This document shows, in pieces, positions 1 to 30,937 of a stretch of 30,937 nt of DNA. Every line of letters begins with the position of its first letter. Positions within the stretch are counted from its first letter, which is position 1. The stretch lies in the IMG/VR virus record IMGVR_UViG_3300046794_000244, positions 1-30,937 of that record. One strand, 5' to 3'. Origin of the DNA: a virus. A model generated the notes under the pieces. The model saw only the letters and a program-made list of their open reading frames with translations, ran no database searches and was not told the DNA's origin. The position numbers and the translations under genes are program-made.

Positions 1-1
1 A

Positions 2-1663
2 CGAATCGGCAAAACCATCAAAGCCACGCCGGTGCTGCGTGAACGGGTGGCGTCCAGTCGTTCGCGGGATTCGCGCAACACCATGGACACCAAGGAGTTC
101 GAGGGCGGTTCGCTGTACGTCACCACCGCCGGCTCGGCGGCCAACCTTTCGGAGCTGTCGGCGCGCTACGTTTACGGTGATGAGATCGACCGCTGGGAAG
201 TCGACATCGGCGAAGAGGGCGACCCTATCGAGCTGGCGGAAACCCGAGGCAGTACCTTCGGCCGCAATGCGAAGTTCTACTTCTCCAGCTCGCCGACGAT
301 CAAGGGTGCCTCGCGGATCTCCGACCTGTTCGAGGGCAGCGACCAGCGTTACTACTACGTGCCGTGCCCGAGCTGCGGGCACATGCAAATCCTTGAGTGG
401 GAGCGACTGCATTACTCGAAGGACTTCAGTGTTGTGCATTACCAGTGCGCCGGGCCCGAGTGCGACGTGCTGATCGATGAGTACCACAAGGGCGAGATGC
501 TCACCAAAGGTGAATGGCGTGCCCATGCCGAAGGCGATGGTGAGACGGTGGGCTTCCATCTCAATGCACTGTATTCGCCGCTGGGCTGGATGGACTGGAA
601 GTCGCTCGCCAAGCAATTCGAGAAGGCCAAGAAGGCCCAGGCCAAAGGTGATCTAGAACCGATGCAGGTGTTTTACAACACCCGTCTGGCGAAGGTCTGG
701 GACAGCGCGCAAGAGCAAACCAAAGCCGATGAGCTTAGACAGCGGGCGCGGTTGGAAGGCTTCACCCTCGGCTCACTGTCGGCGGCGGTGCTGATGATCA
801 CCGGCTCCGTCGACGTCCAGGCCAACCGCCTGGAGTTCATGGCAATGGGCTGGGGCGTCGGCATGGAGCGCTGGGTCGTCGACTACCAGGTGGTCTCGGG
901 TGATCCCGCAGACGAACGTACCTGGGCAGCATTGGACGAATTGCTCAAGGCTAAATATCGCCATCCGTGCGGTGTCGGCCTCGGTATTCTCGCGGTGGCC
1001 GTCGACTCCGGCGGTCATCACACCGATGAGGTTTACCAGTTCTGCCGCGTTCGCCGCTGGCGCAATGTGTTCGCCATCAAGGGCGCGAGCAAGCCCGGGA
1101 AACCGGTGATTGCTCAGCGGCCGTCCATGGTCGACGTGACCTGGAAAGGTCAGACCGAACGCAACGGCGCCGAGCTGTGGTTCGTCGGTACCGACACGGC
1201 AAAGGACTGGATCTACAACCGCTATCCGTTCGAATCTGGCCCGGGTGCACTGCACTTTGCCAATGACCTGCCGGACGATTTCTTCGACCAATGCGTCGCG
1301 GAGCGCAAGGTTGCGCGCTACATACGCGGACACAAGCGCATTGAGTGGGTCAAGGGAAAGGCCGAGCGTAACGAAGCACTCGACTTGATGGTGTATTGCC
1401 TGGCCATGGCGCATTACCTGGGCCTCAACCGTTACAAGGAACACGACTGGGAGCGAGTGCGCCAGTCCCTGGCGCAGTCTGGTCTGTTCGACGACGCATT
1501 GGGCATCAAGCCTGTTCATGGCGAGCGTGTCACCGGACCAGCAACACCAGTTGCTGCACCGCAATCGGCTCCAAAACCTACTGCTCCGATCGTGCAATCG
1601 CGGCCGGCAGCACCGCCACCTCAACGCCGCAGCTCCACGAGCGGTTATCTGAAGAGACGCTGA
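2..1663 (+). CDS. Phage terminase large subunit, GpA family (5' partial)
   Basis: This is the ATPase-nuclease that pumps DNA into the prohead. The frame is open to the left edge (it reads RIGKTIKATPVLRERV from base 2), so the true start and the N-terminal Walker A part lie outside the window. The visible part contains the YVYGDEIDRWE segment expected around the Walker B/ATPase C-motif region, a Cys-rich stretch (PCPSCGHMQ and a later QCAGPEC) typical of GpA terminases, and the start of the nuclease domain at GSVDVQANRLEF with a later acidic AVDSGGHHTDEV. The C-terminal tail is Pro/Ala-rich and low complexity. The gpW-like gene starts one base after the stop. Family assignment is firm; the small subunit is not visible. 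Confidence 0.93.
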   Translation, partial: RIGKTIKATPVLRERVASSRSRDSRNTMDTKEFEGGSLYVTTAGSAANLSELSARYVYGDEIDRWEVDIGEEGDPIELAETRGSTFGRNAKFYFSSSPTIKGASRISDLFEGSDQRYYYVPCPSCGHMQILEWERLHYSKDFSVVHYQCAGPECDVLIDEYHKGEMLTKGEWRAHAEGDGETVGFHLNALYSPLGWMDWKSLAKQFEKAKKAQAKGDLEPMQVFYNTRLAKVWDSAQEQTKADELRQRARLEGFTLGSLSAAVLMITGSVDVQANRLEFMAMGWGVGMERWVVDYQVVSGDPADERTWAALDELLKAKYRHPCGVGLGILAVAVDSGGHHTDEVYQFCRVRRWRNVFAIKGASKPGKPVIAQRPSMVDVTWKGQTERNGAELWFVGTDTAKDWIYNRYPFESGPGALHFANDLPDDFFDQCVAERKVARYIRGHKRIEWVKGKAERNEALDLMVYCLAMAHYLGLNRYKEHDWERVRQSLAQSGLFDDALGIKPVHGERVTGPATPVAAPQSAPKPTAPIVQSRPAAPPPQRRSSTSGYLKRR

Positions 1664-1664
1664 T

Positions 1665-1871
1665 ATGTCCTTTACCCAAAAGCACCTCGACGCGGTTGAG
1701 GCGGCCATCGCACGTGGTGAAAAAGTCGTGCGCTACACCGACCGTACCGTGGAATACCGCACCATCGACGAACTGCTCAAGGCGCGCGAAGAAATCCGCT
1801 CCTCGCTGATCAATGCTGCCGGGCCGCGCTCGCGCGTGGTCAGGCTGTACCACGGAGGCAAAGGAGTCTAA
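1665..1871 (+). CDS. gpW-like head-tail joining protein
   Basis: A 68-residue protein matching the size and position of lambda gpW, which plugs the portal after packaging and prepares the head for tail joining. It opens with an amphipathic helix (SFTQKHLDAVEAAIARGE), then a short beta hairpin (KVVRYTDRTVEYRT), then a second helix (IDELLKAREEI), which is the helix-hairpin-helix order of the gpW fold. It sits between terminase and portal exactly as in lambda. Its stop TAA shares one base with the portal ATG, so translation is probably coupled. Family assignment rests on size, predicted secondary structure and context. Confidence 0.85.
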   Translation: MSFTQKHLDAVEAAIARGEKVVRYTDRTVEYRTIDELLKAREEIRSSLINAAGPRSRVVRLYHGGKGV

Positions 1872-3352
1872 TGGCCCGCCACTATCCGACGTTGACCCGT
1901 AACGGATTCGTGTTGCCGTCGAACATCAAGGCCAGTTACGAAGGCGCCGGGGAGGGCCGCCGATCCACTGGCTGGGATGCTCCCGACAACGGGGTCAACA
2001 GCATCAACACTCCGGCGCTGCGTAATCTGCGTTCGCGCTCCCGAGCAGCGGTTCGCAACGACCCGTATGCCTTCAACGTGATCGACAAGCGCGTCAGCAA
2101 CCTGATCGGTACCGGCATCACGCCGCGACCCAAAACCGACGACGAAGCCCTGCGCAAATTGCTGCAGGAACTCTGGGACGATTGGGTTGATGAATCGGAC
2201 GCCGATGAGCGTACCGACTTCTACGGCCAGCAGGCGCTAGCGGCGCGCACGGTTGAAACCTCGGGCGAGTGTTTTGTGCGATTGCGTCCGCGCAGTTTGG
2301 ATGAAGGCCTCGCGGTACCGCTGCAGCTTCAGATCCTCGCGCCGGAGTTCGTGCCGCATGACAAGTTCGAGACCACCAAAACCGGCAACCTCATCCGCGC
2401 CGGCATCGAGTTCACCCCGGATGGCAAGCGGGTGGCGTACTGGATGTACCTGTCGCATCCGCGTGACTCGTCATCGCTGAACGCCGGTTACAACCAGTTG
2501 GTGCGCGTGCCGGCCTCGCAGGTGCTGCATATCTTTGAGCCGGTCGAGCCGGGCCAGTTGCGCGGTGTACCGCGCTTGTCACCGGTGCTGAAGCGTCTAC
2601 GCAGTCTCGACAACTACGACGACGCGGTGTTGTTTCGCCAAGAGGTGGCCAACCTGTTTGCCGGATTCATAAGTCGGCCAGCGCCGGACTCTGGACAGAC
2701 TCCACGAGATCCAATCACCGGCCAGCTACTGGACAACGATCGAGACGGCTTCACGCCGATGGTCGCGCTGGAGCCCGGCACCATGCAGGAGCTGGGGCCG
2801 GGTGAAGAGGTCGAGTTCTCCAAACCGCCAGACGCGGGCAACAACTACCCGGACTTCATGCGACAGCAGCTGATGGCCGCAGCGGCGGGGACGGGCACGC
2901 CTTACGAGATCCTCACCGGCGACATGCGTGAGGTCAACGACCGGGCGCTGCGTGTGGTGCTCAACGAGTTTCGACGCCGTCTGGAACAACTGCAATTCGG
3001 CGTTTACGTCCACCAACTCTGCCGCCCGGTGCGTGCCGCCTGGATGGACATGGCCGTGTTGTCGGGTGTCCTGGTACTGAAGGATTACGCACAGCGTCGA
3101 CGTGAATACCTGCGTACCCGTTGGGTGCCGCAAGGCTGGGCCTACATCCAGCCGGTGCAGGACGTACAGGCGCGGCGCATGGAAGTGCAGGCCGGCTTTG
3201 CCTCGCGTAGCGAGATGGTCCTGCGCACCGGCTACGACGCCGAAACGGTCGACGCGGAAAACGCCGCCGATCTGGCCCGGGCCACGCGTCTGGGCCTCAA
3301 CTACAACACTCTCGACGCCGTCGAGCCCATCGACGACAAGGAGCAACCATGA
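1871..3352 (+). CDS. Phage portal protein, lambda gpB family
   Basis: The 493-residue portal forms the dodecameric ring at one head vertex through which DNA enters and leaves. The N-terminal part has the usual RNLRSRSRAAVRNDPYAFNVIDKRVSNLIGTGI helix-rich opening (residues about 50-85), followed by the conserved core with GECFVRLRPR, VLHIFEPVEPGQLRGVPRLS and the later GTPYEILTGDMREVNDRALR segment that marks lambda-type portals. Length is in the normal range (lambda gpB is 533). The protease gene start overlaps its last four bases (ATGA), the packing seen throughout this head operon. Confidence 0.95.
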   Translation: MARHYPTLTRNGFVLPSNIKASYEGAGEGRRSTGWDAPDNGVNSINTPALRNLRSRSRAAVRNDPYAFNVIDKRVSNLIGTGITPRPKTDDEALRKLLQELWDDWVDESDADERTDFYGQQALAARTVETSGECFVRLRPRSLDEGLAVPLQLQILAPEFVPHDKFETTKTGNLIRAGIEFTPDGKRVAYWMYLSHPRDSSSLNAGYNQLVRVPASQVLHIFEPVEPGQLRGVPRLSPVLKRLRSLDNYDDAVLFRQEVANLFAGFISRPAPDSGQTPRDPITGQLLDNDRDGFTPMVALEPGTMQELGPGEEVEFSKPPDAGNNYPDFMRQQLMAAAAGTGTPYEILTGDMREVNDRALRVVLNEFRRRLEQLQFGVYVHQLCRPVRAAWMDMAVLSGVLVLKDYAQRRREYLRTRWVPQGWAYIQPVQDVQARRMEVQAGFASRSEMVLRTGYDAETVDAENAADLARATRLGLNYNTLDAVEPIDDKEQP

Positions 3353-4491
3353 GCAACAAAGCGCGACCGCGCATTTACAACCGCGCCGGCAAGCAAGTGC
3401 AGGTGCAGGATAAAACCTGGTACGCAGTGCAAGCCAATGGTGAAGCCGCCGAACGAGTGCTCGAAGTCTTCGTCTACGGTGAGATCGGCGCCTGGGGCAT
3501 TACTGCCAATCAATTCGTGCAGGATCTGCGTGCCATGGATGATGGTGTCTCACCAGTGATCGCCGCCTTCAACAGCATCGGCGGCGACCTGTTTGACGGG
3601 TTGGCCATGCACAACGCGCTGTCGCGTTTGGGCGAACGCTGCACCGGGCGCATTGATGCGCTGGCGGCCAGTGCGGCCAGCGTCGCGGTGTGCGGCGCAC
3701 ACAAGGTCGTCATCGCGGCCAACGCCATGTTGATGATCCACAACCCCTGGACTTACGCGGCGGGTGACGCCGAAGACTTCCGCAAAGTGGCGGACGTTCT
3801 GGACCAGACCATGGAAGCGATCATCGCGGCTTACAAGGCGAAGGCGCCGGACATTGATGAGGTCGAGTTACGGCGGTTGGTTGCCGCTGAAACTTGGCTC
3901 ACCGCCAATGAAGCGGTGGCCCTGGGTTTGGCCGATGAAGTCGGCGATGGGCTCAAGGTCAAAGCCTGCCTCGGTCAGGGTGGTGTGCTGCAGCGTTTCC
4001 AGCACGCCCCGGCCGAACTGTTGGCCCAGCTCGACGAGCCGCCAGAGTTGGACCCGGAGTTAGAGCCCACTGATCCGTCGGTGGTCGACTCGACCAAGTT
4101 GGCTCTGATGATCACTCAGCGTTGCACCGAGGCGGGGATCAGCAACCTGGTTGCGCCGCTGCTCAGTTCGACCAAACTCGAAAGCGAAGAGATCGTCCTG
4201 GCTGGCCTGGCCCGTGCCAAGGCGGTGAATGACCTTTGCGTGGCTGCACGCTTGCCGGAGTTCAGTGCCGAGTACGTCACGGCTGGATTGGATGCAGCGG
4301 CAGTGCGGGCGCGCTTGTTCGACAAGATTGTCAGCAGCGGCAAAGGCTTTGAAATCGACAACAGCTTGCCGTTAGACAACGACCCGGCGCCGAAGGTGCT
4401 GGCCAAACAAACTGATCCCACCTCGATCTGGGCCGCTCGACAAGCCGCTCACTCTGGAACTGCGCACGGCGCGAAAGGAGCAAGACCATGA
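3349..4491 (+). CDS. ClpP/S49-type prohead maturation protease (gpC-like)
   Basis: A serine peptidase of the ClpP/SppA fold that processes capsid components during head maturation; in lambda the matching protein is gpC. Visible motifs are FNSIGGDLFDGLAMHNAL (about residues 75-91), the nucleophile region ALAASAASVAV with Ser108 as the likely catalytic Ser by comparison with ClpP, and MLMIHNP with His131 as the likely catalytic His, followed by a WLTANEAVALGLADEV segment typical of the end of the protease domain. The domain ends near residue 210; the remaining 170 residues are helical and acidic and may serve as an internal scaffold, as in the lambda C/Nu3 arrangement, although no separate Nu3-like start was proven. 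ATGA overlaps join it to both neighbours. Confidence 0.93.
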   Translation: MSNKARPRIYNRAGKQVQVQDKTWYAVQANGEAAERVLEVFVYGEIGAWGITANQFVQDLRAMDDGVSPVIAAFNSIGGDLFDGLAMHNALSRLGERCTGRIDALAASAASVAVCGAHKVVIAANAMLMIHNPWTYAAGDAEDFRKVADVLDQTMEAIIAAYKAKAPDIDEVELRRLVAAETWLTANEAVALGLADEVGDGLKVKACLGQGGVLQRFQHAPAELLAQLDEPPELDPELEPTDPSVVDSTKLALMITQRCTEAGISNLVAPLLSSTKLESEEIVLAGLARAKAVNDLCVAARLPEFSAEYVTAGLDAAAVRARLFDKIVSSGKGFEIDNSLPLDNDPAPKVLAKQTDPTSIWAARQAAHSGTAHGAKGARP

Positions 4492-4832
4492 CCATCAAAA
4501 AAGAACCGATCCACGCCGGTGAGTTTCTGCTGTCTGAAGGGGCGGGGAACATTTCGCGTGAGTCGATCAACGTCGCAGCCGGCCCTGCACTGTACCCGGG
4601 CCAGGTCCTCGGCCTGGTGACGGCCACCAGCGAATTTGCGCCGTACGCTCCGGCGGCCGAAGACGGTACTCAGGCTGCCGTGGCGATTCTCTTCGGTCCG
4701 CTGGGTGAGTCGGATGTGGTGCGCCGTGGTCGCGCCGTCGTGCGATTGGCGGAAATTAGCGAAGCGCACCTGACCGGACTCGACGCCGACGCCGAAAAAG
4801 ACTTGGCCGCCCATTTCCTGATCGTCCGATAA
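4488..4832 (+). CDS. Head decoration protein (gpD-like)
   Basis: A 114-residue protein of the lambda gpD/HDPD decoration family, which trimerises on the expanded capsid and stabilises it. The GPALYPGQVLGLVTA segment followed by a small-residue beta-rich body (GTQAAVAILFGPLG) and a late RGRAVVRLAEIS strand is characteristic. Its ATG overlaps the protease stop. It is followed by a 62-base gap holding a terminator-like hairpin before the capsid gene, so protease and decoration protein close the first transcription block. Confidence 0.9.
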   Translation: MTIKKEPIHAGEFLLSEGAGNISRESINVAAGPALYPGQVLGLVTATSEFAPYAPAAEDGTQAAVAILFGPLGESDVVRRGRAVVRLAEISEAHLTGLDADAEKDLAAHFLIVR

Positions 4833-4854
4833 GTCGATCAGCCTACTTCATGCA

Positions 4855-4877
4855 CCCCGCCTTGAGCGGGGTTTTTC
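4855..4877 (+). terminator. Terminator-like hairpin before the capsid gene
   Basis: Perfect 6-bp stem CCCCGC/GCGGGG with a 5-base loop, followed directly by TTTTTC. It ends 7 bases before the CTGGAG ribosome binding site of the capsid gene. It has the form of an intrinsic terminator but lies inside a colinear late operon. Confidence 0.7.
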
Positions 4878-4894
4878 ATTTCTGGAGAGTACCC

Positions 4895-5890
4895 ATGGCC
4901 GATATCGCCATTTTTGACGACGAAGCGTTTACCGTTACCGCGCTCACCGCTGCACTCAACGAACAACCGTACCTGCCGGGCCGCATCAGTGCGCTGGGCC
5001 TGTTTCGCGAGGAAGGGGTTACGACCCTGACCGTGCAGATTGAAAAGGACGGCGACACCCTAGCACTGGTGCCTGCCGGTGAGCGGGGTGGCTCTGGCCT
5101 GGTAGTCGCGTCGAGCAAGCGCAACCTGATCCCCTTCAACACCGTGCACTTGCCGGAGCGCTTCACCATCAAGGCCGACGAGATCCAGGGCATTCGCGCC
5201 TTCGGTACCCGCACCGAGTTGCAAGCGGTGCAAGACGTGGTCAATGCCCGCCTGGCGAAAGCGCGGCGGCAGTTGGACGCGACGCACGAGTTCCAACGCA
5301 TGGGTGCCCTCAATGGCCTGATCCTCGACGCCGATGGCCAAACCCCTCTGTTGGATATCTATGCGTCCTTCGGCGTGCAGCGTCAGAAGCTGCCCATGGG
5401 CTTGGCCGATCCGAGTACTGAGTTGCGGGTTAAATGCGGTGAAGCACTGGATATGCAAGAAGACGCGCTGGGCAGTGTGACCAGCACCGGCTCTCGCGCC
5501 TTCTGCGGCAAGAACTTCTGGAACAAGCTGATTGTTCACAAGTCGGTCAAGGAAACTTACCTCAACAGCCAGCAGGCGGCAGCGTTGCGTGGTGACGCCC
5601 GGGAGAGCTTCGAGTTCGGCGGCATTGTCTGGGAGCGCTACCGTGGCAAGGTGGCGGGTGTCTCGTTCGTCCACGACGACAAGGCGTTGCTGGTCCCTGA
5701 AGGTGTACCGGATCTGTACATCTCGGTGTTCGCTCCGGCGGATTACATGGAGACGGTCAACACCCAGGGCATTCCGTACTACAGCATGATCGAGCCGCTG
5801 CCGTTCAATAAAGGCATGGCCGGTGAAGCCCAGTCCAACCCGCTGCACCTGTGCACCCGACCTCGTGCACAGATCCTGCTGGAGCTCTGA
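4895..5890 (+). CDS. Major capsid protein, lambda gpE family
   Basis: A 331-residue HK97-fold capsid protein of the lambda gpE family, which builds the icosahedral shell. ATG 4895 is preferred because CTGGAG sits 7 bases upstream; an earlier in-frame ATG at 4850 would place the hairpin inside the coding region. Typical elements are the opening ADIAIFDDEAFTVTALTAAL, the LIPFNTVHLPERFTIKADEIQGIRAFG segment, AFCGKNFWNKLI, and the C-terminal PLPFNKGMAGEAQSNPLHLCTRP near the P-loop/A-domain end. Length is close to lambda gpE (341). As the most abundant virion protein it probably depends on the strong ribosome site just behind the hairpin. Confidence 0.95.
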   Translation: MADIAIFDDEAFTVTALTAALNEQPYLPGRISALGLFREEGVTTLTVQIEKDGDTLALVPAGERGGSGLVVASSKRNLIPFNTVHLPERFTIKADEIQGIRAFGTRTELQAVQDVVNARLAKARRQLDATHEFQRMGALNGLILDADGQTPLLDIYASFGVQRQKLPMGLADPSTELRVKCGEALDMQEDALGSVTSTGSRAFCGKNFWNKLIVHKSVKETYLNSQQAAALRGDARESFEFGGIVWERYRGKVAGVSFVHDDKALLVPEGVPDLYISVFAPADYMETVNTQGIPYYSMIEPLPFNKGMAGEAQSNPLHLCTRPRAQILLEL

Positions 5891-5892
5891 CC

Positions 5893-6213
5893 GTGAGCTT
5901 TCGCGATCTGGTTGCCGAGGTCGATGCGGTGGTGTTCGAAACGCTGGGCGACACCGCGCGGATTGAGGGTCGCGAAGAGCCGGTGTTCGGTATGTTTGCC
6001 GCGCCCTGGTTGCAGCCGAAGTTCGGCAAGCTCAACACCGGCTTGCGTGAGCCGCGTTTCGAGATCCGCGTCAGCGATTCGCAGGGCCTGGTGCAGGGCT
6101 TGTTGGTCAGCATCGATCTGCCCGCCTTGGATGGCGGCGGCGATTACGACCTGCTGCAGCTGGAGCCGAGCGGCGACGGCCTGGTCGCCCTGATCCTGAG
6201 GATGCGCCCATGA
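5893..6213 (+). CDS. Head-tail attachment protein, gpFII-like
   Basis: A 106-residue protein placed just after the capsid gene, where lambda-type phages encode FII, the adaptor that the tail binds. It starts with an amphipathic helix (SFRDLVAEVDAVVFETLGD) followed by a beta-rich body (PRFEIRVSDSQGL, VSIDLPALDGGGDYDLLQLEP), which is the expected order for the PF05354 attachment family. The start is a GTG two bases after the capsid stop; upstream in-frame codons belong to the capsid gene in another frame. Assignment is by context, size and pattern, not by an obvious motif. Confidence 0.75.
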   Translation: MSFRDLVAEVDAVVFETLGDTARIEGREEPVFGMFAAPWLQPKFGKLNTGLREPRFEIRVSDSQGLVQGLLVSIDLPALDGGGDYDLLQLEPSGDGLVALILRMRP

Positions 6214-6875
6214 GTGTCGGTAGCTATTTCAAACCCTCGGCCGGTGGCGGGATGATTTCCATCCAATCCTCGGCCACGGACCTTCAGGCGTTTCAGGACT
6301 TTGCCAAGTTGGTACCCAAGGCGGCGGCGACGGCGCACCGACGCGCGATCAACAAGACGTTGGGTTGGTTGCGCACGCACATCGCCCGGGCCGTCAGCCG
6401 GCAGGAGCGCATCGCTGTCGCGGCGGTGCGTCAACGGTTGCGCAGTTACCCGGTTTCCGGCGGGGCTTCCAGCGGCAAGCTGTGGTTTGGTCTAAACGCC
6501 ATCGAGTCCAGCCGGATCGGCCGCGCACGGCAGACCGGCAGCGGCGTGTCGGTAGCCGGGCGCCGGTACCAGGGTGCGTTCCTGAAAAAGGTCTACGGCA
6601 ACAAGCCCGACATCTGGATTCGCACGGCGAGCAAGCACTTCAATGCGGACGACTACCCCGACAGCACGGTGTCACCGGGTCGCGGGCCGAGTTCGGGGTG
6701 GGTGGCGGAAAATGGTAGTCGCTTTCCGTTGGCCAAGGCGAAAGTCTCGCTGGAGCAGGCGCGACCACACTTCAATAGCTGGGTACAAAAGGCGGATGAG
6801 CGCCTGCTGGAGATCCTGAAACAGGAGCTCAACTTTGAGCTGCAGAAGTACCTCAAGAGGATAGGCAATGTCTGA
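6210..6875 (+). CDS. Minor tail protein Z-like / tail completion protein
   Basis: A 221-residue basic protein that resembles the prophage minor tail Z family (lambda gpZ), which completes tails so that they can join heads. Characteristic features are a helical start with AATAHRRAINKTLGWLRTHIAR (about residues 37-58), the SSGKLWFGLNAIE strand, GAFLKKVYGNKPDIWIRT and a helical C-terminus ending ELQKYLKRIGNV. The ATGA start overlaps the preceding stop. A second ATG at 6252 is possible and would remove 14 residues. gpZ belongs to lambda tails, yet here it borders a P2-like tail, so it lies at the head-tail module junction. Confidence 0.78.
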   Translation: MSVGSYFKPSAGGGMISIQSSATDLQAFQDFAKLVPKAAATAHRRAINKTLGWLRTHIARAVSRQERIAVAAVRQRLRSYPVSGGASSGKLWFGLNAIESSRIGRARQTGSGVSVAGRRYQGAFLKKVYGNKPDIWIRTASKHFNADDYPDSTVSPGRGPSSGWVAENGSRFPLAKAKVSLEQARPHFNSWVQKADERLLEILKQELNFELQKYLKRIGNV

Positions 6876-7380
6876 CGAACCCTTCAGCCTGGACCGACTT
6901 TATCAGGCGGTTGAACAACATCTGCGTACCCACCTGCCGGGCGTTCAGGCTGTCGCAGCCTGGCCGAACGTTTCAGATCGCGTGCTGTTGCCAGCGGTGT
7001 TTCTGGAACTGGCCGAGATCGAACCGGGTACCGATATCGGAACTGGCGAAACCTCCCTGGTTTGTAAGTTCGAGGCCCGCATCATCGTCGACCCGATCAA
7101 GCCGCACCATCACCAACAGGCCGTGCAATTGGCGACCCAGTTGGCAATGTTGCTGCGCGCGCAGACGTGGGGGTTAGCAGTTGAACCCGCCGAGTTTGTG
7201 CAAGCGCTGCAGGACTGGACCCAGCCGCACTTGGATGGATACACCGTGTGGCTGGTGGAATGGACTCAGCAGGTCTACATCGGCACTGAGGAGTGGCCTT
7301 GGCCAGACGAACCTCCGGGGACGCTCGTATTTGACGTTGCCCCGGGTAACGGCCCATTCAGGCCTGAGGATCTGCAGTGA
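6868..7380 (+). CDS. Phage protein, possible tail completion/terminator
   Basis: A 170-residue acidic protein that I cannot assign to a named family. It opens with a helix (FSLDRLYQAVEQHLRTHLPG), continues with short strands (RVLLPAVFLELAEIEPG, LVCKFEARIIVD), a central helix (QQAVQLATQLAMLLRAQT) and further strands ending in WLVEWTQQVYIG. This alpha/beta order and the place between a head-tail protein and baseplate protein V would suit a tail terminator or completion protein, but that is inference. It overlaps both neighbours by a few bases, so it belongs to the structural operon. Confidence 0.75.
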   Translation: MSDEPFSLDRLYQAVEQHLRTHLPGVQAVAAWPNVSDRVLLPAVFLELAEIEPGTDIGTGETSLVCKFEARIIVDPIKPHHHQQAVQLATQLAMLLRAQTWGLAVEPAEFVQALQDWTQPHLDGYTVWLVEWTQQVYIGTEEWPWPDEPPGTLVFDVAPGNGPFRPEDLQ

Positions 7381-7943
7381 GTTATGCAAGCGCTCAGCAT
7401 GACCGCATGATCGCGGGAGCGGTCAAGGCTTGCTATGTGGTCGCGGTGGATCTGTCCGCATCGCCGCCGGTGTGTCGGGTGTCGGATGGTAGCGACTGGG
7501 TCAGCGCGTGGGTGCGCTGGCACAGCATCGCCGCCGGGAAGGCCAGGCATTGGCGGGCGCCGTCCATGGGCGAGCAGGGCAGTTTGATCAGTCCCAGTGG
7601 TGACGTATCGCAAGGCACGTTTGTCCCGGGCCTGTATGGCAATGCCGGCCCACCGCCAGATAACCGCGACCACGTCGAGGTCTGGCGCTTCGATGATGGC
7701 GGCTCGCTGATCTACGATTGGCAGGCTAAGAGCTACACCATCTCCCTGCCGAGCGGCACGGTCACCATCAAAGTCGCCAGCACGGAAGCAGTCGTAACAG
7801 ATAGCGCCGTGAGCGTGACCACCGGCAACATCAATCTGAAAGCGGCGGTGATGATCGACGGCGCGTTGCACGTCACCAAGGGCATCACCAGCGCTGGCGC
7901 GATCATCGATGCCACCGGCAACAGTAACCACCACACGCATTAA
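7377..7943 (+). CDS. Baseplate assembly protein V (tail spike, gpV)
   Basis: A 188-residue P2 gpV-type central spike that punctures the host outer membrane. The N-terminal OB-fold part includes PPVCRVSDG and a WVRWHS stretch with GEQGSLISPSGD (about residues 60-80); the C-terminal part is a beta-helix built from short polar strands (TVTIKVASTEAVVTDSAVSV). The protein ends in SNHHTH, the His-X-His metal-binding tip of P2/phi92-type spikes. The start is GTG overlapping the previous stop (GTGA). It opens the P2-like baseplate block and is followed by a terminator-like hairpin. Confidence 0.93.
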   Translation: MSYASAQHDRMIAGAVKACYVVAVDLSASPPVCRVSDGSDWVSAWVRWHSIAAGKARHWRAPSMGEQGSLISPSGDVSQGTFVPGLYGNAGPPPDNRDHVEVWRFDDGGSLIYDWQAKSYTISLPSGTVTIKVASTEAVVTDSAVSVTTGNINLKAAVMIDGALHVTKGITSAGAIIDATGNSNHHTH

Positions 7944-7955
7944 TTCATTCACGAC

Positions 7956-7978
7956 AGCCCGCCCAGTGCGGGCTTTTT
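7956..7978 (+). terminator. Terminator-like hairpin after gpV
   Basis: Perfect 7-bp stem AGCCCGC/GCGGGCT with a 5-base loop and a TTTTTC tail. CTGGAG, the ribosome site of the next gene, follows 5 bases later, the same layout as before the capsid gene. Confidence 0.7.
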
Positions 7979-7995
7979 CATGCCTGGAGAAACAC

Positions 7996-8247
7996 ATGGC
8001 CAAGATCGTCGACACGCCTGTCGCTGACGAACAGGTGTTCGCATCACCGATGCGGGAACCGCTACTGCTAACGACACCGGAGCTTTTGAAGTTTCGCGAC
8101 AAGGTCTACACATCGCGGCTGCTGATTGTCCCGGACTCTGACCGCACCCTACCGGTGAGCAAGGGGGTGGTAGATGTTTCGGTGTCCGATACCGACGCCG
8201 TCAAGTTCCTGAAAGCCAACGAAGAGTTCGAGCTGCTGAAGGAGTGA
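7996..8247 (+). CDS. Small phage protein of unknown function
   Basis: An 83-residue protein between gpV and the gp25-like baseplate protein. ATG 7996 is chosen because CTGGAG lies 7 bases upstream; the frame is open further left but that part crosses the terminator-like hairpin and the end of gpV. The sequence is beta-rich in the middle (SRLLIVPDSDRTLPVSKGVVDVSVS) and ends with a helix rich in Lys, Glu and Phe. I do not recognise a family. Position within the baseplate block suggests a structural or assembly role, which remains unproven. Confidence 0.7.
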   Translation: MAKIVDTPVADEQVFASPMREPLLLTTPELLKFRDKVYTSRLLIVPDSDRTLPVSKGVVDVSVSDTDAVKFLKANEEFELLKE

Positions 8248-8252
8248 TTTAG

Positions 8253-8579
8253 ATGATCGGAATGGATCGCCACACCGGCCAACCCATTTCCGGCATCGCT
8301 CACTTGCGGCAATCCGTTCCAGACATTTTGGGCACGCCGTTGGGCAGCCGCCGGCATCGGCCGGAGTACGGCAGCAAGCTCCGGCGGTTTGTTGACTTGC
8401 CCGTTAATGAGGGCTGGAAAAGCGCCGTACAGGCTGAAGTCGCCCGCGCCTTGGGGCGCTGGGAGCCGCGTTTGAAACTGGATCAGGTGCGCGTCATTTC
8501 CGTTATTGGCGGGCAAATCAACCTGAAGATTGTCGGCGAGTACCTGGGCGACGGCGTCACGTTGGAGGTAGCCGTATGA
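8253..8579 (+). CDS. Baseplate assembly protein W (gp25-like)
   Basis: A 108-residue homologue of P2 gpW and T4 gp25, which forms the baseplate wedge core and starts sheath polymerisation. Diagnostic residues are the HLRQSVPDILGTPLGSRRHRPEYGS segment (the RxxxPxYGS signature) and the LRRFVDLPVNEGWKSAVQAEVARAL helix, followed by a strand pair. AAGGAG lies about 9 bases before ATG 8253; ATG 8262 (Met4) is an alternative. gpJ starts on its last four bases, as in P2. Confidence 0.93.
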   Translation: MIGMDRHTGQPISGIAHLRQSVPDILGTPLGSRRHRPEYGSKLRRFVDLPVNEGWKSAVQAEVARALGRWEPRLKLDQVRVISVIGGQINLKIVGEYLGDGVTLEVAV

Positions 8580-9457
8580 GTATCGTGGATCTGTCGTCGC
8601 TGCCGGCGCCGACTGTGTTGGAGCCTCTGGACTTCGAAGAGGTTTATCAGGAGGGGCTGGGGGTTTTTCGCGGGTACATGGGCGGCAACTGGACCGCCGC
8701 GCTGGAAAGCGATCCGGTGGTTAAGGTGCTGGAGGTCGGCGCGTACATCAAGGTCGGCAACCGCGCCCGGGTGAATGACGCCGGCAAGGCGGTATTGCTG
8801 GCACACGCCATAAAGGGCGACCTCGATCACCTGGGGGCCAACGTCAATCTGAAGCGCCTGGTCATTCAGGCCGAGGATCTGCTGGCGGTGCCACCGGTGC
8901 CGGAGGTCAAGGAGGACGACGACCCGTTTCGGGAGCGTATCCAGTTGGCCTATGAAGGGTTGACCACGGCCGGCCCGCGTAACAGCTACATCCTGCACGC
9001 TCGCAACGCCTCAGGGTTGGTGGCGGATGCCACGGCCGAAAGCCCGGCACCGTGTTGCGTTACGGTAACGGTGCTGTGTTTGGATGGGGAAGGCGAGGCG
9101 CCGCCGGAGCTGTTGGCCACGGTGGCCACCGCGCTGAATGACGACGACGTGCGGCCGGTAGGGGATCGGGTGACGGTGCAGAGCGCGCAAGTGATCCGCT
9201 ACCCCATTAACGCGATTCTGCACATGGCCAGCGCCGGCCCCGAAGCGGATGCCAGTTTGGCCGAGGCGAAAAGTCGATTGGCGGCCTGGATCAATCCGCG
9301 CAAGCGGCTGGGCATCGAGGTCGCGCGCTCCGGTGTGGACGCTCAGTTGCACGTTGCCGGCGTTTCTCGGGTGGAGCTGGTCGGCTGGCAGGATCTGGCC
9401 CCGACCAAGGCTCAGGCGGCGTTCTGTACGGGTTACACCGTGACGCTGGCGGGCTGA
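8576..9457 (+). CDS. Baseplate assembly protein J
   Basis: A 293-residue P2 gpJ / T4 gp6-type wedge protein that forms the outer ring of the baseplate. Recognisable features are the N-terminal VDLSSLPAPTVLEPLDFEEVYQE, the KVLEVGAYIKVGNRARVNDAGKAVLLAHA helix pair (about 47-75), the DDDPFRERIQLAYEGLTTAGPRNSYI segment and the later WINPRKRLGIEVARSGV. Length matches P2 gpJ (302). Its order W-J-I-fibre is identical to that of P2. Confidence 0.95.
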   Translation: MSIVDLSSLPAPTVLEPLDFEEVYQEGLGVFRGYMGGNWTAALESDPVVKVLEVGAYIKVGNRARVNDAGKAVLLAHAIKGDLDHLGANVNLKRLVIQAEDLLAVPPVPEVKEDDDPFRERIQLAYEGLTTAGPRNSYILHARNASGLVADATAESPAPCCVTVTVLCLDGEGEAPPELLATVATALNDDDVRPVGDRVTVQSAQVIRYPINAILHMASAGPEADASLAEAKSRLAAWINPRKRLGIEVARSGVDAQLHVAGVSRVELVGWQDLAPTKAQAAFCTGYTVTLAG

Positions 9458-9458
9458 T

Positions 9459-10070
9459 ATGAAAAGTCTACTGCCGATCAACAGCACGCAACTGGAACGG
9501 GCCATGGAGGCGACGTTTTTCGAGAAAACGATTGTCCCGCTGCGCGACCTCTACAACGCCGATACCTGTCCGGTGCATCTGCTGCCGCATCTGGCGTGGG
9601 CGTGGTCGGTGGATCGCTGGGACTATCGATGGACCGAGGCGACCAAGCGCGCCGCCATTAAGGCCTCTTACTACATCCATGCCCACAAAGGGACCATCGG
9701 CGCGTTGCGTCGGGTGGTCGAGCCCTTGGGCTACCTGATTGAAATCGTCGAGTGGTTCAACGCGGTTCCAGAAGGACCGCCGGGCACCTTCGCGCTGAAG
9801 GTCGGCGTGCTGGACACCGGTATCACCGAAGAAATGTTTCAGGAGTTGGAGCGCCTGATCGACGACGCCAAGCCGGTGACTCGGCATATGACCGGTCTCG
9901 ATATCACGTTGGAAACCCATTTGGACGCCTATGTCGGCATCGCTGTGTATGACGGCGACGAGATCGATGTTTACCCCTGGAGCAATCCCGATATTGACGT
10001 GGTGATTCAGGGCTATCACGGCGTTAGCGAATACACCCTCGACGAATTGGACGTGTACCCCCATGGTTGA
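9459..10070 (+). CDS. Tail protein I
   Basis: A 203-residue P2 gpI-type protein that links the baseplate wedge to the tail fibres. The signature segment is CPVHLLPHLAWAWSVDRWDYRWTEATKRAAIKASYYIHAHKGTIGALRRVVEPLGY (about 38-93), including the HKGT motif seen in this family. The C-terminal 40 residues are acidic and rich in aromatic residues (VYDGDEIDVYPWSNPDIDV). The fibre gene begins 8 bases before its stop. Confidence 0.94.
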   Translation: MKSLLPINSTQLERAMEATFFEKTIVPLRDLYNADTCPVHLLPHLAWAWSVDRWDYRWTEATKRAAIKASYYIHAHKGTIGALRRVVEPLGYLIEIVEWFNAVPEGPPGTFALKVGVLDTGITEEMFQELERLIDDAKPVTRHMTGLDITLETHLDAYVGIAVYDGDEIDVYPWSNPDIDVVIQGYHGVSEYTLDELDVYPHG

Positions 10071-11940
10071 TAAAAATTCTATATTCGGCGGCATGCTCAC
10101 CATTCAAGGGGCCGCCAAGAAAACCAACTGCGATGCGCTGGGTATCCCTTGGGAGCCGCGATACATGCTTATTGGCGATGCCAACGGCACCGACCCAGTG
10201 CCAAACCCTTCCCAGATAAAGCTGATCAACCAAGTATATCGGGCTCAAATCAATCAACTATACGTGTCTCCAACTGACGCCAATGTACTGATTGCCGAGC
10301 TGGTGTTGCCGCCCGACGTGGGCGGTTGGTGGGTTCGTGAACTGGCGCTGGAGGACAAGGACGGCGTGTTTTCCGCGGTCGCCAATGCTGCGCCTAGCTA
10401 TAAGCCTCAGTTGCAACAAAATTCCGGGCGTAACCAGGTGGTGCGGATGCACATCATCACCAGCGGCACCGCGAACATTCAGCTGAAGATTGACCCGGCC
10501 GTGGTGCTGGCGACGCGGCAGTACGTCGACTCGTCGATTAACGGCCTGTTGCCGGCCAACAAACCCGCCGGCAGCTATACCAAGGTCACGGTGAATGATC
10601 GTGGCGTGTTCGTGTCCGGGTCGAACCCGACCACACTGGCCGGGATGGGCATCACCGATACCTTCACCAAGACCGAAGTCGAGTCGATAGTTGCCCAGGC
10701 TTCGGCGCTGCCGGTCGGGACGATGGTGGCGTTTCCGGTGAACAAGGTCGCACCGGGGTTTCTGGAGATTGACGGCAGCGTCAAGAGTATTGCGGCCTAT
10801 CCAGATTTGGCGGCGTTCCTGGGGACTGCCTTCAACCTGGGCAACGAAGGGGTTGGAAATTTCCGTCTGCCTGAGTCGCGCGGCGAGTTCCTGCGTGGCT
10901 GGGACCATGGGCGCGGAGTTAACCCTGGTCGTGGCATCGGCAGCTGGGAAGACGACGCATTCGAAGGCCACACCCACAAGGACACCTCTTTCGTGGATAA
11001 CGTTGGTGGTGGTTCTGGCGCTGCGGCCACCACCGGCGCGACTCCTGTAGCAACAACCACATGGGGTAAGGCCTACGGCTCGACGGGCGCGACGGCGAAG
11101 GGTTATGTAGAAACTTCTCCGGGTTCGATTGGTGGTGCGGCATCTGGCTTAACAAGCGGATGGACCGGTGGGGCCGAAACACGCCCGCGCAACTTGTCGG
11201 TTATGTGGTGCATCAAGGCCTGGAACGCGCCGATCAATCAGGGAAACATTGATATCGCAGCCCTGGAGCAGAAGGTCCACGACAACGAGTTCGGTCGCCT
11301 TCTTGGTATTCGTAAGTTCACCGCCAACGGCCTCTATGTCCCAACGCCTGGAATGAAAAAGGTGCGTTTGCGCCAATGTGGTGGTGGCGCCGGCTCCGGT
11401 GGCGTTGCAACAACGTCGTCTACCCAAACCTCCGCATCTGGCGGTGGCGCTGCGGGAGGCTATGCCGAAGCTCTGCTAACAGCTGAGGACATTGGCGCAA
11501 GCCAAGTTGTGACAATTGGTGCCGCTGGTGTTGCTGGTGTCGCAGCGGGAGTTGGTGGCCCTGGCGGGACAACCTCATTAGGAGCGCTGGTTAGCGCACC
11601 TGGAGGCTCCCCGTCTGGCGCCGGTCCCGCCGTAGCTGCCACGGCCTTCAATCTTTTCGCCGGGGGCGCACCAGGGGCTCTACCTACTGGCGGCAACCTC
11701 TTGAATAGCGCTGGAGCGCCAGGCACGGCCGCGATGCTAGTCAACGCTTCAACGATAGCCGGAAACGGTGGGAGCGGGCCGCTTGGCATGGGCGGTAATG
11801 CTGCGGGTGCCGTTAGTGCCCCTAACCCTGGGTCTGGTTACGGATCGGGCGGTGGCGGTGTAGCAAATGGTGTTTCTTCGGCCGCAAAACCTGGCGCGCC
11901 AGGTGCCCCCGGTGTGATGTTTCTTGAGGAGTACGCATAA
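10063..11940 (+). CDS. Tail fibre with collar domain and glycine-rich tip
   Basis: A 625-residue receptor-binding fibre. Residues 1-160 match the P2 gpH-type N-terminal attachment domain (GGWWVRELALEDKDG is diagnostic). Residues about 216-310 form a phage tail collar domain with LPVGTMVAF, PGFLEIDG, NFRLPESRGEFLRGWDHGRG and the metal-binding-like EGHTH. From about residue 440 the chain is dominated by Gly, Ala and Ser repeats such as GGGAGSGGVATT and GSGYGSGGGGVANG, resembling the glycine-rich (polyglycine sandwich) tips of fibre adhesins like S16/T2 gp38. Such tips set host range. The protein ends on a short FLEEYA. Confidence 0.93.
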   Translation: MVDKNSIFGGMLTIQGAAKKTNCDALGIPWEPRYMLIGDANGTDPVPNPSQIKLINQVYRAQINQLYVSPTDANVLIAELVLPPDVGGWWVRELALEDKDGVFSAVANAAPSYKPQLQQNSGRNQVVRMHIITSGTANIQLKIDPAVVLATRQYVDSSINGLLPANKPAGSYTKVTVNDRGVFVSGSNPTTLAGMGITDTFTKTEVESIVAQASALPVGTMVAFPVNKVAPGFLEIDGSVKSIAAYPDLAAFLGTAFNLGNEGVGNFRLPESRGEFLRGWDHGRGVNPGRGIGSWEDDAFEGHTHKDTSFVDNVGGGSGAAATTGATPVATTTWGKAYGSTGATAKGYVETSPGSIGGAASGLTSGWTGGAETRPRNLSVMWCIKAWNAPINQGNIDIAALEQKVHDNEFGRLLGIRKFTANGLYVPTPGMKKVRLRQCGGGAGSGGVATTSSTQTSASGGGAAGGYAEALLTAEDIGASQVVTIGAAGVAGVAAGVGGPGGTTSLGALVSAPGGSPSGAGPAVAATAFNLFAGGAPGALPTGGNLLNSAGAPGTAAMLVNASTIAGNGGSGPLGMGGNAAGAVSAPNPGSGYGSGGGGVANGVSSAAKPGAPGAPGVMFLEEYA

Positions 11941-12497
11941 TGAGAACTTACGCGCGCATTTATGAGGGGAAAGTGTCTGAGCTGTTTGGCACCGCCGGCG
12001 ATATCGCTCGGATGTTTCACCCGGACATTGTTTGGGTTGAGGTGTCGGACGATGCGCCCCCGGCGGTAGGCTGGGCTGCGACTCAAGATGAGGACAAATG
12101 GCTGTTCTGTGAGCCCGCCACACCTGTCCGTACGGTCGAAGAGCTGAAGGTGCTGATCGCGTCTGAGCGCTTCCAGCGCGAGGCACAGGGCATCAGCATA
12201 AATGGCCTGGGTATTGATACAACGCGCGACAGCCTGTCGCTGATCGCCGGGACTGCCGTTTCTGCGCTGATGGATTCGGCCTATGCGTGCAACTTCAAAA
12301 CGGTCTCGGGCTTCACCGAGTTGACAGCCTCGGGAATTCTTGAGGTGGCCACGGCCGTGCGCACGCACGTCCAAGCCTGCTTCGATCGCGAGCTGACGTT
12401 GCTGCGCGCGATCGAGGCGGGCGAGTACCGCGACGAAATGCTGGCCGAGGGTTGGCCGGATTCGCCGCCGTTACCTGAGCCCGTAGAGCTGCAATAA
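11940..12497 (+). CDS. Tail fibre assembly-type protein (DUF4376)
   Basis: A 185-residue protein with a short N-terminal part (TYARIYEGKVSELFGTAGD) and a C-terminal DUF4376 domain (about 75-170) with SERFQREAQGISINGLGIDTTRDSLSLI and the paired helices ALMDSAYACNFKTVSGFTELTA. Proteins of this type lie directly after tail fibre genes and are thought to act as fibre chaperones or caps. It shares one base with the fibre stop. Two terminator-like hairpins in tandem follow, so it ends a transcription block. Confidence 0.88.
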   Translation: MRTYARIYEGKVSELFGTAGDIARMFHPDIVWVEVSDDAPPAVGWAATQDEDKWLFCEPATPVRTVEELKVLIASERFQREAQGISINGLGIDTTRDSLSLIAGTAVSALMDSAYACNFKTVSGFTELTASGILEVATAVRTHVQACFDRELTLLRAIEAGEYRDEMLAEGWPDSPPLPEPVELQ

Positions 12498-12527
12498 ACG
12501 CCCCGCACTGACGGGGCGTTTTCTTTT
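12497..12527 (+). terminator. Strong terminator after the fibre module
   Basis: Perfect 9-bp stem AACGCCCCG/CGGGGCGTT with a 6-base loop, followed by TTTTCTTTTC counting from the last stem bases. It begins on the last base of the stop codon of the previous gene. It is the strongest of the hairpins in the late operon. Confidence 0.82.
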
Positions 12528-12558
12528 CCGTTACGCGTAACACGAACATCCCCCACAG

Positions 12559-12580
12559 CCTCGCTTATGCGGGGTTTTTT
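12559..12580 (+). terminator. Second terminator-like hairpin before the sheath gene
   Basis: A 6-bp stem CCTCGC/GCGGGG with one T-G pair and a 4-base loop, followed by six T. The ribosome site CTGGAG of the sheath gene follows 6 bases later. Together with the hairpin at 12497 it makes a tandem pair in a 104-base gap. Confidence 0.65.
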
Positions 12581-12601
12581 CGTTTCTGGAGATTGAACTT
12601 T

Positions 12602-13768
12602 ATGAGTTTCTTTCACGGCGTTACGACCACCGATATCAAGACCGGCGCGCGTACCATTTCCTTGCCGTCGTCGTCGATCATCGGCCTGTGCGACACCTTC
12701 ACCCCGGGCCTCCTCGGCGGCGGTACGGCGCTGGCCGGCGAGCTGAAATTGATCACCACCGAGCGCGAAGCCATTGCCGCCTTTGGCGCCGATTCGGCGA
12801 TCACCAAGGCCTGTCAGGCGATCTACACCAAGGCCAAGGCGGTGATCGTCGCCATCGGTGTGCCGAAGCTGGAAGACGCGGCGCTGCAAACCTCGGCGAT
12901 CATTGGCGGGGTGCTGGCTTCCGGTAAGCGCACCGGCCTACAGGCCTTGCTCGATGGCAAAAGCCTGTTTAACGCTCAGCCGCGGCTGTTGATCGCGCCG
13001 GGACACACGGCCACTCAGGCGGTGGCCACGGCGCTCGATGGCTTGGCGCAGAAGCTGCGCGCCATCGGCATTATCGACGGGCCTGGGACCACGGATGAGG
13101 CCGCCATGGCCTACGCCGATAACTTCGGCAGTCGCAACCTGTTCATGGTTGACCCGGGCGTGCAGTACTGGGACACCGGCCTGAGCCAGACGGTCGATGC
13201 CCCAGGCTCGGCTTGGGTGGCAGGCTTGTTCGCCTGGACCGATGCCGAGTACGGCTACTGGGCGTCGCCGTCGAACAAGGAGTTCGTCGGTATCACCGGC
13301 ACCACCCGAGCCGTCGAGTACCTGGACGGCGACGAGACGTGCCGGGCCAACCTGCTGAACAACGCCAATATCGCGACGATCATCCGCGATGACGGCTATC
13401 GCCTATGGGGCAACCGCACGCTGTCGAGCGATCCGAAATGGGCATTCGTCACCCGCGTCCGCACGCTGTTCATCCTCATGGATGCGGTGCAAGCCGGGCA
13501 CAAGTGGGCCGTCGACCGCTCGATCACCAAGACCTACGTCAAGGATGTGACGGACGGGCTTCAGGCATTCATGAGCGACGAAAGGAATCGGGGCGCGCTG
13601 ATTAATTTTGAAGTCTACCCAGACACCGAGTTGAACACCGCCAGCCAAATCGCTCAGGGCAAAGTGTATTGGCGCATTCGCTTCACCGACGTGCCGCCGG
13701 CCGAAAACCCGAATTTCCTTTTCGAAGTCACCGATCAATGGATGACCGAAGTTCTTGAAGCAGCCTAA
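12602..13768 (+). CDS. Contractile tail sheath protein (gpFI)
   Basis: A 388-residue P2 gpFI-type sheath subunit that contracts around the tube. It begins SFFHGVTTTDIKTGARTISLPSSSIIGLCDTF, the usual N-terminal arm and first strand, contains SAWVAGLFAWTDAEYGYWASPSNKEFVGITG (about 198-228), and ends with the conserved C-terminal arm (FEVTDQWMTEVLEAA). ATG 12602 is preferred over an in-frame upstream ATG at 12593 because CTGGAG lies about 9 bases before it. Length matches P2 gpFI (396). The tube gene follows 12 bases later. Confidence 0.96.
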   Translation: MSFFHGVTTTDIKTGARTISLPSSSIIGLCDTFTPGLLGGGTALAGELKLITTEREAIAAFGADSAITKACQAIYTKAKAVIVAIGVPKLEDAALQTSAIIGGVLASGKRTGLQALLDGKSLFNAQPRLLIAPGHTATQAVATALDGLAQKLRAIGIIDGPGTTDEAAMAYADNFGSRNLFMVDPGVQYWDTGLSQTVDAPGSAWVAGLFAWTDAEYGYWASPSNKEFVGITGTTRAVEYLDGDETCRANLLNNANIATIIRDDGYRLWGNRTLSSDPKWAFVTRVRTLFILMDAVQAGHKWAVDRSITKTYVKDVTDGLQAFMSDERNRGALINFEVYPDTELNTASQIAQGKVYWRIRFTDVPPAENPNFLFEVTDQWMTEVLEAA

Positions 13769-13780
13769 GGGGCCTAGTCA

Positions 13781-14284
13781 ATGATTCCTCAAACTTTGTT
13801 TAACACGAACCTGTTCGTTGACGGCGTGAACTTCTCCGGCGACGTGCCGAGCCTGACCCTGCCCAAGCTGACCAGCAAGACCGACGAGTATCGCGGTGGT
13901 GGCATGGCCGGTGCCATCGAAATGGATCAGGGTCTGGAAAAAATGGAGGCGTCCTTTGTCACCAAGGGTGTGCGCCGTGAGTCGTTGAAGTACTTCGGTC
14001 TGGCCGATGGCACGGCCTTCAATGCGACGTTCCGTGGCGCCTTCAAGGGGCAAAAGGGCGCAGTGACGGCCGTTGTCGCCACCCTGCGCGGCCGGCTCAA
14101 AGAGGTCGACCTGGGCGACTGGAAAGCCGGTGATCCGGCTGAGATCAAACACGCCATTGCAGTCACGTACTACAAGCTCGAAATCGACGGGCGCCTGATG
14201 TACGAAATCGACATGGTCGCCGGGATTCAGGTGATCGACGGCAAAGACCAGCTCGCCGAAGTGCGCACCGCGCTCGGCATGTAA
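13781..14284 (+). CDS. Tail tube protein (gpFII, major tail tube)
   Basis: A 167-residue P2 gpFII-type tube subunit. Diagnostic segments are NLFVDGVNFSGDVPSLTLPKL at the N-terminus, YRGGGMAGAIEMDQGLEKMEASF (about 38-60) and HAIAVTYYKLEIDGRLMYEIDMVAGI near the end. Length matches P2 (172). It follows the sheath gene with an AAGGGG ribosome site about 10 bases upstream, and precedes the chaperone gene as in P2. Confidence 0.95.
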   Translation: MIPQTLFNTNLFVDGVNFSGDVPSLTLPKLTSKTDEYRGGGMAGAIEMDQGLEKMEASFVTKGVRRESLKYFGLADGTAFNATFRGAFKGQKGAVTAVVATLRGRLKEVDLGDWKAGDPAEIKHAIAVTYYKLEIDGRLMYEIDMVAGIQVIDGKDQLAEVRTALGM

Positions 14285-14298
14285 GGGAATAGATCCAG

Positions 14299-14898
14299 AT
14301 GACTCAAGTAAACGATAAGAAGCTGCCGGTCTGGCTGGCGGTCACCGCTGAGAGCGCCGTCGTGACCCTCTCGCGTCCCAGCGATGCCAACGGGGTTAAG
14401 GTCGAGACGTTGACCTTGCGGGCCCCGGCCGTGCGCGAAGTGCGGGCGGCCGACCGTGCCTCTAACGGTGATGACGAGCAGCGCGAGCTGATATTGTTCG
14501 CGGGCTTGGCCGAGGTGGGCTTGAAGGATCTGGAAGGCCTCAAGCTGGTGGACTATCGCCGTGTACAGGCGGCCTATTCGCGCCTGGCACCCGATACCGA
14601 TTACTCGACGTCGATGCCGTCGTGGTTGTCGGTCACCACCGATAACGTGCTGGTCACGCTGTCGTGCCCGAGCGAAATCAACGGCGTCACGGTCGATAAG
14701 TTGGCCTTGCGTTCCCCGACCGTGCGCGACGTGCGTTCGGCGAATCGTGAGGCGGGCGGCGATGACGAGCAGCGCGAGCTGGTGTTGTTTGCCGAGTTGG
14801 CCGGTGCGCCTGTCGCGGATCTGGAGGGCCTAAAGCTGGTGGATTTCAACCGCCTACAGGCCGGCTATTTTCGTATGGACCAAGACAACGGGGTTTGA
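14299..14898 (+). CDS. Tail assembly chaperone gpE with internal tandem duplication
   Basis: This gene lies where P2 encodes E, the chaperone that loads the tape measure during tail assembly. Usual gpE-type proteins are about 90-100 residues; this one has 199 because it carries two copies of the domain. Copy 1 spans about residues 9-97 and copy 2 about 106-194; both share the blocks WL-VT, VTLS-PS, NGV-V, VR-VR-A-R, GDDEQREL and DLEGLKLVD. The copies have diverged, so the duplication is not very recent. The gene ends in GGGGTTTGA, just where a downstream frame for the gpE' extension begins. Confidence 0.85.
   Translation: MTQVNDKKLPVWLAVTAESAVVTLSRPSDANGVKVETLTLRAPAVREVRAADRASNGDDEQRELILFAGLAEVGLKDLEGLKLVDYRRVQAAYSRLAPDTDYSTSMPSWLSVTTDNVLVTLSCPSEINGVTVDKLALRSPTVRDVRSANREAGGDDEQRELVLFAELAGAPVADLEGLKLVDFNRLQAGYFRMDQDNGV
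14890..14898 (+). other. Candidate programmed frameshift site between gpE and gpE'
   Basis: The chaperone frame reads GGG GTT TGA. The gpE' frame is displaced by +1 (equivalently -2). A tRNA on GGG at 14890-14892 could re-pair perfectly on GGG at 14891-14893 and then read TTT GAC and on into gpE'. Many tail chaperone genes make such an extended product (P2 by -1, Mu by -2); a +1 or -2 event here is inference. Confidence 0.5.
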
Positions 14899-15010
14899 CC
14901 CCAGCGTCATAAAAATGGCCGCGAAACGTCTGGCGGCGGAAACCGGATTTTCCGCCGCTGAGATTCAGTCGATGCCGTTTGCTGAGATGGTGTGGTGGCT
15001 CACGGATTGA
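14894..15010 (+). CDS. GpE' family extension (frameshift product part)
   Basis: From 14894 the frame reads FDPSVIKMAAKRLAAETG and ends at TGA 15008-15010 with the segment SAAEIQSMPFAEMVWWLTD, the typical short GpE (PF06528) signature of a two-helix domain with a Met-X-X-X-E-hydrophobic-Trp pattern. In P2-like phages this piece is made only as the tail of a frameshifted gpE-gpE' fusion. An independent ATG exists at 14915, giving 31 residues, but no convincing ribosome site precedes it. The tape measure gene follows 38 bases later, as expected. Confidence 0.75.
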   Translation, partial: FDPSVIKMAAKRLAAETGFSAAEIQSMPFAEMVWWLTD

Positions 15011-15048
15011 GCCGCCTTCGGTAAGGCTGTGCAAAGGGGGGCCATGAC

Positions 15049-17922
15049 ATGGCGAACAAGATCGCCCTCGGGCTGGTCATCGGCGGCGCCGTCAGTTCGA
15101 CGGTCGGTGCCGCGTTCAAGGATGTAACGGGGCGGATCAAGCGCCTCGAGGCAGAAGGCAACAAGGCGCGTGTGCTGCAGCGCACGATTGGCGACACCAT
15201 TCGCCTGCGCGATGAATGGAAAAAGGCCCACGACAGCGGCGCCGCCGGAGCCTCCAAGTTATTGAGTCGGCTGAACTCCAATCTGGACAGCTTGAAAAAG
15301 CAGGGCGTCGAAGTCGGGCGTCTGGAGAAGTCCTATCGGGCCATGGGGCAGGCGGCCAATAAAGCCGAGCTGAAGGCCAAGGGGCATCAACAGCTGGATG
15401 CCGGAAAGTCCGGCATGAAAAAAGCGGTCGGTGCCGCTGTTGTCGGTGTGGGCTCTATGGCGGTGCCGACCAAGGTCAGCGCGGACTTTGGCGCCATTGT
15501 GCGAGACATCGCGATCAAGGCCGGAATTGCCAACAAGCCGCAAGAACAGGAGATGTCGCGCAAGATCATTGATACCTCGCGTGACACCGGTATGGCGCGC
15601 AACGACGTGGCCGACGTGGTCAACCAGTTGGTTGGCGCCGGTATGGAGTTGAGTAAGGCCCTGGAATATGCGCCGGCCGCGGCCAAGTTTGTCGTGGGGC
15701 AGGGGTCGAACGGTGTCGACACGGCGAAGATGATCAACGCGCTGGGGCAAAACGCCAAGATCACCGACCCCAAGCAGATGCAGCAAGCGCTGGAGGCGAT
15801 TGCCTATCAAGGGCAGGCGGGCAGCTTTGAAGCGGCCGACATGGCTAAGTGGTTCCCTGAGCTGTTGGCCAACATGGGCAGCCTGGGCATTACCGGCATG
15901 GATGCGGTGACGCAGTTGGGCGCCATGCTGCAAGTGCAGATGAAGTCTGCCGGCGGCGCCGATGAGGCGGCCAACAACCTCAAAAACTGGATGGGCAAAA
16001 TCGGCTCCGGCGACACCGTCAAGGCGTATGAAAAGGCAGGCATCGACTACAAGGGTTCGATGCAGACCGGTTTGCAAAACGGAATGTCCACGCTGGAAAC
16101 CAGCATGGCGTTGGCGCAGAAGTACATTCAAGCCACCGATCCGAAGCGCGCGGCGGCGATGGCCAAAGCGACATCCGAAATCAGCCAGCAAGCCGACCCG
16201 GAGAAAGCCAAGGCCATGATGGCCTCTCTGGAAGAGTCGCTGCGCACTGGCGACCTGTTCGCTGACATGCAGGTCAAGGCCGCGCTGTCGGCGTTCATGC
16301 AGAACAAGGCGCTGTACAGCCAGCTTAAAAACGATTCGCGCGATGCAACAGGCATCCTCGATAAAAACCTCAGCGAGCGGCGTGAGGCGTCGTCGCAGAA
16401 GTGGGCCGAAATGGCTCAGTCGATGGATGACGCCATGCGCAGCGTGGGGGACGCTCTGCGCCCGGTCACGGACACGGTGGCCGAGGCGCTGACCAAGGTC
16501 ACCAAAAGCATTACCTCAATGTCTGACAGCGCGCCCGGGGTGGTGACGGGGATCGCGTTGGTCGGTGGTGGGTTGGTCACGCTCACCGGCCTGTTCAGTT
16601 CGTTCAAGATGGGTAAAGGGCTGTTCAACCTGGCGCGCGGCTCGCTGGGTGGCGGCAAGGCCGGCGCGGTGCAAAAGGTCTTTGTCACCAACGCCGAGGA
16701 CGGCGGTGATGGCGAAGGGGCGGGGGCCAAGGGCAAGACCGGCAAAGCGCTGTCGCTGGTGGAAACCGGGCTCAAGGCGGTGGCGGCTTTCACGGGCAAG
16801 GGGGCCGAGGGCGCCGACGATGAAGCGGGCGGCAAGGACGACAAAAAGCCCGGCAAATTCGATGTGATCGCGACCGGCCTTAAAGTGGTTTCGATGGCGA
16901 AAGACGTCGCCTCGGGCGGCGACGAGGGCGGCGAGTCGGGATCGGCTGACGACGGCGTCAAGAAGGTTTTCGTGGTCAACGCGGGAGCCATGGGCGGCGG
17001 CGCTGAAGGCCCTGGGGGAACGCGCCGGCGTGGACGCGGGTCAAGGCGCAATGCTTCGCGCCGTCGGCCGTTGACTCGGCCGGGTGGTTCTTCGCGGCCG
17101 CCTATTCCGGGGGCAAGGCCGCCGGTTCCTGTGCCGCGTCCGCCGATTCCACCGGTGCCGGTACCGGCCGGTTCGATGGCCCGGCTGGGTGGAGTGGTGC
17201 AGGCGGTCGGCAAGATCGGCAAAGCCGCCAAGATGATTCCCGGCGGCTCGCTGATGGAAGCCGGCGCCATGGCGTTCGACACCTATGAAAATGCTAAGAC
17301 CAATGACGAAAAGGCCGAGGGTTACGGCGCGGCCGCCGGTTCGCTGGCAGGCACCATGGCTGGCGCGGCGGCCGGGGCGGCCATTGGTTCGGTGGTGCCG
17401 ATTATCGGGACCGCCATTGGTGGCTTGATTGGCGCCTACCTCGGCAGTCAGGGCGGCCAGATGTTGGGCGGCGGCGTGGGCAAGTCGTTGTTTGGTGGCG
17501 AAGAGGAAAAACCTACCCCACCGGCCACGCCGTTGTTGATGGCGCCGCGCCCTGGTCCGGCTATTCCCAGCTTGGCCAGCATGGGCCAATCGTTCAATGG
17601 CGCGAAGGGCTCCGGCGCGTTGCTGATGGCCTCGGGGGCACCCCCCCAAGGGCCGGCGCTAGGCGACGTCGTCCGCGCCATGGCCGTACAGGCGCCACCC
17701 AAGGCGGCAGCCGTGGCCATTCAGCCCAAGGAGCCGGAGAAGCCGGCATCGACCAAAGTGGATCAGCAGTTTCAGTACTCGCTGAACATGCCGGTCACGG
17801 TGCAAGGGGATGTCAAAGACCCGCAACGCTTGGCTCAGGACTTGATGCCGCACATGCAGCGGATGATGGCGGACGCCGCGAAACAGAACGCTACCAAGCT
17901 GTACGACGAACCCCACGTTTAA
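15049..17922 (+). CDS. Tail tape measure protein (gpT)
   Basis: A 957-residue tape measure that sets tail length and passes into the host during injection. Residues about 20-120 are coiled-coil-like (DVTGRIKRLEAEGNKARVLQ), about 140-340 match the TP901/PhageMin_Tail core (ELSKALEYAPAAAKFVVGQG, LGAMLQVQMKSAGGADEAANNLKNWMGKIGSG). Beyond about residue 490 come a hydrophobic Gly-rich stretch, a Gly/Lys/Asp linker, a Pro/Arg-rich insert (about 655-705) and a small-residue membrane-like segment (GTMAGAAAGAAIGSVVPIIG, about 767-786). A GGGGGG ribosome site lies just before ATG 15049. Confidence 0.95.
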   Translation: MANKIALGLVIGGAVSSTVGAAFKDVTGRIKRLEAEGNKARVLQRTIGDTIRLRDEWKKAHDSGAAGASKLLSRLNSNLDSLKKQGVEVGRLEKSYRAMGQAANKAELKAKGHQQLDAGKSGMKKAVGAAVVGVGSMAVPTKVSADFGAIVRDIAIKAGIANKPQEQEMSRKIIDTSRDTGMARNDVADVVNQLVGAGMELSKALEYAPAAAKFVVGQGSNGVDTAKMINALGQNAKITDPKQMQQALEAIAYQGQAGSFEAADMAKWFPELLANMGSLGITGMDAVTQLGAMLQVQMKSAGGADEAANNLKNWMGKIGSGDTVKAYEKAGIDYKGSMQTGLQNGMSTLETSMALAQKYIQATDPKRAAAMAKATSEISQQADPEKAKAMMASLEESLRTGDLFADMQVKAALSAFMQNKALYSQLKNDSRDATGILDKNLSERREASSQKWAEMAQSMDDAMRSVGDALRPVTDTVAEALTKVTKSITSMSDSAPGVVTGIALVGGGLVTLTGLFSSFKMGKGLFNLARGSLGGGKAGAVQKVFVTNAEDGGDGEGAGAKGKTGKALSLVETGLKAVAAFTGKGAEGADDEAGGKDDKKPGKFDVIATGLKVVSMAKDVASGGDEGGESGSADDGVKKVFVVNAGAMGGGAEGPGGTRRRGRGSRRNASRRRPLTRPGGSSRPPIPGARPPVPVPRPPIPPVPVPAGSMARLGGVVQAVGKIGKAAKMIPGGSLMEAGAMAFDTYENAKTNDEKAEGYGAAAGSLAGTMAGAAAGAAIGSVVPIIGTAIGGLIGAYLGSQGGQMLGGGVGKSLFGGEEEKPTPPATPLLMAPRPGPAIPSLASMGQSFNGAKGSGALLMASGAPPQGPALGDVVRAMAVQAPPKAAAVAIQPKEPEKPASTKVDQQFQYSLNMPVTVQGDVKDPQRLAQDLMPHMQRMMADAAKQNATKLYDEPHV

Positions 17923-17931
17923 GGAGGCCGC

Positions 17932-18777
17932 ATGGCGTATATGGAACAGTTGCAAGCGGGGCTGAAGTACTTGGTCGAAGCGGGGGAGGCCGGGCGACGT
18001 AGTGCGGACGGCATGCTTGGCCCGGTCAACGGCGCGATCAGTGAAATCACTGGCGCGGCGTCCGAGCTGGAAAACATACCGTTCGTGGGGCCGGCGATCG
18101 GCGCCAAGCTTCAGCGGGTGATGCGCGGCGTCGACGCGGCCCAGGCCAAGGTCGGTCAGGTGGTGGCGGTGTACGGCCGGGCGACCCGGGCGGCCGCCGA
18201 AGTCCAGGAACGGCTGGGCACGCTGAAGGAACAGGCGGGCAAGGCGGCAACGGCGATCAACAACATCGCCGGCAAGGTCAGTCCATCGTTGGCCAACATC
18301 GTGCCCACCAGTGCCTTTGCCATGGATGCGACGCCGGCGCCGGAAGCGGTAAAGCCGTTCCCGCACCTGCTGATCATTCAGCCACGCGATCCGAAGCTTC
18401 AGCCGTATTTCTTCAATCTGGACACGGCGGCCTTCGACGAGCTGAGCCGTTCGACCGAATTCCGTTGGGCCTCCCAGGAACGCCTGTCGCGCCGACCGGC
18501 GCAGCAGGCCATTGGGATGGGCGAGGAAAAACTCACGCTCAAGGGCACGATCTACCCGGGCTTCAAGGGTGGGATCAAGCAGCTCGACACGTTACGCACC
18601 ATTGGCGCCAGGCTTCAGCCGCTGACCCTGACCACGGGTTATGGCGAGGTGATTGGGACGTGGTGCCTGAAGACCATCGGCGAGGAACAGGGCGCGTTTT
18701 TGCACGGCGGGATTCCGCGTAAACAAGGGTTCACTCTGGAGTTTGGGCGCTATGGCGACGACATGCAGAACGTCTGA
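17932..18777 (+). CDS. Tail protein U with N-terminal extension
   Basis: The C-terminal half (about 140-281) matches P2 gpU, a tail protein needed for tail completion: FRWASQERLSRRPAQQAIGMGEEKLTLKGTIYPGFKGG, RLQPLTLTTGYGEVIGTW and GGIPRKQGFTLEFGRYGDD are diagnostic. P2 gpU is 159 residues; here about 140 extra N-terminal residues form an Ala/Gly-rich helical region (AQAKVGQVVAVYGRATRAAAEVQERLGTLKEQ). A strong AAGGAGG precedes ATG 17932, so the long form is probably real. The gpX gene starts inside its 3' end. Confidence 0.92.
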   Translation: MAYMEQLQAGLKYLVEAGEAGRRSADGMLGPVNGAISEITGAASELENIPFVGPAIGAKLQRVMRGVDAAQAKVGQVVAVYGRATRAAAEVQERLGTLKEQAGKAATAINNIAGKVSPSLANIVPTSAFAMDATPAPEAVKPFPHLLIIQPRDPKLQPYFFNLDTAAFDELSRSTEFRWASQERLSRRPAQQAIGMGEEKLTLKGTIYPGFKGGIKQLDTLRTIGARLQPLTLTTGYGEVIGTWCLKTIGEEQGAFLHGGIPRKQGFTLEFGRYGDDMQNV

Positions 18778-18958
18778 TGGGGACATGCTTGATGTCATTT
18801 GCCATAACGTTTATGGCCATCTGAACGGCAGCACCGAAGCAGTGCTGGATGCCAATCAGGGGTTGGCGGATGAACCCCAGCCCTACCGTACCGGCATGGT
18901 GATCTATCTGCCGGATCTGCCCAGTCCGACCGGGGAGGGGGTGAGCCTGTGGGATTGA
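18752..18958 (+). CDS. Tail protein X (LysM-like)
   Basis: A 68-residue P2 gpX-type protein with a LysM-like fold that is part of the baseplate and may bind peptidoglycan. The motif TSDGDMLDVICHNVYGHLNGSTEAVLDANQGLADEPQPYRTGMVIYLPDL covers nearly the whole protein: the GD-LD-I-Y segment, the N-GL turn and the closing IYLPDL strand. ATG 18752 has CTGGAG about 10 bases upstream; a TTG at 18743 is an alternative. It overlaps the gpU gene by 26 bases in another frame, which suggests coupled translation. Confidence 0.9.
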   Translation: MATTCRTSDGDMLDVICHNVYGHLNGSTEAVLDANQGLADEPQPYRTGMVIYLPDLPSPTGEGVSLWD

Positions 18959-19005
18959 TGGTCTACACTCGTGCCGCTTGATTCCTCAAGCTCCTTTCTT
19001 TTTTT

Positions 19006-19030
19006 ACCCGCCTTGTGCGGGTTTTTTTTT
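19006..19030 (+). terminator. Terminator-like hairpin between gpX and gpD
   Basis: Perfect 6-bp stem ACCCGC/GCGGGT with a 5-base loop and a run of nine T. A pyrimidine-rich stretch (CTCCTTTCTTTTTTT) precedes it. No strong ribosome site follows, unlike the capsid, sheath and lysin copies; gpD starts 12 bases later. Confidence 0.75.
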
Positions 19031-19041
19031 GAGCAAAATCC

Positions 19042-20088
19042 ATGACCCCCATGTTTCGAATCGTGGCCGATGGCGCCGATGTGACGGCCAAGATCAATGA
19101 TCGGTTGTTGTTGCTGCGCATCTCTGACAAGCCTGGGATGGAGTCCGACGAGTTTGAGTTGCGCATTGATGACCGAGACGGCCAGGTGGTGCTCCCCCGG
19201 AAAGGCAGTTCCATCGAGATCTACCTGGGCTATGCCGAAACGTCCTTGGTGCGCCTGGGGCGTTACGCGGTGGACACGGTCGAGGTGTTGGGTCCGCCGG
19301 AAACGATCGTGATCAAGGGTAAGGCCAGCGACATGCGCGGCAGTGGCAAGACCATCCGTAGCGGCAGTTGGGAAGACGTGCCGCTGTCGAAGATCGTGGC
19401 CGATATCGCCGCGCGCAATGGCTGGCAGCCGGTGTGCCCGGTATCGACGAAAGTCGCCCGGGTCGATCAGCTCAACGAGTCGGATTTTAATTTCATCACG
19501 CGTCTGGCCAAGCAGTACGACTGCACGGCCAAGGTGGCCGACGGCAAGCTGTTGGTGATGCCGCGTCAAGGTGGCCAGACCGCCAGCGGCAAGGCGTTCG
19601 GCGCGATCACCCTGACGAAGAGTGACCTCAGTCGCTGGCGGTTCAGCCTGGGCGATCGCAACTCGCACAAGGCCGTAGCGACCAAGCATCAAGACAAGAA
19701 GACCGGCAAGCTCGCCATTGTCTCGGTGGATAACGACGACGCCCCGGATGGCTTGCCGGCGGTGCATACCGATCGGCATATCTACCCGAACAAGACCGCC
19801 GCCGAGTCGGCCGCCAAGGCGCGTTTGGCGGCGTTCAATCGCTCGACCGCTGACGTGCGTTTCGAGATGGACGGGCGGACCGACATCTTTGCCGAGCGAT
19901 TGATCAACGCCCAAGGTTTCAAGGTCGGCCTTGATGGCGAGTACTTGGCGGATTCGGTGGAGCAGGTGTTTACCCCATCCGGCTGGTCGACCGCCGTCGA
20001 GTGCAATGCCGGCAAGCAGGGCAAATCCAAGGGTAAGAAAAAGAAAGCTAAGCCGCCGCTCAAGGTGGTGAATGTCAACGCGCCGTAG
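19042..20088 (+). CDS. Late control/tail protein D (gpD)
   Basis: A 348-residue P2 gpD-type protein, the baseplate hub that attaches the spike to the tube (T4 gp27-like). Diagnostic stretches are FRIVADGADVTAKINDRLLLLRISD (N-terminus), DEFELRIDDRDGQVVLPRKGSSIEIYLGY, KIVADIAARNGWQP and LNESDFNFITRLAKQYDCTAKV, and the late PNKTAAESAAKARLAAFNRS. The C-terminus is Lys-rich (GKQGKSKGKKKKAKPP). Length is close to P2 (387). ATG 19051 (Met4) is a possible alternative start. gpD ends the tail block; the lysis block follows after another hairpin. Confidence 0.95.
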   Translation: MTPMFRIVADGADVTAKINDRLLLLRISDKPGMESDEFELRIDDRDGQVVLPRKGSSIEIYLGYAETSLVRLGRYAVDTVEVLGPPETIVIKGKASDMRGSGKTIRSGSWEDVPLSKIVADIAARNGWQPVCPVSTKVARVDQLNESDFNFITRLAKQYDCTAKVADGKLLVMPRQGGQTASGKAFGAITLTKSDLSRWRFSLGDRNSHKAVATKHQDKKTGKLAIVSVDNDDAPDGLPAVHTDRHIYPNKTAAESAAKARLAAFNRSTADVRFEMDGRTDIFAERLINAQGFKVGLDGEYLADSVEQVFTPSGWSTAVECNAGKQGKSKGKKKKAKPPLKVVNVNAP

Positions 20089-20099
20089 CGCATCCCATC

Positions 20100-20121
20100 A
20101 CCGCCTGAGTGCGGTTTTTTT
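20100..20121 (+). terminator. Terminator-like hairpin before the endolysin
   Basis: A 5-bp stem ACCGC/GCGGT with a 6-base loop and seven T. The AGGAG ribosome site of the endolysin lies 5 bases after the T-run, so translation start and hairpin are closely packed. Confidence 0.65.
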
Positions 20122-20136
20122 ATGTCAGGAGTGTTT

Positions 20137-20700
20137 ATGTCCATTACGGAGCAACAGCTACAACGCATCATGCCCAACGCCCGCCGCCAAGCGGGCGTGT
20201 TTGTATCCGCCCTCAACGCGGCCATGGTGCATCGGCAAATCAATACGTCGAAACGTCAGGCGGCGTTCCTGGCGCAGGTCGGGCACGAGTCAGGCCAGCT
20301 GCAGTACGTCCGTGAGCTGGGTAGCGATCAGTACCTAAGCAAATACGACACTGGCCCTCTGGCCGTGAAACTGGGCAACACCCCGGAAGCGGATGGAGAT
20401 GGCCAGCGTTATCGCGGTCGCGGTCTGATTCAGGTGACCGGCCATAGCAACTACCTGCGCTGCAGCCTGGCCTTGTTCGGTGACGAACGTTTGCTGCGCA
20501 CCCCTGAGCTGCTCGAGCTGCCGCAATGGGCGGCCGAGTCGGCGGCATGGTTCTGGTGGGTGCGCGAGCTGAATGCCCTGGCGGATCGGGATGAGTTCGA
20601 GGCGATCACCCGCAAGATCAACGGTGGTCTCAACGGCCTGCAAGATCGGCTGCAGCTGTGGAAGCGGGCGAGGGCAGTCCTATGCGTGTCGTCGACCTGA
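20137..20700 (+). CDS. Endolysin, glycoside hydrolase family 19
   Basis: A 187-residue muralytic enzyme of the chitinase-like GH19 family that cleaves peptidoglycan at lysis. Key segments are QVGHESGQLQYVREL (Glu51 and Glu60 are the likely catalytic acids), QRYRGRGLIQVTGHSNYLRC (about 90-108, the family signature) and PQWAAESAAWFWWVRELNALADRDEFEAITRKINGG. There is no signal peptide or SAR segment at the N-terminus, so a holin is needed. ATG 20137 is chosen since AGGAG lies 5 bases upstream; an upstream ATG at 20122 would overlap the terminator tail. Confidence 0.94.
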   Translation: MSITEQQLQRIMPNARRQAGVFVSALNAAMVHRQINTSKRQAAFLAQVGHESGQLQYVRELGSDQYLSKYDTGPLAVKLGNTPEADGDGQRYRGRGLIQVTGHSNYLRCSLALFGDERLLRTPELLELPQWAAESAAWFWWVRELNALADRDEFEAITRKINGGLNGLQDRLQLWKRARAVLCVSST

Positions 20701-21224
20701 TCCCCACGCCGTACCGGCTGTTGACCGTTGGCGTGTTGTTGACCGCATTGGTCGGCGGATCTGCCGCGTCGGCCTGGAAGGTTCAGGACTGGCGTTACGG
20801 CAACCAACTCGCCGAACAGGCCGGCCTGCACAAGGACGATCTGATCGCCATCAGCAACGCCGCCGCTGACCAGGTGCGCACCGCACAGGACAAGCGCCTG
20901 GCCCTTGAGCAGCGGCTGTCGGCCAGCGAACAAACCCACTACAAGGAACTCAGCGATGCTCAAACCAACCAGGCTCGCCTGCGTGATCGCCTTGCCACTG
21001 CTGACCTACGGCTGTCAGTCCTACTCGACGCCACCGATACAGCCAGTGGCGACACAGTGTCAGTCGCCACCCCAGCCGGCGGCGTGGTTCATGGCGGAGC
21101 ACGAGCCCAACTTGACCCAGCGCATGCTCAACGAATTATCGGCATCACCGATGCCGGCGACCAAGGACTGATCGCCCTGGCGGCCTGTCAGGCCTACGCC
21201 AAAGAAGTCTCAACAGCGAAGTGA
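20682..21224 (+). CDS. Rz: Inner membrane spanin Rz
   Basis: A 180-residue i-spanin of the phage lysis family. An N-terminal membrane segment (LLTVGVLLTALVGGSAASAW, about 13-32) anchors it in the inner membrane; the rest is a periplasmic coiled coil (DQVRTAQDKRLALEQRLSASEQTHYKELSDAQTNQARLRDRLATADLRL) followed by a Cys-containing tail. Together with Rz1 it fuses inner and outer membranes at the last step of lysis. It starts inside the lysin gene, 18 bases before its stop. The Rz1 gene is nested in its 3' half in another frame. Confidence 0.9.
   Translation: MRVVDLIPTPYRLLTVGVLLTALVGGSAASAWKVQDWRYGNQLAEQAGLHKDDLIAISNAAADQVRTAQDKRLALEQRLSASEQTHYKELSDAQTNQARLRDRLATADLRLSVLLDATDTASGDTVSVATPAGGVVHGGARAQLDPAHAQRIIGITDAGDQGLIALAACQAYAKEVSTAK
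20956..21171 (+). CDS. Rz1: Outer membrane spanin lipoprotein Rz1, nested in Rz
   Basis: A 71-residue o-spanin encoded entirely within Rz in a different frame. It begins MLKPTRLACVIALPLLTYGC, a short basic signal followed by a hydrophobic stretch and a lipobox LTYG-C, so cleavage before Cys and lipidation are expected. The mature part is Pro/Gln-rich (PPIQPVATQCQSPPQPAAW), typical of Rz1. ATG 20956 is the natural start of the signal peptide; the frame is open further left but that part is unlike a signal sequence. The Rz/Rz1 nesting is a classic phage arrangement. Confidence 0.9.
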   Translation: MLKPTRLACVIALPLLTYGCQSYSTPPIQPVATQCQSPPQPAAWFMAEHEPNLTQRMLNELSASPMPATKD

Positions 21225-21232
21225 AAAAGAGC

Positions 21233-21266
21233 GACCGGGGTGGATGCGTCAACATCCAACCCGGTC
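21233..21266 (+). other. Long imperfect hairpin between Rz and the methylase
   Basis: GACCGGG pairs with CCCGGTC, then one G-A mismatch, then TGGATG pairs with CATCCA around a 6-base loop: 13 base pairs in 14 positions. It starts 9 bases after the Rz stop. No T-run follows, so it is not a standard intrinsic terminator; it could protect an RNA end or act with Rho. Function is inference. Confidence 0.55.
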
Positions 21267-21339
21267 ACCGTCCCCGCAGATTGCCCCTGCAAGTCCAGCC
21301 AAGGCTCTTACTCCGTGCACGAAGCGCGGCGAGCCTAGC

Positions 21340-21359
21340 ACCTGTTTATCCATACAGTA
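21340..21359 (+). promoter_or_regulatory. LexA (SOS) box upstream of the methylase
   Basis: CTGTTTATCCATACAG (21342-21357) fits CTG-N10-CAG and matches 13 of 16 positions of the E. coli LexA consensus CTGTATATATATACAG. It lies 16 bases before the methylase ATG, where bound LexA would block transcription. No convincing -35 is visible. Recognition by Pseudomonas LexA, which uses a similar motif, is expected from the family. Confidence 0.65.
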
Positions 21360-21373
21360 AAGGTCTTGCTCTC

Positions 21374-22168
21374 ATGTCTTCACCCATCATTCCTTGGATG
21401 GGCGGCAAACGCCGCCTGGCCGACCGCCTCATCCCGCTCTTCCCACCACATGAATGCTACGTCGAAGTCTTTGCCGGCGGTGCCGCGCTGTACTTCATGC
21501 GACCCCAAGCCGCTCCGGTTGAAGTCCTCAACGATATCAACGGCGACCTGGTCACGCTGTACCGCGTCGTGCAGAACCACCTCGAAGAATTCGTGCGCCA
21601 GTTCAAATGGGCGCTCAGTTCGCGTCAGGTGTTCGAGTGGCAGAAGATGACCCGCCCTGAAACTCTCACCGATATCCAGCGCGCCGCCCGATTCTTTTAT
21701 CTGCAGCACCATGCCTTCGCTGGCAAGGTCACCGGGCAGACGTTCGGTACAGCAACCACCGGCCCGGCCATCAACCTGTTACGGATCGAGGAAAACCTCT
21801 CGGCCGCCTGGCAGCGTCTGTCCGGCACCTACGTCGAACACTTGCCCTGGCTCGAATGCGCGGAGCGCTACGACCGTGCTCATACCTTCCATTACATGGA
21901 CCCGCCTTACTGGCAGACCGCTGGCTATGGGGTAGAATTTCCGTTCGAGAACTATGAGCGGATGGCCGACTTCATGCGCCGCTGCAAAGGCAAGGTGATG
22001 GTCAGCATCAACGACCACCCGGACATTCGGCGTGTGTTCGAGGGCTTTCACTTTGAGACGCTCGACATCCGTTACTGCAACACCAACCAGCGGCAGGGCA
22101 AAGCTGAGGTGAGTGGCGAGCTGGTGATTATGAACTGGGAGCCTGCGGCATTGGGAGGATTGTTCTAA
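21374..22168 (+). CDS. DNA adenine methylase, D12 class (Dam-like)
   Basis: A 264-residue N6-adenine methyltransferase. Motif I-like SAM site is PWMGGKRRLADRL (about 7-19) with VEVFAGGAALYFM (30-42) and VLNDINGDLV (51-60); the catalytic motif IV is DPPYW at 176-180; the C-terminal part has the NTNQRQGKAEVSGELVIMNW region of D12 enzymes. The recognition site cannot be read from sequence. ATG 21374 fits the family start; the frame is open further left through a hairpin and a LexA box. Placed right after the lysis genes it looks like a moron that may protect phage DNA from host restriction. No partner endonuclease is adjacent. Confidence 0.9.
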   Translation: MSSPIIPWMGGKRRLADRLIPLFPPHECYVEVFAGGAALYFMRPQAAPVEVLNDINGDLVTLYRVVQNHLEEFVRQFKWALSSRQVFEWQKMTRPETLTDIQRAARFFYLQHHAFAGKVTGQTFGTATTGPAINLLRIEENLSAAWQRLSGTYVEHLPWLECAERYDRAHTFHYMDPPYWQTAGYGVEFPFENYERMADFMRRCKGKVMVSINDHPDIRRVFEGFHFETLDIRYCNTNQRQGKAEVSGELVIMNWEPAALGGLF

Positions 22169-22177
22169 CCCATGCGT

Positions 22178-22201
22178 AGCGCGAGATTATTACCTCGCGC
22201 T
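22178..22201. other. Inverted repeat after the methylase gene
   Basis: AGCGCGAG and CTCGCGCT form a perfect 8-bp stem around an 8-base AT-rich loop. It lies 9 bases after the methylase stop and at the edge of the AT-rich cassette, between two converging genes. Without a T-run on the plus strand it may be a weak or Rho-aided terminator; that is inference. Confidence 0.5.
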
Positions 22202-22227
22202 CAATACGGTAGATGACGCCTAAACGC

Positions 22228-22401
22228 TTACCATATAAATCTGCCATCAAATTCTATACCTTCTGCATTTTTAAGAATCTGAAAATCATACATGCCGTAT
22301 TTGTATTTTTTTGTAATTTTTAACACAAAGCTAGCTGCCATTTTTAACGAGCGGTCAGCGGAATTAGGCTTTATTGCATAGTTGCGAGAAGCATTCCAAT
22401 G
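22228..22401 (-). pseudogene. Displaced C-terminal coding fragment of the RES protein
   Basis: On the minus strand a second frame is open from 22401 and ends at TAA 22228-22230. It reads HWNASRNYAIKPNSADRSLK, then about 37 more residues from an internal ATG (22341) ending in EGIEFDGRFIW. The pattern N-X-AI-X-P followed by D-X-X-L and closing G-X-X-X-X-G-X-I-X-W is how I remember longer RES-domain proteins ending, while the annotated RES frame ends instead in ECFSQLCNKA. One extra base (or two lost) near 22383-22401 would explain it. No ribosome site precedes ATG 22341, so an independent gene is less likely. Confidence 0.5.
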
Positions 22402-23038
22402 CTACGCCGCTATAGGCAATCGCATCTAATTTTGGGTTTCGACTAAAAATTAAGTTGGCTAGAATTCTAGAGTGTATATAGTTCGTGTTTTTTGCTTTTT
22501 TATCCTTTAGTAAAGAGGATAGGAATGCGTCTGTGAATACAAAGCTTTTACCGAATTCATGAGGCATGTTATTCATGAATTTGTTCAATAGGTTTCCTAC
22601 AGTTTCAGATGTTAGTCCGCTACCCCATCTATTCATGTGGGTTATTTCTCCAATAGTTCCGCAGCAGATGGGGCGGTCGGTTATTTGCTCGTAGGCGACT
22701 ATGTGTATATGGTCGCCTTCTTCTGCATTTATTTCATCTAGAGTCGAATATTGATTGATTGATGTATATAAGATTGGGTCGTTTATTTCGTTAAGTCTCC
22801 CCTCTCGTGTGAGCTCCTTAGGTGGGCTTCCAAGCTCGGATATATTCTCAAAGCCATTTTCATCAGTGCATTTTCTCGCGCGCCAGAATCCACGGTTGTA
22901 GTGAAACTCGTAGTTTATGATCTGGTAGTGGTCGAGTATCAGGTTGAGCTTTTCACGTATGAACTCAGGGTCTGTACTTTTTAATATTGAAGATGATAGC
23001 TCATCAAGGAACCCAAGGTGCAGTGTGCTGAAATTCAT
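22364..23038 (-). CDS. RES-domain protein, probable NAD+-consuming toxin, C-terminus frameshifted
   Basis: A 224-residue protein with the RES pattern: FWRAR (51-55), GSPP (70-73), GRLN (80-83), DPILYTS (87-93), STLDEINAEEG (98-108), and later YIHSRILANLIFS and LDAIAYSGVA (about 187-213). RES toxins have an ADP-ribosyltransferase-like fold and destroy NAD+ (MbcT and relatives); the Arg, Tyr and Glu expected in the active site have counterparts in RAR, LYTS and the DEI segment. Usual partners are Xre/MbcA antitoxins; none is present. Instead the gene overlaps the PIN-like gene by 4 bp (ATGA). The end looks shifted out of frame. DNA is AT-richer than the phage core, suggesting separate origin. 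Confidence 0.72.
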   Translation of the reverse strand: MNFSTLHLGFLDELSSSILKSTDPEFIREKLNLILDHYQIINYEFHYNRGFWRARKCTDENGFENISELGSPPKELTREGRLNEINDPILYTSINQYSTLDEINAEEGDHIHIVAYEQITDRPICCGTIGEITHMNRWGSGLTSETVGNLLNKFMNNMPHEFGKSFVFTDAFLSSLLKDKKAKNTNYIHSRILANLIFSRNPKLDAIAYSGVALECFSQLCNKA

Positions 23039-23907
23039 TGAGATGCCCTGTTGATCTGGTAAGTGTTACGGTTTTTTAATCGGTTAAGTGCAGGTACCTC
23101 CGCGTTGAAGAGGTCGGCGAGGATGAGGCATGTTTCTGTAAACATAACGTTCACGTTCTCATCATCGGACATGATCCCATCAAAGTATGTGCCATAGGCG
23201 ACAAGAATCATGTCAACTAGATCGTTACGAAGCCTATCTGGTCTCATGTTGCGCATGCCGCCCCGCGCTGAGCGGGTAATGGCCATGACGTAGCAGGCCA
23301 ATGAGAATCTAAAAATCAGAGTGTTTGGCAGTTCTTCGAATGAGGGACATTTTCTGACGATAGGCGCATCTTTAAATATCTGGCCTGTGATTACTAGGAG
23401 CGTCCTGGCTAACCTGTCTACCATGGAGGACGTGTACATCCGTTGCTCACGGAGGGTTGCTCGTTCTTCCTTGGTGTACTCATTCCCTAATATCGTGAAT
23501 GCTTCGCGCATTTGCTCTGCGTCTATTAGCATTTTCTCAAGATGCTCGGTTGCTGACTTGCCCAAATCAAGAAGTTGCTGGCGGAGGTGCATGTTTCCCG
23601 ACTCTGCTTTGCGAAGATTATTGGCGAACTTGGGGAATTCGGAGGTTTGGGTTTCATCTATAAGTCTACGCTGCAGCCCTTTCTGTCTTCCACTCATGCC
23701 GCATATTTTTGCCGAGCCCTTGAGGATTATAACTTGTGTGGGGAAGTCAGAAACTACACTCATGGATTTGAAAATGCTATTAAGCGTATCGCCTTTATAT
23801 GCCTCCATCGCGGAGAAATCAGTTAAGACTGCGCGGTTCTTTGGATTTGTTAGGAACTCTCGAAGCTTAGGGTGTTGCAATTGATTGCTATCAATTATCA
23901 AGTGCAT
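23035..23907 (-). CDS. PIN-like domain protein (possible RNase)
   Basis: A 290-residue protein with a split PIN-like pattern. The N-terminus MHLIIDSNQL has the strand-Asp start (Asp6); LTDFSAMEAYKG (28-39) supplies a second acidic site (Asp30 or Glu35); NDLVDMILVAYGTYFDGIMSDDENV (228-252) gives the closing acidic cluster Asp229/Asp232/Asp243/Asp248-249 as in PIN nucleases. Between them lies about 190 residues of mostly helical sequence with charged coiled-coil character, much longer than in VapC toxins. PIN enzymes cleave RNA with metal ions. It is transcribed before, and coupled to, the RES gene. I know no named family of this architecture; nuclease activity is inference. Confidence 0.65.
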   Translation of the reverse strand: MHLIIDSNQLQHPKLREFLTNPKNRAVLTDFSAMEAYKGDTLNSIFKSMSVVSDFPTQVIILKGSAKICGMSGRQKGLQRRLIDETQTSEFPKFANNLRKAESGNMHLRQQLLDLGKSATEHLEKMLIDAEQMREAFTILGNEYTKEERATLREQRMYTSSMVDRLARTLLVITGQIFKDAPIVRKCPSFEELPNTLIFRFSLACYVMAITRSARGGMRNMRPDRLRNDLVDMILVAYGTYFDGIMSDDENVNVMFTETCLILADLFNAEVPALNRLKNRNTYQINRASQ

Positions 23908-23936
23908 TAATTATTATCCGCGTTGTTTTTTGGATA

Positions 23937-24653
23937 TCATTTTATTACTTCGGTCACCTGCTCGAATGCTGGCTTATAGATCAGGATTCGCTCGAAGGGC
24001 GCCGGACCAATGCTTTCTCCTTCGGGCCAATTAATATCTTGATCTTGAGATGGGTCCCAAAATTCAACAATGAGAAGTAACCAATAGGTGTCGCATAGCT
24101 GGTAACTTTTGAGTTTTTCAATTTTCTGAGCTACCAGTGACTTTACTCGGGTGATCGATAAAGTCGGGACATCAAAGCCCTGCTGAAGTCGCCAGTTACT
24201 ATTTGGATACTCTTTTCCATCGTGATATAGAAAACGGAGCTCCGGCATTGATTCGAACGCTTTATAACTTGAGTGCCCTTCGCATTCTGATGAAATTTCC
24301 TGAGCAATAGCAGCTAGGCTGTTAGCGGCCTTTTTGATACTCTTACGCTTAATTGGAAAATCGGGATCAAAATCAACGGAGATCTCAAGTTTCCGTCCGC
24401 GGATCGATAGGTAAAGTTGCTCAGCTTGTGAAATTACTTCGCGACGGATTACGCTTTGCTTTTGCTCGCTTTTAACGTCTTTACCATCAAGTTTGTAAAG
24501 ATGAGCTATTTCGATACCTAATTTTCTATCGCCATTTTTTATCAGTACATCAGGCTTGTCGGAATATTCGATTGCGCCAGTAGGTACGGGGTAATGTTGA
24601 ACGAACAACTCAAAGTAATGTTGCTCAAGAATCTGCTGCTCAGTGAGTTCCAT
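23937..24653 (-). CDS. Putative PD-(D/E)XK-like nuclease-fold protein
   Basis: A 238-residue protein, first gene of the AT-rich cassette. After a helical start (TEQQILEQHYFELFVQHYP) it has SDKPDVLIKNG followed by KLGIEIAHLYK: an Asp35 and a Glu48 spaced as in PD-(D/E)XK folds, but the usual Lys is replaced by Ala50. A helix with Gln and Arg (KQSVIRREVISQAEQLYLSI) and a strand (KLEISVDFDPDF) follow, as in several uncharacterised phage and genomic proteins with GIE-type motifs. The second half has aromatic strands (CDTYWLLLIVEFWDP). Catalysis is uncertain because of the missing Lys. A 29-base gap separates it from the PIN-like gene. Confidence 0.6.
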   Translation of the reverse strand: MELTEQQILEQHYFELFVQHYPVPTGAIEYSDKPDVLIKNGDRKLGIEIAHLYKLDGKDVKSEQKQSVIRREVISQAEQLYLSIRGRKLEISVDFDPDFPIKRKSIKKAANSLAAIAQEISSECEGHSSYKAFESMPELRFLYHDGKEYPNSNWRLQQGFDVPTLSITRVKSLVAQKIEKLKSYQLCDTYWLLLIVEFWDPSQDQDINWPEGESIGPAPFERILIYKPAFEQVTEVIK

Positions 24654-24713
24654 TGGGTATGCCTAACTGTTGAACACTGGAGAGTAGTGTAGGCCAAATA
24701 GAAGAAAGTTAAG

Positions 24714-25394
24714 TTAATCTATCCGTTTGATCAATTCGGACCCATGATTTCGTACATTACCAATAGCCGGGTCAACCTTGAACCACTCGAACGCCTCGGT
24801 AGGCTCACCCTGCAGCAGCGCCATCTGCTCGGCGCGTTCCTTGGGTGTGGCCAGGTCCAGCCATTCGCGCGCCAGTTCCGGCGATAGCGTCACCGGGCGC
24901 CGGTCGTGTATGTCCACCATGCCGCCGGCGCTGTCGGCGGTGATGATGACAAAGCCGTCGTGCTCGCTGGGTTCATGCTCAGCATTCGGGTACTGGCCGA
25001 TTGCGGCGCACAGAATCGGTGCTCGGTCCCTCCGGCGAATCAGGTAGGGCTGTTTCTTCGGTCCGCCCTCATCAACCCATTCAAACCAGTTGTCGATGGC
25101 AATGATTGCCCGGTGCGGCCAGATCGCTTTAAAGAATGGACCATGGGCGACTTTCTCAACCCTGGCATTGATCGGCGCGGCGCGGTCTTTGGCCCAGTGC
25201 GGGCGCCATCCCCAGCGCACCATGTCGGCCCGCAGGTACTCCCCTTCCTTGTGGAAGAGGGCGAGCTGCGTGGTTGGCGCGGCGTTATAGCGTTCGAAAG
25301 GCTGGTCGCCGGCATAGTTGAGCAGGGCGTTAGGAATGCTGAGCGCCGCGACAAAGTCGTGAATGCCCCGGTACTGGGAAAGGCGTCCGCACAT
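24714..25394 (-). CDS. yedK: SOS response-associated peptidase YedK (SRAP/HMCES)
   Basis: A 226-residue SRAP protein that crosslinks to abasic sites in single-stranded DNA and shields them. Cys2 directly after Met forms the thiazolidine crosslink; the other active residues are visible: Asn76 in INARVE, Glu105 in DNWFEW and His163 in DIHDRRPVTL. Length is normal for the family (E. coli YedK 222). GGAGGG precedes the start. It follows the Cys-tail protein by 23 bases on the same strand and so probably shares its LexA-controlled promoter. YedK genes are common in Pseudomonas prophages. Confidence 0.95.
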   Translation of the reverse strand: MCGRLSQYRGIHDFVAALSIPNALLNYAGDQPFERYNAAPTTQLALFHKEGEYLRADMVRWGWRPHWAKDRAAPINARVEKVAHGPFFKAIWPHRAIIAIDNWFEWVDEGGPKKQPYLIRRRDRAPILCAAIGQYPNAEHEPSEHDGFVIITADSAGGMVDIHDRRPVTLSPELAREWLDLATPKERAEQMALLQGEPTEAFEWFKVDPAIGNVRNHGSELIKRID

Positions 25395-25417
25395 GATTGC
25401 ACCCTCCGGCTATGTAT

Positions 25418-26146
25418 TCAGGGTAGACCAGTGGCCGCCGGCTTCATTACAAACCCTCTGCCAGCACAGGTCGGGCAATCTTCACACCGGTCAAAACGAT
25501 CGAGGCAGGCCGGACAAGTGCCGAACCTTGCCAGGTCGATAAGGGGCCGCACTCTTTCGAAGGTGCGCAGATTGCGGCACTCCTGGGCGACTTGGGCGAC
25601 GTCCACCAATGCGCGGTAGAGGTCCGGATCCACGATCGGCTCGTAGTTGACGCCCTCGACTGTCCTTCCAGTTTCTATGAGGTCGTACTGCTGCCCATCC
25701 GGCAGGGTCAAGGTAAGTCCGGTAATTCTCGCAACTACCCCGGACGGGTTGAACACAAGGTTCGCTCCAGTGGCATCACCGTAAATCTTCCCGTTGTAAG
25801 AGGATCGCGCACCTTCGGCAAGCGTGCTCGAGGCATAGAAAATCGAACGCCCAATCTTGCCAAACAGCTCGGTGCTTCCGTGCCGTATTACGTCGTAGGC
25901 AGAGGCGCCGCAGTAGCGGCCCGGCGCGGTCTGCAATTCCTCCACTGCGTGCCAGTAGGCAGCGTTCGCCATCTCGTTCATGTCGAACTGCTGGAGCTCA
26001 TCAATCAACCCTTCGACTGCCAGGGTGGCGCTCATTGAGTGAAGGGTCTGTCGGTGGGCCTCGGGGTTCTGCATTCGAAAGTCGTGGTCGTCGAGGGTCG
26101 TGCGCCACTGCTGAAGTCTCAGCGCTTTAGCCTGGTCGAAATTCAT
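25418..26146 (-). CDS. Unknown protein with C-terminal CXXC zinc-ribbon-like tail
   Basis: A 242-residue protein that I cannot name. It begins with helices (NFDQAKALRLQQWRTTLDDHD), has a central beta-rich part (SGVVARITGLTLTLPDGQQYDLIETG) and ends with CPACLDRFDRCEDCPTCAGRGFV, four CXXC-like pairs resembling the zinc-binding repeat of DnaJ. It lies directly behind a LexA box and 23 bases ahead of yedK in a likely SOS operon, so a role in DNA damage response or phage DNA handling is possible but unproven. No clear Shine-Dalgarno is visible before ATG 26146. Confidence 0.75.
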   Translation of the reverse strand: MNFDQAKALRLQQWRTTLDDHDFRMQNPEAHRQTLHSMSATLAVEGLIDELQQFDMNEMANAAYWHAVEELQTAPGRYCGASAYDVIRHGSTELFGKIGRSIFYASSTLAEGARSSYNGKIYGDATGANLVFNPSGVVARITGLTLTLPDGQQYDLIETGRTVEGVNYEPIVDPDLYRALVDVAQVAQECRNLRTFERVRPLIDLARFGTCPACLDRFDRCEDCPTCAGRGFVMKPAATGLP

Positions 26147-26168
26147 GAAAACGGGTTCGCTGTACAGA

Positions 26169-26188
26169 TACTGGTTGCATGTACAGTA
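26169..26188 (-). promoter_or_regulatory. LexA (SOS) box upstream of the yedK operon
   Basis: TACTGGTTGCATGTACAGTA has CTG-N10-CAG with both outer TA pairs and matches 15 of 20 positions of the E. coli LexA consensus. On the minus strand it overlaps a possible promoter, TCGACT-N17-TATCTG, about 20-45 bases before ATG 26146. LexA binding there would repress the operon until DNA damage. Confidence 0.65.
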
Positions 26189-26307
26189 GTCGAGGTGTAA
26201 CGATCCGGCGAGGGGGAGGCGACGAGCAGTCGCTTTACGTCAATCCGCTGTCGTTAGGACGCTAACGCCTTGGACCAGATGGCAGAGGCTCGGAGCGTCT
26301 AGGCTGC

Positions 26308-26439
26308 TCACAGCTCGGCGGCAAAACCCTTGATGCCAAGGTGGTCGGTGAACTTGCCGACGGCCGTCAGGCTGGCCCAGGTGCTAATGTTTCGATAGAG
26401 CCAGACAGCGCTTTCATTGCGGGGCGTTAACCAGTTCAT
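26308..26439 (-). CDS. Small unknown protein (43 aa)
   Basis: A 43-residue frame beginning MNWLTPRNESAVWLYRNIST and ending GIKGFAAEL. It starts 26 bases before the end of the previous gene in another frame, an arrangement typical of coupled translation. The composition, with alternating aromatic and aliphatic residues, looks protein-like. It could also be the displaced end of the upstream gene after a frameshift. No family recognised. Confidence 0.4.
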   Translation of the reverse strand: MNWLTPRNESAVWLYRNISTWASLTAVGKFTDHLGIKGFAAEL

Positions 26440-26719
26440 TGGCTCGCTGCCAAAACGCATCGGCCTGCAGCTGGCTGAGCGTGCCGTCTTTGACGAATTG
26501 GCGGAGCCAGCCCTGAAGTTTTCCGGCCTGTGCTGGCTTTTTAGCCAGGGGCATACAGAGGGTAAACACCATGCTTCGCGCCATGTCGCGATCACGCATC
26601 GCCATCTTTTTGAAGTCCAGGGTGACAAACAGGTCATCGGTGAATTGCCCGGCGCGTGGATCTTCGGCGCGTAGTTCAGCCAATCGTTGCTGCAAGAACT
26701 TCTCTTCCATGCTCGCCAT
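26414..26719 (-). CDS. Unknown helical protein (101 aa)
   Basis: A 101-residue charged, fully helical protein (MASMEEKFLQQRLAELRAED at the start, FVKDGTLSQLQADAFWQRANEL at the end) with a short hydrophobic stretch in the middle (MARSMVFTLCMPLAKKP). An AGGA precedes ATG 26719. It belongs to the minus-strand accessory arm with the small frame at 26308 overlapping its end. I see no known domain. Confidence 0.65.
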   Translation of the reverse strand: MASMEEKFLQQRLAELRAEDPRAGQFTDDLFVTLDFKKMAMRDRDMARSMVFTLCMPLAKKPAQAGKLQGWLRQFVKDGTLSQLQADAFWQRANELVNAPQ

Positions 26720-26883
26720 CGCTATTCCTAATGGTTGTCGAGATCATTATTAACCAGTCCCTAGGGTGCCGGTACGCCAAATGTACGGGTGATGGTAGCC
26801 GCGAGTGGCCCAGACTGCAGCCAGCAGCGCGGTGTGTGGGGGGCGGTTGAACATAAACGGCGTTTCTCGTAACACCGCAGAAC

Positions 26884-27084
26884 TTACTTTTGCATCCGCT
26901 TCGGCAGGAATACCCTGGCATTGCCGGTCGATTCAGCGGCACGGCCCAAATGGTACTCGGCGTACTGGTCGTTACCGTCGCAGCGGTCGAACAACCCCAG
27001 TAATTGCCAGCCTTCATCCAACAGCTCTTGGGCTTGAGCTTGCGTGGTTACCATCTTCAAAACCTTCGTGTCTTCGATCGCCAT
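26884..27084 (-). CDS. Small unknown protein (66 aa)
   Basis: A 66-residue protein with a good AAGGAG ribosome site 8-9 bases before ATG 27084. The core is KMVTTQAQAQELLDEGWQLL, a helix with a Glu-Gly-Trp turn seen in small DUF1737-like proteins, then a polar middle and a basic tail (RVFLPKRMQK). The strong ribosome site supports expression. The 164 bases between it and the next gene downstream hold no feature I can support. Confidence 0.65.
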   Translation of the reverse strand: MAIEDTKVLKMVTTQAQAQELLDEGWQLLGLFDRCDGNDQYAEYHLGRAAESTGNARVFLPKRMQK

Positions 27085-27317
27085 CGGTACCGCTCCTTGT
27101 TGAGTGAGCTAACAGTGTAGGCACGGAGCCCAATACGGGCGTTAGTACCGATCAGTAGTCGACGGAAAAGTTATTTCGGTGGTGGCGTCAGTGACGAACC
27201 AGCGGCAATAGCCCAGAACCGCCGGCAATAATCCAATAGTATCGACCGCCTGTTGCAGTCCCTTTAATACCTTGGCCCTCGGGAGGATTCGGGTCGGTGT
27301 CGGCGTTGGACAGAGGT

Positions 27318-27527
27318 TTACTCTGGCGTCATAAGGACCGCCAGTGTCATCTTGATGAACTCCTCGTTACGGTCGATTGCGGTCAAAGCGCCGCGCACGT
27401 TATCGGCGACCTCGCCTGATCCGCGCTGCTCAACCCAATTTGTGAGTTCCAGAATGGCCGCTTCGAGGGCGAGTTGGTTTTCATTGATCTTAAAGAGTAG
27501 GGAAGGGAGCAGGTCTGAGTTTGGCAT
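27318..27527 (-). CDS. Small unknown acidic helical protein (69 aa)
   Basis: A 69-residue protein, almost wholly helical (LLFKINENQLALEAAILELT, then VADNVRGALTAIDRNEEFIK). GGAGG lies 7 bases before ATG 27527. It is the first gene of the minus-strand accessory arm; the 233 bases between it and the 66-residue gene show no feature I can support. Function unknown. Confidence 0.65.
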   Translation of the reverse strand: MPNSDLLPSLLFKINENQLALEAAILELTNWVEQRGSGEVADNVRGALTAIDRNEEFIKMTLAVLMTPE

Positions 27528-27860
27528 CGCGAATCCTCCGTGGAGAGTTCAGCCTAGCAGTCAAAAAACGACTCGGCGACGGTCTGCGCAAAGGTCTCCA
27601 AGGTCCGCAATCGACCTATGGCGGCCCGTCAGAACTGACAGAGATGAGCGTCCCTAACGCCTTGTCCAAAGTATATGAAACTAATATCACTTGATGCATG
27701 AATGAATCTACTGCACATCAATGAGGTCGCTGAAATTGATCTAAAAAGGGTAGCAAGACACTGCATCGCTTGGAAACGCCTATATTCACCGGAGAAATAT
27801 TGGAGCTAAGACGCTTGTATATCCAACAACAAGAAGTTTGCCAAGCTTGTCAATCATCTA
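27528..27860. other. Intergenic stretch without recognisable gene
   Basis: This divergent gap lies between the minus-strand accessory arm and the plus-strand promoter at 27861. It becomes AT-richer from about 27660. I see no RNA gene, repeat array or credible reading frame in it. It must contain the promoter for the minus-strand gene at 27527, but no good match was found. Confidence 0.5.
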
Positions 27861-27889
27861 TTGAAACTAAAAGCCGGAATATATATACT
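27861..27889 (+). promoter_or_regulatory. Near-consensus sigma-70 promoter for the 54-aa peptide
   Basis: TTGAAA (27861-27866) and TATACT (27884-27889) are separated by exactly 17 bases; each hexamer matches consensus at 5 of 6 positions. The predicted transcript would start near 27896 and give a 5' leader of about 26 bases before ATG 27922, with GAGGAAAAAAT as ribosome site. No operator or LexA box is seen, so constitutive expression from the prophage is plausible. Confidence 0.6.
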
Positions 27890-27921
27890 TAGATGGAAGT
27901 CAAATAATAAGAGGAAAAAAT

Positions 27922-28086
27922 ATGACTTTGCATCAAATCCCTAACCCTTATGGGCTCATCATTGTTCTGGCCATTTTCTTTGGCTCCCTTGCTGCCTTTC
28001 TGTACTGGCGCAAGGCGAAGAGCGATAAAGCAATGAAGGATCTAGCAAAAAAGTGGGAGGACGATCCGCTCACGAAAAACCGCTGA
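27922..28086 (+). CDS. Small single-pass membrane protein (54 aa)
   Basis: A 54-residue protein with a single hydrophobic segment, GLIIVLAIFFGSLAAFLYWR (about residues 11-30), followed by a strongly charged cytoplasmic-type tail rich in Lys and Asp (KAKSDKAMKDLAKKWEDDP). By the positive-inside rule the tail would face the cytoplasm. GAGG is 6 bases upstream of ATG 27922 and a near-consensus promoter lies ahead of it. Candidates are a small superinfection-exclusion protein, a membrane toxin or an orphan holin-like protein; none is proven. It stands alone in an AT-rich part of the accessory region. Confidence 0.65.
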   Translation: MTLHQIPNPYGLIIVLAIFFGSLAAFLYWRKAKSDKAMKDLAKKWEDDPLTKNR

Positions 28087-28432
28087 TCACGCGATAAACA
28101 ACGGCACCGCAAGGCGCCGTTCGACGTTGAGGCACTAGCCCAACTGGTCGATATTGAAGTAAGTAAAGCGCAAGGAAGAAGATGCGTGCATAGCTCTTAA
28201 ATAGAGGAGGTACAATTGATAACGTGGTTCACGTCCATGCACTCACTGAGTTAAAAAGATCCGATAGTAATGGATAGAAACTGTTTGAGCAGCTTAGCTG
28301 CGCTGCCACTTGGAACAGCTGCTACTGGTCGATTGCTGGCTGTCGAGAAAGACAGCGTTCGGCTACAAGCGGGCGCTTAGTGTAGAAGATAAATCTGTCC
28401 CCTTTAGCTCGCACCACGGCGTTCTTCGGGCC
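28087..28432. other. Intergenic stretch with small hairpins
   Basis: Two inverted repeats are visible: AACGGC/GCCGTT with a 10-base loop just after the small membrane gene (about 28099-28120), and GCTGTC/GACAGC with a 6-base loop at 28339-28356. Neither has a T-run. A strong GAGGAGGT near 28205 precedes only a 12-codon TTG frame. No larger gene is supported. Confidence 0.4.
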
Positions 28433-29413
28433 TCACTGAATGTTCATCCACTTGGTCGGATCCACTTGGTGCCATTGCTGCGCCTCGCGATCAAACTCCG
28501 TCCATACCTCCTGCAGCCTGGCGCGATCGCCAGTGAACAGCGGACTATCCAGATGCTTGAACTGGTCGAACTGTGCGACAGGCAACACAGTGCCGGTGCC
28601 GCTATAGCAAAACCAGGTGCCCACCACATGGGCAACCTCAGCAATCTCACGCACAGCTTGCTTGGCGTCAGTCAAGCCCCAGCGCTCCAGCACCCGCCCC
28701 TGTCGGCTGGCCTCAGTGGCAGCATGGGCAATGTCGACGTTGACGTGTTCGATCACGGACGAAAGCCGATCCAAGCGGGACTCAAGCATGTCGAATATCT
28801 CAACCCGAATGAGGTCATCTGGCCTCGAGGCCCCCGCAGTCACGCCGCTGAGCCAATCAAATTCCTCGTGCCGCTTCATCGCAAGCTCATGGTGGTACTC
28901 AATCGGTACCCAGTAGCAATGGTTTCCTTGCCGGAACTGCTCATTGGCGTATGCATCGCTCGCGGCGAGAGTGCGGAGGTAGTTGTATTCCAGGCAAGCA
29001 ATATCTCTGACGTAGACCTCGCGCGTCAGCTTCCCACGTGAGGCGCGGACGTCGGCAATCAGACCACCCAGAGAGCACACGCTCTTGGGGCCGCGAATAG
29101 GCTCGCTCTCAACCAGCCGGCGGATACCCTGCATCGTCCCTGCCCAGAAACCGGACGCCAACATGTCCATTACCAGGCCGTTGAGCTGCTTTTCGCCATC
29201 GACTTTTGGCGCTTGCCGTACCATTTCAACCACGCACGAAAATGCGGCGACATCCCAAGCCATTCGATTTAAGGCCTTACTGATGGCGTTCTCTTCGGAG
29301 TCAAAAATCCGCTTCCACTCTGCGACGCGATCGCGCACTGACGTCTCCTTTATCCTAATTGTGGATATCATCGCCAGAGGCGTGCCGATTGCAATGCCGA
29401 GTCGGGCAACCAC
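28433..29413 (-). CDS. Unknown helical protein (326 aa), possible abortive-infection type
   Basis: A 326-residue mostly helical protein. The first 14 residues depend on a GTG at 29413; ATG 29371 (MISTIRIKETSVRDRVAEW) is an alternative and neither has a clear ribosome site. It contains GFWAGTMQGIRRLVESEPIRGPKSVCSLGGLIADV (about 88-122), reminiscent of the helix and loop of HEPN/AbiU2-type proteins, but the R-X4-6-H catalytic motif is not obvious, so the resemblance is weak. It stands alone near the repressor end of the prophage, a common site for superinfection or defence genes. Function is not established. Confidence 0.7.
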   Translation of the reverse strand: MVARLGIAIGTPLAMISTIRIKETSVRDRVAEWKRIFDSEENAISKALNRMAWDVAAFSCVVEMVRQAPKVDGEKQLNGLVMDMLASGFWAGTMQGIRRLVESEPIRGPKSVCSLGGLIADVRASRGKLTREVYVRDIACLEYNYLRTLAASDAYANEQFRQGNHCYWVPIEYHHELAMKRHEEFDWLSGVTAGASRPDDLIRVEIFDMLESRLDRLSSVIEHVNVDIAHAATEASRQGRVLERWGLTDAKQAVREIAEVAHVVGTWFCYSGTGTVLPVAQFDQFKHLDSPLFTGDRARLQEVWTEFDREAQQWHQVDPTKWMNIQ

Positions 29414-29857
29414 TCACTCGTAAGCGGCAGCTTCTAGCCGAAACTAGTCTGTCGGGATTGCTTACATTCCGAATTGCGCAGAGCTGATGGGGCAAAAATG
29501 GGGCAACTCATACGCCAATTCATGCCAATCAATGCCAGTTATGCGTTTATGCATGCTCGATGAAAGTGCTACAAACCCCAGTAAGGGCGGGAGTTTCGCC
29601 TCCTTTACCGTTAATACTCCAGCACAATCGGCGTGTGGGAGGACAGATCGGAGAGCGCTTTATTCATCGGATATAGGCAAATTCGTTGAAAGGTGTGGGG
29701 CAAAGGAGGGGCATCGGCCCGGCTTTTCCGCGATGGGCGCAAGGTTACCATGGGCGGTCCGACCTACGCAGGCGTGAAAGCCTCAAGGCAAAGTATTCGT
29801 GGTCTATGCACAAATTATGCAATTTGGCATTTGTCTTCCGAAAAAAGATCAAGCACT
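29414..29857. other. Gap upstream of the repressor with short repeats, possible boundary
   Basis: No gene is supported here. It holds a direct repeat ATGGGGCAA at 29488-29496 and 29499-29507, a repeated ATGCCA at about 29522-29536, and a degenerate relative of the operators found at 30688-30757 (TATGCGTTTATGCATG near 29540). TATGCACAAATTATGCA at about 29806 is another half-site pair just upstream of the repressor. Because gene content changes here from accessory to regulatory, an integration boundary is possible but not shown. Confidence 0.4.
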
Positions 29858-30601
29858 ATGCGCGTTATGCAAAAACGCAATGTTTCTACCGTCTTAAGAG
29901 CACTGCTTGACCAGCACGGAATCTCCCCCACGGAGCTTCACCGTCGCACCGGCGTGCCTCAATCCACTCTCTCGCGCATTCTCAGCGGGAAGATCGTCGA
30001 TCCTTCGGATAAACATATTTCGAAGATCGCCGAGTACTTCGTCGTGAGTACCGATCAGTTGCGGGGCCGTGCGGATGTCGCGCCGGCCGCCAGCGCCGGG
30101 CGCGATGAATTGCATTCGGAACTCAAGGACATAAGCCTGTGGGATGACGATACGCCCGTCGATGACGACGAGGTGTCGGTTCCCTTTCTTCGCGAGGTTG
30201 AATTGGCTGCTGGATCAGGAAGATTCGTCATCGAAGAGAGCGAGCGCTCTAGCCTGCGCTTCGGCAAGCGTAGCTTGCGCCACAACGGCGTGCAGTTCGA
30301 CCAGGCCAAATGCGTGACCGTGCGCGGCAATAGCATGTTGCCGGTGCTGCGTGATGGCGCCACGGTCGGGGTGAATGCCGGCAAATGCGGGATTGGCGAC
30401 ATCGTCGACGGCGACCTGTACGCCATCAATCACAATGGCCAGTTGCGGGTGAAACAGCTTTATCGCCTGCCGACGGGGATTCGCCTGCGCAGCTTCAATC
30501 GCGATGAGCATCCGGACGAGGACTACAGCTTCCAGGAAATCCAGGAAGAGCAGATCGTCATCCTCGGTCACGTCTTCTGGTGGGGCATGTACGCCCGTTA
30601 A
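29858..30601 (+). CDS. XRE-S24 phage repressor (LexA/CI-like)
   Basis: A 247-residue repressor. The N-terminal XRE helix-turn-helix (about 8-68) contains GISPTELHRRTGVPQSTLSRILSGKIVDPS; the C-terminal S24 domain has Ser159 in RGNSMLP and Lys199 in RVKQLY, the self-cleavage dyad, and an Ala-Gly pair at 118-119 (LAAGSG), the probable cleavage site before the catalytic domain. RecA-stimulated self-cleavage after DNA damage would release prophage or pyocin-type genes. The start is ATG 29858; ATG 29867 is equally plausible since no clear ribosome site is seen. A terminator follows and operators lie 86 bases downstream. Confidence 0.93.
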   Translation: MRVMQKRNVSTVLRALLDQHGISPTELHRRTGVPQSTLSRILSGKIVDPSDKHISKIAEYFVVSTDQLRGRADVAPAASAGRDELHSELKDISLWDDDTPVDDDEVSVPFLREVELAAGSGRFVIEESERSSLRFGKRSLRHNGVQFDQAKCVTVRGNSMLPVLRDGATVGVNAGKCGIGDIVDGDLYAINHNGQLRVKQLYRLPTGIRLRSFNRDEHPDEDYSFQEIQEEQIVILGHVFWWGMYAR

Positions 30602-30619
30602 CCTCACCGCTGTCAGATA

Positions 30620-30646
30620 AAACCCGCTCATCGGCGGGTTTTTTTT
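30620..30646 (+). terminator. Intrinsic terminator of the repressor gene
   Basis: A 7-bp stem AACCCGC/GCGGGTT with a 6-base loop and a run of eight T, 19 bases after the repressor stop. It separates the repressor transcript from the operator region. Confidence 0.85.
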
Positions 30647-30687
30647 CGTCTGTCGAAAACCGCCAACGCCTTTGTCTGCGGAGCTTT

Positions 30688-30757
30688 AATGCATCCGTGC
30701 ATTTCAGGTGCATAAATAAATGCATTTATGCATTGACTGTATATGCATCCATGCATA
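30688..30757. promoter_or_regulatory. Three 16-bp inverted-repeat operators
   Basis: Three copies of WATGCA-N4-TGCATW: AATGCATCCGTGCATT (30688-30703), AATGCATTTATGCATT (30719-30734) and TATGCATCCATGCATA (30742-30757). Centres are 31 and 23 bases apart, about three and two helix turns, like multi-site phage operators. A further TGCA half-site lies at 30709. The neighbouring XRE-S24 repressor is the obvious binder; this is inference. Confidence 0.72.
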
Positions 30758-30761
30758 TTCT
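30733..30761 (+). promoter_or_regulatory. Rightward promoter overlapped by operators
   Basis: TTGACT (30733-30738), 17-base spacer, TATTCT (30756-30761). The middle operator touches the -35 and the third lies in the spacer and -10, so repressor binding would block it. It is directed out of the window on the right. CTGTATAT in the spacer resembles half a LexA box only. Confidence 0.6.
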
Positions 30762-30826
30762 TTGTCTCAAGCGGCCCAACAAGGCGGCTCGAAACGAAGC
30801 TCTTTAGTTTCATCACAAAGGCAGCG

Positions 30827-30937
30827 ATGAACCGGCCTCAACGGTTCAGAGGGTTGGCAACTGACCCGGGTGTGCAGCGTAAAGCACCAGAAGCAGTTAT
30901 CCGGCGGGCAGGGACCGCGGTCGGAAAAACAATCTGA
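30827..30937 (+). CDS. Doubtful short frame after the promoter
   Basis: A 36-residue frame (MNRPQRFRGLATDPGVQRKA at its start) with a weak AAAGG upstream, ending on the last base of the window. It is Arg-rich and has no recognisable family. It is listed only because it is the first ATG downstream of the operator-promoter region; it may be untranslated leader. Confidence 0.2.
   Translation: MNRPQRFRGLATDPGVQRKAPEAVIRRAGTAVGKTI

What the first reader, a model, noticed from the sequence alone, without database searches (positions are those of the whole stretch)
14299..14898. Tail chaperone gpE duplicated and fused in tandem
The 199-residue protein contains two diverged copies of the same domain, each with GDDEQREL and DLEGLKLVD. 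P2-type gpE has one copy. Multiple chaperone copies coat the tape measure, so a fused double domain may change stoichiometry or spacing. The fusion is directly visible in the sequence.
Basis: seen in the sequence. Interest (0 to 1): 0.6.

Follow-up and report, generated by a model that had tools for sequence, protein, structure and literature searches.

The report
Fused double tail-assembly chaperone, Pseudomonas prophages
A Pseudomonas prophage carries a tail-building helper protein made of two fused copies of one domain, an arrangement kept across many prophages and apparently evolved more than once, followed by a conserved sequence that probably makes the ribosome slip forward by one base to produce a longer version.

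Summary
Window 14299-14898 encodes 199 residues with two PF10109 (Phage_TAC_7) domains that are 57% identical. Both copies are under purifying selection (dN/dS about 0.12) and both are predicted to fold like known tail assembly chaperones. The gene lies between the tube and tape-measure genes of a contractile-tailed prophage.

The tandem form is not a one-off. About 100 distinct viral-contig and Pseudomonas loci carry it, and 15 of 299 sampled Pseudomonas genomes have the window type. On a tree of neighbouring tail genes, tandem forms make four clades interleaved with single-domain forms. A fifth, divergent class is in cultured phages VP882 and phiHAP-1, so the architecture already sits in databases, apparently unremarked.

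It is reached in the +1 frame through a conserved N-TTT-RA site resembling the prfB shift site, unlike the -1 TTTTTTG of P2. Only the second copy carries it. Tandem and single forms have tape measures of overlapping length, so the fusion does not obviously set tail length.

Best reading: a covalently pre-linked chaperone dimer, also made as a frameshifted tandem-E+E' form. Function and frameshifting are inferred, not measured.

The parts
14299..14898 (+). Tandem tail assembly chaperone gene (tandem E), 199 aa
   Evidence: Two PF10109 domains; about 100 distinct homologous tandem genes
14362..14586 (+). N copy of the PF10109 domain
   Evidence: 70.7 bits, profile 2-77 of 79
14653..14880 (+). 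C copy of the PF10109 domain
   Evidence: 68 bits, profile 2-78 of 79
14890..14899 (+). Putative +1 frameshift site GGG-GTT-TGA-C: last two sense codons, stop and next base
   Evidence: TTT at 14894-14896 corresponds to the base triplet invariant in 75 of 75 distinct tandem sequences, while the base before it varies; conserved extension is in the +1 frame
14897..15010 (+). E' extension, 37 codons in the +1 frame, ending VWWLTD and stop
   Evidence: Conserved directly from the site in tandem and single forms; substitutions mostly at third positions of this frame
14928..14964 (+). Predicted RNA hairpin inside E' (role unknown)
   Evidence: Region z-score -3.9; mean z -2.5 in tandem forms against -1.0 in single forms; third-position pairs mostly kept
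13781..14284 (+). Tail tube gene (neighbour)
   Evidence: PF04985, 203 bits
15049..17922 (+). Tape measure gene, 957 aa (presumed client of the chaperone)
   Evidence: PF10145, 90 bits

Best explanation
It is the E-type tail assembly chaperone (PF10109) of a temperate contractile-tailed Pseudomonas phage, duplicated in tandem and fused in frame, so each chain is a covalent two-domain unit. Shown: two homologous domains, both conserved; each half predicted to fold as a tail assembly chaperone; position between tube and tape measure; a conserved extension frame behind the second domain only. Inferred from lambda gpG/gpGT and P2 E/E+E': the tandem chains coat the tape measure before tube assembly. 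A minority of ribosomes shift +1 at GTT-TGA, giving tandem-E plus a 37-residue E' tail that recruits tube subunits. The fusion most likely pre-pairs neighbouring chaperone protomers, so about half as many chains are needed, and E' tails are diluted relative to E domains unless frameshifting is adjusted.
For: Two PF10109 domains, 57% identical; dN/dS about 0.12 in both copies over 91 distinct genes; AlphaFold2 pLDDT 90.8, pTM 0.84; N half aligns with YqbN (Z 5.9) and C half with HK97 gp13 (Z 5.3), the next row being Z 2.3; best viral model match over the full length is a 193-aa tail assembly chaperone; gene order tube, E, E', tape measure; TTT invariant at the shift site in 75 of 75 tandem sequences and E' coding in the +1 frame; tandem conserved in about 100 distinct genes.
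Against: No experiment shows chaperone activity, binding to the tape measure, pairing, or frameshifting for this protein. The inter-domain arrangement was not compared with neighbours in crystal spirals. The fold matches are of moderate Z. Tape measures of single forms have the same length range, so single domains do the same job.
Confidence: 0.75

Rival explanations
1. The two copies have specialised: one domain mainly binds the tape measure, the other mainly supports the E' tail or a different tape-measure segment, so the protein is a heterodimer in one chain rather than a doubled unit.
For: The copies are only 57% identical and form separate branches within the window type. Only the C copy is followed by E'. 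In the L152, L241, VP882 and phiHAP-1 tandems the N copy sits on the longer branch.
Against: Core residues are invariant in both copies, both match the same family almost equally well in the window, and constraint is equal. Which copy drifts more is not consistent between types: in the window type single forms match the N half best.
Confidence: 0.3
2. The fusion is neutral: an accidental tandem duplication in which two linked domains do what two separate chains do, with no change in assembly.
For: Tape-measure lengths overlap between tandem and single forms, and single and tandem forms interleave on the neighbour-gene tree.
Against: Both copies stay under strong purifying selection and the tandem is stable across about 90 distinct window-type genes; no N-copy decay was seen in them.
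Confidence: 0.25
3. The extension is reached not by +1 slippage but by a -2 shift, or E' is started separately at an internal ATG (window 14915).
For: Phage Mu uses -2, which reaches the same frame (PMC5009743). The window has an in-frame ATG at 14915. The L152 type lacks the TTT site (GAG-GAA-TAA).
Against: The pattern of free first base and fixed TTT fits +1 re-pairing. E' conservation begins directly after the site, and relatives such as L101 lack that ATG.
Confidence: 0.12

Closest known systems
Single-domain PF10109 chaperones of related Pseudomonas prophages (e.g. P. viridiflava L104-L106)
   Same: Same family, same gene order, same NTT-TRA site and +1-frame E' ending WWLTD
   Different: One domain of about 100 aa; GAG or GAA rather than GGG before the slip codon
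Hapunavirus VP882 and phiHAP-1 tail protein (and Pseudomonas L115/L116/L151)
   Same: Also two PF10109 stretches in one chain between tube and tape measure
   Different: Very diverged, longer linker (18-24 residues), no TTT site; in the Pseudomonas members the open extension frame is -1
Phage P2 gpE / E+E'
   Same: Chaperone pair made from one start, encoded beside the tape measure of a contractile tail (PMC3091744)
   Different: Single domain of 91 aa; -1 shift at TTTTTTG (PMC3091744)
HK97 gp13 and B. subtilis YqbN (solved tail assembly chaperones)
   Same: Each half of the predicted model aligns with one of them (Z 5.3 and 5.9)
   Different: Single-domain; no detectable sequence similarity
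A0A8S5V8Z8, tail assembly chaperone of metagenomic phage ctCpR1
   Same: Predicted structure matches over the full two-domain length, TM 0.62/0.64
   Different: 16% identity; only a predicted model
prfB +1 frameshift site (CUU-UGA)
   Same: NTT-TRA with slippage onto TTT; CTT and TGA are frequent versions here
   Different: Different gene and purpose; TAA and TAG stops also occur here; no upstream Shine-Dalgarno-like stimulator was tested

Membership tests
PF10109 Phage_TAC_7 (E / 41 / 14 tail assembly chaperones) | Score above the curated cut-off | tested here: met
   134.7 bits for the whole protein; 70.7 and 68.3 for the halves; cut-off 25
PF10109 Phage_TAC_7 (E / 41 / 14 tail assembly chaperones) | Gene between tail tube and tape measure | tested here: met
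   Tube 13781-14284, tape measure 15049-17922
Tail assembly chaperones (gpG/gpGT type) | Chaperone fold | tested here: met
   Each half aligns with a solved tail assembly chaperone, Z 5.9 and 5.3; predicted model only, moderate Z
Tail assembly chaperones (gpG/gpGT type) | Long form made by recoding near the end of the first frame | tested here: inconclusive
   Conserved +1 frame and site, but no product measured
Tail assembly chaperones (gpG/gpGT type) | Binds the tape measure and is absent from the virion | not testable with these tools
   Needs biochemistry
P2-type E/E+E' | Single E domain of about 91 aa | tested here: not met
   Two domains, 199 aa
P2-type E/E+E' | -1 shift at TTTTTTG | tested here: not met
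   Site is GGGGTTTGAC and the conserved extension is in the +1 frame
prfB-type +1 frameshifting | NUU-U(stop) with slippage onto UUU | tested here: met
   Sequence pattern only: TTT in 75 of 75 tandem sequences
prfB-type +1 frameshifting | Upstream Shine-Dalgarno-like stimulator and measured shift | not tested
   GGG abuts the slip codon, but no assay or pairing test was done

The most novel reading that the evidence does not exclude
Fusion of two chaperone domains has evolved independently at least four times in related contractile-tail modules, and the recoding site changed with it: GGG before the slip codon in three of four tandem clades, against a single single-domain exception. This would be selection to rebalance E' tails per E domain when each chain carries two domains. 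It would come with a prfB-like +1 (NUU-URA) signal not previously described for tail chaperones.
Probability: 0.2. Interest if true: 0.55.

Novelty: new variant of a known kind. Interest (0 to 1): 0.33.

Why it matters
How many chaperone units coat a tape measure, and how the short-to-long ratio is set, remain hard to test in tail assembly. Natural tandem and single forms in otherwise similar tail modules, with tape measures of overlapping length, offer a ready comparison: a change in domains per chain at similar ruler length. The prfB-like +1 site would also be a different recoding design for the same task as the -1 site of P2.

Tried and rejected
Assembly artefact or chance repeat: rejected by about 100 distinct genes and by shuffles. 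Tandem form tied to a longer tape measure: not supported, since lengths overlap. Three or more copies: none found among the loci. A single origin of all tandem forms: not settled by the short domain tree (AU p 0.04 for all N copies as one clade, 0.43 for window plus L101 N copies). The neighbour-gene tree needs four changes, three forced by well-supported branches, but gains cannot be told from losses. A first tube-only tree was set aside because some sequences taken were evidently not tube proteins. Sequence search of the PDB gave no hit; plain Foldseek against the PDB gave no significant hit, the second look did. GGG against tandem state: the independent-pair test (run on the flawed tube tree) was too weak to judge. 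A class-wide survey found few PF10109 genomes and no further tandem beyond Pseudomonas. Literature searches found no description of a duplicated or fused tail assembly chaperone, but most subscription papers, including Xu et al. 2004, are not held, so this is weak evidence of absence.

Full report
Observation. The halves align over 93 residues without gaps at 57% identity (E=1e-38). The alignment score of 272 compares with a shuffle mean of 27 and a maximum of 49 in 1000. Pfam reports two PF10109 (Phage_TAC_7, 'E, or 41 or 14') stretches; each half alone passes the cut-off (70.7 and 68.3 bits against 25). The copies are 70% identical in DNA.

Context. The window is a 30.9-kb virus record with terminase, portal, head protease and major head protein, then baseplate and tail-fibre genes. 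Sheath, tube, this gene and tape measure follow. With head genes present it is a contractile-tailed phage or prophage, not a headless tailocin. The order tube, E, E', tape measure is that expected for a tail assembly chaperone.

Spread. Searches of viral contigs and Pseudomonas genomes returned many full-length tandem homologues. After removing identical copies there were 99 tandem and 85 single-domain genes with a +1-frame E'. In 299 Pseudomonas genomes, 15 carried the window-type tandem (17 copies, 73-97% identity). One carried the L101 type and one the L152 type, while 24 had only a single-domain match at E<=1e-30 (my count). No phage record gave a match long enough to be a window-type tandem. 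No gene with three copies was seen.

Origins. A tree of the neighbouring sheath, tube and tape-measure N-terminus places tandem forms in four clades: window type, L101 type, L152/L164 type, and L241. Single forms lie between them, requiring four changes, three forced by well-supported branches. On the short domain tree the two L152 copies are each other's closest relatives (93/97). One clade of all N copies is marginally rejected (AU p 0.04), but a shared N-copy clade of the window and L101 types is not (p 0.43). Recurrent duplication is therefore favoured but not proven; repeated loss from an older tandem remains possible. A fifth, much more diverged tandem class is found in other Pseudomonas prophages and in cultured phages VP882 and phiHAP-1 (two PF10109 stretches each). 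The fused architecture is thus already in databases, though I found no paper that discusses it.

Both copies are maintained. Among 91 distinct window-type genes, dN/dS is about 0.12 for the N copy and for the C copy. Core residues are invariant in both. Linker length between the detected domains is nearly constant (10 or 13 residues in most).

Structure. AlphaFold2 on 28 tandem sequences gives mean pLDDT 90.8 and pTM 0.84, with two repeats of strands followed by helices. Among solved structures, the second-look aligner ranks YqbN (3KLU, Z 5.9, residues 1-99) and HK97 gp13 (2OB9, Z 5.3, residues 113-197) first and second, above the third at 2.3. Both are described as tail assembly chaperones (PMC9603447). 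The best viral model match spans the whole protein: a 193-aa 'tail assembly chaperone' of a metagenomic phage, TM 0.62/0.64 at 16% identity. Tubular or spiral assembly is described for this fold (PMC9603447, citing Pell et al. 2013), so two linked neighbours of such a spiral is a natural reading. The arrangement was not compared with crystal neighbours here.

Frameshift. Behind the second domain lies an extension frame of 37 codons ending VWWLTD, in the +1 frame and starting directly at the stop. In 75 distinct tandem sequences the last sense codon and stop read N-TT-T(A/G)(A/G), with TTT in all. Over the 132 distinct +1 loci the first base of that codon is C, G, T or A. Substitutions in the extension fall mostly on third positions of its own frame (12193, 6989, 26251 for positions 1, 2, 3; pairwise counts, not independent). 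This fits P-site slippage from NTT onto TTT before a slow stop, as in prfB (CUU-UGA). One survey states that all CUU-stop +1 sites in the RECODE database are prfB (PMC10885494). P2 uses -1 at TTTTTTG (PMC3091744). Use of -1, -2 or +1 in different phages' tail genes is known (PMC5009743). So +1 is not new in kind; the prfB-like form in tail chaperones may be, within the limits of the papers that could be searched. The L152 type lacks the TTT site, so its mechanism is unexplained.

Stoichiometry. Tape measures of the window type (median 886 aa) and of most single forms (median 911) overlap. If the chaperone coats a fixed length of tape measure, tandem forms need about half as many chains, and each frameshift product brings one E' per two E domains. 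Three of the four tandem clades have GGG before the slip codon (96 of 99 distinct genes). Single forms mostly have GAG or GAA, with one GGG exception, L236, the sister of a tandem clade. Whether this tunes the ratio is unknown and the number of independent events is too small for a test.

Verdict. The likely mechanism is a covalently paired tail assembly chaperone with a +1-frameshifted long form. It is a new variant of a known kind, of moderate interest.

Noticed in passing
window 14928-14964: A strong predicted RNA hairpin inside E' (region z -3.9), conserved in window-type tandems and in the single forms L127 and L243, weak in the L101 and L241 types; third-position pairs are mostly kept with a few compensatory changes. 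It lies about 30 bases after the stop, which seems far for a frameshift stimulator.
   Followed up: partly
window 14890-14892: GGG codon before the slip codon in 96 of 99 distinct tandem genes against 1 of 85 single forms.
   Followed up: partly
L324 3483-4070 (VP882), L325 3450-4124 (phiHAP-1), L115/L116/L151: A second, highly diverged tandem PF10109 class in Hapunavirus and other Pseudomonas prophages, annotated in the phage records only as a conserved hypothetical or tail protein.
   Followed up: partly
L152 and L164: A tandem form with E' in the +1 frame but no TTT site (GAG-GAA-TAA-C); how the extension is reached is unclear.
   Followed up: no
L108 (OQ658366.1): An 18-kb record labelled a complete Pseudomonas phage carries a single-domain E in a tail gene cluster; its size suggests an R-pyocin-like element rather than a phage.
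   Followed up: no
L003/L261, L028/L303, L241: Unusual tape-measure lengths among tandem loci: 595 and 731 aa, and 1212 aa in L241; the short ones may be broken genes or wrong start choices.
   Followed up: no
window 21221-22168: A DNA methyltransferase gene (phrog_56) lies downstream of the tail module.
   Followed up: no

Follow-up and report, generated by a model that had tools for sequence, protein, structure and literature searches.

PIN-like, RES-family and putative nuclease-fold genes in a variable prophage slot: not an obligate trio

Do three adjacent genes, packed together between two common phage genes, make up a single defence system, or are they separable pieces of prophage cargo? 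The question is raised by positions 22228–24653 of the window, i.e. the whole stretch of 30,937 nucleotides of viral DNA analyzed here (IMG/VR record IMGVR_UViG_3300046794_000244), which derives from a contractile-tailed phage, most likely with a Pseudomonas host. An earlier note, made from the sequence letters, had described this segment as an AT-rich cassette encoding PD-(D/E)XK-like, PIN-like and RES-domain proteins, and had proposed that the three act jointly.

The layout was correctly described in the note: three closely spaced ORFs of 238, 290 and 224 codons lie on the minus strand. These are, in the order of transcription, the NUC gene (23937..24653), probably encoding a PD-(D/E)XK-fold protein, the PIN gene (23035..23907), whose product has its PIN fold divided into N- and C-terminal halves by a long helical insert, and the RES-family gene (22364..23038), the latter two being joined, as previously noticed, by an ATGA overlap. 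The cassette is anchored on its upstream side by a gene for a YedK-like, SOS-response-associated peptidase (24714..25394, minus strand), located 60 bp from NUC on the same strand, and on its downstream side by a Dam-type DNA methyltransferase gene (21221..22168, plus strand); both were recognized through annotated phage matches, the second to a Dam modification methylase, and through phrog_1599 and phrog_56, respectively. GC content is 42.9% across the cassette, while 1-kb windows range from 57 to 67% on the left (1–21,500) and from 48 to 60% on the right (25,000–30,500): the cassette is indeed AT-rich, but, as the right flank goes down to 48%, AT-rich parts are also found to its right.

Comparison of the window with L003, a locus of the same phage lineage, gave dN/dS ratios of 0.131 for NUC, 0.107 for PIN and 0.106 for RES, the last computed over the first 215 codons; over all comparisons the ratios fall between 0.05 and 0.13, two of them, which involve the sister prophage L002, being rough (dS >1). 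Such low values, the mark of purifying selection, argue against chance ORFs. A promoter scan found 3 promoter-like sites, against an average of 4.9 in shuffled sequences; terminator-like sites were 5, against 2.8 in shuffles (sd 1.6), and since all five lie on the plus strand none would serve the minus-strand cassette. Neither Pfam nor PADLOC nor PHROGs contain a model scoring above cut-off for any of the three window proteins, and the same is true of NCBIfam for the window PIN and NUC and for the RES of L003. The comparison with PADLOC recommended in the note thus gave no families for the window proteins, even at E values up to 10, and PDB sequence searches with three alignments (A2, A3, A4) and two RES proteins produced no convincing match.

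The 290-residue protein is predicted to adopt a PIN fold, in agreement with the original call. Its AlphaFold model (pLDDT 90.1) features strands at residues 2–5, 25–28 and 59–62, followed mainly by helices, with a two-residue strand (245–246) near the C-terminal end. In a VIA-align search the first rank goes to a structure from Methanocaldococcus jannaschii, matched with Z 7.1 and an rmsd of 2.5 across 108 residues, and PIN domains of VapC, SMG6 and Utp24 come next; ranks 1–14 are all PIN-type (Z 5.3–7.1, 101–117 residues) by title, except for 3i8o and 7vwo, which we take to be PIN-type as well. The best value, 7.1, lies below the Z of 8 under which the tool warns that a common arrangement is possible. 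For the chains of these ranks the aligned segment begins at model residue 1 or 2 and ends between 258 and 289, with only about 100–117 residues matched, as expected for PIN halves at both termini. Foldseek, run against the PDB and viral structures, returned nothing below E 0.001. Four acidic residues, D6, E35, D232 and D249, are invariant in an alignment of 32 PIN homologues, and presumably correspond, by their order, to the acids of VapC.

Fold and acidic residues are shared with VapC and other PIN toxins, but the window protein, with its helical insert, is much larger than the VapC chains of the structure search (290 versus about 130 residues). It also lacks a small VapB-type partner, the adjoining genes encoding 238 and 224 residues with no DNA-binding Pfam match above cut-off. 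An architectural parallel is DS-3 of DefensePredictor, a validated E. coli single-protein defence gene, known to us by its description in the available part of PMC13092281, in which a PIN ribonuclease is split between the N and C termini and the catalytic residues are required; PIN nucleases in defence are thus already published. As in DS-3, PIN halves are placed at both ends, no antitoxin was found adjoining PIN, and at many of the loci seen here the gene stands alone; in contrast to DS-3, the window copy adjoins NUC and RES.

Judging by record titles, the PIN family is spread over Alpha-, Gamma- and Deltaproteobacteria and Planctomycetes. Among sampled genomes, 5 of 298 from the genus to which the genome with L013 belongs carry a homologue, one of them already known; the class of that genome gave 1 in 185, again the known one, and the order of the genome with L021 gave 3 in 181, of which one was known before. 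No model scored above cut-off for the family members searched (two in Pfam, seven in NCBIfam, the window member in PHROGs and PADLOC). Most homologues have no recognizable partner, and several flanking genes belong to ordinary metabolism. Some loci, however, feature cytosine methyltransferase, Upx, DSR1, DRT4, SIR2 or Abi_alpha genes as neighbors. The lack of model matches, together with the several loci lying near defence genes, makes the family a candidate unnamed defence protein.

For NUC, the proposed PD-(D/E)XK-like nature is plausible, the motif and the order of elements (helix, three strands, helix, strand) being compatible with it, although the model itself is poor (pLDDT 65.7, pTM 0.46). 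The VIA-align rows which we assume to be of this fold, CdiA-CT (6.5), XisH (6.2), SfsA (6.1), Cap4 (4.7) and Hjc (4.3), rank below unrelated top rows with Z values of 7.9 and 7.5; Foldseek against the PDB gave nothing below E 0.001. P34, D35 and E48 are invariant in an alignment of only three sequences, with no Lys two residues further on (A, or T in Bradyrhizobium); in the PD-(D/E)XK fold, this Lys can migrate. A weak, near full-length match to phrog_35865, of unknown function, was found at E 0.021. Homologues were detected only in L003/L013 (87% identity) and in the Bradyrhizobium loci L025 and L064. None was found in 385 genomes of the class sample of L021's genome, in two small samples of 6 and 4 genomes, or in the plasmids and phages searched; the class sample of L013's genome gave 1 in 369, the known one, and the genus of L030's genome (Bradyrhizobium) 1 in 242.

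The RES-domain assignment holds by way of annotated relatives. By tblastn the gene matches a Polaromonas plasmid protein annotated as 'RES family NAD+ phosphorylase' (33% identity, 80% of the query, E 1e-27), which is above the Pfam PF08808 cut-off (E 1.2e-14). The homologues scoring above the cut-off of 23.2 bits are L004 (55), L067 (46.1) and L068 (31.8), the first two being 30% and 26% identical, respectively, to the RES of L003. PF08808 did not directly match the window RES (E up to 10) or the L003 RES (E up to 0.1), and the sequence relationships point to family membership indirectly, through these relatives. A PDB search returned no RES chain, and PADLOC no families for the L003, L004 and L067 proteins (E up to 0.01). 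Of the 298 genomes sampled from the genus of the genome with L013, 4 carry a RES homologue, and one of these was already known. Residues R53, R55, R81, Y91, E102, S190 and N219 are invariant in an alignment of six sequences (A4, the window copy left out), in agreement, by motif and spacing only, with the residues of NatT (PMC11535050).

The window copy itself is probably weak or dead. Its relatives in L002 and L003 are 269 residues long, while the window ORF ends with residues unrelated to theirs. The frame, which the first reading had extended to 22228, overlooking a frameshift, stops at 22364, and the homologous remainder runs in another frame (22228..22390, minus strand, upper boundary approximate). 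The shift, near codon 216, removes the N219-bearing stretch, and part of the active site is therefore probably missing. RES is also split in phage P88_4B11.

Homology to PF08808 members, and the conserved R, Y, E, S and N positions of the intact relatives, liken the gene to the toxins of RES-Xre modules (NatRT, MbcTA, ParST, GndRX). The phage RES differs in escaping direct detection by PF08808, in being frameshifted in the window and in its neighbors, which are the nuclease-like PIN and NUC, a Dam methylase and YedK, with no adjacent antitoxin of the Xre, MbcA or ParS type; as the earlier note had remarked, Xre/MbcA antitoxins are missing, no HTH match being found in Pfam for the three proteins. 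RES chemistry is varied, other RES toxins being ADP-ribosyltransferases or predicted NAD+ glycohydrolases according to the available part of PMC12457610, and a role against superinfecting phages has been suggested for phage-borne RES-HTH pairs in the accessible passages of PMC9503650. No description of a PIN-RES pair was found in the literature, judged mostly from titles and the beginnings of abstracts, nor does one occur in the available passages of PMC9503650, PMC3710099 and PMC2701414, papers in which both 'RES domain' and 'PIN domain' appear.

The site occupied by the cassette is variable. A YedK homologue was found downstream in 31 of the 80 related Dam-type prophage loci retained; in 15 of these 31 the gap between the two anchors is at most 53 bp, the others holding different DNA or genes. 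In the sister prophage L002 the first NUC codons are fused to the last PIN bases, next to an intact RES gene of 269 codons, a junction indicating that its ancestor had all three genes. Prophage defence hotspots are known in P2-like phages, where, in the portion of PMC9122126 available, small variable loci with gene turnover likewise lie between conserved phage genes; here, by contrast, the site is the Dam methylase-YedK interval and the defence role is putative.

On this basis we favour, with roughly even confidence, a reading in which the variable slot carries lysogenic-conversion cargo: separable genes, probably directed against phages and stacked side by side, and not one obligate machine. 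PIN would likely be a metal-dependent ribonuclease whose activity is blocked by the helical insert, by NUC or by both; a phage product would trigger it, and the ensuing RNA cleavage would stop the infected cell. RES, which overlaps PIN in intact relatives and has no Xre antitoxin, would act independently as an NAD+ consumer and deplete NAD+ upon infection. Slot turnover, and the PIN loci near defence genes, lend support to the view, already put forward in the note, of accessory phage cargo with a plausible phage-exclusion role.

It seems rather unlikely that these accessory genes serve something other than defence, such as host takeover, nucleotide salvage or prophage regulation, or that they are decaying cargo. 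Frameshifts in the window RES and in one Bradyrhizobium PIN (L064), the split RES of P88_4B11 and the absence of matches to defence models speak for such a view, but it sits poorly with the low dN/dS ratios (the two rough L002 values included), with the known defence genes adjoining PIN homologues at several loci, and with a slot whose gene turnover fits the hotspots reported in the accessible part of PMC9122126.

The alternative along the lines of the note is one co-regulated defence system, with NUC or PIN sensing and controlling and RES killing by NAD+ loss. Within the sequences searched, the trio was found in one phage lineage only (the window and L003/L013, all three genes being intact in the latter two), and so was the RES-PIN link, which the neighbourhood survey proposed in the note hence failed to reveal outside this lineage. 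NUC-PIN is the sole combination seen recurring elsewhere: it is found in Bradyrhizobium, at L025 and, with a frameshifted PIN, at L064, and no RES match lies near it. Conversely, no PIN or NUC homologue adjoins RES in any of six loci (L002, L004, L054, L067, L068, L069), the NUC profile being weak, as it is built on only three sequences. Since the deletion variant L002, RES-only loci and NUC-PIN-only loci exist, we reject an obligate trio. A looser joint system could still draw on the shared strand, the short gaps and the ATGA overlap, on the similar conservation of the three intact genes in L003/L013, on the three-gene ancestor of L002 and on the PIN homologues directly preceding DSR1, DRT4 and SIR2 genes elsewhere. 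With RES kept alone and intact at the same site in L002, relatives of RES lacking both partners, and a frameshift in the window RES next to NUC and PIN genes that are still open, we regard it as improbable. PIN may still act as a control of RES, one of the roles considered in the note.

The few PIN homologues lying directly upstream of the abortive-infection effectors DSR1 (L009/L042), SIR2 (L066) or DRT4 (L065) raise the thought that split-PIN is a constant module, the trigger or brake of interchangeable effectors, RES among them. In two genomes of L013's genus, Pseudomonas, a single chromosomal site (flanks 84–90% identical) hosts unrelated cassettes, each with a PIN gene; the two are 37% identical, and one precedes DRT4 by 21 bp, while 68 bp separate the other from a SIR2 gene downstream. 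These effectors are, however, absent from the window, and an obligate role of PIN in DSR1 systems is rejected in view of three DSR1 orthologues (L157–L159, 77–83% identical to that of L009) without PIN. No PIN match was found near any of seven DSR1, DRT4 or SIR2 relatives, within flanks of about 3 kb, or as much of them as the record contains: the above three, the more distant DSR1 L162 and L163, the DRT4 relative L160 and the SIR2 relative L161, taken from 31 among the matches listed, one being L009's own record (1, 187 and 60 records matched). A constant split-PIN module is, on the sequence comparisons, quite improbable; if true, bacteria and phages alike would couple it to their effectors, and in phages a RES enzyme would serve immunity with no Xre antitoxin beside it. 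A 1241-residue partner overlapping PIN in Azospirillum (L006/L040) was discarded, because it looks, by eye, like a spurious GC-rich frame, and neither Pfam nor PADLOC gave a match for it.

An addiction module of the toxin-antitoxin type, with RES or PIN as toxin and another cassette protein as its antitoxin, is very doubtful, for, although both are toxin folds of known modules encoded in an operon with gene overlap, RES is kept in L002 after loss of the other two, neither partner is small with a DNA-binding Pfam match, and NUC-PIN exists without RES.

Whatever the single genes do, RES provides a ready test case: it lacks an antitoxin, lies in a prophage cargo slot next to two nuclease-like genes, is subject to purifying selection and occurs naturally in a variant where it is the only one of the three.

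On the plus strand of the window, a virus record of 30,937 bases, PHROG matches identify a tail sheath, a head closure protein, a tape measure, tail proteins, an endolysin and a DNA methyltransferase. Three minus-strand genes (22228-24653), here called NUC (23937-24653), PIN (23035-23907) and RES (22364-23038), are flanked by a Dam-type methylase gene (21221-22168) and a YedK-like gene (24714-25394). The GC content of this stretch is 42.9%, with 57-67% to its left and 48-60% to its right, and PIN and RES share an ATGA overlap. A Pseudomonas sp. genome (L013) has its genes in the same order.

An earlier note, made from the sequence alone, proposed that the three genes form a joint defence system, a view not sustained by comparison with related loci. 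In the related prophage contig L002 (IMGVR_UViG_2885949775), the match to the window runs to 24635 and resumes from 23060: the stretch from early NUC to late PIN is gone, leaving NUC reduced to its beginning and PIN to its last bases. Because these two remnants persist, the alignment shows L002 to be a deletion derivative of a three-gene ancestor. Its RES gene is intact, with a dN/dS of 0.071 relative to that of the related contig L003 and a dS above 1; most of this divergence may predate the deletion. NUC and PIN are found without RES in Bradyrhizobium L025, where NUC is 40% identical and the two genes overlap by 10 bases; in L064, of the same genus, NUC is 95% identical to the L025 gene and PIN is broken. 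Within the available flanks, neither PIN nor NUC was found beside RES in L002, L004, L054, L067, L068 and L069. Given the L002 deletion and the loci with NUC-PIN only or RES only, the trio is, as far as searched, confined to a single phage lineage, and the three genes are separable. The joint reading, which the earlier note made dependent on the three genes occurring together elsewhere, is partly undermined also on this count, since they do so only at L003/L013, in the same phage lineage.

The site itself varies among related prophages. Eighty Dam-methylase loci were retained out of at least 599, the L002 and L003 contigs among them, and a YedK homologue, 46-91% identical, lies downstream in 31. 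The gap, measured from alignment end to alignment end, is at most 53 bp in 15 of these 31; the other 16 are filled, some by DNA with no clear gene, others by different genes. Cargo consists of RES alone in L139 (the L002 contig), the whole trio in L096 (the L003 contig), a 200-aa gene in L091 (1821-2423), a 285-aa gene in L144 (7876-8733), and 285- and 262-aa genes in L119 (7870-9553); the genes of the last three loci are possible further defence genes. Among the 49 loci with no YedK match, 17 break off less than 1 kb past the methylase and are thus uninformative. By analogy, the slot looks like the small cargo slots described in P2-like phages (PMC9122126).

The domain guesses of the earlier note mostly stand, for RES through its relatives. 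Neither the window RES protein nor its 269-aa relative has a Pfam match, while a Polaromonas plasmid protein (L004) whose annotation reads RES family NAD+ phosphorylase matches at 33% identity (E 1e-27) and passes the PF08808 cut-off, as do L067 and L068, from the genus of the L013 genome. Residues R53, R55, R81, Y91, E102, S190 and N219 are common to six relatives, aligned without the window copy, and seem to correspond, through motif and spacing only, to the active site of NatT, described as including R82, Y93, S184 and N193 (PMC11535050). The window gene had been tacitly assumed intact; its ORF departs from the relatives' frame near codon 216 and stops at 22364, so that, barring a sequencing error or a bypassed shift, the N219 stretch and the C-terminal part are lost. 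Relatives were found in L002, L003/L013, Polaromonas L004 and three further genomes of the L013 genus (4 of 298, the known one included). Another, in the Peduoviridae phage P88_4B11 (Escherichia virus; L054:4959-5791), consists of two ORFs upstream of the integrase, this split gene being flanked by tail/regulator genes and the integrase. Since RES toxins are reported to vary in chemistry (PMC12457610), NAD+ phosphorolysis by this branch is a guess.

For PIN, scanning 84,980 species genomes with a pattern yielded 34 homologue loci, and homologues occur in 11 plasmid records (4 spanning less than 80% of the query) and in 5 of 298 genomes of the L013 genus; none was found among 50,697 phage records. 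D6, E35, D232 and D249 are invariant across 32 aligned sequences. In the predicted structure (pLDDT 90), the N- and C-terminal parts build the PIN domain, the intervening residues, about 65-195, being mostly helical. Foldseek E-values with this model are all non-significant; PIN-type entries fill VIA-align ranks 1 to 14, with 101-117 residues aligned and Z from 7.1 to 5.3, values below 8 that may reflect a common arrangement. As structural rows, strand order and invariant acids concur, we accept a predicted PIN fold for the 290-aa protein.

Neighbours were counted for 50 PIN genes, forming 34 clusters at 80% identity after removal of ORFs of up to 180 aa and 16 duplicate locus ids. At ten clusters, excluding the PIN fragment L046, an ORF on the same strand, picked mechanically, lies no more than 150 bp downstream; L014 and L076 stop at contig ends. 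Recognisable effectors follow PIN in four of the ten: RES, DSR1 (L009, PADLOC E 1.6e-76, and L042, assigned by 88% DNA identity), DRT4 (L065, E 6.5e-177) and SIR2 (L066, with a PADLOC E of 2.3e-15 and sub-threshold in Pfam). These are raw counts, and the presence of a zinc dehydrogenase, DnaJ, ChaC, DUF488, a short-chain dehydrogenase and a Clp ATPase beside other PIN genes counts against a PIN-effector association. PIN is not required by DSR1, because it is absent from the flanks of three orthologues sharing 77-83% identity with the L009 protein. In two genomes of the L013 genus, L065 and L066, the same chromosomal position next to a LysR gene, with flanks 84-90% identical, carries unrelated AT-rich cassettes (L065:5151-8287, L066:4511-7589); in both, a PIN homologue precedes the effector gene, DRT4 in the first and SIR2 in the second.

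Other PIN settings were also observed. In Bradyrhizobium L022 (6946-10728), 3 bp separate PIN from the end of a gene on the opposite strand that matches PADLOC Upx (E 2e-149). In rhizobial L007, L010, L012, L036 and L037, PIN is flanked on one side by a conserved gene of 232-275 aa and on the other by a cluster on the opposite strand that includes a gene of 504-505 aa, a DNA cytosine methyltransferase where annotated; a very short patch repair endonuclease is annotated at L007 and L010. In L014 (2119-3744), close to the contig end, an Abi_alpha (PF14337) gene ends 63 bp upstream of PIN.

NUC homologues were found, within the searches run, only at L003/L013, L025 and L064, along with a weak near-full-length match to a PHROG with no assigned function (E 0.021). 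Three sequences all carry P34, D35 and E48, and the Lys expected in this motif is missing. The model is poor (pLDDT 65.7); its element order and several structural rows, which we take to represent the PD-(D/E)XK fold, agree with that fold, making the earlier assignment probable only.

The strongest functional analogue of PIN is DS-3, described as a one-protein E. coli defence gene whose PIN domain is split between its ends, as predicted for the window protein, and which requires its catalytic residues and lacks an antitoxin (PMC13092281). By this analogy, we infer that PIN would be an autoinhibited ribonuclease released on infection, with NUC as its helper or a second nuclease, and RES would be a separate arm depleting NAD+.
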